Assembly (NCBI GenBank): GCA_030066685.1
Contig: JASJBF010000005.1
Coordinates: 1 to 64,000, forward strand
DNA: 64,000 nucleotides
Direction: 5' to 3'
Origin: Kiloniellales bacterium
GTDB taxonomy: Bacteria; Pseudomonadota; Alphaproteobacteria; Kiloniellales; JAKSBE01
Below, piece after piece: positions 1-64,000 of this stretch. A program made the translations under genes and the position numbers. The notes beneath the pieces are model-generated. The model searched no databases and was not told the DNA's origin. It saw only the letters and a program-made list of their open reading frames with translations. Each line of letters begins with the position of its first letter. The stretch's first letter is position 1.

Positions 1-37
1 CTGCACCCGCCAGGGTGAGACCCTGGCCGCCGGCTAA
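1..37 (+). other. 3' end of a duplicated SDR gene, cut by the window edge
   Basis: On the plus strand, codons from base 2 read CTRQGETLAAG followed by TAA at 35-37. This is identical in DNA and protein to the C-terminus of the short-chain dehydrogenase on the minus strand at 196. It is either a convergent second copy of that gene or an assembly fold-back. Nothing upstream is visible. Confidence 0.5.
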
Positions 38-232
38 TACCAAGGGGCGTTGATAATTACCCATTTGATGGCGCGCGGCGGCCCGCCGGGTGCGTTGCGA
101 CCCTTGCCCGATGCGGGTGCATCGCGCTGCGAGCCGCGCCTGCCCGGCGGGCCGCCGCGCGCCATCAAATGGGTAATTATCAACGCCCCTTGGTATTAGC
201 CGGCGGCCAGGGTCTCACCCTGGCGGGTGCAG
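1..232. repeat. Perfect 90-bp inverted repeat at the window edge
   Basis: Bases 1-90 are the exact reverse complement of 143-232, with a 52-bp spacer between the arms; pairing stops exactly at 90/143. Each arm holds the last 11 codons and TAA stop of a short-chain dehydrogenase gene plus about 53 bp of flanking sequence. Transcribed, it would fold into a very long hairpin. It may be a real inverted duplication, or a fold-back join if base 1 is a contig end. No integrase or transposase is visible nearby. Confidence 0.9.
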
Positions 233-921
233 TCGGCGGCGGCCAGCTCGACGAAGGCCTCGGTGATCGCCTCCGGCGGCTTCAGGCTCTCCGGATCCTC
301 GCCGGGGAAGGCCTGGGCGCGCATGATCGTGCGCACGACGCCGGGGTCGATCAGATTGACCCGGACCGCGGTCTTGGCGGTCTCGGCGGCGTAGATGCCG
401 ATCAGCATTTCCAGCGCCGCCTTGGAGGTGGCGTAGGCGCCCCAGTAGGGGATCGGCCGGGCGGCGGCGCCCGAGGTCACGAAGATGGCGCGGCCCGCGT
501 CGGAGCGGCGCAGCAGCGGGTCGAGGCTGCGGATCAGCCGGAAATTGGCGGTCAGGTTGACGTCGATGACCGCCTGCCAGGCCGCCGGATCGCCGTGGCC
601 CAGCGGCGACAGGGTGCCGAGGATCCCGGCGTTGCCGACCAGGACGTCGAGCTTGCCGAAGCGTTCGTAGAGCGAGGCGCCCAGGGCGTCGATCCTGTCG
701 AAGTCGCGCAGGTCCAAGGGGACCAAGGTCGCCGGCTTGCCGCCTCCCTGGCGGATCTGGTCGTCGACCTCCTCCAGCCCGCCGACCGTCCGCGCGGTCA
801 GGATCATCTGGGCGCCCTCGGCGGCGAAGCGCCGGGCCACGGCGGCGCCGATGCCGCGCGAGGCGCCCGTCACCAGGGCCAGGCGGCCGTCGAGGCGCCC
901 CTTTGAGGTCTCAGCCGTCAC
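196..921 (-). CDS. Short-chain dehydrogenase/reductase (SDR family)
   Basis: A 241-residue classical SDR, presumably a cytosolic NAD(P)-dependent oxidoreductase; the substrate is not predictable. The Rossmann cofactor loop TGASRGIG lies at residues 18-25, the NAG motif near 97-99, and a Ser...YATSK catalytic set in the middle (Tyr-x-x-x-Lys in WGAYATSKAA). The start is GTG (921-919), 4 bp after the purF stop, so it is probably cotranscribed and translationally coupled with purF. Its last 11 codons lie inside the edge inverted repeat. Related proteins are often annotated as YciK-like or 3-oxoacyl-ACP reductase-like; I see no reason to choose. Confidence 0.9.
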   Translation of the reverse strand: MTAETSKGRLDGRLALVTGASRGIGAAVARRFAAEGAQMILTARTVGGLEEVDDQIRQGGGKPATLVPLDLRDFDRIDALGASLYERFGKLDVLVGNAGILGTLSPLGHGDPAAWQAVIDVNLTANFRLIRSLDPLLRRSDAGRAIFVTSGAAARPIPYWGAYATSKAALEMLIGIYAAETAKTAVRVNLIDPGVVRTIMRAQAFPGEDPESLKPPEAITEAFVELAAADCTRQGETLAAG

Positions 922-925
922 GGGG

Positions 926-2401
926 TCAGGCGAGCTCCGCCAGCAGCGAGAGCTGCCCGGGCGAGTTGTCGGCCAGATCGGTCAGCCGGGTCGGGTAGGC
1001 ACCGGTGAAGCAGGCGTCGCAGAACTGCGGCCGCTCCGGATCGCGTCCCGGCTGGCCCACGGCCCGATAGAGCCCGTCGAGGGAGACGAAGGCCAGGGAA
1101 TCGGCGCCGATGTACTCGGCCATGCCGGCGACGTCGTAGCGCGAAGCCAGGAGCTCGCCGCGCTGAGGCGTGTCGATGCCGTAGAAGCAGGACTGCGTGG
1201 TCGGCGGCGCCGCGATCCGCATGTGGACCTCCTTGGCGCCGGCGGCCCGGACCATCTCGACGATCTTGGCCGAGGTGGTGCCGCGGACGATGGAGTCGTC
1301 GACCAGGATCACCCGGCGGTCCTTGATGAAGGCCCGGTTGGCGTTGTGCTTGAGCCGGACCCCCAGGTGCCGGATGTGGTCGCTCGGCTCGATGAAGGTG
1401 CGGCCGACGTAGTGGTTGCGGATGATCCCCAGCTCGAAGGGGATGCCGGCCTCTTCGGCGTAGCCGATCGCCCCGGGCACGCCGGAATCGGGCACAGGGA
1501 TCACGACGTCGGCCTCGATGGGCTTCTCCCGCGCCAGTTCGGCGCCGATCCGCTTGCGCGCTTCGTAGACGCTGCGCCCCTCGACCACCGAATCGGGCCG
1601 GGCGAAGTAGACGTATTCGAAGATGCAGAAGCGGCTGGCGGCGGCCGGAAAGGGCCTGAGGGAATGGACGCCCGAGTCGTCGAGCACCACCATCTCGCCG
1701 GGTTCGACGTCGCGCAGGTAGTCGGCGCCGATGATGTCCAGGGCGCAGGTCTCGGAGGCAACGATGTGGGCGTCTCCCAGGCGGCCCAGGACCAGGGGGC
1801 GGACTCCCAGGGGATCGCGCACGCCGATGACCGCGGTCTCGGTCATCGAAACCAGCGAATAGGCGCCCTCGATCTGGCGCAGGGCGTCGGTCATGCGGTC
1901 GAGCAGGCCGCCGGCCGGGGAGGTCGCCATGAGGTGGACGATGACCTCGGTGTCTGAGGTCGACTGGAACAGCGAGCCGCGCTTGACCAGCTCGCGGCGC
2001 AGCTGCAGCGCGTTGGTCAGATTGCCGTTGTGGGCCAGGGCGAAGCCGCCGAACTCGAGATCGGCGAAGAGCGGCTGGACGTTGCGCAGGATGGTCTCGC
2101 CCGCGGTCGAGTAGCGTACGTGGCCGATGCCGATCTGGCCGGTGAGGCGGGCCATCAGGGCTTCGCTGGCGAAGATGTCGCCGACCTGGCCGAGGTCCCG
2201 GTGGCTGCGGAACTGGCTCCCGTCGGAGACCACCATGCCCGCGGCCTCCTGGCCGCGGTGCTGCAGCGCGTGGAGACCCAAGGCGATGTGCGCGGCGGCG
2301 TCGCTGCCGGCGCCGAAGATCCCGAAGACGCCACATTCCTCGCGGAGCTTGTCGTCGTCGAAGAGGTCGGCCTTCGGCCGGGGGAGAGCTCTACTGGGCA
2401 C
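926..2401 (-). CDS. purF: Amidophosphoribosyltransferase
   Basis: Catalyses the first committed step of purine synthesis, PRPP plus glutamine to phosphoribosylamine, in the cytosol. The product is 491 residues with a short propeptide ending before Cys23 (REECGVFGIFG), which becomes the N-terminal nucleophile of the class II glutamine amidotransferase domain. ALAHNGNLTNA follows, and the C-terminal phosphoribosyltransferase domain carries the PRPP loop VILVDDSIVRGTT. The start is GTG at 2401, overlapping the end of cvpA by 11 bp. The cvpA-purF pairing is widely conserved and supports one transcript; the SDR gene follows 4 bp downstream. Confidence 0.97.
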   Translation of the reverse strand: MPSRALPRPKADLFDDDKLREECGVFGIFGAGSDAAAHIALGLHALQHRGQEAAGMVVSDGSQFRSHRDLGQVGDIFASEALMARLTGQIGIGHVRYSTAGETILRNVQPLFADLEFGGFALAHNGNLTNALQLRRELVKRGSLFQSTSDTEVIVHLMATSPAGGLLDRMTDALRQIEGAYSLVSMTETAVIGVRDPLGVRPLVLGRLGDAHIVASETCALDIIGADYLRDVEPGEMVVLDDSGVHSLRPFPAAASRFCIFEYVYFARPDSVVEGRSVYEARKRIGAELAREKPIEADVVIPVPDSGVPGAIGYAEEAGIPFELGIIRNHYVGRTFIEPSDHIRHLGVRLKHNANRAFIKDRRVILVDDSIVRGTTSAKIVEMVRAAGAKEVHMRIAAPPTTQSCFYGIDTPQRGELLASRYDVAGMAEYIGADSLAFVSLDGLYRAVGQPGRDPERPQFCDACFTGAYPTRLTDLADNSPGQLSLLAELA

Positions 2402-3050
2402 TTTCGATCAGGCGCTCCATGTTGGCCCGCTCAGCGTCGCGATAGCCTTGGGTTTCGTCCGCGGCCGCGTCCTTCGAGGGCGGCGCGATCAGCAGCTGAT
2501 AGGCGCGCTCGGCGGCCTCGGCGTCGTCCTGGAGGGCGCCAAAACTGCTTCTTTCCTTGAGGATCTCCTCGGGAATGAAGCTCGCGATCAAGCCTGCACC
2601 CTGCTGGATCAGGGGCATGGTGCGGGCTTCGCGCAGGGTCGGCGGCCAGTCCTTGGACGGCACGAAGTAGTCGACCGCCAGCCACAGGGCCGAGACAATC
2701 AGTGCGCCGCGTAGGATTCCGAAGATGAAGCCGAGGCTCCGGTTGAGCGGCTGCAGCTCGCTGCCGTGGATCGGCCGCGACACGAAATGGGCGATGATCG
2801 ACAGGCCGATCAGCACGGTCAGGAAGATCATCAGGCCGCCGGCGATATCGGCCACCACCTCGATGGAGATGAGCTGGCGCATCAGCGGCTGCACCAAGGG
2901 CAGCCCGGCATAGGTGGCGACGCCTGCGACGACCCAGGACAGCAGCACCAGAAGCTCGCGCAGGAACCCGCGCAGAAAGGCGAAGAGCCCCGAAAGCACG
3001 AGGATCGCGACCACGACCAGGTCGGTAACGTTGATCGGGAAGGACTCCAT
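2391..3050 (-). CDS. cvpA: CvpA family inner-membrane protein
   Basis: A 219-residue membrane protein with about four hydrophobic helices in the first 150 residues (starting at DLVVVAILVLSGLFAFLRG) and a charged, probably cytosolic tail. CvpA proteins are linked to colicin V production, bile and envelope stress tolerance, and sit next to purF in many proteobacteria. I start at the ATG at 3050 because a GGGAGAAGG-type ribosome site lies about 10 bases upstream; an in-frame start 27 bases earlier would add an arginine-rich leader without a better site. It overlaps purF by 11 bp. Confidence 0.92.
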   Translation of the reverse strand: MESFPINVTDLVVVAILVLSGLFAFLRGFLRELLVLLSWVVAGVATYAGLPLVQPLMRQLISIEVVADIAGGLMIFLTVLIGLSIIAHFVSRPIHGSELQPLNRSLGFIFGILRGALIVSALWLAVDYFVPSKDWPPTLREARTMPLIQQGAGLIASFIPEEILKERSSFGALQDDAEAAERAYQLLIAPPSKDAAADETQGYRDAERANMERLIESAQ

Positions 3051-3135
3051 GGGCGCTCGCCTTCTCCCGCTGGGCACCGTCTAGCGCAGAAAGGTCCCCG
3101 CTGGCAATGCCGGCGTGGCCGGCCCCGACCGGCTC

Positions 3136-4542
3136 CTAGTCCGGCATCTCCGCAAAAAAATCAAACAGATCAAGCAAGTGCCGGATCTCCTTCAGGGTCA
3201 TCCCCGAGCCCTCGGGCTGATCCTTGCGCCGACGGGCAGGCCGCAGCGCGGTGGTGAAGCCCAGCTTCGCGGCCTCCTTGAGGCGCGCCTCGGCCTGGCT
3301 GACCGGCCGGACCTCGCCGGACAGCCCGATCTCGCCGAACACGACGCAGCCCTCGGGCAGGGCGCGGTCCCGGGCCGAGGAGACCAGGGCGGCGGCAACC
3401 GCCAGATCGGCCGCCGGCTCGGTGATCCTGAGCCCGCCGGCGACGTTGAGGTAGACGTCCTTGCCGGCCAGGTTCAGGCCGCAGCGGGCTTCAAGCACCG
3501 CCAGGACCATCGACAGGCGACCGGCATCCCAGCCGACCACGGCCCGGCGCGGCGTTGCCAGGGGCGAGGCCGAGACCAGGGCCTCGATCTCGACCAGGAC
3601 CGGCCGGGTGCCCTCCAGGCCGGCAAAGACCGCCGCCCCTGAGATATTGGTGTTGCGCTCGGCCAGGAAAAGGGCCGAGGGGTTCGCCACCTCCTGCAGG
3701 CCGCGGTCGGTCATCTCGAAGACGCCGATCTCGTCGGTCGGCCCGAAGCGGTTCTTGGTCGCGCGCAGCAGACGGAACTGGTGGCTGCGCTCGCCTTCGA
3801 AGGTAAGGACGGCGTCGACCATGTGCTCCAGGACCTTGGGGCCGGCGATCACGCCGTCCTTGGTGACGTGGCCGACCAGGAGCAGGGCGAAGCCGCGCTG
3901 CTTGGCCAGGCGGATCAGCTCCTGGGCGCTGGCCCGGACCTGGGACACCGTGCCGGGCGCCGAGTCCAGGCTGTCGACGTACATGGTCTGGATCGAGTCG
4001 ATGATCGCGACCTGCGGTGCCTGCGCGCTGTCCAGGGTGGCCAGGATGTCCCGGACCGAGGTCGCCGCCGCCAGCTGCACCCGGCTTTCTGCCAGCGCCA
4101 GGCGCGCGGCCCGCAGGCGGATCTGGTCGACCGCCTCCTCGCCGGAGAAGTAGGCGCAGGCGAGACCGGCTTCGGGGCCGTCCTGTGCCCCCGCTCCGGT
4201 CAGGGCCGCGGCCACCTGGAGCAGCAGGGTCGACTTGCCGATGCCGGGATCGCCGCCGACCAGGATCGCCGAGCCCGGCACCAGCCCGCCGCCGCAGACC
4301 CGGTCGAACTCGAGGATGCCGCTATGCCGCCGGGGCAGGGGCGCTTCGCTGCCTTCAAGGCCGACCAGATCGATCGGCCGTCCGGCCTTGCGCTGGCCGC
4401 GGCTCAGGCCGCCCGGCAGGCTGTCGCGCCCGGTCTCCTCGACGATGCTGTTCCATTCGCCGCAGCCCTCGCAGCGGCCCGACCAGCGCACGTGGGCGGT
4501 GCCGCAGGACTGACAGACGAAGCGTGGCGCAGCCTTTGCCAA
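3136..4542 (-). CDS. radA: DNA repair protein RadA
   Basis: A RecA-like ATPase that promotes branch migration during recombination repair. The 468 residues hold an N-terminal C4 zinc finger (Cys10, 13, 24, 27), Walker A GGDPGIGKS at 96-104, the RadA signature KNRFG at 263-267 and a Lon-like C-terminal domain. The start is TTG at 4542. No ATG, GTG or other TTG exists in frame before the upstream stop (which is shared with the mlaF stop at 4585-4587), so TTG is the only standard choice, with AGAGGG just upstream. It lies 42 bp after mlaF on the same strand. Confidence 0.96.
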   Translation of the reverse strand: MAKAAPRFVCQSCGTAHVRWSGRCEGCGEWNSIVEETGRDSLPGGLSRGQRKAGRPIDLVGLEGSEAPLPRRHSGILEFDRVCGGGLVPGSAILVGGDPGIGKSTLLLQVAAALTGAGAQDGPEAGLACAYFSGEEAVDQIRLRAARLALAESRVQLAAATSVRDILATLDSAQAPQVAIIDSIQTMYVDSLDSAPGTVSQVRASAQELIRLAKQRGFALLLVGHVTKDGVIAGPKVLEHMVDAVLTFEGERSHQFRLLRATKNRFGPTDEIGVFEMTDRGLQEVANPSALFLAERNTNISGAAVFAGLEGTRPVLVEIEALVSASPLATPRRAVVGWDAGRLSMVLAVLEARCGLNLAGKDVYLNVAGGLRITEPAADLAVAAALVSSARDRALPEGCVVFGEIGLSGEVRPVSQAEARLKEAAKLGFTTALRPARRRKDQPEGSGMTLKEIRHLLDLFDFFAEMPD

Positions 4543-4584
4543 GACCCTCTGATCCGCAAGTGTTACGAGTCGTCGCTCTGCCGC

Positions 4585-5367
4585 CTAGAGCGGCTCAACG
4601 GCCATGCGTATCGGCCCTTCGGCCCGGCCGTGGATGAACTGGTCCACGTGGTCGTTGCCGGAGCGGTCGACCTCGGCCACCGAGCCGGCCCAAATGATCT
4701 TACCCTCGAAGAGCATCGCGATGCGATGGGCGATCTTGCGGGCGCTGGCCATGTCGTGGGTGATCGACAAGGCCGTGGCGCCCAGCTCGTGGACGCACTC
4801 GACGATCAGGTCGTTGATGACGTCGCCCATGATCGGATCGAGGCCGGTGGTCGGCTCGTCGAAGAAGATGATCTCGGGCTCGGTCGCGATCGCCCGGGCC
4901 AGACCGACGCGCTTGCGCATGCCGCCCGAGAGTTCGGCCGGTCCGAGCTCGGCGACGTCCGGACCGAGGCCGACCGCGGCCAGCTTCTCCAAGGCGATCT
5001 GCTTGGCCAGGGCGCGCTGCATGCCTTCGCCCTGGATCAGGCCAAAGGCGACGTTCTCCCAGACCGGCAGGGAATCGAAGAGCGCGGCGTTCTGAAACAG
5101 CATGCCGAACTTGCGCATGACCGCGTCCTGCTCCTCGCCGCGCAGGCCGACCACGTTCTCGCCGTCGACCTCGATGGTCCCGGCGTCCGGCTCCAGCAGG
5201 CCCAGGATGCACTTCAGCAGGACCGACTTGCCGGTGCCCGAGCCGCCGATCACGACCACCGACTCGCCGACGCCGACATCCAGGTCGAGCCCTCTGAGCA
5301 CATGCTTCTCGCCAAAGGCCTTGTGCAAGCCCCGGATCCTGATCTTTGGCACGTCGGGCGATTTCAT
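4585..5367 (-). CDS. mlaF: ABC transporter ATPase of the Mla phospholipid system
   Basis: Cytosolic ATPase of a MlaFEDB/Ttg2-type lipid transporter that helps keep outer-membrane lipid asymmetry. The 260 residues show Walker A GGSGTGKS (41-48), signature LSGGM (146-150), Walker B IIFFDE (166-171) with EPTTGLDP, and the switch His in SITHDMA. It overlaps the permease gene by 4 bp (ATGA), so translation is coupled. No MlaD (MCE) or MlaC gene lies in the window, so the rest of the system must be encoded elsewhere. An alternative role in toluene or organic solvent tolerance is how relatives are sometimes annotated. Confidence 0.93.
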   Translation of the reverse strand: MKSPDVPKIRIRGLHKAFGEKHVLRGLDLDVGVGESVVVIGGSGTGKSVLLKCILGLLEPDAGTIEVDGENVVGLRGEEQDAVMRKFGMLFQNAALFDSLPVWENVAFGLIQGEGMQRALAKQIALEKLAAVGLGPDVAELGPAELSGGMRKRVGLARAIATEPEIIFFDEPTTGLDPIMGDVINDLIVECVHELGATALSITHDMASARKIAHRIAMLFEGKIIWAGSVAEVDRSGNDHVDQFIHGRAEGPIRMAVEPL

Positions 5368-6137
5368 CGGGCGAAGAAAGCCTCGGTGATGATGTAGTTG
5401 AAGCTGAGGATCAGGATCGACGCCGAAACCACGGCGTTGGTGGTCGCGGCGCCCACGCCCTGCGCGCCGCCGCGCGAATAGAAGCCGTGGTAGCAGCCCA
5501 TCAGGGTGACCAGGAACCCGAAAACGGCGGCCTTCACCAGGCCTGAGATCACGTCCTGGGCCTCCATGAAGTCGACGGTGTTGGTCAGGTAGTTCGAGGG
5601 ATTGAAACCCAGCTTGTAGACCGAGACCACGTAGCCGCCGAAGACGCCGATGACGTCGGCGACCAGGACCAGGAGCGGCAGCATGGTCAAGCCGGCGATC
5701 AGCCGCGGCGCGATCAGGTACTTGTAGGGATTGGTCGCCAGGGTCGAGAGGGCGTCGATCTGCTCGGTCACCCGCATGGTTCCGATCTCGGCCGCCATGG
5801 CAGCGCCGATGCGGCCGGCGACCATCAGGCCCGCCAGCACCGGACCAAGCTCGCGGGTGATCGAGACCACGACCACGTTGGGAATCGCGCTCTCGGCCGA
5901 GAAGCGGGCGAAGCCGGTGTAGCTCTGCAGGGCCAGAACCATGCCGGTGAAGATCGCGGTCAGGCCGACCACGGGCAGGGAGTAGTAGCCGATCTCGACC
6001 ATCTGCCTGAGGATCAGCCGGGGGTAGAGCGGCGCCCGAAAGCAGCTGAAGACCGAGGCCAGGGAGAAGATCGTCACCCGGCCGGTTGCGGCCAGAAAGA
6101 ACAGGAAGGTGCGGCCTATCGGCTGAAGAATCGGCAT
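5364..6137 (-). CDS. mlaE: MlaE-family ABC transporter permease
   Basis: A 257-residue inner-membrane permease partnering MlaF in phospholipid transport. About five to six hydrophobic segments are visible, and the conserved family region runs from TRELGPVLAGLMVAGR through GAAMAAEIGTM to the ALSTLATNPYKYL segment. It has the family's usual length. The downstream mlaF start overlaps its last codon. It sits 4 bp after alr on the same strand, so alr, mlaE and mlaF may share a transcript. Confidence 0.93.
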   Translation of the reverse strand: MPILQPIGRTFLFFLAATGRVTIFSLASVFSCFRAPLYPRLILRQMVEIGYYSLPVVGLTAIFTGMVLALQSYTGFARFSAESAIPNVVVVSITRELGPVLAGLMVAGRIGAAMAAEIGTMRVTEQIDALSTLATNPYKYLIAPRLIAGLTMLPLLVLVADVIGVFGGYVVSVYKLGFNPSNYLTNTVDFMEAQDVISGLVKAAVFGFLVTLMGCYHGFYSRGGAQGVGAATTNAVVSASILILSFNYIITEAFFAR

Positions 6138-6141
6138 GGCG

Positions 6142-7275
6142 TCACGCGCTGAGATAGACGCGCCGATAGCGGCGCCCGAGTGAGGTGAGGATCTCGTAGC
6201 CGATCGTCCCGGCCTCCTCGGCCAGGCGATCGAGGCCGTCGCCGGGTGCGATCAGGTCGACCGGCGCTCCGGGACGGACGTTCTCGGCCGGCACCTTGGT
6301 CACATCCAGAGTGATCAAGTCCATGGATATCCGTCCCACGACCGGTGCCGCGTTGTCGCCTAGAAAGGCGGTGCCGCGGTTCGACAGCGATCTGAGGTAA
6401 CCATCAGCATAGCCGACCGCGACCGTCGCAATGCGGGTCGGCCCCGCCGCGCGAAAGGCGGCACCATATCCAACGGTCGTGGGGGCGTCAATCTCGCGCA
6501 CCTGCAGGATTCTTGCTTGCAGCCGAACCACTTGTGCCATGGGGTTGGTCTGACCCGGGGTCGGGTTGACGCCGTAGAGGGCGACCCCGGGCCGGGCGAG
6601 TTGGAAGTGGAACTCGGCCCCCAAGAAGATTCCTGAGGAGTTGGCGAAGCTGGCCGGCAAGGCCGGCAGGCGCGCCCGGGCGGCTTCGAATAGGGCCAAC
6701 TGCTCGCGGTTCTTCGGGTTCTCCGCCTCCTCGGCACAGGCAAGGTGGCTCATCACCAGCAGCGGATCCAGGCCGTCCAGCCGGCCGGGCTCCTCGGCCA
6801 GCACGTCCAGCTCGGACGGCGGCAGGCCGAGACGGCTCATCCCGCTGTCGACATGGATCGCCGCCGGCAGGGCCGAGCCGGCGGCCAGCGCGGCCTCCCG
6901 CCAGGCCGCGATCTGGCCGAGGCTGTTGAGGACCGGGATCAATCCGGCGGCCTGGAAGTCGGGGCCGAGCCCGGCCTCGAAGCCGCTCAGGATAAAGATG
7001 CGGGGCGCCGGCTCGACACCCGCCAAGGCCTCGCGCAGGGCCAGGCCCTCGAAGGGCAGAGCGACGAAGAAGTCGCGGACGCCGGCATCTGCCAGCGCCG
7101 GGCCGACCTGCGTCACGCCCAGGCCATAGGCGTCTGCCTTGACCACGGCGGCGCAGGCGGCGCGCGCCAGTTTCTTGCAGAGCCGGCGGTAGTTTTCCTG
7201 GATGGCGTCCAGGTCGATGGTCAGCAGGGCGCCGTGGCGGAGCAGCTCGGCGTCGGGCCCGTCAGTAGGGGCCAT
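6142..7275 (-). CDS. alr: Alanine racemase
   Basis: PLP-dependent cytosolic enzyme interconverting L- and D-alanine for peptidoglycan. The 377 residues contain the PLP-binding lysine in AAVVKADAYGLG (Lys46) and the opposing catalytic tyrosine in VGYGAAFRA (Tyr270). The N-terminal TIM barrel and C-terminal beta domain have normal length. The ATG start at 7275 lies inside the last codons of dnaB, a 14-bp overlap that fits the common dnaB-alr arrangement of alphaproteobacteria. Confidence 0.96.
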   Translation of the reverse strand: MAPTDGPDAELLRHGALLTIDLDAIQENYRRLCKKLARAACAAVVKADAYGLGVTQVGPALADAGVRDFFVALPFEGLALREALAGVEPAPRIFILSGFEAGLGPDFQAAGLIPVLNSLGQIAAWREAALAAGSALPAAIHVDSGMSRLGLPPSELDVLAEEPGRLDGLDPLLVMSHLACAEEAENPKNREQLALFEAARARLPALPASFANSSGIFLGAEFHFQLARPGVALYGVNPTPGQTNPMAQVVRLQARILQVREIDAPTTVGYGAAFRAAGPTRIATVAVGYADGYLRSLSNRGTAFLGDNAAPVVGRISMDLITLDVTKVPAENVRPGAPVDLIAPGDGLDRLAEEAGTIGYEILTSLGRRYRRVYLSA

Positions 7276-8749
7276 CGGGCAGGTGCTCTGAGTCGACGTA
7301 GTTGCTGAACTTCGTCGTCGCGCCTTCGAAGGCCAAGCGCACGGTACCGGTCGGCCCGTGGCGCTGCTTGCCGATGATCACCTCGGCCATGCCGTAGACC
7401 TTCTCGCAGCGCTCCTGCCAGGCTTGGAAGCGCTGGTGGAACTTCTCCTCGCTCTCATCGGCCTTCTGGCCCGGCTGGCTGCGCTCCAGGTAGTACTGCT
7501 CTCGGAAAACGAACATCACCACGTCGGCGTCCTGCTCGATCGAGCCGGACTCCCGCAGGTCGGCCAGCTGCGGGCGCTTGTCGTCGCGCTGCTCGACCGC
7601 GCGGGATAGCTGCGACAGCGCGACCACCGGCACGTTGAGCTCCTTGGCGATGGCCTTCAGGCCGCGGGTGATGTCGGAGATCTCCTGGACCCGGTTCTCG
7701 GTCGCCCGGCCCGCGGTCGGCCGCATCAGCTGCAGGTAGTCGACCACGATCATCGACAGGCCCTTCTGGCGCTTCAGACGCCGGGCGCGAGTCCGCAGCT
7801 GGCTGACCGAGATCGCCGGCGTGTCGTCGATGAACAGCGGGACGCGCTCCAGCTTGTGGCTCGCTTGCACGATGGCGCCGAAGTCCTCGTTCGACATCTC
7901 GCCGCGGCGGATCTTCTCGGACGGCACCCGGCTCTCCTCGGACAGAAGGCGGGTCGCCAGCTGCTCGGCCGACATCTCCAGCGAGAAGAAGCCGACCACC
8001 GCGCCGTCCTTGCCCTTGGTCTCGAGGTTCTTGCGCCCGGCGTTGAAGGCGATGTTGGTCGCGAGCGCCGTCTTGCCCATCGAGGGCCGGCCGGCGAGGA
8101 TAATCAGGTCGCTGGAGTGGAGGCCGCCCAGCAGCTTGTCGAGGTCGGTGAACTCGGTCGCCACGCCCGACAGTCCGCCGTCGCGCTTGAAGGCGGCCTG
8201 CGCCATGTCGAGGGCCGTGGTCAGCGCGGTCTTGAACTCCTGGAATCCGCCTTCGGTCTGGCCTTCCTCGGCCAGGCGGTAGAGCTGCTCCTCGCAGGCC
8301 TCGATCTGGTCGCCCGCGTCCTGCTCCAACTCGACGTCGAAGGCGTCGTTGACCATGTCCTCGCCGAGCGCGATCAGCTGCCGGCGCAGGTAGAGGTCGT
8401 GGATCACCTTGCCGTAGTCGACGGCGTTGATGATCGAGGGCACGGCGGCGATCAGCTGGGCCAGGTACTGGGCGCCGCCGACCTCGGCGAGAGTCTCGTC
8501 GCGCTCGAAGTAGCCCTTCAAGGTGACCGCGTCGGCGATCTGGCCGCGCTCGATCATCTGGCCGCAGGCGGCGTAGATGCGGCCATGAGTCGCGTGCGCG
8601 AAGTGATCGGGGATCAGAAAGTCCGAGACCTTCTCGAAGGCGGCGTTGTTGGCGAGTATCGCGCCGAGCAGGGCCTGTTCCGCTTCGTAGTTGACCGGCG
8701 GGCTCCGGTAGTCACCGGGCTCGACCCTCTCGCGCAACTGCAAGACCAA
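7262..8749 (-). CDS. dnaB: Replicative DNA helicase DnaB
   Basis: Hexameric 5'-3' helicase of the replication fork. The 495 residues comprise the N-terminal helical domain (NYEAEQALLGAIL at 20-32), Walker A GRPSMGKT (220-227), Walker B MIVVDYLQLM and the ESGSIEQDADVVMF region. No intein interrupts the P-loop domain. The start appears to be TTG at 8749 with a purine-rich GAGGGGGTGG stretch upstream; a TTG two codons later is also possible. It overlaps alr by 14 bp. The transcript must begin in the 323-bp gap upstream. Confidence 0.97.
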   Translation of the reverse strand: MVLQLRERVEPGDYRSPPVNYEAEQALLGAILANNAAFEKVSDFLIPDHFAHATHGRIYAACGQMIERGQIADAVTLKGYFERDETLAEVGGAQYLAQLIAAVPSIINAVDYGKVIHDLYLRRQLIALGEDMVNDAFDVELEQDAGDQIEACEEQLYRLAEEGQTEGGFQEFKTALTTALDMAQAAFKRDGGLSGVATEFTDLDKLLGGLHSSDLIILAGRPSMGKTALATNIAFNAGRKNLETKGKDGAVVGFFSLEMSAEQLATRLLSEESRVPSEKIRRGEMSNEDFGAIVQASHKLERVPLFIDDTPAISVSQLRTRARRLKRQKGLSMIVVDYLQLMRPTAGRATENRVQEISDITRGLKAIAKELNVPVVALSQLSRAVEQRDDKRPQLADLRESGSIEQDADVVMFVFREQYYLERSQPGQKADESEEKFHQRFQAWQERCEKVYGMAEVIIGKQRHGPTGTVRLAFEGATTKFSNYVDSEHLPDGPY

Positions 8750-9072
8750 GTTACCACCCCCTCTCTGAGCAAGGCGCCGAAGCTAGCAAAGCCGAGCCGG
8801 ATGGCCCAGCCGCAATTCCCGGAATAAACAGAAGGAAGACGGGGATAAGTCGCAAAGCCATCGTGCGCCGGGCCCAATCGTCACGCGCCGCAAAGTCGCG
8901 ACGCGAAGTCGGAGTCGCCGGTTAGAGACTACGGCGCGCCTGCGTCCGGCTCAACCTTGGCCGCCGCCCTGCGCAGAAAACCGGGACGGAGAAAAAGGCC
9001 GGGCCTAGGGCCCGACCTCATTTCGTGATCGACGTCTTCGCGACTCGGACGGCGCGGCGCGCCCGTGATGGA
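8750..9072. other. Intergenic gap between dnaB and rplI
   Basis: This 323-bp stretch separates two minus-strand units. It contains the rho-independent terminator of the ribosomal protein operon at its right end and should hold the dnaB promoter at its left end, although no convincing -35/-10 pair was picked out. A 9-bp inverted repeat (9022-9030 with 9070-9078) brackets the rplI stop codon. No gene-like reading frame was seen. Confidence 0.6.
8991..9017 (-). terminator. Rho-independent terminator after rpsF-rpsR-rplI
   Basis: Read on the minus strand the sequence forms GGTCGGGCC-CTA-GGCCCGGCC with one mismatched pair, followed at once by TTTTTC. It lies about 55 bp after the rplI stop in the direction of transcription, where an end for the ribosomal operon is expected. 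Confidence 0.85.
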
Positions 9073-9699
9073 TCACGAAGTCTCCTCTGCCTCGTCTCCG
9101 GTCGCGGCCTCCTCGGCCGCGGCTTCCGGCTCGCCGGACCCTTCTTCTTCGGCTTCGATCTCGGCCAGAGTCGCTTCCAGTGCCGCTTCCTCGGCCTCGA
9201 GCTGCTCCTGCACGGTCACGACCCGCCCGGCCTTGGCCTGGCTCTCGGCTTCGGCCTCCGAGCGGGCGACGTTGGCGACGACGGTCACCGCGACCTCGGG
9301 GTGCAGGCGGACCTTGATCGGATGCAGCCCCAGCATCTTCGTCGCCTTGTCCATGACGACCTGGCTGCGCTCGATCGTGAAGCCCGCCTCGGTCACCGCC
9401 TCGGCGAGGTCGCGCGCCGTCACCGAGCCGTAGAGCTGGCCGGTGTCTCCGGCCTGCCGGATCATCACGACCTGCAGGTTGTCGAGCTTCTCGGCGACGC
9501 TCTCGGCCTCCTGCTTGCGTTCCAGGTTCTGCGCCTCGAGCTGCGCGCGTTGCGCCTCGAAGACGGTCAGGTTGTTCTTGGTGGCCCGCAGCGCCTTGCG
9601 CTGCGGCAGCAGGTAGTTGCGCGCGTAGCCCGGCTTGACCTTGACCACGTCGCCCATCTGGCCGAGCTTCTCGATGCGTTCCAGCAGAATGACTTCCAT
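9073..9699 (-). CDS. rplI: 50S ribosomal protein L9
   Basis: Large-subunit protein bL9 binding 23S rRNA near the L1 stalk. The 208 residues start [17 protein letters not shown] with the L9 signature in [15 protein letters not shown]. The core fold is followed by an acidic, Ala/Glu-rich tail of about 50 residues beyond the usual roughly 150-residue family length, a feature seen in some alphaproteobacteria. The ATG at 9699 has a GGAGG ribosome site 7-8 bases upstream; an in-frame extension of 11 residues upstream is not supported. It is the last gene of rpsF-rpsR-rplI. Confidence 0.96.
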
Positions 9700-9768
9700 C
9701 GGACTTCCTCCGGCGGCCGGGCGGGCAGGCACGAGGCGCCGTGCCGCGCGACGGGCCGCCCCGATTGC

Positions 9769-10026
9769 TTATCTCTCGACGTAGGGCAGCAGCGCCAGGA
9801 AGCGCGCCCGCTTGATCGCCTGGGCCAGCTCGCGCTGCTTCTTGGTGGACACGGCCGTGATGCGGCTCGGGACGATCTTGCCCCGCTCCGAAAGAAAGCG
9901 CTGCAGAAGCCGCGTGTCCTTGAAATCGATCTTCAGCGCCTTGGGGCCCGAGAAGGGGCAGCTCTTGCGGCGGCGGAAGAAGGGGCGGCGCGGTCCGCCG
10001 CCCTTGCTGACGATACGGACGCTCAT
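9769..10026 (-). CDS. rpsR: 30S ribosomal protein S18
   Basis: Small-subunit protein bS18, partner of S6 on the platform. The product is 85 residues with the family core [20 protein letters not shown] and the basic [20 protein letters not shown] segment. The start ATG overlaps the rpsF stop by 4 bp, so translation is coupled, matching the equimolar S6:S18 heterodimer. Confidence 0.97.
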
Positions 10027-10550
10027 TGCTTGTCTCCTTCGGCGCTGGCCGTTTGCTCGGCGGGCCGGTCTCCGCCCGACCTATCGCCGCCCGACCGGTC
10101 ACCGCCCGAGCGGTCCCCGCCTCGGCGGTCGCCGCCGTGGCGATCTCCACCGCGGCCCTCCGAGCGATGTCCCGGCCTGCGGTCGTCGCGGTCGAAACGA
10201 CGGCCGCCTCTGCCGCCGTCGCGCCGGTCGCGCGCCTGCATCATCACCGAGGGGCCTTCCTCCAGCTCGTCGACCTTGATGGTGAGGTAGCGGATCACGT
10301 CCTCGTTCAGGCGCATGTTCCGCTCCATCTCGCTCACCGCGGTGCTGGGCGCGTCGATGTTGAAAAGGGTGTAGTGGCCCTTGCGGTTCTTCTTGATCTT
10401 GTAGGCGAGGCCCCGCAGGCCCCAATACTCGCGCTTGGCGACCTTGCCGCCGGCGTCTTCGATGATCTTGGCGAATTGGTCTGCGATGCCTTCAGCTTGG
10501 CTCGCAGAGATGTCCTGGCGTGCGATGAACACGCTTTCGTAGAGCGGCAT
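10023..10550 (-). CDS. rpsF: 30S ribosomal protein S6 with an Arg/Gly/Asp repeat tail
   Basis: Small-subunit protein bS6. The first about 105 residues are the normal S6 fold ([30 protein letters not shown]). The remaining about 70 residues are a low-complexity tail with repeated GGDR(S/R/H) units, encoded by a near-perfect 15-bp tandem repeat at about 10063-10140. The tail is probably disordered and could bind RNA (inference). The gene heads the rpsF-rpsR-rplI operon and has a good promoter at 10684-10711. Confidence 0.95.
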
Positions 10551-10683
10551 CGGGTTCTCCCCTTGGCTGTTAGGGCGGGCCAGTGCCGCGCCGCCTTCGG
10601 CGCCGATCGGCGATCTGGCCCTGAGCCGACCCGCAGGACTGCCGAGGTCGCGGGGGCCGGCGAGGAGCTTCTATGGGCGGCGG

Positions 10684-10711
10684 ACTATAGCCAAATCGGC
10701 CGCCTTGGCAA
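10684..10711 (-). promoter_or_regulatory. Promoter of the rpsF operon
   Basis: On the minus strand TTGCCA and TATAGT are separated by 16 bp, a good match to a housekeeping sigma70 promoter. It lies about 130 bp upstream of the rpsF start, leaving a leader long enough for S6:S18 autoregulation; I did not identify a specific leader fold. Confidence 0.65.
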
Positions 10712-10789
10712 GGCCCCCAGGGGCGGCTTTCGCGAAGCCCGGTCACGGCAGGCTCCGGCTGAAAACCGGGGCCGGCGGCGGGCGCCGTC

Positions 10790-10817
10790 TTGACAGGGTG
10801 GGGGCAGCCGCTATTGC
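10790..10817 (+). promoter_or_regulatory. Promoter of fabD and the fab operon
   Basis: A perfect TTGACA -35 box at 10790-10795 is followed after 16 bp by TATTGC. It lies about 35 bp before the fabD start, facing away from the rpsF promoter, so the 303-bp gap between rpsF and fabD is a divergent promoter region. Confidence 0.65.
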
Positions 10818-10853
10818 TACGCCGCTTCATCACGGACTGCAGGATTCCCGATC

Positions 10854-11795
10854 ATGGCGAGGGCCTTCATTTTCCCCGGGCAGGGCAGCCAGGCCGTCGG
10901 TATGGGCAAGGAGCTGGCCGAGGCATCCACTGTGGCACGGCACCTTTTCCAGGAGGTCGACGACGCGCTGTCCCAGCACCTGAGCCGGCTGATGTTCGAA
11001 GGTCCGGAGGACGAGCTCCGGCTGACCGAGAATGCCCAGCCGGCGCTGATGGCGGCGAGCCTGGCGGTGGTCCGGGTGCTCGAGCAGGAGGCCGGCGTCG
11101 ACCTGGCCGAGGCCGGCGATCTCGTGGCCGGCCACTCTCTGGGCGAGTATTCCGCCCTCGCTGCGGTCGGCGGCTTCGAGGTCGCCGAGGCGGCCCGGCT
11201 GCTGAAGCGGCGTGGGCAGGCCATGCAGGCCGCGGTGCCGGTCGGCGAGGGGGCCATGGCGGCCCTGCTCGGGCTCGATCTGGAGGCGGCGACCGAGGTC
11301 GCCGAGGCGGCCGCCCAGGGCGAGGTTTGCGCGCCCGCGAACGACAACGCGCCGGGCCAGGTCGTGGTCAGCGGCCACAAGGCGGCGGTCGAGCGCGCGC
11401 TCGAGGTGGCCGCCGAGCGCGGCGCGCGCAAGTCCGTTCTGCTGCCGGTCTCCGCGCCCTTCCATTGTTCGCTGATGGCGCCGGCCGCCGAGGCCATGGC
11501 CGAGGCCCTCGGCCAGACGCCGCCGCGCGAGCCGCGCCTGCCCCTGGTCAGCAACGTCAGCGCCGAGGCGGTCACCGATCCCGAGTCGATCCGCTACCTG
11601 CTGGTCCAGCAGGTCACCGAGATGGTCCGCTGGCGCGAATCGGTCCTTTTCATGAAGGCCCGGGGCATCGACACCCTGATCGAGCTGGGCGCTGGCAAGG
11701 TGCTCAGCGGCCTGACCCGGCGGATCGATCGGGATCTGACCGGCATGGCGGTCGGTGGGCCCGGGGACGTCGAAGCGCTGCAGAAGTCGCTCTAG
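10854..11795 (+). CDS. fabD: Malonyl-CoA:ACP transacylase
   Basis: Transfers malonyl from CoA to acyl carrier protein, providing the extender unit of type II fatty acid synthesis. The 313 residues show FPGQGSQ near the N-terminus, the nucleophile in GHSLGEYS (Ser95) and the catalytic His in APFHCSLM. Length is normal. It is the first gene of fabD-fabG-acpP-fabF-mltG. Confidence 0.97.
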   Translation: MARAFIFPGQGSQAVGMGKELAEASTVARHLFQEVDDALSQHLSRLMFEGPEDELRLTENAQPALMAASLAVVRVLEQEAGVDLAEAGDLVAGHSLGEYSALAAVGGFEVAEAARLLKRRGQAMQAAVPVGEGAMAALLGLDLEAATEVAEAAAQGEVCAPANDNAPGQVVVSGHKAAVERALEVAAERGARKSVLLPVSAPFHCSLMAPAAEAMAEALGQTPPREPRLPLVSNVSAEAVTDPESIRYLLVQQVTEMVRWRESVLFMKARGIDTLIELGAGKVLSGLTRRIDRDLTGMAVGGPGDVEALQKSL

Positions 11796-11835
11796 GCGAT
11801 GCGCGGCAAGACCCGAGAGAGCGGAGGAAAGCCCC

Positions 11836-12573
11836 ATGTTTGACCTCAAAGGCCGGAGCGCGCTGGTGACCGGCGCGTCCGGTGGCATCGGCGGGGCCAT
11901 CGCCAAGGCCCTTCACCGGGCGGGCGCCAAGCTGGCGATCTCCGGCACTCGGCGCGACGCCCTGGAGGCCCTGGCCGGCGACCTGGGAGACGGCGTCCAG
12001 GTCCTGCCTTGCGATCTCGCCGATCCGGCCGCCACGGCGGCCCTGGCCGGACAGGCCGAGGAGGCGCTGGGCCAGCTCGACATCCTGGTCAACAATGCCG
12101 GCCTGACACGCGACAACCTCTCGATGCGAATGAAGGACGAGGACTGGGGGCTGGTGCTGGAAGTGAACCTGACCGCCGGTTTCCGCCTGGCGCGGGGCGC
12201 AATGCGCGGCATGATGAAGCGGCGCTGGGGCCGGATCGTCGGAATCACTTCGATCGTCGGGGTCACCGGCAACCCCGGGCAGGCCAACTACGCGGCGTCC
12301 AAGGCCGGGATGATCGGCATGAGCAAGTCTCTGGCCCAGGAGGTCGCGAACCGGGGCATCACCGTCAACTGCGTCGCCCCGGGCTTCATCCGGACGGCAA
12401 TGACCGATGCGCTCGACGAAAAGCAGCACGAACGGCTTCTGGGGGCGATCCCGGTCGGACGCCTGGGCACGCCGGACGACATCGCGGCGGGCGTGGTCTT
12501 CCTGGCCAGCGAGGAAGCGGCCTATGTCACCGGACAGACCTTGCACGTCAACGGTGGAATGGCAATGATATAG
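11836..12573 (+). CDS. fabG: 3-oxoacyl-ACP reductase
   Basis: NADPH-dependent reduction of 3-oxoacyl-ACP in fatty acid elongation. The 245-residue SDR shows TGASGGIGGA, NNAGLTRD, the Ser-Tyr-Lys set in SIVGVTGNPGQ and YAASKAG, and the C-terminal VTGQTLHVNGGMAM typical of FabG. The ATG at 11836 follows a strong GGAGGAAA ribosome site; an in-frame upstream extension of 27 arginine-rich residues overlapping fabD is rejected. Confidence 0.97.
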   Translation: MFDLKGRSALVTGASGGIGGAIAKALHRAGAKLAISGTRRDALEALAGDLGDGVQVLPCDLADPAATAALAGQAEEALGQLDILVNNAGLTRDNLSMRMKDEDWGLVLEVNLTAGFRLARGAMRGMMKRRWGRIVGITSIVGVTGNPGQANYAASKAGMIGMSKSLAQEVANRGITVNCVAPGFIRTAMTDALDEKQHERLLGAIPVGRLGTPDDIAAGVVFLASEEAAYVTGQTLHVNGGMAMI

Positions 12574-12744
12574 GCCCTGAAGCACCTTCCAAGCGGCCTT
12601 CGATGATGCGGTTCTCGGGCGCTGGTGTCGCCGGATGAACTGTGATAAGAGGCGGCGTTTCATGGCGGCGCCGGCCGGTTCGACAAGCTAGCCAAAGCCG
12701 CGAACTTCCTGAAGAGCGGGCAAGAAAGAGCAAGGATCTGCAAT

Positions 12745-12981
12745 ATGAGCAACGACATTGCCGAGCGCGTCAAAAAGATCGTTGTCGAACATCTTGGCGT
12801 GGACGAAGCCAAAGTCGCCGAGACGGCGAGTTTCATTGATGACCTCGGCGCGGATAGCCTGGATACCGTCGAGCTCGTGATGGCCTTTGAAGAGGAATTC
12901 GGCTGCGAGATTCCCGACGACGCCGCCGAGAAGATCGTGACCGTCGGCGACGCCGTGAACTTCATCAAGGAAAACTCCTAG
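12745..12981 (+). CDS. acpP: Acyl carrier protein
   Basis: Small acidic carrier of growing acyl chains. The product is 78 residues with the phosphopantetheine attachment serine in [10 protein letters not shown] (Ser38). Codon usage is visibly less GC-biased than in the neighbours, which is usual for this highly expressed gene. It sits 171 bp after fabG, a gap that may hold its own promoter. A 5-bp stem (CCCTT-CGGA-AAGGG) just after its stop lacks a T run. Confidence 0.98.
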
Positions 12982-13049
12982 CCCCTTCGGAAAGGGACCT
13001 TGGAGTCTCTTGCTCGCTAACCTTCTGCCAATCCGATAAGCAGCTGCGC

Positions 13050-14312
13050 ATGAGACGAGTCGTTATCACCGGTATCGGCCTCGTGACTCCGCTGGGCGTC
13101 GGCACCTCCCATGTCTGGGGCCGGCTGACGGCCGGGCAGTCGGGGATCAAAGGCATCCAGTCCTTCGACGTCTCCGATTTGCCAGCGAAGATCGCAGGAC
13201 TGGTGCCGCCGGGATCGACCGAGGACGGCTACTTCGACGCCGATCGCTTCATGGCAGCGAAGGACCGCCGCAAGGTCGACGACTTCATCCTCTACGGCGT
13301 TGCGGCCGCCCAACAGGCGGTCGAAGACGCAGGCTGGATGCCCGAGGACGAAGAGGACCGGGAACGGACCGGGGTGATGATCGGCTCCGGCATCGGCGGC
13401 CTGCAATGGATCTCGGAGACCGCGGTCCTCTTGGAGCAAAAGGGGCCGCGCCGGGTCAGCCCCTTCTTCATCCCGGCGGCCTTGATCAACCTGGCCTCGG
13501 GCCAGGTGTCGATCCGCTACGGCTTCAAGGGCCCGAACCATGCGGTGGTCACGGCCTGCTCGACTGGGGCGCATGCCATCGGCGACGCCGCTCGCCTGAT
13601 CAAGTGGGACGACGCCGACGTCATGGTCGCGGGCGGCGCCGAGGCCGCGGTCTGCCGGCTCGGGGTCGCAGGCTTCGCGGCGGCGCGCGCGCTCTCGACC
13701 GGTTTCAACGAGACGCCCGAGAAGGCGTCCCGGCCCTGGGACGAGGGACGCGACGGCTTCGTCATGGGCGAGGGCGCCGGTGTCGTCATCCTCGAGGAGC
13801 TGGAGCACGCCAGGAAACGCGGCGCCAGGATCTATGCCGAGGTGCTGGGCTATGGCCTGTCCGGCGATGCCCACCACATCACCGCGCCGGCCGAGGACGG
13901 CAGCGGTGGCTTTCGATCGATGCAGGCGGCGTTGCGCAGCGCCAAGCTCAATCCGGAGGACGTTGACTACGTTAACGCCCACGGCACCTCGACCCCGCTC
14001 GGCGACGAGATCGAGCTGGGCGCCGTGAAGCGGCTCTTCGGCGACGCCGCCTACAAGCTGTCCATGTCCTCGACCAAGTCCGCGATCGGCCACCTGCTCG
14101 GGGCCGCGGGGGCGGTCGAGTCGATCTTCTGCTGTCTTGCCATCGACCAGGGCGTCGTGCCGCCGACCCTGAACCTGGACAATCCGTCCCCGGGTTGCGA
14201 CATCGACCTGGTGCCGCACCAGGCGAAGGAGCGCAAGGTCAACATCGCCTTGTCGAACTCCTTCGGCTTCGGCGGCACCAACGCCAGCCTGGTCCTCGGG
14301 GCCTATACCTAG
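13050..14312 (+). CDS. fabF: 3-oxoacyl-ACP synthase II
   Basis: Condensing enzyme that elongates acyl-ACP with malonyl-ACP. The 420 residues carry the Cys-His-His triad: Cys170 in VTACSTGAHA, His311 in NAHGTSTPLGD and His348 in STKSAIGHLLG. The family C-terminal loop FGFGGTNASLV is present. It follows acpP, as in most proteobacteria, and ends just before the mltG reading frame becomes recognisable. Confidence 0.97.
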   Translation: MRRVVITGIGLVTPLGVGTSHVWGRLTAGQSGIKGIQSFDVSDLPAKIAGLVPPGSTEDGYFDADRFMAAKDRRKVDDFILYGVAAAQQAVEDAGWMPEDEEDRERTGVMIGSGIGGLQWISETAVLLEQKGPRRVSPFFIPAALINLASGQVSIRYGFKGPNHAVVTACSTGAHAIGDAARLIKWDDADVMVAGGAEAAVCRLGVAGFAAARALSTGFNETPEKASRPWDEGRDGFVMGEGAGVVILEELEHARKRGARIYAEVLGYGLSGDAHHITAPAEDGSGGFRSMQAALRSAKLNPEDVDYVNAHGTSTPLGDEIELGAVKRLFGDAAYKLSMSSTKSAIGHLLGAAGAVESIFCCLAIDQGVVPPTLNLDNPSPGCDIDLVPHQAKERKVNIALSNSFGFGGTNASLVLGAYT

Positions 14313-14358
14313 CCCGCGCATCAAGCTCTGGGCCAAAGCCGGCGCAATCGCGGCGGCT

Positions 14359-15303
14359 TTGCTGGTCCTTATTGCCGGCGCGGCGGTGCTGGGCGGGATT
14401 ATCCGTCTCGATCGTCCGGGCCCGCTGCAGGCCGACACCACGGTCATCGTCGAACGGGGCGCCTCGCTGCCGGCAATCGCCGAGGAGCTGCAGAGCGGGG
14501 GCGTGATCGACGACGCCTTCCTGTTCCGCCTCGCGGCCCGCCTCTACCGGGTCAGCCGCAGCCTCAAGGCCGGCGAATACGCCTTTCCGGCCCGGGTCTC
14601 CATGGGCGGGGTGATCGACATCCTGGTCAGCGGCGAGACCGTGATCCGCCAGTTCACCGTGCCTGAGGGCCTGACCAGCGCCGAAGTCGCAGGCCTGCTC
14701 GCGGGCGTCGAGGGGCTGATCGGGGAGATCGACGGCGTTCCGGCCGAAGGCAGCCTGCTGCCCGAGACCTACAACTACGCCTGGGCCGACACGCGCCCGG
14801 AGGTCGTCGGGCGGATGCAGAAGGCCATGGACGACGCGCTGGACGAGCTCTGGCCGACCCGGGCGGAGGACCTGCCCTTCGACACACCGGCCGAGGCGGT
14901 GATCCTGGCCTCGATCGTCGAGAAGGAGACCGGGGTGGCCGAGGAACGGGCCCTGGTCGCCGGCGTCTTCGTCAACCGGCTCAGGCGCGGCATGCGGTTG
15001 CAGTCGGACCCGACGGTGGTCTATGCGCTCACCGGCGGCACCGGGCCGCTCGACCGGGCGCTCCGTTCGCGCGACCTCAGGGTCGACAACCCCTACAACA
15101 CCTACGGCAACGCCGGCCTGCCGCCGGGGCCGATCGCCAACCCCGGGCGGGCCTCCCTGGAGGCGGTGCTCAACCCCGCCGAGACCGACTACCTCTACTT
15201 CGTCGCCGACGGCACCGGCGGCCACGCCTTCGCCCGCACCCTCGCCGAGCACAACAAGAACGTCGCAAAATGGCGCCGCATCCGGCGCACGATCAATCGG
15301 TGA
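14359..15303 (+). CDS. mltG: Endolytic murein transglycosylase MltG
   Basis: Inner-membrane anchored lytic transglycosylase that cuts nascent glycan strands and may set their length. It shows one N-terminal membrane helix, a LysM-like region, and the YceG catalytic domain with Glu190 in SIVEKETG and the NPYNTYGNAGLPPGPI motif. The first standard in-frame start is TTG at 14359, which has no ribosome site and cuts into the membrane helix. Translating upstream gives RIKLWAK before the helix, a natural N-terminus, but only ATC (14320) or ATA codons are available there. The start is therefore unresolved; coupling to the fabF stop is likely. A broken copy of its 3' end lies at 24801. Confidence 0.93.
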   Translation: MLVLIAGAAVLGGIIRLDRPGPLQADTTVIVERGASLPAIAEELQSGGVIDDAFLFRLAARLYRVSRSLKAGEYAFPARVSMGGVIDILVSGETVIRQFTVPEGLTSAEVAGLLAGVEGLIGEIDGVPAEGSLLPETYNYAWADTRPEVVGRMQKAMDDALDELWPTRAEDLPFDTPAEAVILASIVEKETGVAEERALVAGVFVNRLRRGMRLQSDPTVVYALTGGTGPLDRALRSRDLRVDNPYNTYGNAGLPPGPIANPGRASLEAVLNPAETDYLYFVADGTGGHAFARTLAEHNKNVAKWRRIRRTINR

Positions 15304-15465
15304 GGGCGGGTCGGTCTGCCCTTAACTCGTCCTAGAGAACCTGCTCTGCGGCAGCTCGGACCCCGGCCTCGAGCTCCCAATTCGCAATCGTGATTTCAGG
15401 TCCAAGGACGGACAAGGCACAATCCGTGATCGAAATGGTGCTATGATCGCCCGGAGGGAGAGCAA

Positions 15466-16920
<1,455 letters not shown>

Positions 16921-16950
<30 letters not shown>

Positions 16951-17031
16951 TTTCCGGACAGCGGAGAGTCTTTGTTCAGTGACAACGGCTTAGCCGCTCT
17001 GCCGTTCTAGACCGTCCGAAAATCCGAACAG
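16921..17031. promoter_or_regulatory. Three-copy candidate enhancer site for the sigma54 activator
   Basis: Three related elements occur: CTGTCCGATTCTCGGTCAC at 16921-16939 (+), CTGTCCGGAAATCAGTCAC at 16943-16961 (-), and CTGTTCGGATTTTCGGACGG at 17012-17031 (-). The first two face each other around TAG and form a long dyad that overlaps the last codons and stop of the activator gene. They lie about 80-190 bp upstream of the -24/-12 promoter, the usual distance for an upstream activating sequence. Binding is inferred, not shown. Confidence 0.55.
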
Positions 17032-17108
17032 TCTCCCCGCCGCGTCGTCTGCCGGGCGCCGGCGCAGATTCCCGCTGTAATCCAGCGTTTTAGAGGTGCC
17101 TTTCACGC

Positions 17109-17125
17109 TTGGCACGAAAGTTGCT
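17109..17125 (+). promoter_or_regulatory. Sigma54 (-24/-12) promoter of the TRAP cluster
   Basis: TTGGCACGAAAGTTGCT matches the consensus TGGCACG-N4-TTGC(A/T) at every key position. Transcription would start near 17136, leaving a leader of about 250 bases before the chosen dctP start. It directly follows the sigma54 activator gene and its repeated candidate sites. Confidence 0.88.
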
Positions 17126-17385
17126 CATGCGTCGACCAAGGGCTCGCCGCACCGCGAACGAGCGAGCCGTTGACCCGCTGAGCGGGATGGGAGGCATCCA
17201 TGCTGTCGCTCAAGGCAGCCCGCAAGCTCGATCGCACGCCGGATCCCGCGTCCGTCGATCGCGCGGCCCTGCGCCTTTCCCGCGCCTCCGCCGTCACTTC
17301 TTCAGCCGAAGCCGCCGGGCCCTCGCGTGGCGAGCGGCTGTGCCCTGGCGGCCGCTTTCCTTGGGACAAGAAAGGAACCCGGAAG

Positions 17386-18474
<1,089 letters not shown>

Positions 18475-18530
18475 CGGCGCGGCCCGGTGCGGCAGCTCTT
18501 TGGCATGGCTAGGAGGGGAAGCAAACGATC

Positions 18531-19166
18531 ATGACGGACGGAAACGCTCAAACACCTGGAGTAGCCCCGGACAGCCCGGGCGGGGATCATGATCGACTTC
18601 ACGAGCTCATCCACCACGCCGAGCTGCCGCACACGGCCCTCTCGAGCGTCCTGGACCGCTTCGTTCGGCGGCTCGGATCCCTGATCTCCTGGATCTGGCT
18701 GGCTCTGGTCGCGATCATCGTCCTCAACGTCACGATGCGCTACGTGCTGGGCGAGGGGCGCATCGAGTTCGAAGAGATCCAGTGGCACATCTACGCCTTC
18801 GGGTTCCTTCTGGGCCTCGCCTACTGCCTCGAGTCCGACGATCACGTCCGGGTCGACGTCGTCTACGAGAAGTTCGGCCTGGGCACGAAGGCCTGGGTCG
18901 AGCTCTTCGGAATCCTGATCTTCCTGCTGCCCTTCGTGATCCTGGTCATCTGGTTCACCCTGCCCTTCGTCACCTATTCGATCTCGATCAACGAGGTCTC
19001 CGAGTCGCCGGGCGGCCTGCCGGCGCGCTGGGCCATCAAGTCGGTTCTCCTGATCGGCTTCGTCCTGCTGCTGGTTGCGACGGTCTCGCGCCTGACCCGC
19101 GTCACCGCGTACCTCTTCGGGGCGCCGGCGCCGGTCGCGGCCCAAACCAAGACAGAGGGAGATTGA
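18531..19166 (+). CDS. dctQ: TRAP transporter small permease subunit (DctQ family)
   Basis: The 211-residue small membrane subunit of a tripartite TRAP transporter, with four hydrophobic segments (beginning around LISWIWLALVAIIVLNVTMRY). The region EFEEIQWHIYAFGFLLG is typical of the DctQ family. Both termini are hydrophilic, with a long N-terminal extension of about 45 residues. It lies between dctP and dctM with 56-bp and 5-bp gaps, so one operon. Confidence 0.92.
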   Translation: MTDGNAQTPGVAPDSPGGDHDRLHELIHHAELPHTALSSVLDRFVRRLGSLISWIWLALVAIIVLNVTMRYVLGEGRIEFEEIQWHIYAFGFLLGLAYCLESDDHVRVDVVYEKFGLGTKAWVELFGILIFLLPFVILVIWFTLPFVTYSISINEVSESPGGLPARWAIKSVLLIGFVLLLVATVSRLTRVTAYLFGAPAPVAAQTKTEGD

Positions 19167-19171
19167 GCGCG

Positions 19172-20542
19172 ATGGAGTTCAACGAAATCCTCTGCGTGCT
19201 GATGTTCGTCAGCTTCATCGGATTGCTGTTCACCGGATTCCCGGTGGCCTGGGTCCTGGGCGGCCTGGCCGTGATCTTCACCCTGGTCGGCTGGATCGCC
19301 AGCGAATACACCGACCTGATGGCCGACTCCTTCTACACCATCGACTGGGCCTACACCTCGGCGGTCGTCGACCGGATCTGGGACGTCATGAAGAACTGGG
19401 TCCTTGTCGCCCTGCCGATGTTCATCTTCATGGGCCTGATGCTGGACCGCTCGGGCATCGCCGCACAGCTGATGAACAACTTCGTCAAGCTATTCGGGCG
19501 CGTGCGCGGCGGCATGGCAGTGACCGTGGCCCTGATCGGAATCCTGCTGGCCGCGTCCACCGGAATCATCGGCGCCTCGGTCGTCCTGCTCGCCCTTCTC
19601 GGCCTGCCGGTGATGCTGGAGAACCGCTATCGGCCGAGCTTCGCCGCGGGGACGGTCTGCTCCGTCGGCACCCTCGGGATCCTGATCCCGCCGAGCATCA
19701 TGCTGGTACTAATGGCGGATCGGCTCGCGATGTCTGTGGGCGACCTCTTCCTGGGCGCGCTGATTCCGGGCGTCCTGCTCGGCGCGATCTACATCACCTA
19801 CATGCTGGTCTACGCCCGGCTGGCACCCGATGTCGCGCCGGCGCCTGAGAACGTCGAGCCGATCTCGGGCAAGGCGATCCTCGGGGTCCTTTGGGCGGTC
19901 CTGCCGCCCGCCGCGCTGATCCTGGCCGTTCTCGGTACCATCTTCATGGGTCTCGCCACGCCGACCGAAGCCTCCGGCGTGGGCGCTTTCGGTGCCCTGC
20001 TCCTGGCCTGGGCCAACAAGAAGCTGAACCTGGAGGTGTTTCGCGAGGTCTGCGAACAGACCACCAAGACGACGGCCTTCATCTTCGCGATCTTCCTGGG
20101 CGCCACGGCCTTCTCGCTGGTGTTCCGCGGCCTCGGCGGCGACGAATTGATCGAAACGGCCTTGAACGGTCTGCCCCTGGGACCCACCGGCATCGTGATC
20201 GCGGTCCTGGTCTTCACCTTCATTCTGGGCTTCTTCCTGGATTGGATCGAGATCACGCTGATCGTGCTGCCACTGGTCGGCCCGGTGATCGCCAACCTCG
20301 GCTTCGACCTCGTCTGGTTCACGGTGCTCTTCGCGGTCTGCCTGCAGACCTCCTTCCTGACCCCTCCCGTCGGCTTCGCCCTGTTCTATCTCAAGGGCGT
20401 GGCGCCGGCCGGCGTGACCGTCGCCCACATCTACAAGGGCGTCATTCCCTTCATCCTGCTGCAGCTCAGCGGCCTGGTCCTGGTCTTCGTCTGGCAGGAT
20501 CTGGTCACCTGGTTGCCCAGCGTCGCCTACGGTTCGAACTAG
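19172..20542 (+). CDS. dctM: TRAP transporter large permease subunit (DctM family)
   Basis: The 456-residue large subunit of the TRAP permease, driving sodium- or proton-coupled uptake. About 12 hydrophobic segments are present, with family motifs in ALPMFIFMGLMLDRSG, GTLGILIPPSIMLV and the C-terminal FLTPPVGFALFYLKG. The ATG at 19172 is 5 bp after the dctQ stop; the longer open frame upstream reads dctQ out of frame and is rejected. Confidence 0.94.
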   Translation: MEFNEILCVLMFVSFIGLLFTGFPVAWVLGGLAVIFTLVGWIASEYTDLMADSFYTIDWAYTSAVVDRIWDVMKNWVLVALPMFIFMGLMLDRSGIAAQLMNNFVKLFGRVRGGMAVTVALIGILLAASTGIIGASVVLLALLGLPVMLENRYRPSFAAGTVCSVGTLGILIPPSIMLVLMADRLAMSVGDLFLGALIPGVLLGAIYITYMLVYARLAPDVAPAPENVEPISGKAILGVLWAVLPPAALILAVLGTIFMGLATPTEASGVGAFGALLLAWANKKLNLEVFREVCEQTTKTTAFIFAIFLGATAFSLVFRGLGGDELIETALNGLPLGPTGIVIAVLVFTFILGFFLDWIEITLIVLPLVGPVIANLGFDLVWFTVLFAVCLQTSFLTPPVGFALFYLKGVAPAGVTVAHIYKGVIPFILLQLSGLVLVFVWQDLVTWLPSVAYGSN

Positions 20543-20555
20543 GGAGGCCACGATC

Positions 20556-21053
20556 ATGCTGCCGACGATCCGCAAGATCCTCTACTCGAGCGACCTCGGC
20601 GACAGCGCCGCCCGAGTCTTCGCCTTCGCGGTCGCCCTGGCCCGACAGCATGGCGCCAGCATCACCTTCCTGCACGCCATGGAACCCATGGGGCCGACGG
20701 CGCAAACCCTGGTGCGCAACATGCTGCCGAAGGAAGAGCTGCAGCAATTGCAATCGCAGGGCCTCGCGAAGGTCCGCGAGGAGATCACGACGCGGATCCA
20801 CAGCTTTTGCCAAGCCGAACTCGGTCCGCAGGCGGAGGAGGATGAGCTCGTCACCGACATTCGGATTGTCGACGGTCACCCGGCCGAGGTGATCTCCGAG
20901 CAGGCCCGGGACCTCGGGGTCGACCTCATCGTCATGGGTACGCACGGCCGCGGCGGTCTGCAGCGCGCCCTGCTGGGCTCGGTCGCGCAGAAAGTCGTCT
21001 CCCGTGCGGACCGGCCCGTCCTGCTGGTGCCGATCCCCGAGGACGTGAAGTGA
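20556..21053 (+). CDS. Universal stress protein (UspA family)
   Basis: A 165-residue cytosolic UspA-fold protein. The ATP-binding signature G-2x-G-9x-G(S/T) is intact in GTHGRGGLQRALLGSVAQKV, so it should be the nucleotide-binding type. It starts 13 bp after dctM and is almost certainly in the same transcript. Usp genes often accompany TRAP transporters, where some bind the permease or modulate uptake (family knowledge); the role here is not known. Confidence 0.92.
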   Translation: MLPTIRKILYSSDLGDSAARVFAFAVALARQHGASITFLHAMEPMGPTAQTLVRNMLPKEELQQLQSQGLAKVREEITTRIHSFCQAELGPQAEEDELVTDIRIVDGHPAEVISEQARDLGVDLIVMGTHGRGGLQRALLGSVAQKVVSRADRPVLLVPIPEDVK

Positions 21054-21101
21054 CCGGCCGCCAGCCGGGACGAGGCCGAAGAGGATGAAGAGGATGAAGA
21101 G

Positions 21102-21536
21102 GTGCCGAAGGTGGTGCTGAAATCCGATGTCGCCGCCGCGCCGGATGTGCTGTGGCGGGCCATTCGGGATTTCTCGGCTCTCGGCCGCTGGAACCCCCTG
21201 GTGCTCTCGCTGGATTCCGACGGCGACGGCGAGGGCAGCACCCGCAGGGTCGAGCTCGAGGGTGCCGGCACCTTCGTCGAACGCCTCGACAGGCGGAACG
21301 ACGGCGAGCGGACCTACAGCTACTCGATCGTCGAAAGCCCCTTGCCGATCTCAGAAGGGACCGTCGAGGTCAGGGTCAAGGACAACGGCGACGGGACGGC
21401 GACGGTCGAATGGACCGGCTCCTTCGAATCGGAGGCTCTCAGCGAGTTCCAGACGGTCAGGGTTTTTCAGCAGCTCTACCAGGCCGCACTCGACAACCTG
21501 GGGCATCACGTCCTCGGAAAGAAGAGGGAATCCTAA
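21102..21536 (+). CDS. SRPBCC-fold protein (polyketide cyclase/START-like)
   Basis: A 144-residue protein with the helix-grip fold pattern: an N-terminal strand VVLKSDVAAAPDVLWRAI, then FSALGRWNP, ending in a long C-terminal helix (VRVFQQLYQAALDNLGHHV). Such proteins bind hydrophobic ligands or act as cyclases, aromatase-like enzymes or carriers; the function here is unknown. The GTG start follows a 9-bp tandem repeat (GAGGATGAA twice, 21081-21098) that duplicates the ribosome-binding purines. It sits between the stress protein and the CoA-transferase genes, probably in the same operon. Confidence 0.82.
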   Translation: MPKVVLKSDVAAAPDVLWRAIRDFSALGRWNPLVLSLDSDGDGEGSTRRVELEGAGTFVERLDRRNDGERTYSYSIVESPLPISEGTVEVRVKDNGDGTATVEWTGSFESEALSEFQTVRVFQQLYQAALDNLGHHVLGKKRES

Positions 21537-21578
21537 CCTCGCGGCAGCCGAACGGACGAGGTAGGGGGATTGTCCACG

Positions 21579-23519
21579 ATGAGAAACAAACTGGTCTCAC
21601 TCGACGACGCCATCGCGGTGATCCGGGACGGCGATACGGTCTGCACCTCGGGCTTCGTTGGGATCGGCACACCGGATGAATTGCTGTGCGGCCTTGAGGC
21701 GCGGTTCCTGGACAACGGTCATCCCCGGGACCTGACCCTGGTCTTCGCGGCGGGCCAGGGCGATGGTGGCGAGCGTGGTCTCAACCGCTTGGGCCACGAC
21801 GGCCTTTTGAAGCGGGTGATCGGCGGCCATTGGGGCCTGATACCCAAGATCGGCCGTCTCGCGCTGGAAGGCCGGATCGAAGCCTACAACCTCCCTCAGG
21901 GCTGCATTTCCCACCTGTTCCGCGACATCGCCGCCGGCAAGCCGGGCAGCGTCTCGCGCGTCGGCCTGAAGACCTTCGTCGACCCGCGTATCGACGGCGG
22001 CAAGATCAACGACGTGACGACCGAGGACATCGTCGAGCTCATCGAGCTCGCCGGCCAGGAGGCGCTGTTCTACAAGGCCTTTCCCATCAACATCGCCTTG
22101 CTGCGCGGCACCACCGCGGATCCCTCCGGGAACATCACCATGGAGCGCGAAGCCTTGGTGCTGGACAACCTGGCCATGGCGATGGCGGCAAGGAACAGCA
22201 ACGGGATCGTCATCGCGCAGGTCGAACGGATCGCCAGGCAAGGCTCGCTCAACCCGCGGCAGGTGGTGGTGCCCGGCGCCCTGGTCGACTGCATCGTGCT
22301 GTCCCGACCCGAGAACCATCGCCAGACCTATGCGACTGACTATTCGCCGTCCTTCTCGGCGGAGATCTCGGTTCCCTTGGAGAGCCTGGAGCCGCTGCCG
22401 CTCGACCTGCGCAAGGTGATCGCCCGCCGGGTCGCCTTCGAACTGCCGCCGAACGGTGTGATCAACCTGGGCATCGGCATGCCGGAGGGTGTCGCCGCCG
22501 TGGCCGCCGAGGAGAAGCTGCTCGACTACATCACCCTGACCGCCGAACCGGGTGTGATCGGCGGGGTTCCGGCGAAAGGCCTCGACTTCGGGGCGGCGGT
22601 CAACACCGAAGCCGTGGTTCACCAGAACCAGCAGTTCGACTTCTACGACGGCGGCGGCCTCGATCTCGCCTGTCTCGGGATGGCCGAATGCGACCGGGAG
22701 GGTAACGTCAACGTCAGCCGTTTCGGGTCCAAGCTGGCGGGCGCCGGCGGCTTTATCAACATCAGCCAGAACGCGCGACGCCTGGTCTTCGCCGGCACCT
22801 TCACCGCCGGCGGGCTTAAGGTCGCCCTGGAGGAGGGGCGTCTCGGAATCGAGCAGGAGGGCAGATCGCGGAAGTTCATCGAAAGGGTGGAGCAGGTCAC
22901 CTTCAGCGGTCCCTTGGCCGCCGATCTCAAGCGCCCGGTGCTCTACGTCACCGAGCGCTGCGTCTTCGCCCTCGAGCGCGAGGGCCTGCGCCTGGTCGAA
23001 ATCGCGCCAGGCGTCGATCTCGACCGCGACATCCTGGCGCAGATGGGCTTTGCGCCCTTGGTCGAAGATCCAAAGGTCATGGATCCGCGGATCTTCCATT
23101 CCGAGCCGATGGGCCTGAAGGCGCTGCTGCTCGACCTCGACCTCGAGGACAGGATCACCTACGACCCGGCACGCAACACCCTGTTCCTCAACTTCGAGAA
23201 CCTGCACCTTCGCCGCCCGGACGACATAGACGCGATCCGCGCCGCCGTCGAAGCGAGGTGCCGCGAGATCGGCAAAGCCGTCGACGTGATCGTCAACTAC
23301 GGATCCTTTCGGATCGACCCCGAGCTCGTCGAAGCCTACGGAGAGATGGTGCGCGATTTGGAGAAGCGCTACTACAACCGGGTCTCGCGCTACGCCACCA
23401 GCGCCTTCATGCGCATGAAGCTGGGTCAGATCCTCACGCGCAAGGTGGCGCCGCACGTCTTCGAGACCCAGAACGAGGCGCGCGATTTTCTGCGTGACGC
23501 CGGCCTTCCGGCCGGCTGA
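21579..23519 (+). CDS. Acyl-CoA:carboxylate CoA-transferase (family I) with C-terminal extension
   Basis: A cytosolic enzyme that moves CoA from an acyl-CoA to a free carboxylic acid through a glutamyl-CoA intermediate. The 646 residues hold fused alpha ([16 protein letters not shown]) and beta ([18 protein letters not shown]) halves, with the catalytic Glu (about residue 323) in TAEPGVIGG. About 110 residues after the transferase core (from about 535) form an extra region ending in a tyrosine- and arginine-rich helix. The ATG at 21579 has GGGGGA 9 bases upstream; a TTG 9 bases earlier abuts that site. It probably activates the acid taken up by the adjacent TRAP system (inference). YdiF/propionate CoA-transferase relatives are the closest named group. 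Confidence 0.9.
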
Positions 23520-23571
23520 GATGCCGCCTCAAGGGACATCGAACTTCAGGGAACTTCAAGGAGAGACGGAG

Positions 23572-24750
23572 ATGCGGATCAGCGCCGCTTTGCTGGGACT
23601 GGTGATCGGGCTCGCCGCCGCGTCGGCGCAGGCCTACGACCAGATCGTCGAGAAGCAGAGCTTCACGATTCCGGAGTTCACCACGCAGGGCGGTCGGACG
23701 ATCAAGAACATGACGCTCGGCTGGGAGGCCTACGGGCGCCTCAACCAGGCGAAGGACAACGTCATCCTCGTAACGCACTACTTCTCCGGCAACTCCCATG
23801 CGGCGGGCCGGTACGCGGCGGACGACAAGGCGCCCGGCTACTGGGATTCGATCATCGGTTCGGGAAAGCCGGTTGACACCGACAAGTACTACGTCATCTC
23901 GGTCGACACCCCCGTGAACTTGGGCGTTCACAACCCCAAAGTGATCACCACCGGGCCGGCGAGCATCGATCCCGAGACCGGCAAGCCCTACGGCCTGCGC
24001 TTTCCGATCGTCACCATCCGGGATTTCGTCGAGACCCAGAAGGCCCTGCTCGATCAGCTGGGGATCGAGAAGCTGCACGCGGTGATGGGCGCCTCGATGG
24101 GCTCGCTGCAAGCCTACGAATGGGCGGCGAGCTATCCCGGGATGGTAGAGCGGCTGGTCCCGGTGATCGGCTCGGGCTGGGCCGACGGCGATCTCATCGC
24201 CTGGCTGAACATCTGGTCCGCGCCGATCCGGCTCGATCCGAAGTGGAACGGCGGCGACTACTACGGCGGCGAGGCCCCGACCAAGGGCCTCGCGGAGGCG
24301 CTCAAGGTCGTGACCCTGCACGCCCAGAACCCGGAATGGTCCAACGGCGTCTTCGGCCGTACCTGGGCCGACGAGGCGAAGGATCCGGCCGCCTCCTTCG
24401 AAAACCTCTACAAGATCGAGGCCGTGCTGGACGCCGCGGCGGCCGCCCGCGCGAAGACCTCCGACGCCAACCACTTCCTCTATCTCGCCAAGGCCAACCA
24501 GCTCTTCTACACCGGCCACGGGGAGAGCCTCTACGAAGGCCTGCTCGAGATCGACTGCCCGGTCCTGATCATCCACACGGACGAGGACCTGGTATTCCCA
24601 GGCAACGCGGTGCGTGAGACGGCCGCGATCATCAGGTCGGACGGCACGGCGGTCGAAGTGGTGGAACTGGAAGGCACGCGCGGGCACCTGGATGGCGTGC
24701 TTTCCATCGCCCAGGCGGGCCCGCGCATCCGGGCCCTGCTGGAGCAATGA
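23572..24750 (+). CDS. Exported MetX-like alpha/beta hydrolase
   Basis: A 392-residue alpha/beta-hydrolase resembling homoserine O-acetyltransferase (MetX) but carrying a clear signal peptide (MRISAALLGLVIGLAAASAQA), so it should act in the periplasm. The nucleophile elbow is GASMGS (Ser175); the triad Asp is in TDEDLVFP and the His in RGHLDGVL. The MetX-type stretch GLRFPIVTIRDFV is also present. An exported protein cannot be the biosynthetic MetX, so an esterase or acyltransferase role is likelier (inference). The ATG at 23572 follows GGAGAGACGGAG. It is the last gene of the sigma54 cluster. Confidence 0.85.
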   Translation: MRISAALLGLVIGLAAASAQAYDQIVEKQSFTIPEFTTQGGRTIKNMTLGWEAYGRLNQAKDNVILVTHYFSGNSHAAGRYAADDKAPGYWDSIIGSGKPVDTDKYYVISVDTPVNLGVHNPKVITTGPASIDPETGKPYGLRFPIVTIRDFVETQKALLDQLGIEKLHAVMGASMGSLQAYEWAASYPGMVERLVPVIGSGWADGDLIAWLNIWSAPIRLDPKWNGGDYYGGEAPTKGLAEALKVVTLHAQNPEWSNGVFGRTWADEAKDPAASFENLYKIEAVLDAAAAARAKTSDANHFLYLAKANQLFYTGHGESLYEGLLEIDCPVLIIHTDEDLVFPGNAVRETAAIIRSDGTAVEVVELEGTRGHLDGVLSIAQAGPRIRALLEQ

Positions 24751-24800
24751 CGCGGCAGCTCGGCGGCTGATCCAGCGCTGAAATGTGGACCTGGGTCTTC

Positions 24801-24961
24801 CGCGGCCGGGCCTTCCTGGCGACGGTCTTGGCCGGCCGAGACCGGCTAACTTGTACTTCGTCGCCGACGGTATCTGCGGTCACCCCTTCGCCCGGACCCT
24901 CGCCAAGCCCAACAAGAGCGTCGCCGAGTGGCGCCGCATCGGGCGCACGATCAACCGGTGA
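24801..24961 (+). pseudogene. Frameshifted remnant of the mltG 3' end
   Basis: From about 24843 to the TGA at 24959-24961 the frame reads LYFVADGICGHPFARTL onward and matches 28 of the last 36 residues of the intact MltG encoded at 14359, with the same stop position. Just upstream, CGGGCCTTCCTGG and GGCCGAGACC match the preceding mltG sequence, but gaps and one extra base break the frame and create an in-frame TAA. No start or upstream domain remains. It lies about 9.5 kb after the intact gene, same strand, at the border between the sigma54 cluster and the subtilase-like cassette. Confidence 0.85.
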
Positions 24962-25097
24962 GGATCAGTCTGGTAAGGGAACCGGCGATGGAGTTTATCC
25001 TTCTTGGCTCACATACCCTCTGATCGATCGCCGTAGGGCTACGAGCATCCCAGAGGAAGACCCATGTCGCGCCTGCCCTGACCAGCGGTCGAGCCGG
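24962..25097. other. Intergenic stretch after the mltG remnant
   Basis: This gap separates the mltG remnant from the 3' end of the subtilase-like gene. Only very short reading frames occur (for example 11 codons from 24988). No terminator with a T run and no clear repeat was found. Confidence 0.5.
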
Positions 25098-26474
25098 TTA
25101 CCCGGATGGCGCGAGCGGGAGGCTCAGCGACAGGTCGTACTCATCGCAGTAGTTCGGGATCGCCTCCGCCACCTCTGGGGTCAGTACCGTCGGGTCATCG
25201 CCTTCGGTGAGGGCCGAGATCCAGCCCTCTAGCCTTTCGTCGCCCTCATCGGCGAACAGCCGCACGAAGTCCGAAACGCGCATTCGCGCCACGAAACTGC
25301 TCGCGGCGTCCGCGTCCACGAAGCCAAGCCCCCCCGCCGGTCCCGCGTCCGGCATCGGCCGCGCGATGGTCTTGATGAAGCGCAGAGCCGGATTGGTGCG
25401 GAAAGTCAGGTCGACGTCGATACCGTTCGACTTGAAGGCTTCCATAACGGCTCGCTTGTGGTCAAAGCTCGTCTCGACCGTTAAGCCGCCGTATTTCTCC
25501 CTTCGCTCGACTTGGCGCTTGTCGAAAAGCGGCTGGTCGCGGTCGATCGCAGTGTCGACAAGGGCACGGATGTGTGGGGAGACCGCGAAGCGAGATCCCG
25601 TTACGCTCGATAACAGGCCACGCAGGAAGGCTGTGGCCTGGTGCAGCCGACAAAGCGCCACTGAAATCTGCGGCGCGGCGAAGCTTGTGCCTGTCACCGT
25701 CGTCAAGAGAAGGGCGCGCTCTTCGCCGAAGCGCTCGACGAGCTTTGGGTCGGGCGGCAAGTCGGCCTCGTACCGCAGGTCGCGCGTGGTGATGCTATCT
25801 ACGCCCCAGGCGGCAACCAGAAGCCAATCAGCGCTGCGGATGTCGCCTGCCGGTCGGCTTGCCTGTTGCCAAAGGCGCCGGCCAGCTTCGTCGGCGGCAG
25901 TGACGACGGTTGTCCCGGCGCCCGTCGCCCAGGGGTTCAGAAAGCCTTCGGCCGGCCCATCGTTGCCCGCCGGCATCGTCACCGGCACACCCAGCCCGAT
26001 GGTGAACGCCTCGACCGCGCGGCGCACCGTCGCTTCGCCCGTTCGGCGCGGCCGGCTGTTAATCAGCGCTCTCGGTGGCGCCAAGCTTAGATTAATCGAG
26101 GCGACATCGTGGATGCCTGTTCGGATGTAAAGGTGGAGCTGCTCGAGCCGGCCAAGCAACAGATAGATCGTTCTGAGTATCCCGCTGTCGACAAGCTCCA
26201 CATCGCGCACGGCCGGATCGCGGCCCAGGGCTAGAACCGCGTTTGCGGCCGGGGTCGCGAGGACGGTATCGATGAAGGGGTAAGAGTAGCCTTGCCCCCC
26301 GAGGCTCTCCAGTACCGCTGTGCTCTTGTCCTCGGCCGTATGGATCGCAACCGGCACGGGCCGGTTGCCGAGCCGCGAGAGTTGCCGCCGCTCGAGGGCG
26401 TCGAGCACCGCGGCATCCGCCGACGCGGCAGTCAGCGCCATGATCGCCGTAAGCGCAAGACTTGCACGCCTCAC
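25098..26474 (-). CDS. Exported subtilase-like (S8) protein lacking clear Asp/His segments
   Basis: A 458-residue protein with a signal peptide (LALTAIMALTAASADA). Residues about 40-96 resemble an I9-type prodomain (PFIDTVLATPAANAVLALGR, then DVELVDSG). Subtilase landmarks follow: INLSLAPP (127-134), the oxyanion Asn in PAGNDGP (Asn171) and the nucleophile in GTSFAAPQ (Ser264). The usual DTG Asp and HGTHVAG His segments between prodomain and INLSL are not recognisable; only about 30 residues lie there. The last about 190 residues are not assigned. The GTG start overlaps the TGA of the upstream gene (GTGA), so the two are coupled. It may be an inactive binding protein or a strongly diverged protease. 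Confidence 0.75.
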   Translation of the reverse strand: MRRASLALTAIMALTAASADAAVLDALERRQLSRLGNRPVPVAIHTAEDKSTAVLESLGGQGYSYPFIDTVLATPAANAVLALGRDPAVRDVELVDSGILRTIYLLLGRLEQLHLYIRTGIHDVASINLSLAPPRALINSRPRRTGEATVRRAVEAFTIGLGVPVTMPAGNDGPAEGFLNPWATGAGTTVVTAADEAGRRLWQQASRPAGDIRSADWLLVAAWGVDSITTRDLRYEADLPPDPKLVERFGEERALLLTTVTGTSFAAPQISVALCRLHQATAFLRGLLSSVTGSRFAVSPHIRALVDTAIDRDQPLFDKRQVERREKYGGLTVETSFDHKRAVMEAFKSNGIDVDLTFRTNPALRFIKTIARPMPDAGPAGGLGFVDADAASSFVARMRVSDFVRLFADEGDERLEGWISALTEGDDPTVLTPEVAEAIPNYCDEYDLSLSLPLAPSG

Positions 26475-27214
26475 GGCTCTTCTGGCAGCGACACTAGCGT
26501 CGTGAACTGCGCCCTGACGCTGTCCCCTGACCAGAAACTGCCGCCGAAGTTGACGGCGACGTCGAAGTCGCCGATCAGCTCCGGCTCTTGGAGCTTCCGC
26601 GGGACGACGACCAGCAGCTTCAAGGGGATGTTGCCGATCGGATAGCTGTCCTGCGCCCGGTTGAACTGCCAAAAGGCGTGCGTCGAGCCGAAGCCTGAAA
26701 ACACGTTCGCGTAGGCCGGTGCGTAGGTGTAGTTGAACGCGGCGTTGGCTTTGGCGGTGGCGGCGCCTTGAAAGCTACCGCCCGCACCGATCTCCAAGCC
26801 TGCGCTACCCTGGAATGCGGCCTTCTTGAACCCGTTCGGCGGAAACACGTCGATCACGATTGGCTGGAGGGCTAGGTCTTGCGGCTCAGCGAGTGACAGC
26901 GCGACGTCCACGCGTTCGGGAATAAGATCTCCGGACGGCCGTACGCCAATGCTGAACGGCACTATCAGAAAGCGGTGCGTGCGCGACCAGCTTTCGAGCT
27001 GTGCGGCGGCATCACCCTTCAGATCGTCGACCTGGGCGGCGAGAATGCGATCAGGGAAGTAGATTGTGCCTGCCGGCTCGGTCGAAACACCTTCTAGAAC
27101 CGACGGATCAGCGGCGCGCTGTACATCTTCGCGCGTCAGCATTTGGACCGGGATCTCGCTGGCCGTCGCCTGCCCCATTATTGCCCCCGTCAGAATCAGA
27201 GTGAGTAGTCGCAT
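26471..27214 (-). CDS. Exported protein of unknown function, partner of the subtilase-like protein
   Basis: A 247-residue protein with a signal peptide (MRLLTLILTGAIMGQATA). I do not recognise a family. The mature part looks beta-rich with a Gly/Ala-rich centre (QGSAGLEIGAGGSFQGAATA), then aromatic FNYTYAPAY and repeated GNIPLKLLVVVPRK and FDVAVNFGGSF strands. No cysteine pair, lipobox or membrane helix beyond the signal is visible. The ATG at 27214 has GGGAG 9 bases upstream; an earlier TTG is less likely. Its stop overlaps the start of the subtilase-like gene. Codon choice in both genes is less GC-biased than in the flanking genes, suggesting acquisition. Confidence 0.7.
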   Translation of the reverse strand: MRLLTLILTGAIMGQATASEIPVQMLTREDVQRAADPSVLEGVSTEPAGTIYFPDRILAAQVDDLKGDAAAQLESWSRTHRFLIVPFSIGVRPSGDLIPERVDVALSLAEPQDLALQPIVIDVFPPNGFKKAAFQGSAGLEIGAGGSFQGAATAKANAAFNYTYAPAYANVFSGFGSTHAFWQFNRAQDSYPIGNIPLKLLVVVPRKLQEPELIGDFDVAVNFGGSFWSGDSVRAQFTTLVSLPEEP

Positions 27215-27549
27215 GGACTCATACTCCCAGAACCGCACGGGGTAGTGCGGATGGGTCTGGTTCAAGGAACACCCTTAGAGATTACGCAAAATGCTGGAGC
27301 TGGACCAAGCAGTTTTCGCGCGAAAGGCGTAGAGGCCGACGTTGCGAACAGCCCAAGAGCAGGTCGGTTGGGGAAAAGCAACACGGCCGCAAAGTCCGGG
27401 ATCTGACCCGCTGTTCAGCCGTCGCGTCCCGGCGTATTATGGCGCCAACCGCCGAAGCTGGCCGGCATGGCGAAGGCCTCGGCCGCCGCCCCTTTGGCTG
27501 CGCATCACATAATCGGCGGACATGATCTCTTCGACACGGGAGGCAGACG
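27215..27549. other. Divergent intergenic region with a small hairpin
   Basis: This 335-bp gap lies between two divergent genes and must hold both promoters, but no convincing -35/-10 pair stands out. A 6-bp stem hairpin (CCGCAC, 6-base loop, GTGCGG at 27233-27250) sits in the probable leader of the minus-strand cassette. No gene or repeat longer than this was seen. Confidence 0.5.
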
Positions 27550-28512
27550 ATGACTCGCGCATCGACACTACTGTTCGCTCTGGCCGCCTTCGCCTTCGCG
27601 GCCCAGCAGGCATCGGCGGATACCTTCGTCCGCATCGTCTCGGGCCCCGCCGGCGGAAGCTGGTATCCGCTCGGGGCCAAGATGGCCGAGGTGCTGGAGA
27701 AGAAGGTTGCCGGCATTTCGACGTCCAACGGGCCCGGCGGCGGCGTCGGCAACGTCAAGGACGTCAACAAGGGGGAGGCGGAGATCGGCTGGAGCTACGG
27801 CCACACCGCCTTCGACGGCTACTCGGGCAAAGGCGCTTTCGAAAAGGCGCATCCCAAGGTACGGCACCTGGCGACCCTCTATCCGGCCGGGCTGCAGACC
27901 GTGGTGCCGGCCAGTTCTGACATCCAGTCCTACGCCAACCTCAAGGGCAAGAACATCAGCCCCGGCAAGACCAAATGGTCGGGCTACGCGGCCTTCAAGC
28001 TGGTCGCGGGCAAGTACGGCTTCACCGTCGAGGACGTGAAGCAGGCCGGCGGCACGGTCCACCACGTTTCCTACTCGGATTCCGTCGGGCTGATGAAGGA
28101 TGGCCATATCGAGGCCTTCACCGCGCTCACCAGCGTGCCGCAGGCTTCCCTGCTCGACCTGGAGTTCAATCCCGGGGTGCGCTTCCTGCCGATCGAGGCG
28201 GAGGTCCTGTCCGACATCCTTTCGGAGAACCCGGGCTACATCAAGCTGGAGGTCACAAACGCCCACTACAAGAGCGTCAAGACGCCGGTCCCGACCCTGG
28301 GCGCCGTGACCAACCTGGTCGTGCGCGAGGAGCTGCCCGAGGACATCGTCTACGGCATCACCAAGGCGCTGTGGGAAAACCACGCCGAGTTCGCCAAGGT
28401 CAAGGACGTCTGGAACAGCGTCAAGATCGAGAACGCCTTGCTCGGCGCCGCGATCCCGGTGCATCCCGGCGCGCAGCGCTACTACGATGAAGTGGGCGTG
28501 ACGGCGAAGTAA
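27550..28512 (+). CDS. TAXI-family TRAP transporter substrate-binding protein
   Basis: A 320-residue periplasmic receptor of the TAXI type. It has a signal peptide (LLFALAAFAFAAQQASA) and the family start FVRIVSGPAGGSWYPLG, GPGGGVGNVKDVNKGEAEIG, and a C-terminal IPVHPGAQRYYDEVG typical of TAXI proteins. It is unrelated in family to the DctP protein at 17386, so the window carries two different TRAP classes. The fused permease gene follows after 155 bp. The ligand is unknown. Confidence 0.93.
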   Translation: MTRASTLLFALAAFAFAAQQASADTFVRIVSGPAGGSWYPLGAKMAEVLEKKVAGISTSNGPGGGVGNVKDVNKGEAEIGWSYGHTAFDGYSGKGAFEKAHPKVRHLATLYPAGLQTVVPASSDIQSYANLKGKNISPGKTKWSGYAAFKLVAGKYGFTVEDVKQAGGTVHHVSYSDSVGLMKDGHIEAFTALTSVPQASLLDLEFNPGVRFLPIEAEVLSDILSENPGYIKLEVTNAHYKSVKTPVPTLGAVTNLVVREELPEDIVYGITKALWENHAEFAKVKDVWNSVKIENALLGAAIPVHPGAQRYYDEVGVTAK

Positions 28513-28667
28513 ACCACGCCGAAGGTCTTCGCTTCACCGCCGCGCGCCGCGCGCGCTCCGCAGGGTGCCTTGCGTGCTTCGGTGGGCCCGGCGATCCGGC
28601 CGGGTCCCCGCCGGGCGATCCTTGGCGATGCTGCCGGACCGAGCTACCACTGCGCAACCACAGGACC

Positions 28668-30653
28668 ATGTCGAACACAGTCGAGCGCATCGAGTACGGC
28701 GAACGACGGGAGTATTCGCTCCTCGAACAGGCTTTGCGCCGCCGGCGCCTCGATTTCGCGGTGCTGGTGACGACGGTCTGCGCCGTCCTCAGCATCGCCC
28801 TGGCCCTGTTTCATCTCTACGTGGCGGTCTTCGGCACGCCCGAGAGCCGCTCCTTCCGCAGCACGCATCTGACCGCGATGCTGGTGCTGGCCATTCTGCT
28901 GAACCCGACGTCTCGGCCCGGGGGCCGCCGAGAGCGCCGCGGAGGTTTCCCGCTCGGGCTCGCGTGGGACCTGTTTCTCGTGACGGTCGGGATCGGCATC
29001 CAGGTCTACACGCTCTACGACATAGAGGCCTTGCTCGAGCGGGAAGGCGACCTGATCAGGGCCGACGTCTACGTCGGGTCCGCGATGATCCTGCTCGTTC
29101 TGGAGGCGACCCGTCGAGCCGTCGGGCTGCCGATGGTCCTGGTCACCCTGTTCTTCGTGGCCCATGCGCTCTACGCGAACCACTTCTTCGGTTTCCTCTA
29201 CGGGCCGCCCACGTCCTTCGAAAAGTACGTCGACGTGATTTTCGTGCGCAGCGAAGGCATCTTCGGCATCCCGATCTTCGTGGCCTCGACCTACATCGTC
29301 CTCTTCATCATCTTCGGCGCGATCCTGATCCGCTCGGGCGCGGGGCGCTTCTTCATTGACCTGGCCATTGCGCTCACCGGCCACCGCACCGGCGGGCCAG
29401 CCAAGGCCTCGGTCGTCGCCAGTGCCTTCCTGGGCACGGTCTCCGGCTCCGCCGTGGCGAACGTGGTCACCACGGGTGCCTTCACGATCCCACTGATGAA
29501 GCGCCTGGGCTACCGGGCGCGCTTCGCCGGCGCGGTGGAGGCCTGCGCTTCCTCGGGCGGGCAGATCACGCCGCCCATCATGGGCGCCGCGGCCTTCATC
29601 ATCGCCGAGTTCCTGCACGTCAGCTACTTCCTGGTGATCGTCGCGGCCATCGTGCCGACCCTGCTGTACTTCGCGACCGTGTACTTCATGGTCGACATCG
29701 AGGCCGACAAGGAGGGCATCGAACGCATCGACAGGGCGCGCCTGCCCCGGGTCGTCGAGGTGGTCAAGCGGGGCTGGCACCAGCTTCTGACGCTGGGCGT
29801 TCTGGTCGCCCTGCTCGGGGTCGGCTACACGCCGATGATGGCCGCCTTCTGGGCGATCGTCACCCTCGTCGCCCTGAGCTTCGTCAGCCGGACGACGCGG
29901 ATGAGCCCGGTCGATCTCTTCGCGGCCTTGGAGTCCGGGGTGAGGAGCGCGATGCCGGTGTCGATCGCCTGCGCCTGCGCCGGCATTCTGATCGGCTCAA
30001 TCTTCGTCTCCGGGCTGGGCCTGAAGTTCACGAACTCCGTCATCGAGCTGTCGGGCGGACAACTCTTCCCTCTGCTCCTGCTGACCGGCACCGCGGCGAT
30101 CATCCTCGGCATGGGGATGACCACGACGGCGGTCTACATCACGGTCGCGGCGCTGATCGTACCCTCCTTGATCGAGATCGGCGTCGTGCCGATCGCGGCG
30201 CACCTCTTCGCCTTCTACTTCGGCGTCGTGTCGACGATCACGCCGCCCGTCGCCCTCGCGTCCTTCGCCGCCGCGGCCATCGCCAAGTCGCCGCCCATGG
30301 CCACGGCGGCGGAGTCCGCCCGCATCGGCGTGGCCAAGTACCTCGTGCCGGTTGTCTTCGTCTACAACCCGGCGCTGCTCTTCGAGGGCTCCCTCTGGGT
30401 CACGGCGAGCTCGACCCTGCTCGCCATCGCGGGTCTCTGGGGACTGTCCCTGGCCTTGGAAGGCTGGTGCAGGGGGCCGCTGTCGCTCTTTCTTCGGATC
30501 GTCGTGGGGGCGCTGTCGCTTGCGCTCCTCTTCCCGCCGCAGCGCCATCTGCTCGACGTCCTGCCCGGCTACGGCGTGGCCGGCATCGGCCTGCTGGGCC
30601 TGGCCCTCTTCGTGCTCTTGCGCTATCGGCGCCGGCGGGAGGCGGCGGCATGA
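28668..30653 (+). CDS. TRAP transporter fused permease (DctQM) of the TAXI type
   Basis: A 661-residue inner-membrane protein combining DctQ-like (first about 170 residues) and DctM-like parts, as usual for TAXI systems. It has many hydrophobic helices; family stretches include SGSAVANVVTTGAFTIPLMKR, GGQITPPIMGAAAFI and GMGMTTTAVYITVAAL. The N-terminus is charged and cytosolic. It follows the TAXI receptor gene and overlaps the next small gene by 3 bases, so all three form one unit. Confidence 0.94.
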   Translation: MSNTVERIEYGERREYSLLEQALRRRRLDFAVLVTTVCAVLSIALALFHLYVAVFGTPESRSFRSTHLTAMLVLAILLNPTSRPGGRRERRGGFPLGLAWDLFLVTVGIGIQVYTLYDIEALLEREGDLIRADVYVGSAMILLVLEATRRAVGLPMVLVTLFFVAHALYANHFFGFLYGPPTSFEKYVDVIFVRSEGIFGIPIFVASTYIVLFIIFGAILIRSGAGRFFIDLAIALTGHRTGGPAKASVVASAFLGTVSGSAVANVVTTGAFTIPLMKRLGYRARFAGAVEACASSGGQITPPIMGAAAFIIAEFLHVSYFLVIVAAIVPTLLYFATVYFMVDIEADKEGIERIDRARLPRVVEVVKRGWHQLLTLGVLVALLGVGYTPMMAAFWAIVTLVALSFVSRTTRMSPVDLFAALESGVRSAMPVSIACACAGILIGSIFVSGLGLKFTNSVIELSGGQLFPLLLLTGTAAIILGMGMTTTAVYITVAALIVPSLIEIGVVPIAAHLFAFYFGVVSTITPPVALASFAAAAIAKSPPMATAAESARIGVAKYLVPVVFVYNPALLFEGSLWVTASSTLLAIAGLWGLSLALEGWCRGPLSLFLRIVVGALSLALLFPPQRHLLDVLPGYGVAGIGLLGLALFVLLRYRRRREAAA

Positions 30654-30871
30654 AGTGGGGCCAGGTCTTTCTCGGCAAGCCTGTCCATTGGTTGCTGTGG
30701 GCGGTGATCGTCGCCGTCTTGTACTGGCTCGGCTCGGAGAGCCTGCACGTCAGGCATTTCGTGCCCTTCCTGATGGTTCTGATCGTTCTGGCGGGCGGAA
30801 GCGTCCTGGTCGTCCTTTCGACCTACAGGAAGGATGATCGCATCACCCGGGAGCCCTTCGACGAGGGTTGA
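30650..30871 (+). CDS. Small two-helix membrane protein coupled to the TAXI-TRAP permease
   Basis: A 73-residue protein with two hydrophobic helices (WLLWAVIVAVLYWLGSE and FVPFLMVLIVLAGGSVLVVL) and a charged C-terminal tail (TYRKDDRITREPFDEG). The ATG overlaps the permease stop as ATGA, showing translational coupling. I do not recognise a family; an accessory subunit or stability factor of the transporter is inferred from position only. A longer in-frame start upstream reads the permease out of frame and is rejected. Confidence 0.75.
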   Translation: MKWGQVFLGKPVHWLLWAVIVAVLYWLGSESLHVRHFVPFLMVLIVLAGGSVLVVLSTYRKDDRITREPFDEG

Positions 30872-30907
30872 CGGCGCGCGCCGGAGACGATCGCCGAGCG
30901 TCTTTCT

Positions 30908-31690
30908 CTAGGCGGTCTTCGCGCCCGACTTCTTAGGCATCTGGCGGAGCAGGCGGTCGGTCAGGGGAGTGGGCAGGGCGCCAAGCAGCCAGGCCCAGAC
31001 GTAGGTCGGCCAGGGGAAGGCGATGCGGCCGCGGTTGCGGGCCAGGCCGCGGCGGATGATGGCGGCGGCGCGCTCGGCGTCCATCAGGAAGGGCATGGGG
31101 AAGTCGTTGACCTCGGTCATGCGGCTGCGCACGAAGCCCGGGCAGATCACCGAGACCCCCACGCCCGCGCCGGCCAGGTGGCCGCGCAGGGCCTCGCCCC
31201 AGACCCGCACCGCCGCCTTGCTGGCGCAGTACGCCGGGGCGCCCGGGAAGCCGCGAAAGGCGGCCAGCGAGCTCATCAGGGCGATTTGCCCCCGGCCCCG
31301 GGCCTGCATCACTTCGATCGCCGGCAGCACGGTGTTGCGTACGCCGTCCAGGTTGATCGCGAAGACCGCCTCGTTCTGGGCCCGGTCCTCGCCGCCGCCG
31401 GCCGTGCCGGCGGAGATACCGGCGTTGGCGATCACCAGGTCGAGCGGCCGTTGCCGGTCGAGCTCGGCGATCCAGGCGGCCATGGCCTCGGCGTCGGTCA
31501 CGTCGCGCAGGGCGGCGGTGACCTCGGCGCCGGCGGCCCGGCAGAGCCCGGCGACCATGGTCAGGCGCGCCTCGTTGCGCCCGCTGAGCGCGAGCCCTAC
31601 GCCGGGCGCCGCGTAGGCCTTGGCGAGCGCGGCGCCGATGCCGCTGGAGGCGCCGGTAATCAGGATGCTGGTCGGGTTCGTCGTGGTCAC
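30908..31690 (-). CDS. Short-chain dehydrogenase/reductase (SDR family)
   Basis: A 260-residue classical SDR: TGASSGIGAALA cofactor loop, NAGISAG, SLAAFRG and the catalytic YCASKAA. The C-terminus contains a hydrophobic stretch (WPTYVWAWLLGALP) that may touch the membrane, as in some long-chain alcohol or sphingoid-type SDRs. The start is taken as GTG at 31690 (VTTTNPTSILITG) with GGAG 10 bases upstream; an upstream in-frame start would add 23 basic residues. It is convergent with the TAXI unit and divergent from yicC. Confidence 0.88.
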   Translation of the reverse strand: MTTTNPTSILITGASSGIGAALAKAYAAPGVGLALSGRNEARLTMVAGLCRAAGAEVTAALRDVTDAEAMAAWIAELDRQRPLDLVIANAGISAGTAGGGEDRAQNEAVFAINLDGVRNTVLPAIEVMQARGRGQIALMSSLAAFRGFPGAPAYCASKAAVRVWGEALRGHLAGAGVGVSVICPGFVRSRMTEVNDFPMPFLMDAERAAAIIRRGLARNRGRIAFPWPTYVWAWLLGALPTPLTDRLLRQMPKKSGAKTA

Positions 31691-31742
31691 GCTGCTGCCG
31701 CTCCTTCGTCTGGCATACTTTGGTATAGGGGATCGGCCTCGC

Positions 31743-31771
31743 TTGTTGGCCCTCGGCACCGCGTATATAAA
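31743..31771 (+). promoter_or_regulatory. Promoter of yicC-gmk
   Basis: TTGTTG (31743-31748) and TATAAA (31766-31771) are separated by exactly 17 bp. The pair lies about 60 bp before the yicC start. Its presence fits the loss of the fab-mltG upstream transcript through the accessory insertion. Confidence 0.65.
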
Positions 31772-31828
31772 GGCCCGGTTCCGAGTCCGGTATGATCCCG
31801 CGCCGCCCGCCGATTAGGTGACCCAGCT

Positions 31829-32728
31829 TTGTCTCAGCGCCCCGCCCTTGCAAGCATGACCGGCTTTGCCCGCCAGGAGGGCGGCGACGACGTGATGACC
31901 TGGGTCTGGGAGGTCAAGAGCGTCAACGGGCGCAACCTCGACCTCCGCCTGCGCCTGCCCCAGGGCTTCGAGGCCCTGGAGGCCGAGGTGCGCAAGCTGG
32001 TGCCGGAGCACCTGGCGCGCGGTAACGTGCAGATCTCGCTGGTGGTCGACCGCTCGCGCCTGCCGCTGCGCTACCGGGTCAACCGCGAGCTGCTGCAGCA
32101 GCTGCTCGGCCTGACCAAGGAACTGGGCGGGGACCTGCCGGCCGCGCCGCCGCGGCTCGACGGCCTGCTCACGATCAAAGGCGTGCTGGAGCCCGAGGAG
32201 GGCGCCGAAGAGGAGGCGGTCGCCGAGGCCCGCAACGCGGCTATGCTCGCCGACCTGACCGCGGCGCTGGGCAAGCTGGTCCGAGCCCGGGGCGAGGAGG
32301 GCGCGCGCCTGGAGGCGGTCATCACCGCGCACCTGCGGTCCTTCGACGAGGTGGTCGAGGCCGCCGGCAAGAGCGCCGAGCTGCAGCCGGCGGCGCTGCG
32401 CGCCCGGCTCGCGGCCCAGATCGCCGAGCTGCTTGAGGCCTCGCCGGGCCTGCCGGAGGAGCGCCTGGCGCAGGAGGCCGCGCTGCTGGCGACCAAGGCC
32501 GACATCCGCGAGGAACTGGATCGCCTGCGGGCGCACCTGGCCTCGGCGCGCGACCTGATGAAGGTCGGGGGCGCGGTCGGCCGGCGCTTCGACTTCCTCT
32601 GCCAGGAGCTCAACCGCGAAGCCAACACGCTCTGCTCCAAGTCGGTCGACATGGAGCTGACCCGCCAGGGTCTGACCATGAAGACGCTGGTCGACAAGCT
32701 GCGCGAGCAGGTCCAGAACATCGAATAG
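31829..32728 (+). CDS. yicC: YicC family endoribonuclease-like protein
   Basis: A 299-residue YicC/YloC family protein; family members degrade or target small RNAs. The N-terminal signature SMTGFAR and the C-terminal block GRRFDFLCQELNREANTLCSKS, split here as family hallmarks, are both present. The TTG at 31829 is the first start in frame; an ATG at 31856 would begin at MTGFAR, slightly short for the family, so I keep the TTG. gmk follows after 18 bp, a conserved pairing. Confidence 0.93.
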   Translation: MSQRPALASMTGFARQEGGDDVMTWVWEVKSVNGRNLDLRLRLPQGFEALEAEVRKLVPEHLARGNVQISLVVDRSRLPLRYRVNRELLQQLLGLTKELGGDLPAAPPRLDGLLTIKGVLEPEEGAEEEAVAEARNAAMLADLTAALGKLVRARGEEGARLEAVITAHLRSFDEVVEAAGKSAELQPAALRARLAAQIAELLEASPGLPEERLAQEAALLATKADIREELDRLRAHLASARDLMKVGGAVGRRFDFLCQELNREANTLCSKSVDMELTRQGLTMKTLVDKLREQVQNIE

Positions 32729-32746
32729 CCTGCGGTCTTTGAGTCC

Positions 32747-33396
<650 letters not shown>

Positions 33397-33400
<4 letters not shown>

Positions 33401-34254
33401 CCCGAACGCCGATCGGACAGGGCCCGGGCGAGGGCACAGAACTCGCTGATCGACAGCTCCTCGGCCCGGCCGGTCTCCGCCACCCCGGCGGCGGCCAGCA
33501 GGTCTGCCGGATCGCCGCCCAGGGACTTGAGGCTCTGGCGCAGCATCTTGCGGCGCTGGCCGAAGGCTGCCGCGGTGGTCTTCTCCAGCGCCGTCCAGGA
33601 CACGGGGTGCAGGGGCTCGGGCCGGGGGCGCAGCGCCACCAGGGTGGAGGTGACCTTGGGCGGGGGCGTGAAGGCCTGGGGCCGGATGTCGAAGAGCAGC
33701 TCGACCTCGCAGAGCCACTGGGTGATCACGGCCAGCCGGCCGTAGCCGCGGCCGCGCGGCGCGGCGGCCAGGCGCTGCGCGACCTCCTTCTGGAACATCA
33801 GGATCAGGGAGCCGTAGCATCCCGGTGCGTCGAAGAGATCCCGCAGCCAGCGCAGCAGGAGCGGGGTCGAGACATTGTAGGGCAGGTTGGCGACGATCCG
33901 CCGCGGCGGGCTGCCGAGCGCTCGGGTCTCGGCCTCCAGCGCGTCGGCCTCGATCACCTCGAGCCGGCCCGGGACCGCCGCCGCCAGCTCGGCCAGGGCG
34001 TCCAGGCAGCGCCGGTCCTTCTCGATCGCGACGACCCGTGCGGCGCCGGCCTCGAGCAGCGCCCGGGTCAGGCCGCCCGGCCCCGGCCCGACCTCGATCG
34101 TCGTGCCCCGGGACAGGTCGCCGGCGGCCCGGGCGATGCGGGCGGTGAGGTTGGAATCCAGAAGGAAGTGCTGGCCCAGGCTCCGGCGGGCCGAGAGGCC
34201 GTGGCGCGCGATGACCTCGCGCAGCGGCGGCAAGGCCGGGCCTTCGGCGGTCAC
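33397..34254 (-). CDS. rsmA: 16S rRNA dimethyladenosine transferase
   Basis: KsgA/RsmA dimethylates two adenosines in helix 45 of 16S rRNA as a late checkpoint of small-subunit assembly. The 285 residues carry SLGQHFLLD, the SAM loop VGPGPGGLT and the catalytic [10 protein letters not shown] start at GTG 34254, 7 bp after the pdxA stop; a TTG 45 bases upstream lies inside pdxA and would add a proline-rich leader. Last gene of lptD-surA-pdxA-rsmA. Confidence 0.95.
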
Positions 34255-34261
34255 GGCACGC

Positions 34262-35308
34262 TCAGGCGGCCGAGGGCCGGGCCGGGTTTGCGCGGGCAAG
34301 CGCCATGTCTTCCGCCAGGCGCAGGGCCGCGATCAGGCTCTTGGGGCTGGCCCGGCCGCTGCCGGCGATGTCCAGGGCGGTGCCGTGGTCCGGGGAGGTC
34401 CGCACGAAGGGCAGGCCCAGGGTGACGTTGACCGTGCGGTCGAAGTCCAGCGCCTTGACCGGGATCAGGGCCTGGTCGTGGTACATGCAGAGGGCGGCGT
34501 CGTAGCCCCGGCGCGCCGCCTCGTGGAACATGCCGTCGGCCGGTAGGGGGCCGAAGGCGTCGATGCCGTGCCTGCGCAGGGCCTCGACCGCCGGCGCGAT
34601 GACCTCGGCGTCCTCGCGGCCCAGGCTGCCGCCCTCGCCGGCATGGGGGTTGACGCCGGCGACGGCGATCCGCGGCTCGGCCACGCCGAAGGTCTCGCGC
34701 AGGGCCCTGGCGGTCACCCGCCCGGCATGGAGGATGCTTCGGGTGGTCAGGCCCGCCACGGCCTCGCGCAGCGGCAGGTGAACGGTGACGGGGACGACCC
34801 GCAGCGTGGGCCCGGCCAGCATCATGACCGGGGGCGACGTCAGGCCCGCCAGCTCGGCCAGGTACTCGGTGTGTCCCGGATGCCGGAAGCCGGCCCGGTA
34901 GAGGACGGCCTTGTGGATCGGGTTGGTGACCACGGCGGCGGCGCGGCCCGCCTGCGTCAGGGCCACGGCTTCGCGGATGCTCTCCAGCACCGCCGCGGCG
35001 TTCGCGCTGTCCAGTTGCCCGGGTGTGCCGACGATCGGCGAGGTCAGCGGCAGGACTGGCAGAGCGCGTGAGAAGACCTCGGCCGCCTCCGCCGGGTCGG
35101 CGATCGCCTCGACCTCGACCGGCCATCCGAGAGCCCCGGCCAGGCCGCGAAGTCGGGTCGGGTCGTCGAGGGCAAAGAAGGGGCCGAGTTCGCTTTCGCG
35201 TCGCGCCAGCCAGGCCTGCAGGGTGATCTCGCCGCCGATGCCGGCCGGCTCTCCGGCGGTCAGGGCCAGCGGTTCTCGGATGCGGGTGGCCGTTGCCGGC
35301 CGCGCCAT
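34262..35308 (-). CDS. pdxA: 4-hydroxythreonine-4-phosphate dehydrogenase
   Basis: NAD-dependent enzyme of pyridoxal phosphate synthesis. The 348 residues begin with [14 protein letters not shown], and metal-binding histidines occur in [18 protein letters not shown] and [11 protein letters not shown]. The ATG overlaps the surA TGA by one base (TGATG), so translation is coupled. A much longer open frame extending upstream reads surA out of frame and is rejected. Confidence 0.96.
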
Positions 35309-36555
35309 CAGATCCTCATCTCGACGTTGGCGGCCCGGCGCAGGTCGCGCAGGTGGCGGCGCGACAGCATGTCGACGCGTTCGCGGCGCAGGCCGCTTTC
35401 GATCCTGTCGCGGTCGATGCCGTCGCCGCGGCGGCTGCAGACCATCAGCACCACGAAGCCGTCGTCCCGCTGGATCGGCCGGCTCGCCTGGCCGATTTCG
35501 AGGCTGGCCACCGCGTTGCGCAGATTGATCGGCAGATCGGCCACCTTGACTTCGCCGAGGTCTCCCGAGGCACCGCCCAGGTCTTCGGCGGCTTCGTCCA
35601 TGCTGGCACAGCCGTTCAGCGTCCCGGCCAGCTCCACGGCTTCCGAGCGCACCGAGGCCGCCGCCTCCGCGTCGGCGTCCCTGGCCACCGGCAGGAACGC
35701 CTGCTTGAGGCCCAGCCACTCGTCGCCGGCCTCGATCCGGCGTTGCTTGCGGAAGAGGATAACGTGATAGCCGGTCAGGCTGCGGATCGGGCCGCCGATT
35801 TGGCCCGGCGACATCCGGGACAGCGCATCGTTCAGCTCGGCCGGCAGCTGGGACTCGCCGACCCAGCCGAGATCGCCGCCAACCGGTGCGGTCGCGCTCT
35901 GGGAGAACTGCCGGGCCAGGTCTTGGAAACGGGCGCCCTTCTGCAGCTGGTCGATCAGGCGCTGGGCCGAGCCCCGGATCTCCTCGTCCTGCGCCGGATC
36001 GTCGACTGCCAGGAATATCTCGGCGACGAGCCGAACCGTCTTGCCTTGGCCTGCGCGCTGACGGGCCACCGCAGCCTCGATCTCCTCTTCGCTGATGGTG
36101 ACCTGGGGACTGAGCTGCCGGGCGATCACGCCCTGCCAGGCGATGGTGGCCTTGAGCTGCTCTATCAGGGCTTCGAGCATCACTCCGCGCCGGGTCAGCA
36201 GGTTGATGAACTCGGCGCGGCTGCGCTTGTTCTGCTCGGCCAGGGTATCGATGGCTGCCTCGATCTCGGTCCTCGACACCTCGATGCCGAGGCGTTCCGC
36301 CTCCTGGAGCTGCAGCCGCTCGTCGATCAGGTTGCGCAGGACCTGTGGCCCGAGGCTGCGCTGCGCCTCCGGGCTCGGCTGGACGCCGGCGGCCAGCATG
36401 GCCAGGCGGATCCGCATCTCCAGGTCCAGCAGTGAGATGACCTCGTCGTTGACGATCGCGGCTGCCCGCAGCGACTGCTGGGCGCCTGCCATCGTAGGGT
36501 TGAATAGCAGAAAAGCCGTCGTCGCCACCGCCAGAAAGCGCCAAATCCGCTTCAT
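35308..36555 (-). CDS. surA: Periplasmic chaperone/peptidyl-prolyl isomerase SurA
   Basis: Chaperone that escorts outer-membrane proteins such as LptD through the periplasm. The 415 residues start with a signal peptide ([17 protein letters not shown]). An N-terminal SurA domain follows ([19 protein letters not shown]), then one clear parvulin domain ([23 protein letters not shown]) and a degenerate second one near residues 295-385. It lies between lptD and pdxA, the conserved proteobacterial order. Confidence 0.95.
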
Positions 36556-36687
36556 CGCCCGCCTCGGCCCGCTCTCGTCGTCTCGATTCTGTTGGGTCTC
36601 TTGCCGCCCCGAGTAACTATACCGCTCCGCGGGCTGGCGAACAACGCATGCCGGCAGGCCGAAGCGGCGGAAATCCAGGCAGACCGT

Positions 36688-38871
36688 TCAATTGCCGCCG
36701 CCGACACCGCCCAGGTGCTTGAAGGAAAGGTTCACGAAGAAGGCGTCTTCCTTGGTCACGTCGCGATCGTTGAAGAAGGAACGCTCGAAGCCGCCGCGGA
36801 TTGCAAAGCACTCGTCCTCGTAGGTGATGCCGGCCTTCCAGGACAGGGAGTCGCCGCGCTCCAGGTCACGGCGGTGGGATCCGAAGACCGACCAGTAGCG
36901 GCTGAACTGGGAGTTCACCTGGACCCTCAGTTCTTCGCGCTGGTCGATCACTTCACCTCCGGAGACAAAGTCGTCGATGAAGGTGTAGGTCGCGTCGAAG
37001 TTCAGTGCCCGAGACCCGATTCTTCCGCTGATCTCGGAACGCTTCAGGGAGAAGGTGTCCTTGTCGGCCCGGAAGCGATAGGTCAGATCCAGGAACCTCC
37101 CGGGCTTCAGTTCGACCCGGCCGACGAAATCCGAAAACTGGTCGTCGATGCCGGAGTCGGCCGGGAAGAGGCTGTCCTGGTCGACGTCCATGAAGCGGTA
37201 GCTTTGGCCGAAGAAAGCTGTGCTGTAAGCGCCGTCGTCGCCCATGATGCTCCACTTTAGGCCGTAGTCGATGCGCGGCCCCGGGTCGACCCTGTCCGAG
37301 CCGGGAAAGCGGTTCAGGCTGAACAGGTTGGTGTCGTCGAACTCGAAGTCGACGCTGTCCTCGTCGGGAATCCTGCGCGGGTTCAGCCCCTCCGGCGCGA
37401 CGACCACCTGGGCGATGGGCTCGACGATCTGGCTGAAGCCGGGATTGCTCTGGACGAAGGGATAGCGCCAACCCAGCGCCAGCCTCGGGACGACCCGCCC
37501 CGTGAAGTAGTCCTTGGTCTGTCCGTCCGGGTTGACATCCTCGGTGTTCGGATCGTTCTGGTTGATCCAATAGCCGTCGGCGGTAACCAAGGCGGTGATC
37601 TCGTAGCGGTCGCCCAGTGGCCCGGTGAAGGGAAGGTGCCATCCCCCCTCCATGGACAGTCGATTGCTGTCGCGCCCTCCGGTGCGGGTCAGGACCACCA
37701 GATCCGTGTCGAGGCTGAAGGTACTGTCCCAGAACGTCGGCTGGCTCAGGAAGCTGTAGTTGATCAGGGGGCTGATGATCGGAGTCTCGCCCTGGTCGTC
37801 TTCTTCCTGCAGGCCCTGATAGAGGAAGTTCTCGATGGAGAGGTAGTTGCGGCCGCGGAAGCCCTCCGCAAAGAGGCGGCTCGTCAGGTCGCCCGCTTCC
37901 GAGAACTTGTAGACGCGAAGATAGGTATCGTCGGTGGCCCTATTGGCATCGAACCCGACCCGCCAGGTGTCGTCGATGTCGAAGCGCCCCGTGGCGTCGA
38001 CGTGGCCGCGGAAGACGTCCCGGTCGACATCGTTGGTTTTCTGCTCGCGGTCGGCCACGGTGCCGCTGCCGGTGAACTCCAGGTTGCCGAAGCGAAAGGC
38101 CTCGCGATAGGTACCAACGAAGACAGCACTTTCCTTGGAGGTGAGGATCGGCGAGATCGTCAGGTCGCGGTCCGGCGCGATGTTCCAGAAGAAGGGGACC
38201 TGGGCGGTGATGCCGAGCCGTCCGGAGCTTCCGATGGTCGGTGCCAGAAAACCGGTCTTCCGCTTCACGGTCGGGTCCGGATGCTGGAAATACGGGGTGT
38301 AGGCCACCGGGACGCCGAACATCTCCAGCCAGGCGTCGTGGTAACGGATCGACTTGTCCTCCTGATCGTGGATCACCCGCTGCGCCTTGAGCTGCCACAG
38401 CGGTGGCCGAGTCGGGTCTTCCCGGCAGAGCTCGCAGGGGCTGAACACGCCTTTGTTGACCTCGGTGAAGTTGCCCGCGGTCCGCTGACCGTTGGCGCCG
38501 GCCAGACGCGAGCGATCGGTCATCAGGATCCGGATGTCACGAATGAAGGCCTCGCGCAGGTCGCCGGTGACCTCGGCGAACTCGGCGAAGATGATCTCGC
38601 CGCTCGGCTCTACGAGGCGCACGTTGCCGGAGGCCGTGACCACCTCGCTGCGCATGTTGTAGCTGATCGCATCGGCCTGAAGGACGCGATCACCTTGCGT
38701 GATCTCGACCTCGCCCTTTGCCGTGACGATTCCGAGGTCCTCGTCGAAATTGATCTCTTCGGCCTGGATCAGGGCCGGTACATTCGAGGACGGCAGACCC
38801 TGTGCCTGGGCGGGACAAGCGGCTGCGCCGAGGAACGCTGCGAGACCGACTTGCTGTAGGCGTCTCCACAT
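36688..38871 (-). CDS. lptD: LPS-assembly outer-membrane protein LptD
   Basis: Outer-membrane beta-barrel that inserts lipopolysaccharide into the outer leaflet with LptE. The 727 residues contain a signal peptide (VGLAAFLGAAACPAQAQ), an OstA/LptA-like jelly-roll domain (about 30-160), then the large barrel ending in FFVNLSFKHLGG. Cysteines occur in the FSPCELCRED segment. I start at ATG 38871, which puts the signal at the N-terminus; an in-frame extension of 96 residues upstream is not signal-like. First gene of lptD-surA-pdxA-rsmA. Confidence 0.95.
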   Translation of the reverse strand: MWRRLQQVGLAAFLGAAACPAQAQGLPSSNVPALIQAEEINFDEDLGIVTAKGEVEITQGDRVLQADAISYNMRSEVVTASGNVRLVEPSGEIIFAEFAEVTGDLREAFIRDIRILMTDRSRLAGANGQRTAGNFTEVNKGVFSPCELCREDPTRPPLWQLKAQRVIHDQEDKSIRYHDAWLEMFGVPVAYTPYFQHPDPTVKRKTGFLAPTIGSSGRLGITAQVPFFWNIAPDRDLTISPILTSKESAVFVGTYREAFRFGNLEFTGSGTVADREQKTNDVDRDVFRGHVDATGRFDIDDTWRVGFDANRATDDTYLRVYKFSEAGDLTSRLFAEGFRGRNYLSIENFLYQGLQEEDDQGETPIISPLINYSFLSQPTFWDSTFSLDTDLVVLTRTGGRDSNRLSMEGGWHLPFTGPLGDRYEITALVTADGYWINQNDPNTEDVNPDGQTKDYFTGRVVPRLALGWRYPFVQSNPGFSQIVEPIAQVVVAPEGLNPRRIPDEDSVDFEFDDTNLFSLNRFPGSDRVDPGPRIDYGLKWSIMGDDGAYSTAFFGQSYRFMDVDQDSLFPADSGIDDQFSDFVGRVELKPGRFLDLTYRFRADKDTFSLKRSEISGRIGSRALNFDATYTFIDDFVSGGEVIDQREELRVQVNSQFSRYWSVFGSHRRDLERGDSLSWKAGITYEDECFAIRGGFERSFFNDRDVTKEDAFFVNLSFKHLGGVGGGN

Positions 38872-39174
38872 GGGCGGAGCTAAACCGCACTCACTGTCGA
38901 GAGCATGCGTCCCCCCTTTGCGCTCCTTGGGCGGTTGCGGTCCGGCAGCCGGTCTCAGACCCGCCTTCGGTTGGCCGGAAAGACAAACGATATCGCTCAG
39001 AAGTGCAAGCACAAACGACTGGCAATCAACGGAAATTCCAAGAAGGTCACAACTTGTCGCTTGATCTCGGCGGCATTGACACCAATGGGGCTCAAACGCT
39101 ATCGCAATAGCCATAGGCCGTGACTCCCCCGTGCCTTGCGCCGCGGTCCGCAGCGACATCTCAAGAGGATCCCA
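38872..39174. other. Divergent promoter region between lptD and pepA
   Basis: This 303-bp gap is visibly richer in A and T than its surroundings. A TTGACA box faces pepA at 39076. No equally clear promoter faces lptD, and no small gene or long repeat was found. Confidence 0.5.
39076..39104 (+). promoter_or_regulatory. Promoter of pepA
   Basis: A perfect TTGACA (39076-39081) is followed after 17 bp by CTATCG, a weak -10 match. It lies about 70 bp before the pepA start in the divergent lptD/pepA gap. Confidence 0.45.
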
Positions 39175-40665
39175 ATGAAAGTCACTTTTGCCGCCGTCAC
39201 CCTGCCGAAATCGGGCGCCTTGGCCGTTCCCATCCAGGAAGGCTGCAAGCTGCTTCCGACGGCCGCGCAGCTGGACAAGAGGACCGGCGGCGCCCTGAGC
39301 CGGGCCATGTCGGGCAGCCGATTCGATGGCAAGTCAGGGGAGATCCTCGAGGTTCTGGCGCCCGCAGGGATCGACAACGGCCGGATCCTGCTCTATGGCC
39401 TGGGAGACCCAAAGAAGCTGGTCGACCGCGACCTGCAGGACGCCGGCGGCAGCCTGGCGGCGAAGCTGAACGCGGTCGGCGAAAAGGCCGCGGCGGTCGT
39501 CGTCGAGGCCCCGGGCCGCAGCAAGGGCGCCTGGGCCGCCAACCTTGGCTATGGCGCGTTGCTCGCCTCCTACCGCTTCGACAAGTACAAGACCAAGGAG
39601 CCGGCGAGCAAGAAGCTGAGCCTCGCGAAGCTCGCGGTCCTGACCGCCGAGGCCACCGACGCCCGCAAGCTGTTCCGCGATCTGGAGGAGATTGCCGCCG
39701 GGGTTTTCCTGACCCGCGATCTGGTGTCGGAGCCGGCCAACGTGCTCTATCCGGCCGAGCTGGCAGCGCGCGCCAAGGCGCTCACCAAGCTGGGGGTCAA
39801 GGTGCAGGTGCTGGGCGAGGCGCAGATGCAGAAGCTGGGCATGGGCGCCCTGCTCGGCGTCGGCCAAGGCTCGGCGCGGGAGTCCCAGATGCTGGTCCTG
39901 CGCTGGGACGGCGCACCCAAGGCCAAGGACAAGCGGCCCGTCGCCTTCGTCGGCAAGGGCGTCTGCTTCGACACCGGCGGCATTTCGATCAAGCCCTCGG
40001 CCGGCATGGAGGACATGAAGTGGGACATGGGCGGCGCCGGCGTCGTGGTCGGCCTGATGCGCGCCCTGGCCGGCCGCAAGGCCCGGGTCAACGCGGTCGG
40101 CATCTGCGGCCTGGTCGAGAACATGCCCTCGGGCAAGGCGCAGCGCCCGGGCGACATCGTCACCACGGCCTCCGGGCAGACCGTCGAGGTCCTGAACACC
40201 GATGCCGAAGGCCGGCTCGTGCTGGCCGACGCCCTCTGGTACGTGCAGGACAAGTTCAAGCCGCGCGCGATCGTCGACCTGGCGACCCTGACCGGCGCGA
40301 TCATCGTCGCCCTGGGCAGCGTCCACGCCGGGATGTTCTCCAACGACGACACGCTCTCGGACCAGCTGGCGACCGCCGGCAAGGAGGTCGGCGAGCTGGT
40401 CTGGCGCCTGCCCTTGGCAAAGGACTACGACAAGGCGATCGACACCGAGGCCGCCGACATGAAGAACATCGGAAACCGCGAGGCCGGCTCGATCACCGCG
40501 GCCCAGTTCCTGCAGCGCTTCGTCGACAAGGACCTGCCCTGGGCGCATCTGGACATCGCCGGGGTCACCTGGTCGAAGAAGGGCAAGCCGACCGCGCCCA
40601 AGGGCGGCACCGGCTTCGGCGTCCGCCTGCTCGACCGCCTGGTCGCGGCCCACTACGAAGGCTGA
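39175..40665 (+). CDS. pepA: Leucyl aminopeptidase (family M17)
   Basis: Two-metal cytosolic aminopeptidase, which in some bacteria also binds DNA. The 496 residues have the metal and active-site motifs GKGVCFDTGGISIKP and NTDAEGRLVLAD, with KWDMGGAG between them. The ATG at 39175 has AGAGGAT upstream; 13 earlier in-frame residues are unlikely. holC follows 31 bp later, as in many proteobacteria. Confidence 0.96.
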   Translation: MKVTFAAVTLPKSGALAVPIQEGCKLLPTAAQLDKRTGGALSRAMSGSRFDGKSGEILEVLAPAGIDNGRILLYGLGDPKKLVDRDLQDAGGSLAAKLNAVGEKAAAVVVEAPGRSKGAWAANLGYGALLASYRFDKYKTKEPASKKLSLAKLAVLTAEATDARKLFRDLEEIAAGVFLTRDLVSEPANVLYPAELAARAKALTKLGVKVQVLGEAQMQKLGMGALLGVGQGSARESQMLVLRWDGAPKAKDKRPVAFVGKGVCFDTGGISIKPSAGMEDMKWDMGGAGVVVGLMRALAGRKARVNAVGICGLVENMPSGKAQRPGDIVTTASGQTVEVLNTDAEGRLVLADALWYVQDKFKPRAIVDLATLTGAIIVALGSVHAGMFSNDDTLSDQLATAGKEVGELVWRLPLAKDYDKAIDTEAADMKNIGNREAGSITAAQFLQRFVDKDLPWAHLDIAGVTWSKKGKPTAPKGGTGFGVRLLDRLVAAHYEG

Positions 40666-40696
40666 GGGCGACGTCGGAGGGGAAGACCCGGGCGCC

Positions 40697-41146
40697 ATGA
40701 CCGAGGTGCGCTTCTACCACCTGACCCGGACGCGGCTGGAGAACGCCCTGCCGCAGATGCTTGAGAAGACCCTGTCCCGGGGCCAGCGCGCGGTCGTGCG
40801 GGCCGGCTCGGAGGAGCGGGTCGAGGCCCTCAATAGCTGGCTCTGGACCTACGGCGACCGGAGCTTCCTGCCGCACGGCTCGGCCAAGGACGGCTATGCA
40901 GCCGAGCAGCCGGTCTGGCTGACCGTGGCCGAGGAGAACCCCAACGGCGCGCAGGTCCTCTTCCTGACCGACGGCACCGCCTCGACCCGGCTCGAAGACT
41001 TCGAGCTCTGCGCCGACCTCTTCGACGGCAACGACGAGACCGCAGTCACCGCCGCCCGCGCCCGCTGGACCGCCTGCAAGGAGGCCGGCCACGCCGTCAC
41101 CTACTGGCGCCAGACCGAACGCGGCGGCTGGGAGCAGGCGGGCTAA
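40697..41146 (+). CDS. holC: DNA polymerase III chi subunit
   Basis: Clamp-loader accessory protein that links the holoenzyme to SSB. The 149 residues show the chi pattern: VRFYHLTRTRLENALPQML, VVRAGSEERVEALNSWLW and FLPHGSAKDG. Position after pepA supports the call. Its stop overlaps the convergent transporter gene stop by four bases (CTAA at 41143-41146). Confidence 0.95.
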   Translation: MTEVRFYHLTRTRLENALPQMLEKTLSRGQRAVVRAGSEERVEALNSWLWTYGDRSFLPHGSAKDGYAAEQPVWLTVAEENPNGAQVLFLTDGTASTRLEDFELCADLFDGNDETAVTAARARWTACKEAGHAVTYWRQTERGGWEQAG

Positions 41147-42084
41147 CGCCGCCGCCAGGGCTTGAGGCCGCCAGGCAGGCTGAGCTGGGCCTCGCGGTAG
41201 ATGATGTAGATTCCGCTGGCGATCACGACGGCGACGCCGAGCCAGATGTTCTGTGCCGGCAGCTCGCCCCACACCAGAAACCCGAAGAGCACCGCCCAGA
41301 CCATCGCCGTGTAGTCGAAGGGCGCCAAGATGGAGGCCTCGGTGCGGCGGTAGGCCGCGGTGAGGACCAGCTGCCCGGTCCCGCCGAGGACGCCGACCAT
41401 GGCGAGCAGCAGCAAGTCGGCCAGGTCCGGCGTCACCCAGTAGAAGGGCACCACCAACCCGGTCACCAGGGTCGAGATGATCGTGTAGTAGAGCACGATG
41501 GTGATGTTGCTCTCGGTCCGGGTCAGCTTGCGCACCTGGATCACCATCAGCGCGAGGAAGAGGGCGGCCGCCAGGGGTAGCAGCGCAGCCGGCTGGAAGA
41601 CCCCGACCCCGGGCTGGACCATGACCAGGACGCCGATGAAGCCGACCCCGACCGCGGTCCAGCGCCGCGCCCGCACGACCTCGCCGAGCAGGGGCTGGGA
41701 GAGCGCGGTGACGAAGAGCGGGGCGGCGAAGGTGATCGCGGTCGCGTCGGCGAGCGGCAGCAGCGCGAGCGACCAGAAAAAGCAGCCCAGGGCGGAGAGG
41801 CCGAAGACGCTGCGCAGTGCATGGCTGCCCAGCCGCCGGGTGTGCAGTGCCCCGGCCCAGCCGCTGCGCAGGACCAGAGGCGCGAGCGGCAGGAAGGCGA
41901 AGACGCTGCGGAAGAACATGAGCTGGATGGTCGAGTAGTCCGCGCTCAGCCACTTGACCACTGCATCCATCGCCGACAGCAGGGCCATGGCCAGGGCGAT
42001 CAGCCCGATGCCCTCCAGGGTCTCGAGCCGCGCCGCCGACCCGGCGGCGGCCGGGGCCTTGTTATCCTGCCGGGTCGTGGTCAT
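41143..42084 (-). CDS. EamA/DMT-family transporter
   Basis: A 313-residue inner-membrane protein with about ten helices in two EamA repeats, ending in a basic tail (LKPWRRR). Members export amino acids, nucleosides or other metabolites; the substrate cannot be told. The N-terminal about 20 residues are hydrophilic before the first helix (GIGLIALAMALLSAMDAVVKW). It lies between convergent holC and the ABC-F gene on the same strand. Confidence 0.9.
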   Translation of the reverse strand: MTTTRQDNKAPAAAGSAARLETLEGIGLIALAMALLSAMDAVVKWLSADYSTIQLMFFRSVFAFLPLAPLVLRSGWAGALHTRRLGSHALRSVFGLSALGCFFWSLALLPLADATAITFAAPLFVTALSQPLLGEVVRARRWTAVGVGFIGVLVMVQPGVGVFQPAALLPLAAALFLALMVIQVRKLTRTESNITIVLYYTIISTLVTGLVVPFYWVTPDLADLLLLAMVGVLGGTGQLVLTAAYRRTEASILAPFDYTAMVWAVLFGFLVWGELPAQNIWLGVAVVIASGIYIIYREAQLSLPGGLKPWRRR

Positions 42085-42195
42085 CTGCCGGATCGCCTCG
42101 CCGCGTCGTTCCGAGCCAAGCTAGCGGCTTCGGCGACGCGGCTGCAGTGCCGATTGCGCAGGCCAGCTGCGGTCGCGCCGCAGGGCTCGTCGGTT

Positions 42196-44094
<1,899 letters not shown>

Positions 44095-44178
44095 GGCCGG
44101 CTAGATAGCAGACCTGCGCCCACGCCGAAACCCGCCGGAATCCCGCGGAACCTGGCGGATCTGGGGGGCTTTCCGGGA

Positions 44179-44207
44179 TTGTCGCGGGGTGGCAAAGCCG
44201 CTATAAG
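44179..44207 (+). promoter_or_regulatory. Promoter of ndk
   Basis: TTGTCG (44179-44184) and TATAAG (44202-44207) are spaced by 17 bp. The start codon lies about 40 bp downstream, with a GGGAG ribosome site 3 bases before it. Confidence 0.65.
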
Positions 44208-44247
44208 CCGCGCGTCGATCAATCGGCCCGCGGGAGTACGAGGGAGA

Positions 44248-44670
44248 ATGGCTGTGGAGCGGACCCTGTCCATCATCAAGCCGGACGCGACGCGTCGCAA
44301 CATCACCGGCAAGATCAACGCGCGTCTGGAAGAGGCGGGCCTGCGCATCGTCGCCCAGAAGCGCATCCAGCTCAGCCGGGACCAGGCCGAGGCCTTCTAC
44401 GAGGTGCACAAGGAGCGGCCCTTCTACGGCAGCCTCTGCGACTTCATGACCTCGGGTCCGGTGGTGGTCCAGGTTCTGGAAGGCGATCAGGCGGTCGAGC
44501 GCAACCGCGAGGTCATGGGCGCCACCAACCCCGCCGATGCGGCGGCCGGCACGATCCGTGCCGACTTCGCCGAGTCGATCGAGGCCAACTCGGTCCACGG
44601 CTCAGACTCCGCGGACAACGCGGCGCGGGAGATCGCGTTTTTCTTCAAGGACGACGAAATCGTCGGCTGA
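44248..44670 (+). CDS. ndk: Nucleoside diphosphate kinase
   Basis: Balances nucleoside triphosphate pools through a phosphohistidine intermediate. The 140 residues show the family start [11 protein letters not shown] and the active-site NSVHGSDS (His117). Length is normal. The far longer open frame upstream reads the ABC-F gene antisense and is rejected. Confidence 0.97.
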
Positions 44671-44697
44671 ACCGGGGCGCGGCGGCCCGGAAGCGGG

Positions 44698-44823
44698 CTA
44701 GACCAGGAAGATACCCATCAGAATCAGGATGACCGCGATGACCGCGGAGCTCACGGCCATGAGCTTGACGAAACCGCTCCATGTCTTCTGATGCTCGCGC
44801 AGCATCTCGTCCTGTTCGGCCAT
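44698..44823 (-). CDS. aa3-type cytochrome c oxidase subunit IV peptide
   Basis: A 41-residue peptide: a short polar start (MAEQDEMLREHQKTWSGF) and one membrane helix (VIAVILILMGIFLV). The H-x-x-TW-x-GF pattern before a single helix is that of bacterial aa3 oxidase subunit IV (COX4_pro_2). The ATG at 44823 has AGGGGAA 6 bases upstream. No other oxidase gene is nearby; in alphaproteobacteria this peptide is often encoded alone. It is convergent with ndk. Confidence 0.85.
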   Translation of the reverse strand: MAEQDEMLREHQKTWSGFVKLMAVSSAVIAVILILMGIFLV

Positions 44824-44901
44824 GACACGTTCCCCTGAATTCTTGTCTCGCGCTCGCGGCGCGGAGACTTGATACCGAGACTTCCCCCGGGCCGCAAGAG
44901 A

Positions 44902-45575
44902 CTAACCCGGGCGCTTTTGATCGGGATTCATGATCATGCCGCCGCTGTCCACGGGACCCCGGATCACCGCCCGGCCGGCCTCGATCCGGACCCGGTCCTC
45001 GGCCAGCAGGCGCAGGCACAGCGGGTAGAGTCGGTGCTCGGCCGCGAGCACCCGCGCGGCCAGGTCCGCCTCGCCGTCACCCGGCAGCACCGGAACCGCG
45101 GCCTGGCCGATGATCGGGCCCTCGTCGACATCGGCGCTGACCAAGTGGACCGTGCAACCGTGCAGCTTGACCCCGGCGGCCAGCGCCCGGGCGTGGGTGT
45201 CCAGGCCGGGAAAGGCCGGCAGCAGGGATGGATGGATGTTGACCAGCCGGCCCTGCCAGCGGTCGACGAAGGCGGCGGTCAGGACGCGCATGAAGCCGGC
45301 CAGGCAGACCAGCTCGGCGCCGGCCTCGGCCAACGCCGCGGTCAGAGCCGCTTCGAAGTCGACCCTCGTGGGATGATCGCGGTGCGGGATCACCCGGGTG
45401 GCGATCCCGGCCGTCTCGGCCCGCGCGAGGCCCTTGGCATCCGGCCGGTTGGAGAGGACCAGGACGATCTCGGCCGGGTAGTCCGGCGCCGCGGCGGCGT
45501 CGATCAGGGCCTGCAGGTTGCTGCCCCGACCTGAGATCAGGATCGCCGTCCGGCGACGCCTGCCGTCGGGGGACA

Positions 45576-45576
<1 letters not shown>
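44902..45576 (-). CDS. purN: Phosphoribosylglycinamide formyltransferase
   Basis: Transfers a formyl group from 10-formyl-THF to GAR in purine synthesis. The 224 residues contain ILISGRGSNLQALI, the active-site Asn-His-Asp set in VNIHPSLLPAFPG and DEGPIIGQ, and CLAGFMRVL. The ATG overlaps the purM TGA by one base (TGATG). A longer upstream frame reads purM out of frame and is rejected. Confidence 0.96.
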
Positions 45577-46664
<1,088 letters not shown>

Positions 46665-46672
46665 GTTGGAGT

Positions 46673-46731
46673 ATTACAGGGCCCGTCGAGCCGGGACCGG
46701 CGACACCTTTGGATCCGGAAAGCCCTGTAAT
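46673..46731. promoter_or_regulatory. Dyad between divergent purM and the DUF2066 gene
   Basis: ATTACAGGGC (46673-46682) and GCCCTGTAAT (46722-46731) form a perfect 10-bp inverted repeat with 39 bp between arms. It occupies nearly the whole 65-bp gap between the two divergent start codons. It could be a shared operator or paired promoter element; no known binding protein is implied. Confidence 0.45.
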
Positions 46732-47815
46732 GCAGATTCGCCGCGCTTTGGCAAGCATCGTCCTGACGACCGTCCTGGCCCTGCCGGCGGCGGCCGAGGA
46801 CATCTTCACGGTCAAGAACATCCGCGTCGACGCGACGGCCGGGAATGCTGCCGAGGCGCGCAAGGCGGCGCTGGCCAGCGGCCACCTGCAGGCCATGCAG
46901 CGACTGCTGTCGCGCCTGGTCTTGAGGGAGGACCTGGGCCTGCTGCCGCCGCTCTCCGCGGACCAGGTCGTCGAGCTGGTCTACAACTTCGGGGTCGACG
47001 ACGAGCGGACCTCCTCGGTCCGCTACCTCGCGCGCCTGACCTTCCAGTTCAACCCGGCCTCGGTCCGGGACTACCTACGCGCCCGCGGCGTCCGCTTCGC
47101 CGACGCCCGCGGGCGTCCCGTCCTGCTGCTGCCGGTTTTCGGGGCCGCAAACCAGGCCGTGCTCTGGGAGGATCCGAATCCCTGGCGCAACGCCTGGGCT
47201 GCCCGGGACAACCGCAGCGGCCTGGTGCCGATCCTGGTGCCGCTCGGCGATCTGGCCGACATCTCCAGCGCGACCTCGCGCGACGCCCTCAATCCGAACA
47301 ACCCGCGCCTTCAGCCCCTGGCCGAGCGCTACGGGGCCACGGAGGTCGTCACCAGCCAGGCGGTGCTGGCGGGCGACCCTGCGGCGGGCGGCGCCAGCCT
47401 GCAGATCATCACGGCGCGCTCCGGCGCGACCCCGCAGGAGCGGACCCGGATCCTGACCCTGCCGCAGAACCAGGGCGAATCCTTCCAACAGCTCCTCGCA
47501 CGGGCGGCCGAGACGGTCGCCGTCGAGATCAACGAGTCCTGGAAGCGCACCAGCCGGCTACGCTTCGAGAGCGAGGGCGAGCTCCTGGTCCGGGTGCCGA
47601 TCGGCGACCTCAAGGCCTGGCTCGAGGTCAAGCGCCGGCTCGAAAAGGTGCCTGCCGTCGAGAAGGCGACCCTGATCTACCTGACCACCGAAAGCGCTCA
47701 GCTCCAGCTGAGCTATTTCGGTGACGTCGACCAGCTGGCGCAGTCCCTGGCGCAGAACAACCTGCAGCTGACCAACGGCGAGGACGGTGCTCCGCAGCTC
47801 GTTCTCGCTCCCTGA
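46730..47815 (+). CDS. DUF2066 domain-containing exported protein
   Basis: A 361-residue protein with a signal peptide (ALASIVLTTVLALPAAA) followed by the DUF2066 region (IFTVKNIRVDATAGNAAEAR, SGHLQAMQRLL, PVLLLPVFGA). Function is unknown across the family. It sits between purM and the CDP-alcohol transferase/perM/hda genes, an arrangement seen in other alphaproteobacteria. The ATG at 46730 is preferred over an in-frame start 7 codons earlier because it begins directly at the signal peptide. Confidence 0.88.
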   Translation: MQIRRALASIVLTTVLALPAAAEDIFTVKNIRVDATAGNAAEARKAALASGHLQAMQRLLSRLVLREDLGLLPPLSADQVVELVYNFGVDDERTSSVRYLARLTFQFNPASVRDYLRARGVRFADARGRPVLLLPVFGAANQAVLWEDPNPWRNAWAARDNRSGLVPILVPLGDLADISSATSRDALNPNNPRLQPLAERYGATEVVTSQAVLAGDPAAGGASLQIITARSGATPQERTRILTLPQNQGESFQQLLARAAETVAVEINESWKRTSRLRFESEGELLVRVPIGDLKAWLEVKRRLEKVPAVEKATLIYLTTESAQLQLSYFGDVDQLAQSLAQNNLQLTNGEDGAPQLVLAP

Positions 47816-47895
47816 GCCATGGACTCCTAAAGGGGGGCGGGGTCCGAACAGGCATTCCAGCCGCGCCTTGCCGGCCGGGTCCCGGTGAAATCGAC

Positions 47896-48462
47896 GTGAC
47901 GCCATCGACGCTGCTAGCGCTCCTGCCGAACCTAATCACGCTCGCCCGCCTGCTTGCGGTGCCGCTGATGATCTTCGTCCTGCTGGAGGGGGCCTTCGTC
48001 TTTGCCTTCTGGCTGTTCCTGGCGGCCGGGATCTCGGATGCCCTGGACGGGCTGATCGCCAAGCAGTTCGGCGCCGTGACCGAGATCGGCGCCTATCTCG
48101 ATCCAATCGCCGACAAGGCCCTGCTGGTTTCGGTATACGTGACCCTCGGTCACCTGGGCTCCATCGAGCCCTGGCTGGTGATCCTGATCGTGTCGCGGGA
48201 CCTGATGATCGTCGGCGGCGCGATCCTCTTCCAGACCCTGACCCAGTCGCTCAAGATGGAGCCCCTGTGGATCAGCAAGGCCAACACCGCCTTCCAGATC
48301 GTCCTGGCGCTCGTGGTCCTGGGAAAGTCCGGCTTCGGGATCACGCAGCCCTGGGTGACTGAGACGTTGACCTGGGTGGTGGCCGCGACGACGATCCTTT
48401 CCGGCGGCGCCTACATCTACAAGTGGGGCCTGCGGGCGCTGGATTTGGAGGGGGACCTTTGA
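47896..48462 (+). CDS. CDP-alcohol phosphatidyltransferase
   Basis: A 188-residue inner-membrane enzyme of the phospholipid pathway, PgsA-like. The motif D-x2-DG-x2-AR-x8-G-x3-D-x3-D is present as DALDGLIAK...G...D...D (Asp48, Asp51, Gly65, Asp69, Asp73), with Lys56 where Arg is usual. About five to six helices are visible. The start is GTG. It is followed by perM with overlapping stop and start. The exact alcohol substrate (glycerol-phosphate or other) is not certain. Confidence 0.88.
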   Translation: MTPSTLLALLPNLITLARLLAVPLMIFVLLEGAFVFAFWLFLAAGISDALDGLIAKQFGAVTEIGAYLDPIADKALLVSVYVTLGHLGSIEPWLVILIVSRDLMIVGGAILFQTLTQSLKMEPLWISKANTAFQIVLALVVLGKSGFGITQPWVTETLTWVVAATTILSGGAYIYKWGLRALDLEGDL

Positions 48463-49556
48463 CCATCGGGCGGGAACTGCGCTTCTGGCTGATCGGCCTG
48501 GTGGTCTTCTTCCTGGCGCTCTACCTCTTCCGCAGCGTGCTGCTGCCCTTCGTGGCGGGCATGGCGGTGGCCTACTTCCTGGACCCGGTCTGCGACCGGC
48601 TCGAGGCCTACAAGCTGAGCCGCACCCTGGCGGTCAGCATCGTGTCGCTGGTCTTCGCTCTGCTGGTGGTTGCGGTGCTGCTGCTGCTGGTGCCGCTGAT
48701 CGTCAATCAGGTCGTGGACTTGGCCGAGTGGCTGCCCGGCTACCTCGGCAACCTCCGCGATTATCTCACCGAGGTGATCCTCCGGCTGCAGGACCGGATC
48801 GATCCGGCCCTGGCCGACAAGCTGCGCGAGTCCATAAGCCAGTCGGCCGGCACCGCGGTGCGCTGGATCACCGACTTCCTCGGCGGCTTCCTGCGCGCCA
48901 GCTTCGACTTCGCGAACTTCCTGTCGCTGCTGGTGATCACGCCGATCGTCGCCTTTTACCTGATGCGTGACTGGGACCGGCTGGTGCAGCAGGTCGACGA
49001 CTGGCTGCCCCGGGAACACGCCGGAGAGATCCGCGCCGAGCTGCGCCGGGTCGACGAGACCCTGGCCGGCTTCCTGCGCGGCCAGGCCTCGGTCTGCCTG
49101 CTGTTGGGGCTGTTCTACAGCATCGGCCTGAGCCTGGCCGGCCTGAACTTCGGCCTGATCATCGGCCTGATCGCCGGCCTGCTGTCCTTCATCCCCTACG
49201 TCGGCTCGATCGTCGGCCTCGGCCTTTCGGTCGGTCTGGCCTTCGCGCAGTTCGACGAGTGGTACAAGATCGGCATCGTGGCCGTGATCTTCGTGATCGG
49301 GCAGGTCGTCGAAGGCAACTTCCTGACCCCGAAACTGGTCGGCGAGCGGGTCGGCCTGCATCCGGTCTGGGTGATCTTCGCCCTGCTCGCCGGCGGGGCG
49401 CTCTTCGGTTTCCTCGGGATCCTGCTGGCGGTGCCGGTCGCCGCCGTGATCGGCGTGCTGGTGCGCTTCTTCCTGCGCCGTTATCTGGAGAGCGGCTACT
49501 ACCAGGGCCGCCCGGATGCCGCGGTCGCCGAAGGCGGCGAGGCGGCGCCGGACTGA
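48459..49556 (+). CDS. perM: AI-2E/PerM family membrane protein
   Basis: A 365-residue protein with about seven to eight helices and the family block FGLIIGLIAGLLSFIPYVGS followed by EGNFLTPKLVGERVGLHPVWV. Functions vary (autoinducer or ion export); here it is probably a general transporter. The TTG start at 48459 is supported by GGAGGGG 6-7 bases upstream and overlaps the preceding TGA (TTGA). It is coupled to hda downstream (TGATG). Confidence 0.9.
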   Translation: MTIGRELRFWLIGLVVFFLALYLFRSVLLPFVAGMAVAYFLDPVCDRLEAYKLSRTLAVSIVSLVFALLVVAVLLLLVPLIVNQVVDLAEWLPGYLGNLRDYLTEVILRLQDRIDPALADKLRESISQSAGTAVRWITDFLGGFLRASFDFANFLSLLVITPIVAFYLMRDWDRLVQQVDDWLPREHAGEIRAELRRVDETLAGFLRGQASVCLLLGLFYSIGLSLAGLNFGLIIGLIAGLLSFIPYVGSIVGLGLSVGLAFAQFDEWYKIGIVAVIFVIGQVVEGNFLTPKLVGERVGLHPVWVIFALLAGGALFGFLGILLAVPVAAVIGVLVRFFLRRYLESGYYQGRPDAAVAEGGEAAPD

Positions 49557-50299
49557 TGGCGGCGCTCCGGCAGCTGACCCTCGACCTGCCGCAGCGCCCG
49601 GCCCTGGGGCGCGAGGATTTCGTGGTCACGCCCTGCAACGAGACGGCCGTGGCCTGGATCGACCGCTGGCCCGATTGGCCGCAGCCGGTCCTGGCGGTTC
49701 ACGGTCCGCCGGGGGCGGGCAAGAGCCATCTGGCACAGGTCTGGCGCCGGGCGAGCGGGGCCCAGGAGGTCAGCCCCGCGGCCTTCGAGACCGGTGAGCC
49801 GCCCGAGCTGGCGGGCGACGGCAAGGCCGTGCTGATCGAGGACGTCGACCGCCTGCTGGCGGCCGGGGAGCGGGCCCGGGAGGAGCGGCTGCTGCATCTC
49901 TACAACCTGGTCGTCGAGGCGCGGGGTTGGCTGCTGCTGACCGCCGCGTCGGCGCCGGCACGCTGGCCCTGCGGCCTGCCCGACCTCCGGTCCCGCCTGA
50001 CCGCCGCCCACGCCGTGGCCCTGGGCGCACCCGACGACCGGCTGATCGAGGCGCTGCTGATCAAGCTCTTCTCGGACCGCCAGCTCAGGGTTTCGGCGCC
50101 GGTGGTCAAATATCTCCTCCCGCGGGTCGAGCGCTCCTTCTCCGCCCTGCGCGCGCTGGTCGAGGCGATCGACCAGTCGGCGCTCTCGAACCACCGCGAC
50201 ATCTCCGTATCGCTGGCCCAACGGGCGCTGGAGGGGATGGGGTCGGAAACGGAGACCGAAGCCGGGGAGCAAAGCCCTGGATCTCGGGACCGACTGTAA
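49556..50299 (+). CDS. hda: DnaA-related regulator Hda
   Basis: A 247-residue AAA+ protein lacking the DnaA DNA-binding domain; Hda/HdaA promotes inactivation of DnaA-ATP with the sliding clamp. It shows an N-terminal clamp-binding-like QLTLDLP, Walker A GPPGAGKSHL and a reduced Walker B (VLIEDVDRL). Its ATG overlaps the perM stop by one base. A longer upstream frame reads perM out of frame. Confidence 0.92.
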   Translation: MAALRQLTLDLPQRPALGREDFVVTPCNETAVAWIDRWPDWPQPVLAVHGPPGAGKSHLAQVWRRASGAQEVSPAAFETGEPPELAGDGKAVLIEDVDRLLAAGERAREERLLHLYNLVVEARGWLLLTAASAPARWPCGLPDLRSRLTAAHAVALGAPDDRLIEALLIKLFSDRQLRVSAPVVKYLLPRVERSFSALRALVEAIDQSALSNHRDISVSLAQRALEGMGSETETEAGEQSPGSRDRL

Positions 50300-50342
50300 G
50301 GCGACGCTGTACGACGACGCCTTTCCGGGCGCCGTCGGCCGG

Positions 50343-50858
50343 CTACTCCAGGTCCCGGGCGACCACGAAACGCTGCAGCTCGCCGCCGCCGGCGGCAACC
50401 CCGGCCCAGGCCTCGGCCGCGAAGCCCAGGACGGCAAGGGTCGCGGTCGGGAACTTCTCCCGCATCCGGGCCCGCAGCTTGGCGTCGCCCCCGCCCGCCA
50501 AGTGCGCCGCCAGGTTCTCCATGCCCGGGTTGTGGCCGACCATCATCAATCGCTCGACCTTCTTGGGCTGGCGCTGAACGGTGGCGAGCAGCCGGCTTGG
50601 CGGTGCCAGATAGAGGCTGCGCAGGAACTTGATCGGGACCTCGGCTTTGAGTTCGGCCGAGACCAATTCCCAGGTCTGCCTTGCCCGCAGCGCCGAGGAA
50701 CAGAGGACCAGGTCCGGAATCAGGCCTTGCTTGCGCAGGTGACGGCCGATCAGAGGCGCGGCCCGGCGGCCGCGCTTGTTCAAGGGCCGGTCGAAGTCGG
50801 CCAGGGCGGGATCGCTCCAGTCCGACTTGGCATGGCGCAGAAGCATGAGGGTCGGCAT
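50343..50858 (-). CDS. SixA-type histidine phosphatase
   Basis: A 171-residue member of the RHG histidine phosphatase superfamily with the catalytic LLRHAKSDW at the N-terminus (His9) and the second His in MMVGHNPGME. SixA proteins dephosphorylate phosphohistidine on HPt or PTS proteins. The start is ATG 50858; an earlier in-frame start adds 9 residues without benefit. It is divergent from ppk and convergent with hda. Confidence 0.9.
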   Translation of the reverse strand: MPTLMLLRHAKSDWSDPALADFDRPLNKRGRRAAPLIGRHLRKQGLIPDLVLCSSALRARQTWELVSAELKAEVPIKFLRSLYLAPPSRLLATVQRQPKKVERLMMVGHNPGMENLAAHLAGGGDAKLRARMREKFPTATLAVLGFAAEAWAGVAAGGGELQRFVVARDLE

Positions 50859-50907
50859 TGTCTCTAGGATCCTCCCAGTGGCCAATCTTTGGTTGCTAAG
50901 CCTGGGC

Positions 50908-50931
50908 TTGAGGCTAGTTTGCTAGCCTCAA
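50908..50931. promoter_or_regulatory. Perfect 10-bp dyad in the sixA-ppk divergent region
   Basis: TTGAGGCTAG and CTAGCCTCAA are exact inverted repeats with a 4-base TTTG loop. The dyad lies about 50 bp upstream of sixA and 120 bp upstream of ppk, between divergent genes, so a terminator is unlikely and an operator or leader hairpin is more plausible. It does not match the Pho box repeat. Confidence 0.5.
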
Positions 50932-51048
50932 AATGTAACCTCCAAAGCGCGCCGCCATGGGCTATCAATTCAGGTGACCCCTCGAGATGGCGGGCGTCAG
51001 GGCCCGAGGTTCAGATCCCGGTCGCAACGCCGCAAAACTGGAGACAAT

Positions 51049-53235
51049 GTGGACAAGACATCCAGCGCCCAGAAGGCCGTTCCCGGGGACAGGGATTCCC
51101 GAGCCCCGGCCGAGCCGCCTCGGATCGCGGCGGATTCGCCCGATCGCTTCATCAACCGGGAGCTGTCCTGGCTGGCTTTCAACGAGCGGGTCATGGAGGA
51201 GGCTGACAATCCCTCCCATCCGCTGCTCGAACGACTGCGCTTCCTGTCGATCTCGGCCAGCAATCTGGACGAGTTCTACATGGTCCGGGTCGCGGGCCTG
51301 AAGGGCCAGCAGCAGGCCGGGGTCAAGACCCCCAGCCAGGAAGGCATGACCCCCGCCGAGCAGCTGAGCGCCATCAACACGAGGGTCGCAGCGCTCATGC
51401 AGGAGCAGCAGCGCTGTTGGCGCGGCCTGCGCGGGGCGCTGCGCGAGGCCGGCATCGTGGTCCTGGATCCGAAGGAGCTGACAAAGAAGGACCGGACCTG
51501 GCTGGCCCGCTATTTCGTCGAGGAGATTTTTCCGGTCCTGACCCCGATCGCCATCGATCCCTCGCATCCCTTTCCGTTCATCCCCAACCTCGGCTTCAGC
51601 ATGGTCATCCGTCTGGACCGGGGCGAGGACGAGAAGCACATCACGGGCCTGATCCCGGTGCCGCACCAGCTGGAGCGCTTTATCCGCCTGCCGGGCGAGA
51701 CGCATCGCTTCATCCGGCTGGAGCAGGTGGTCGAGCTGCACTTGGACCGCATGTTCCCGGGCTTCGAAGTCGAGGAGCTGGGCTATTTCCGCGTCGTCCG
51801 CGACAGCGATATCGAGATCGAGGAAGAGGCCGAGGACCTGGTGCGGGTCTTCGAGACGGCGCTGAAGCGCCGCCGCCGCGGCAGCGTGATCCGGCTCTCG
51901 GTCAACGACGAGATGTCGGAGTCCCTGCGCGCCTTCGTCATCGACGAGCTGGACGTCGAGGAGACCGACGTCTACGCCCTCGACGGCATGCTGGGTCTTT
52001 CGGACATCAAGCAGCTGATCGTCGAGGACCGCCGCGACCTGGTCTTCGACCCCTTCAACATCCGCTTCCCCGAGCGGATCCGGGACTTCGGCGGCGACTG
52101 CTTCGCCGCGATCCGCGACAAGGACATCATCGTTCATCATCCCTACGAAAGCTTCGACGTCGTGGTGCAGTTCATCCGCCAGGCGGCGCTGGACCCGGCG
52201 GTGGTGTCGATCAAGCAAACGCTCTACCGGACCAGCGAGGACTCGCCGATCGTCGCCGCCCTGGCCGAGGCGGCGGAGGCCGGCAAGAGCGTGACCGCGC
52301 TGGTCGAGCTCAAGGCCCGCTTCGACGAGGCGAGCAACATCCGCTGGGCGCGCAACTTGGAGCGTGCCGGGGTGCAGGTGGTCTACGGCTTCATCGACCT
52401 GAAGACCCATGCCAAGGTCTCGCTGGTCGTGCGCCGCGAGAGCCATGCCCTGCACTCCTACGTCCACTACGGGACCGGCAACTATCACCCGATCACGGCC
52501 AAGATCTACACCGACCTGTCGTTCTTCACCTGTGACCCGGCGCTCTGCCACGACGCGGCGCGGCTGTTCAACTACATGACCGGCTATGCCCGCCCGGAGC
52601 GCATGGAGAAGCTGGCGATCTCGCCGATCACCCTGCGGCCGACCCTCTTGCGCCTGATCGACGAGGAGATCGGCCACGCCGAGGCCGGGCGCCCGGCGGC
52701 GATCTGGGCCAAGATGAACTCCCTGGTCGACGGCGAGATCATCGACGCGCTCTACCGGGCCTCCCAGGCCGGCGTGCAGATCGAGCTCGTGATGCGAGGC
52801 ATCTGCTGCCTGCGGCCGGGCATCCCAGGCCTCTCGGAGAACATCGCGGTGAAAAGCATCATCGGGCGCTTTCTCGAGCACAGCCGGATCGTCTGCTTCG
52901 GCGCCGGGAACGGCCTGCCGTCCCGTTCCGCCAAGGTCTTCATCTCCTCCGCCGACTGGATGCCGCGCAACCTGGACCGGCGGGTCGAGACCCTGGTGCC
53001 GATCGAGAACCCCACCGTCCACCAGCAGGTGGTGGAGCAGATCATGATCGCCAACCTCAAGGACGAGGCGCAGTCGTGGGTTCTGGATGCCGACGGCAGC
53101 TATCGCCGCTTGCCGCGGGACCCCGAGAGTTTCAGTATTCATACCTACTTCATGACCAATCCCAGCCTGTCCGGGCGCGGCAGCGCCCTAAAGTCGGCGA
53201 AGAAGGCCCCCCGCCTCATGCTCAAAGAGTCCTAA
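51049..53235 (+). CDS. ppk: Polyphosphate kinase 1
   Basis: Reversible synthesis of polyphosphate from ATP. The 728 residues show the PPK1 N-terminal domain ([18 protein letters not shown]), head domain and two C-terminal catalytic domains; the autophosphorylated His is in [16 protein letters not shown] and a second catalytic part is in the [12 protein letters not shown] region. I start at GTG 51049 with GGAGA 4 bases upstream; a GTG 75 bases earlier gives a basic leader. ppx follows 9 bp later. Confidence 0.96.
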
Positions 53236-53244
53236 TCCGCCTTG

Positions 53245-54771
53245 ATGTCCAGCGTCCGAAAGCCCAAGGGGCTGGCACCCAGGGTGCGCCTGCCCATCCT
53301 GTCACCGGGGATCCGCAATCAGCGACGCACGCGGCGCCGGGTCGCGGTGATCGACATCGGCTCCAACTCGATCCGGCTCGTCGCCTTCCAGGGACCGCAG
53401 CGGGTTCCGGTTCCGATCTTCAACGAAAAGGTCCTTTGCGGGCTGGCGCGCGGCCTGGGGGAGACCGGACGCCTCAACCCCGAGGGGGTGGAGTCGGCGC
53501 TCAAGAACCTCGAGCGCTTCACCAGACTGGCCGCGGCAATGCAGGCGGACGAGGTCGCCATGCTGGCGACCGCCGCCGTGCGCGAGGCGGAGGACGGGCC
53601 GGCCTTCGTCGCCGAGGTCCTGCAGCGCACCGGCTTCGAGACGAGGGTCCTGACGGGCGAGGAGGAGGCCCGCTACTCGGCCGAGGGTGTCATTGCCGGC
53701 TCGCCTCTGGCCGACGGGATCATGGGTGACCTGGGCGGTGGTTCCCTTGAGCTGGTCCGGATCGACTCCGGCCGGGTCACCGAGCTGGCGACCCTGCCCC
53801 TGGGCCCCCTGCGGCTGCTCGGCGAGACCGGGCGCGACGGCAAGGTCATGCGCCGGAGAATCGAGGAGGCGCTGGATTCGCTGCCCTGGCTGGAGCCCGG
53901 CATCGCGCCGCACTTCTACGCCGTCGGCGGATCCTGGCGTGCGCTGGCCCGGATCAGCATGGAAAGCCGTGACTACCCCCTGAAGGTCATCCACGGCTAC
54001 ACCATGACGACCGCCGAACTCGAGGACCTCACCCGGGTGGTCGCCCGCCAGACCAAGGAGTCCCTGGCCCGGATCAAGAGCGTGACATCGCGGCGGCTGG
54101 AAACCCTGCCGCCGGCGGCGCTGATCCTCCGGCGCCTGCTGCGCCGGCTCTGCCCGCAAGAGGTGGTCTTCTCCGCCTACGGCCTGCGCGAGGGCTGGCT
54201 CTACAACCGGCTCTCGAAGGCCGAGCGTGCCAAGGATCCGCTGCTCGAAGTGGCCCGCGAGGTGATGGAGCGGGACAACCGCTTCGGGAATCTCGGGCCC
54301 GAGCTCTTCGCCTGGTCGGCGCCGCTTTTCGAGGGCGAGAACGAGGCCGACGCTCGGCTGCGGGAGGCGGCCTGCTACTTCTCCGACCTGGCCTGGCGCG
54401 AGCACCCGGACTACCGCGCGTCCTGGGCGCTGCACCGGCTCCTGCAGTGGCCTTTCCTGGCTGCCGATCACCGCGAGCGGGCGCTCCTCGCCCTGACCGT
54501 TGCCTGGCGCTACGGCGGCTCCGAGGCGATCCCCGGCTTCCTGGTTCTGCTGAGCCCGGAGGACGCCGAACGTGCCAGAGTTCTGGGCTTGGCCCTGCGG
54601 CTCGCCTATACCCTGTCGGCCGGCACGGTCGAGGTGCTGCACAACTGCCATCTCTACTGGGCGGAAGGCCGTCTGCAGCTCCACCTTCCCGAGGACGGCC
54701 CCGTACCCACGGGCAATGTCGTCGAACGGCGCTTTGCCCAGCTCGTGGAGGCTGTCGAGGGCCGGAGCTGA
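53245..54771 (+). CDS. ppx: Exopolyphosphatase (Ppx/GppA family)
   Basis: Hydrolyses terminal phosphates of polyphosphate and possibly pppGpp. The 508 residues have the ASKHA-fold motifs VAVIDIGSNSIRLV, LATAAVREAEDG, TGEEEARYSAEG and GDLGGGSLEL, then a helical C-terminal region. The pairing with ppk in one unit is widespread. ATG at 53245 is chosen over a TTG directly before it. Confidence 0.95.
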   Translation: MSSVRKPKGLAPRVRLPILSPGIRNQRRTRRRVAVIDIGSNSIRLVAFQGPQRVPVPIFNEKVLCGLARGLGETGRLNPEGVESALKNLERFTRLAAAMQADEVAMLATAAVREAEDGPAFVAEVLQRTGFETRVLTGEEEARYSAEGVIAGSPLADGIMGDLGGGSLELVRIDSGRVTELATLPLGPLRLLGETGRDGKVMRRRIEEALDSLPWLEPGIAPHFYAVGGSWRALARISMESRDYPLKVIHGYTMTTAELEDLTRVVARQTKESLARIKSVTSRRLETLPPAALILRRLLRRLCPQEVVFSAYGLREGWLYNRLSKAERAKDPLLEVAREVMERDNRFGNLGPELFAWSAPLFEGENEADARLREAACYFSDLAWREHPDYRASWALHRLLQWPFLAADHRERALLALTVAWRYGGSEAIPGFLVLLSPEDAERARVLGLALRLAYTLSAGTVEVLHNCHLYWAEGRLQLHLPEDGPVPTGNVVERRFAQLVEAVEGRS

Positions 54772-54907
54772 AGGTCGGCTATCCGACCTCGATCACTCGG
54801 GTCACGCGGAGTATCTCCCGCCGGTCCGCGGCATCACCGGGCAGATCCGGCCCAACCCGCAGGCACCCGGCGTCCAGACGCGCGGGCTCTCGCGCGGCTC
54901 CGGGCCT

Positions 54908-56071
54908 TCAGGTCGCCTTTTGCCCCGGTTCGGCGAGGCGGACCTCGCGATCCCGGATGGTCAAAGCCAGCTCGCCGTGCTTGAGCCGCAGGGCGTCGGC
55001 GCCGAAGATCTCGCGGCGCCAGCCGCTGAGAGCGGGGACCTCGGCCTCGTCGTCCGCGGCGATCAGCTCGAGGTCGGCGACGCTCGCGACCAGCTTCTGG
55101 GCGACGCCGTGGGATTCGCACTTGGCCTTCAGCAGCACCTTCAGGAGATCGACGACCGGGCCCAGGCCCGAGATCCGCTCGTGCCGCGGCGGCGAATTTG
55201 GACGCTGCTCGGCCGGGATCGCCTGGCCGGCCTTGATCGCGTCCAGGATGCCGCGCCCCATGCGGCCCTCGGCGAAGTCCCGGCTGAGGCCGCGAGTGCG
55301 GGCGAGGGCCTTGGCGTCGGCGGGCGTATGGGCGGCGACGTCCAGCAGCTGCTCGTCGCGCAGGATACGGTTGCGCGGCACGTCGCGCCGCTGGGCCTCG
55401 ACCTCGCGCCAGGCGGCCAGGGCCTTGAGCACGGCCAGGAAGCGCCGGTCGTTGGAGCGGGACTTGAGCCTGCGCCAGGCCTCCTGGGGCTCCAGCGCGT
55501 AGGTCGCCGGCGTGGTCAGGACCGCCATCTCCTCCGACAGCCAGGCGGCCCGGCCGGACTTTTTTAGCTGCCGGCTCAGGCGCGCGTAGATCGGCCGCAG
55601 ATGGATGACGTCGGCCAGGGCGTAGTCCAGCTGCCGCGGCGTCAGGGGCCGATGCGACCAATCCGCGAAGCGCGAGACCTTGTCCAGGCGCGCGCCGACG
55701 ATCTGCGAGACCAGGCGGTCGTAGGACACGGACTCGCCGAAACCGCAGACCATGGCGGCGACCTGGGTGTCGAAGATCGGCGCGGGCAGCTGACCGAAAA
55801 GGTGGAAGAAAATCTCGAGGTCCTGGCGGGCCGAATGGAAGACCTTGAGGACCTTGGGATTGGCCAGGAGCTCGCCCAGGGGCGCCAGGTCCATGCCCTC
55901 GGCTAAGGTGTCAATCGCGACGGCGTCTTCGGCCGCGCCCACCTGGACCAGGCAGAGCTTGGGCCAATAGGTCGTGTCCCGCAGGAACTCCGTATCGATG
56001 GCCAGGAAGTCGGCGGCGGCTTGATGCTGGCAGAAAGCCGCCAGTGCCGCGCTGTCGGCGATCACCGTCAT
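54908..56071 (-). CDS. rnd: Ribonuclease D
   Basis: 3'-5' exoribonuclease for tRNA and small RNA maturation. The 387 residues have the DEDDy active site: FLAIDTEFLRDTTYWP, FHSARQDLEIFF and DYALADVIHL with its tyrosine, then HRDC-type helical regions (RDVPRNRILRDEQLLDVA). The ATG at 56071 fits the family start; an upstream in-frame extension is rejected. It is convergent with ppx and divergent from aspS. Confidence 0.95.
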   Translation of the reverse strand: MTVIADSAALAAFCQHQAAADFLAIDTEFLRDTTYWPKLCLVQVGAAEDAVAIDTLAEGMDLAPLGELLANPKVLKVFHSARQDLEIFFHLFGQLPAPIFDTQVAAMVCGFGESVSYDRLVSQIVGARLDKVSRFADWSHRPLTPRQLDYALADVIHLRPIYARLSRQLKKSGRAAWLSEEMAVLTTPATYALEPQEAWRRLKSRSNDRRFLAVLKALAAWREVEAQRRDVPRNRILRDEQLLDVAAHTPADAKALARTRGLSRDFAEGRMGRGILDAIKAGQAIPAEQRPNSPPRHERISGLGPVVDLLKVLLKAKCESHGVAQKLVASVADLELIAADDEAEVPALSGWRREIFGADALRLKHGELALTIRDREVRLAEPGQKAT

Positions 56072-56293
56072 GGCCGTCCTAATACACGGAAGCCGTCGGG
56101 TCGAAAAGGCCCCCGAGGGAGCCCGAGGAACGGATACGGCGAGGTCGGATCGGTCCCCGGCCGCAGGGCTTGGTCGGGACCGGCCCCGGCCTTGACAAAG
56201 CCGCCGGATCGGTGCCTTTTCCCGGCGGTCCGGCAGGCTGGCCCGGGCTGCGAAATTGCCGACCTTTAGCCCAAGATTCCCGGGGACCGAGCG

Positions 56294-58096
56294 ATGCATC
56301 CCTACCGCACCCACACCTGTGGCGAGATCAGGCCTGAGCATGTGGAAAAGACCGTCCGGCTGTCCGGCTGGGTTCACAGCAAGCGGGACCACGGCCAGCT
56401 GCTGTTCATCGATCTCCGGGATCATCACGGCGTGACCCAGTGCGTGGTCGACGTCTCGAGCCCGCTGTTCGAGGGCCTGGAGGCCATGCGGGTCGAGAGC
56501 GTGCTGACGGTGACCGGGCCCGTCGTCGCCCGCAGCGCCGAAACCGTAAATCCGAAGCTTCCGACCGGCGAGGTCGAGCTGCGGATCGATGCCTACGAAG
56601 CCCAGTCGCGGGCCGAGATCCTGCCGCTCCAGGTCAACTCGGACGAGGATGCGGGGGAGGAGACCCGGCTCACCTATCGCTACCTCGACCTACGGCGCGA
56701 CAAGATGCAGCGCAAGATCCGGCTGCGCAACGCGGTGGTCGCCTCGATCCGCAGACGCATGTGGGACGGCGGGTTCCAGGAGTTCCAGACCCCGATCCTG
56801 ACCGCCAGCAGCCCGGAGGGCGCACGCGACTTCCTGGTGCCCTCGCGGCTCCATCCCGGCCGCTTCTACGCCCTGCCCCAGGCGCCGCAGCAGTTCAAGC
56901 AGCTGCTGATGATGTCCGGCTTCGACCGCTACTTCCAGATCGCCCCCTGTTTCCGCGACGAGGACAGCCGGGCCAACCGTCTGGCCGAGCATTACCAGCT
57001 CGACGTGGAGATGTCCTTCGTCACGCAAGACGACGTCTTCTCGACCATGGAGCCGGTGCTGGCCGGGGTCTTCGAGGAGTTCGCCGACTGGACCGGAAAC
57101 AGGCACGGGGTTACCCGGGCGCCCTTCCCGCGGATCCCCTTCCGCGAGGCCATGCTGACCTACGGAACCGACAAGCCGGATCTGCGCAACCCCTTGAAGA
57201 TCGTCGACGTCACCGAAGTCTTCGCCCGCGACGACGTCGCGTTCAACGCCTTCAAGACCATCATCAAGAAGGGCGGTGTGGTCCGCGCGATCCGGGCGCC
57301 GCAGGTCGGCGAGCGACCGCGCAGCTTCTTCGACAAGCTGAACGACTGGGCCCGGGGCCAGGGCGCGCCGGGGCTGGGCTACATCCTGTTCCAGGGCGGC
57401 GAGGGCAAGGGGCCGATCGCCAAGTTCGTGCCCGCCGCCGCCCAGGAGGCGATGAAGATGGCTGCCGGCCTGGAGGAAGGCGATGCGATCTTTTTCGTCT
57501 GCGACCTTGAGGGCGCGGCGGCCGCAATGGCCGGGCTGGCCCGCGACCGGATCTGCGACGACATGGGCGTTCGCGAAGAGGGCAGCTTCAAGTTCTGCTG
57601 GATCGTTGACTTCCCGATGTACGAGCTGGACGAGAAGACCGGCAAGATCGAGTTCTCGCACAACCCCTTCTCCATGCCCCAGGGCGGTCTCAAGGCGGTG
57701 AACACCCAGGACCCGCTTGAGATCCTGGCCTATCAGTACGACTGCGTGTGCAACGGCAACGAACTCTGTTCCGGGGCGATCCGAAACCACGACCCTGAGA
57801 TCATGGAGCGGGCCTTCCATCTGGTCGGCTACGGCCGCGAGGTCCTGGAAGAGCGCTTCGGCGGCATGCTGACCGCGATGCAGTACGGGGCGCCGCCCCA
57901 CGGCGGCTGCGCCTTCGGCATCGACCGCATCGTCATGCTGCTCGCCGAGGAGACAAATCTGAGGGAAATCAACGCCTTCGCCATGAATGGCCAGTTCGAG
58001 GACCTGATGATGGCCGCGCCCTCGGAGGCGACGTCGGAGCAGCTTCGGGACCTGCACATCCGCGTCGAGCTGCCGCCGGAGCTGCGCGAGAGTTGA
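56294..58096 (+). CDS. aspS: Aspartyl-tRNA synthetase
   Basis: Class IIb synthetase of 600 residues, with an N-terminal OB anticodon domain ([22 protein letters not shown]), class II motif 2 in [10 protein letters not shown], the bacterial GAD insertion (about 290-410) and motif 3 in [13 protein letters not shown]. Alphaproteobacterial enzymes of this type are often non-discriminating and also charge tRNA-Asn when no asparaginyl-tRNA synthetase is present; that cannot be judged here. Confidence 0.97.
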
Positions 58097-58227
58097 TGTC
58101 CGGGGTCGCTTTTCGCGGCTGGGCCCAAACGTAAGCACTTTCTTAAGCGGTCGGACGCAACAATCCGACTTGCCGGAAGACTTCGCCCGCCGCCGGGCGG
58201 ACGCGGGTCTCGGGCGAGGGGAGAGGG

Positions 58228-58746
58228 ATGCGGATCGCCTTCGTTCTTTGTGCCTGCATGCTGCTGTCGGCTTGCGGAACGCCGGTTTCGTCGTTCGCGA
58301 ACATGGCGCTCAGCAGCGTCAGCTATTTCTTCACCGGCAAGACCACCACGGACCACGGTCTCTCCCTGGTGCTTCAGGAGGACTGCGAGATCATCCGCGC
58401 CCTGGAGGGCCAGATTTGCCGGCCGATCGGCAACGGTTATCCCGAGGCTGATCTCGAAGTCGCCCTCCAGCCGCTGGAGTCGGGCACGAACGTCGCAGAC
58501 GCCGCGTTTCTGCGGGCCGATGGCTCGACGGTCGTCGATCCGGAACGGCCCATGCTGGCCGAGACCCTGCCGACCGAAGATCCCCTGAATGGCGCTGTCG
58601 ACGGCCAGGCGGTCGAGCGGGTCACGGGCCTCCGCGACCCCAGGGCGACCCAGACGGCGGGCAGCCTGTCGGGCTTCCTGCCCGGCGGCGAGGCGCCTGA
58701 AGGGTCCGACTGGGACCGCCGCTTCGGCTTCTACCAGGACAGATAG
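58228..58746 (+). CDS. Predicted lipoprotein of unknown function
   Basis: A 172-residue protein with a lipoprotein signal (MRIAFVLCACMLLSACG; lipidated Cys16). The conserved-looking part is SVSYFFTGKTTTDHGLSLVL followed by DCEIIRALEGQICR with two cysteines; the C-terminal half is low-complexity and acidic. I know of similar unnamed alphaproteobacterial proteins but not their role. It lies between aspS and the agmatine deiminase gene on the same strand. Confidence 0.8.
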   Translation: MRIAFVLCACMLLSACGTPVSSFANMALSSVSYFFTGKTTTDHGLSLVLQEDCEIIRALEGQICRPIGNGYPEADLEVALQPLESGTNVADAAFLRADGSTVVDPERPMLAETLPTEDPLNGAVDGQAVERVTGLRDPRATQTAGSLSGFLPGGEAPEGSDWDRRFGFYQDR

Positions 58747-58892
58747 ACACTTGCGGCACGACAGAGCCGCGCTAGAGTCGGCCTTGAAACAAGCACTGCA
58801 ATCATAGATTGTGCATTCTCTAAGATTTTAGCGGTGTTGCTTGGCCGCGGAGTCTTTGCTGGACACGGGACCAACGGCGCGACGCTTCGTCC

Positions 58893-59924
58893 ATGACAGT
58901 TCCTGCTGACGATGGTTTCTTCATGCCGCCCGAATGGGCGCCCCATGCCCGCTGCTGGATGGCCTGGCCCTGCCGCGAGGACCTTTGGGGCGACCGGCTT
59001 TCGGCGGTCAGGCAGGCCTATGCAGAGGTCGCCAAGGAGATCTCGCGCTTCGAGCCGGTGACCATGATCGCCAACCCACAGGACGTGGCCGAGGTCAGCC
59101 TCAGCTGCGGGCCCGGCGTCAGCTGCCTATCGCTGGCCCACGACGATTCCTGGACCCGGGACAGCGGCCCGACCTTCGTCGTCGATGGCAAGAGCGGGGT
59201 CGCAGGTATCGACTGGGTCTTCAACGCCTGGGGCGGCAAGTACCAGCCCTACGGCGAGGACGCCCAGATGGCACGCCGGATCCTGGAGCAGCTCGAGCTG
59301 CCCTGCTACCCGGCGCCCCTGGTGATGGAGGGCGGCGCCATCCACGTCGACGGCGAGGGCACGCTGCTGACCACGGAGCAATGCCTACTCAACGAGAACC
59401 GCAACCCGGAGCTCGGGCGGGACGAGATCGAGGGTCTGCTGCGCAGCCACCTGGGGATCGAGACGGTGATCTGGCTGTCCGGCGATCCCCTCGACGACGA
59501 GACCGACGGCCATGTCGACAACCTGGCCTGCTTCCTCGCGCCCGGCGTGGTCCTGGCCCAGCACCCCGGCCCGGAAAGCGCGCCCAACCACGCGGCCCTG
59601 GCCGAGAACCTGAGACGCCTGCGCGAGGCGCGGGATGCCCGCGGCCGGGCGCTGGAGGTGGTCGAGATGCCGCAGCCCCAGACCAGCCTCGAGGACCACC
59701 GCGGCGCGCCCCTGCTGGCGTCCTACGTCAACTTCTACCTCGCCAACGGGGCCGTAGTGGTGCCCGGCTTCGAGGACCCGGCGGACCAGAAGGCCTACGA
59801 GATCCTGCGCCAGGCCTTTCCCGACCGCGAGGTCGTCCAGATCGATGCCCTCGAGATCGTCTACGGCGGCGGTGGTATCCACTGCATCACCCAACAGCAG
59901 CCGGCGCCTCTGGCGGAGGGCTGA
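58893..59924 (+). CDS. aguA: Agmatine deiminase
   Basis: Converts agmatine to N-carbamoylputrescine and ammonia in polyamine metabolism. The 343 residues contain DSWTRDSGPTF, MEGGAIHVDGEGT, ETDGHVDN and the catalytic cysteine in GGGIHCITQQ (Cys331). Family length is normal. No N-carbamoylputrescine amidase is adjacent. The 146-bp upstream gap is AT-rich and probably holds its promoter. Confidence 0.95.
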   Translation: MTVPADDGFFMPPEWAPHARCWMAWPCREDLWGDRLSAVRQAYAEVAKEISRFEPVTMIANPQDVAEVSLSCGPGVSCLSLAHDDSWTRDSGPTFVVDGKSGVAGIDWVFNAWGGKYQPYGEDAQMARRILEQLELPCYPAPLVMEGGAIHVDGEGTLLTTEQCLLNENRNPELGRDEIEGLLRSHLGIETVIWLSGDPLDDETDGHVDNLACFLAPGVVLAQHPGPESAPNHAALAENLRRLREARDARGRALEVVEMPQPQTSLEDHRGAPLLASYVNFYLANGAVVVPGFEDPADQKAYEILRQAFPDREVVQIDALEIVYGGGGIHCITQQQPAPLAEG

Positions 59925-59937
59925 GCGGCGGCCGGCG

Positions 59938-60411
59938 CTATTCCGGCTCGATCTCCCAGATTCTGGCGTGGTCGGCGGCCCGTTCCGGCCGGATCACCCG
60001 GACCCGCTCGGTCAGGCCTGCCGGGCCGGGCTCGCGTTCGATGGCCAGCAGGCTGTGCAGCTTGTGGTCGCTGAGCCCGAGGGTGTAGTCCGCCTCGGCC
60101 CGCGCCGCCGGAAGGGCGGCGGCCAGGCTCGGCGCACCGTAGGCCTCGACGAAGTGCCGGGCCAAGCGTTCGACCAGCTCGTAGAAGCCGGCCTCGTCGA
60201 TCTCGGCGACCTCGACCAGGCTCGACCGCCCGAAGCTCTCGGTGCCGAGCCAGCCGCTCGCGAGGGCTAGCTTCTCCTTTCCGGTGAGCTGGCCGGGATC
60301 GAGATCGGCGAAGGCGAAGCTGCCGGGCACCGCCCATTCCCCGGGACCCGCGGCCTTCGCAAAGACCTGCAGGTCCGAGTTGTCGAGACGCAGCGTTCGC
60401 AGGAAGCGCAT
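59938..60411 (-). CDS. Small conserved protein (DUF6505-like)
   Basis: A 157-residue protein without signal or membrane segments. Its N-terminus (LRTLRLDNSDLQVFAKAA, then PGEWAVPGSFAFAD) resembles the alphaproteobacterial DUF6505 family, an assignment from memory rather than a search. Function is unknown. It is convergent with aguA and follows a 36-codon membrane peptide gene by 24 bp. Confidence 0.75.
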   Translation of the reverse strand: MRFLRTLRLDNSDLQVFAKAAGPGEWAVPGSFAFADLDPGQLTGKEKLALASGWLGTESFGRSSLVEVAEIDEAGFYELVERLARHFVEAYGAPSLAAALPAARAEADYTLGLSDHKLHSLLAIEREPGPAGLTERVRVIRPERAADHARIWEIEPE

Positions 60412-60435
60412 GCCGCCACCCTAACCGCGCGGCGC

Positions 60436-60546
60436 CTAGGCCCAGATCAGCCAGCCGAGAAAGACCCCGACCAGCAACCCGTAGGTTGCGCCGGCGAGCA
60501 AGACCTTAAGCCGAGGGGAGACTGCCGTCTGGATTGGAGGGGCCAT
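60436..60546 (-). CDS. 36-residue single-helix membrane peptide
   Basis: ATG at 60546 to TAG at 60436 encodes MAPPIQTAVSPRLKVLLA followed by one hydrophobic helix (GATYGLLVGVFLGWLIWA). It lies 24 bp before the DUF6505-like gene on the same strand, suggesting co-expression. The ribosome site is weak (AGGT 16 bases upstream), so it is a candidate only. The function is unknown. Confidence 0.5.
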   Translation of the reverse strand: MAPPIQTAVSPRLKVLLAGATYGLLVGVFLGWLIWA

Positions 60547-60632
60547 GGTTAATCAGATATGACCTCGGAGCGCCGATGCAAGCCGGACGTGCTTCAGGCG
60601 CCTGCTTCCCCCAAATAGGCAGAGCTGTGCGA

Positions 60633-61391
60633 TTAACTGGCACGCGGCGCTGCCGCGAGGCCGCCGAGCACCAGCTTCGGGCGCTTGTCTGCATAGAGCG
60701 CCTGGTCGGCAAGGAACAGCAAGCCCTCGGCGCTCGAGCCGGCGTTGTAGGCGGCGGCGCCGAAGCTGGCCGAGGCCTGCAGCCGGCCGGACTGCCAGGA
60801 GACTTCGAGATCGCGGATCCGGGCCTCGAGGCGCAGCAGACGGTCGGCCGCCTGGCTGCGCCGGGTGTCGCTCATCAGGATCGCAAACTCGTCGCCGCCG
60901 ATCCGGGCGACCGCGTCGCTGCGCCGGATCTCCTTGCGCAGCAAAGCGGCCACGCTGCAAAGCACGCGGTCGCCAGCCAAGTGCCCGTGGCGGTCGTTGA
61001 TCGCCTTGAAGCGGTCCAGGTCGCAGAGCACGAGGATACCGGTCTCACCATGCCGCTGGGCCCTGGCCAAGGCGGCGCCGAGCGCCAGGTGAAAGCCGCG
61101 CCGGTTCAGAAGACCGGTCAGTTCGTCGCTGTTGGACAGCCCTTCCAGATAGGAAATGCGCGCCCGCTGCTCGCTGATCCGGCGCTCGGCTTCGGCGGTC
61201 GCCAGGATCAGCTGGTCGACCAGGCCACGCACCTCCCTGTCGCGCCGACCGGCCCGCTCGCGCAAGCGGGACAGTCCGTCGCGCAAGGGGGCCAGGTCAT
61301 CCTCCAGGTGGACTGCGGTGTTGGGCAGGTTCTGATGCACGGTCTCGGCCTCGCTATGAAACGGTCGGACTGACTTCGCAGCAAGAGCCAT
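60633..61391 (-). CDS. Diguanylate cyclase (GGDEF)
   Basis: A 252-residue protein producing cyclic di-GMP. A coiled-coil N-terminus (about 30-85) precedes a GGDEF domain: DELTGLLNRRGF, CDLDRFKAINDRHGH, and the active site RIGGDEFAIL. An RxxD inhibitory site (RRSD) sits five residues before the motif, so feedback inhibition is likely. There is no PAS, membrane or EAL domain. It is divergent from eipB across a 266-bp gap. Confidence 0.92.
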   Translation of the reverse strand: MALAAKSVRPFHSEAETVHQNLPNTAVHLEDDLAPLRDGLSRLRERAGRRDREVRGLVDQLILATAEAERRISEQRARISYLEGLSNSDELTGLLNRRGFHLALGAALARAQRHGETGILVLCDLDRFKAINDRHGHLAGDRVLCSVAALLRKEIRRSDAVARIGGDEFAILMSDTRRSQAADRLLRLEARIRDLEVSWQSGRLQASASFGAAAYNAGSSAEGLLFLADQALYADKRPKLVLGGLAAAPRAS

Positions 61392-61657
61392 GCCAAGTTC
61401 AACGTTTTGATTTAAAGTGAGTTTGATTTGGGGCGGTGGGCAGATTCTGCCGGGTCCGGATCCTCGGCGGCCGCGCCCGGCGGACTCTGCCGGGCGCGGC
61501 GCAGCCGGCGTTCCGCTTGGGCCTTGGCGGAGGCCGACATTGCCATCGGCCGCCGGGTCTTGTATCTAGCCGCTACGCGATGCCGCCCCGCCGTCCCCGG
61601 CCGGGCGGCTTGAATGTATCCGCGCCAACGCGCTCATTGGACCAGGGACCGAGCCTC

Positions 61658-62482
61658 GTGTCGCCAGTGTCGAGATTCAGCCGTCTGATCTTCGCCTGCC
61701 TCGCGCTTTGGGCGGCGCCCTCGGCCAAGGCCTTGGCCGAAGCGGTCGAGATCCTTCCGCATCGTGCGGTCTACCGCATGGAGCTTTCCGCGCTGCGGGG
61801 CGGCAGCAGCGTCGTCGACGTGAGCGGCCGCATGGACTTCGAGTGGCAGGACGCCTGCGACGCCTGGACGGTGGCACAGCGAATGCGGATCCTGGTCGGC
61901 TATGGCGACGGCAACGAGACCGACTTCGGCCTGACGCTGAACACTTGGGAGTCCAAGGACGGCCTCAACTATCGCTTCTTCATCCGGCATCTCTACTCGG
62001 GCCGTCCGAGCGAGGAGATCCGCGGCAGGGCGCAGCTCGAGGGCGCCGGCAAGGCCGGCCAAGGGTCCTTCGCGCAGCCCGAGGAGAAGCGCGTCGATCT
62101 GCCCGCCGGCACCCTGTTTCCGGTCGAGCACACGCAGGTCCTGATCGAGGCGGTGCGCGCCAAGGCTTTGCCGCTGTGGCGCACGGTCTTTGACGGCTCC
62201 GGAGAGAGCGGCCTCTTCGGGATCTCGGCGGCCCTGGTCGAAGCCTTGGAGCCGGAAAGCAGCGTGCCCGAAGGACTGGAATCGATCAAAGGCCAGGCGT
62301 CGTGGCGCCTGCGCCTCGCCTTCTTCGACCTCGGCGGCCCCGAGGCCGCAGAGCCGGAACAGGAGCAGGCCCTGCGGATCTACGCCAACGGCGTTGTCGA
62401 CGAGCTGGTCCTTGATTTCCCGGAGTTCTCGGTCCGGGCCATCCTCGAAGAGCTCGAGCCGCTGGAGACACCGGCCTGCTAG
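61658..62482 (+). CDS. eipB: EipB-like periplasmic envelope integrity protein (DUF1849)
   Basis: A 274-residue exported protein of the DUF1849/EipB family, a beta-spiral periplasmic protein needed for envelope integrity in Brucella. The signal peptide (RLIFACLALWAAPSAKALA) is followed by the family start VEILPHRAVYRMELSALRGG. The conserved disulfide pair is present as Cys67 (WQDACDAW) and the C-terminal Cys274. The GTG at 61658 is chosen; a longer open frame upstream is arginine-rich and rejected, and a GTG five codons later is also possible. Confidence 0.88.
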   Translation: MSPVSRFSRLIFACLALWAAPSAKALAEAVEILPHRAVYRMELSALRGGSSVVDVSGRMDFEWQDACDAWTVAQRMRILVGYGDGNETDFGLTLNTWESKDGLNYRFFIRHLYSGRPSEEIRGRAQLEGAGKAGQGSFAQPEEKRVDLPAGTLFPVEHTQVLIEAVRAKALPLWRTVFDGSGESGLFGISAALVEALEPESSVPEGLESIKGQASWRLRLAFFDLGGPEAAEPEQEQALRIYANGVVDELVLDFPEFSVRAILEELEPLETPAC

Positions 62483-62520
62483 AGCAGCCTGCGTTCTTTC
62501 GAACGCAGATGAGCCGCTCT
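62481..62520. terminator. Hairpin between convergent eipB and dinB
   Basis: CTGCGTTC-TTTC-GAACGCAG (62489-62508) is a perfect 8-bp stem, extended by an outer AGAGC/GCTCT pair. It lies directly after the eipB stop between convergent genes, so it could end both transcripts. No T run follows, so it may be rho-dependent or an intergenic palindrome. Confidence 0.5.
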
Positions 62521-62551
62521 ATACAATTGAAGTAGTTCAAGTTATCCGGCT

Positions 62552-63829
62552 CTAGGAAGGCCGGCGGTCGCTGCCGAGCAGGCCGCGGCCCTTGCGGATT
62601 GCATCGCGCCCCAGCTTATCGCGCACCTGATCCATGGCCGCCTCGACCCGTCCGCGTCGGGTCCGCTCGGGGTCGAGCAGGTCCGGGGGATCCGCCAGGT
62701 CTCCGGGCCCCAGGTCGCCGGCGCCGATGCCGATCAGGCGGAAGCGCCGGCCGTCGGCTTCCCTGGTGAGCAGCGGCAGGGCGGCGTCGTAGAGCACCTC
62801 GGCAAGCTGGCTCGGCGCGTCCAGGCGCCGGCTTCGGGTCAGCAAGCGGAACTCGGCGGTCTTGAGCTTCAGGGTGACGCTGTGCCCGGCCAGGTTCTTG
62901 CGCTTTAGCCGCCGGGACACCTTCTCGCAGAGCGGCCAGAGCCGCCCGCTCAAAGCGTCGAGGGCGGCCAGGTCGCGGTCGAAGGTGGTCTCCGCCGAGA
63001 GGCTCTTGGCCGGCTCGCGCGGGTCGACCTGCCGGGCGTCGCGGCCGTGCGAGAAGCGGTGCAGGCGGCCGCCGATCGCGCCGTAGCGGGCGATCAGCTC
63101 GGCCTCCTCGTATTGGCGGAGCTGACCGATCCTGGTGATCCCGTCGCGCTCGAGGGCCCTGCGCAGGGCCTTGCCGACGCCCCAGAGAAGGCTCACCGGC
63201 TGCTCGGCCAGAAAGCCCTCGGCCTCGGCCTCGCCGATCACGGCGAAGCCCCGGGGCTTGTCCAGGTCCGAGGCCACCTTGGCCAGGAACTTGTTGTAGC
63301 TGAGGCCGATCGAGGCGGTGATCTGGAAGGCCGCCTCGATCCTGAGGGCCAGCAGCGCCAGGGTCCGGGCCGGCGGGCCGCCGTGCAGGGCCTCGGTCCC
63401 GGAGAGGTCGAGGAAGGCCTCGTCGATCGACAGCGGCTCGACCAGGGGCGTGACCTCCTCCATCATCCGGCGGATCGCCAAGCCGGCCTCCTGGTACTTG
63501 GCCATGTCGGGCCGGATCACCACGGCGTCCGGACAGGCCTTCAGCGCCTTGAACATGGGCATGGCGGAGCGCACGCCATAGAGCCGGGCGACGTAGCAGC
63601 AGGCCGAGACCACGCCGCGCCGGCCGCCGCCGACGATCACCGGCCGCTCGGCGAGCTCAGGCCGGTCGCGCTTCTCGATGCTGGCGTAGAAGGCGTCGCA
63701 GTCGATATGCGCGATCGCCAGGCGCCCCAGCTCCGGGTGGCTCGCCAGGCGCGGCGAGGCGCAGTCCGGGCAGCGCTGCGCCACCGGGGCCTCCCGGAGC
63801 GCGCCGCAGTCCCGGCAGAGCGCGGTCAT
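62552..63829 (-). CDS. dinB: DNA polymerase IV with an N-terminal zinc ribbon
   Basis: Y-family translesion polymerase of 425 residues. The palm motifs are HIDCDAFYASIE and SIDEAFLDLSG, and the fingers segment is GVRSAMPMFKALK. Ahead of them is a four-cysteine ribbon (Cys5, 8, 20, 23: CRDC and CPDC) not found in the E. coli enzyme but known in some alphaproteobacterial DinB proteins. No canonical clamp-binding peptide is obvious at the C-terminus. The ATG overlaps the stop of the preceding ROK gene as ATGA. Confidence 0.95.
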   Translation of the reverse strand: MTALCRDCGALREAPVAQRCPDCASPRLASHPELGRLAIAHIDCDAFYASIEKRDRPELAERPVIVGGGRRGVVSACCYVARLYGVRSAMPMFKALKACPDAVVIRPDMAKYQEAGLAIRRMMEEVTPLVEPLSIDEAFLDLSGTEALHGGPPARTLALLALRIEAAFQITASIGLSYNKFLAKVASDLDKPRGFAVIGEAEAEGFLAEQPVSLLWGVGKALRRALERDGITRIGQLRQYEEAELIARYGAIGGRLHRFSHGRDARQVDPREPAKSLSAETTFDRDLAALDALSGRLWPLCEKVSRRLKRKNLAGHSVTLKLKTAEFRLLTRSRRLDAPSQLAEVLYDAALPLLTREADGRRFRLIGIGAGDLGPGDLADPPDLLDPERTRRGRVEAAMDQVRDKLGRDAIRKGRGLLGSDRRPS

Positions 63830-64000
63830 GGGAATCCGGAGCCCTCGGCGCCGCCGAGCGCGATGGGCAGCTCCTCCGGCCGCCAGAGCCAGGCCGCGCC
63901 GCGGACCCCGCTAGAATCGCCGTGCTTCGCGGCGACCACGGGCGTGGTGCAGACGTCGGAGAAGACGTAGTCCTGCAGACGCTTGGGCAGCTCGGCATAG
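63826..64000 (-). CDS. ROK-family sugar kinase, C-terminal end (partial)
   Basis: The last 57 codons of a gene that enters from beyond base 64000. The tail PVVAAKHGDSSGVRGAAWLW is typical of the end of ROK-family kinases (fructokinase, glucokinase or N-acetylglucosamine kinase type). The catalytic and zinc-binding parts lie outside the window, so the substrate cannot be assigned. The TGA overlaps the dinB ATG. Confidence 0.7.
   Translation of the reverse strand, partial: YAELPKRLQDYVFSDVCTTPVVAAKHGDSSGVRGAAWLWRPEELPIALGGAEGSGFP

Follow-up and report, generated by a model that had tools for sequence, protein, structure and literature searches.

P0001, a gene for an apparently exported subtilase-like protein, is probably (about 80%) that of a non-catalytic pseudoprotease kept by selection. 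Subtilase pseudoproteases known so far (CspC is an example) retain the complete fold, whereas P0001 has lost an entire third of the domain, and the rhizobial copies, without that third, are still selected and are accompanied by a dedicated partner. Such a family would reveal what share of a protease fold is dispensable for a binding function, and would provide a concrete, testable component for the predicted peptidase-NucA/Trypco conflict systems.

The gene is found on the minus strand at 25098..26474 of the window (the whole stretch of 64,000 nucleotides that was analysed), starts with GTG and forms an open frame of 458 aa, with full-length homologues of 457/458 aa (P0003 and P0005). Its parts, all on the same strand, begin with a signal-peptide-like N-terminus (residues 1-21, VRRASLALTAIMALTAASADA; 26412..26474), read from the sequence and resembling the N-termini of the relatives. 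Residues 22-98 (26181..26411), ending in DPAVRDVELVDSG, are prodomain-like by alignment with the prodomains of intact subtilases; a profile of four family proteins touches the Tk-subtilisin propeptide weakly (E about 0.6), and isolated prodomain fragments find no match in Pfam. A junction of residues 99-126 (26097..26180), in which a helix leads into the N-L-S strand, stands where the Asp and His segments (~95-100 residues) are missing. It is followed by the core strand INLSLAPP (residues 127-134; 26073..26096), recognized from the sequence and by Pfam, by PAGNDGP with the oxyanion Asn171 (residues 168-174; 25953..25973), replaced by VAVGDGA in the rhizobial relatives, and by GTSFAAPQ with Ser264 (residues 262-269; 25668..25691), which reads GSSY or GSSF in those relatives. 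When the protein was shuffled 200,000 times, INLSLAPP, PAGNDGP and GTSFAAPQ never occurred in this order. A reading made earlier from the sequence alone had reported these three motifs and the prodomain-like sequence, and all are present in the 458-aa frame.

The same sequence-only reading had left about 190 C-terminal residues unassigned, which holds for the tail (residues 398-458; 25101..25283) but not for the two regions ahead of it, both assigned by alignment. Residues ~290-362 (25389..25607) form a family-specific insertion with a DR..P ... GG pattern, shared with P0003, P0005 and P0007 and not found in intact subtilases, and residues ~364-397 (25284..25385; RFIKTIARPM...GLGFVDADAA) align with the usual end of the subtilase domain, its terminal helix and strand, in intact subtilases and P0007. 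The only cysteines of P0001 are Cys275 and, in the tail, Cys443; both are kept in the rhizobial copies, a pattern consistent with an exported, disulphide-bearing protein. A 307-aa antisense frame (25207-26130 of the window, plus strand) was set aside, its codon-position GC being the shadow of the minus-strand gene and not that of a coding sequence.

The absence of recognizable Asp and His segments, noticed in the sequence-only reading, is borne out by both profile and spacing. Residues 127-283 match positions 114-259 of the 288 in the Pfam Peptidase_S8 profile (PF00082) with an E of 0.0045 and a score of 16.8 bits, under the gathering cut-off of 21.8, and profile positions 1-113, home of the Asp and the His, have no counterpart in P0001. 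In nine intact subtilases, the His lies 60-69 and the Asp 89-137 residues ahead of the Asn of the N-L-S strand. By this spacing, a catalytic His would be required at residues 59-68 of P0001, whose histidines stand at 45, 114, 122, 278, 301 and 339, and the Asp would have to precede residue 40; because the spacing of intact subtilases is not found, there is no room for either residue. The gap between the prodomain end and INLSL is as short as had been stated, and corresponds to the junction. Among the features of active S8 enzymes, Ser264 in GTSFAAPQ and the oxyanion Asn171 are present in P0001, while the D-[ST]-G Asp and the H-G-T His are absent. The sole Asp-like string, VELVDSGI (residues 92-99), falls in the last prodomain strand, 32 residues ahead of Asn128, and may be a vestigial Asp strand; shuffled versions of P0001 contain D[ST]G[IV] in 3.9% of cases and its longer, strand-like version in 0.04%. 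The relatives carry VFGAG, VFGAS or LHPDE at this site, so that the DSG is not conserved, and the string can form no triad because the His is absent.

A tblastn search of plasmids with P0001 gave the first relative, P0003, a protein of 457 aa annotated as hypothetical on plasmid pRetIE4803d of R. etli IE4803 (23.5% identical over 85% of the query, E 5e-17). Patterns drawn from the two-protein alignment were then used to scan 84,980 genomes, and the same two-gene pair was found in Ensifer sp. USDA 6670; its subtilase relative and that of R. etli (457/458 aa) are each ~23% identical to P0001. A third form, P0007 of the Rhizobiaceae genome G750, departs less from the usual subtilases (Pfam S8 E 2.6e-18, 66.8 bits, over the cut-off), and its Pfam match likewise begins at profile position 114, the prodomain running directly into NLSLGPP. 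Alignment with seven intact subtilases places the same gap between prodomain and N-L-S strand in all four proteins, P0001 included, together with two common insertions, one ahead of Gly-Thr-Ser and one past the Ser helix. In a tree of the shared part, which contains several long branches, the four are separated from the other sequences by a branch that has a support of 86/68 and is recovered in 88% of bootstraps, a grouping for which the support is modest. P0001 thus resembles S8 subtilases in its N-L-S strand, oxyanion Asn, Gly-Thr-Ser, terminal helix and strand and prodomain-like N-terminus, and departs from them in the missing profile positions, the sub-threshold Pfam score, the two insertions and the extra tail.

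The homologues without the Asp/His segment belong to three independent lineages, and the segment is thus conserved as missing, as the sequence-only reading had proposed to check by homologue search. The finding that reading had named as a refutation, relatives with an intact segment and a local deletion in this copy, did not emerge, no relative retaining the segment having been found in these searches. As judged from the alignments, the absence of the segment is shared across the family and reflects neither a pseudogene nor an assembly deletion.

The family is rare among the genomes scanned, in wide scans that scored only a few candidates per genome. No further members were found in 98 related, 385 class, 346 Ensifer-family, 297 Ensifer-order and 378 phylum genomes, nor was the pair found in either of the two same-genus genomes or in the other sampled relatives of the window's genome; searches of viruses, phages and plasmids added only R. 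etli. Weak genome matches (L009-L012) and a match in Paraburkholderia (H2) proved to be unrelated or antisense frames. The scans of the order and the phylum yielded some 45 other loci; the subtilases inspected among these carry Asp/His segments or recognizable variants of them, and a few loci without a Ser motif encode other proteins.

P0001 is the downstream member of an overlapping pair. The partner gene P0002 (26471..27214, minus strand) encodes a putatively exported protein of 247 aa from an ATG at 27214, and its end overlaps the start of P0001 by 4 nt. The R. etli pair has the same organization, a 254-aa exported protein homologous to P0002 (BLASTP E 9e-11) being followed by P0003 with overlapping ends, and Ensifer sp. 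USDA 6670 has a small exported partner of the P0002 type in the same place ahead of its subtilase relative. P0002 has no Pfam match and does not align with P0008, the Trypco2 protein of G750. Its model, of low confidence (pLDDT 47, pTM 0.48), is beta-rich, and its matches in the PDB are pore-forming toxins, cohesins, adhesins and integrins, at query-normalized TM values of 0.40 or less and mostly with large rmsd. Between R. etli and Ensifer, the single pair available for each comparison, dN is 0.064 and dS 0.71 for the pseudo-subtilases (dN/dS about 0.09) and dN 0.065 and dS 0.62 for the partners (dN/dS 0.10); because these ratios are about 0.1, the rhizobial pair is seen to be maintained by selection. 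Purifying selection acts on these copies although they have lost the oxyanion Asn.

Two rival explanations were weighed. According to one, P0001 still cuts, by way of a catalytic site that is rearranged or split and in which Ser264 is joined by residues from other parts of P0001 or from P0002. The Gly-x-Ser kept in all four relatives and the Asn kept in two of them (P0001 and P0007) are the residues that residual catalysis would need and count against the pseudoprotease reading, and the DSGI-like string at 96-99 and the tight linkage of the partner gene could also be enlisted. The four subtilase relatives, however, share no invariant His, nor do the three partners, the DSG is not conserved, and the rhizobial copies have dispensed with the Asn; the rearranged active site that had been offered as an alternative in the sequence-only reading would have no conserved His to rearrange, and we regard it as improbable. 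The other rival sees in P0001 an ordinary subtilase, either decaying as a pseudogene or shortened by an in-frame deletion that arose in assembly, and could explain the Pfam score under threshold and the absence from both same-genus genomes and other sampled relatives. It is nevertheless refuted for the missing segment by homologues of the same length without the same stretch, and as the overlapping gene pair is intact and the rhizobial copies are under purifying selection, we find it very hard to credit. The pseudoprotease reading is the one that agrees with three lineages lacking the segment, with the lack of an invariant His and with the loss of the rhizobial Asn under purifying selection.

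From these comparisons, we infer that P0001 most likely binds or regulates instead of cutting. An exported subtilase would have lost the Asp/His third of its domain, leaving a pseudoprotease that could not hydrolyse peptides and would act by binding. Together with P0002, the product of the upstream gene that overlaps its own, it would form a periplasmic or secreted binding or regulatory unit, and its retained prodomain and substrate-side half may engage an active exported peptidase or the substrate of that peptidase, as an inhibitor, a chaperone or a sensor, perhaps inside a peptidase-based conflict system. An AlphaFold model built on two sequences (P0001 and P0005) reached a pLDDT of 29, too low to be used for or against this fold. 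The nearest described counterparts are CspC and CspA of Clostridioides difficile, subtilase pseudoproteases that act as regulators (PMC6636752). P0001 would be like them a non-catalytic member of the subtilase fold with its prodomain kept. CspC, however, has the full fold and lost its activity by substitution, with Gly485 and Thr170 against the Ser and His of CspB (PMC6636752), whereas in P0001 the segment is absent, not substituted. No pseudo-subtilases of the P0001 kind were found in the open-access literature.

A narrower form of this explanation makes P0001 a trans-acting inhibitor or decoy in which the prodomain does the work and the subtilase remnant is a scaffold. The retention of a prodomain-like region without a catalytic site would suit such a role, as would the intact subtilase in the Ensifer locus, and in Plasmodium a propeptide-like protein is reported to inhibit a subtilase (PMC6993865). 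Against this, conservation extends beyond the prodomain to the remainder of P0001, with the C-terminal tail and the Cys pair among the parts that are kept, and the prodomain is itself assigned by alignment; we consider this version unlikely. In another genome (G1334, L059 740-1096, minus strand), a stand-alone propeptide-like frame of 119 residues lies beside an intact subtilase.

The peptidase neighbours of the relatives support a role for the pseudo-subtilase in peptidase-based conflict, without proving it. In Ensifer sp. USDA 6670, the pair belongs to a cluster (L026 3492-17207) with a NucA-trypsin fusion (Endonuclease_NS E 9e-35, Trypsin_2 E 5e-23), a trypsin, an intact S8 subtilase and membrane proteins. 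The fusion, the trypsin and the subtilase beside the pair are like the System 3 peptidase-NucA conflict systems, which are mostly alphaproteobacterial (Kaur et al. 2020, PMC7159879); the section consulted there names no subtilase lacking Asp and His and no such partner, and the window pair, unlike such systems, stands alone. In G750 (L019 1111-2980), the gene for P0007 is followed after 10 nt by one whose product has two stretches resembling Trypco2, as in modules linked to Trypco2, which is named in that account for its co-occurrence with trypsin-like peptidases (PMC7159879); the partner P0002 of the window has no Trypco2 match. The R. etli pair is flanked by restriction-like genes and transposase-like frames. 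The window pair is alone between alpha/beta hydrolase and TRAP-transport genes, with no peptidase gene beside it and with neither of the NucA endonuclease and trypsin present in Ensifer, so the proposed role in a conflict system rests on other genomes. A regulatory role of the pair in such a system is possible but tentative. The fuller account is speculative: a previously undescribed two-gene cassette, moving laterally, in which the Asp/His third was deleted once in the ancestry of a subtilase and binding was left, and which, with its beta-rich exported partner, would sense or regulate a bacterial conflict system triggered by peptidases.

The third-position GC of the window pair (0.78 and 0.75) is lower than that of its neighbours (0.87-0.93), which suggests that the pair arrived laterally. 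A fragment of 164 nt (24800-24963, plus strand), situated after the alpha/beta hydrolase gene and before the pair, shares 82% identity with the 3′ end of mltG (15141-15305, plus strand) and ends at the stop codon. The intact mltG is found 9.5 kb upstream, and the fragment looks like the duplicated, att-like end of a gene that an integrating element leaves behind. The window's genome also encodes, unlinked to the window, a NucA-trypsin-lamin-tail fusion beside an M6 metallopeptidase (contig C35, L084 5519-9345, minus strand). On contig C18 (L020 7021-9054 and 9393-11402, minus strand), tandem subtilases of 678 and 670 aa match Pfam S8 only around the Ser and have SDSYDC and DEGRAMM in place of the Asp/His segments, a different variant from that of P0001.
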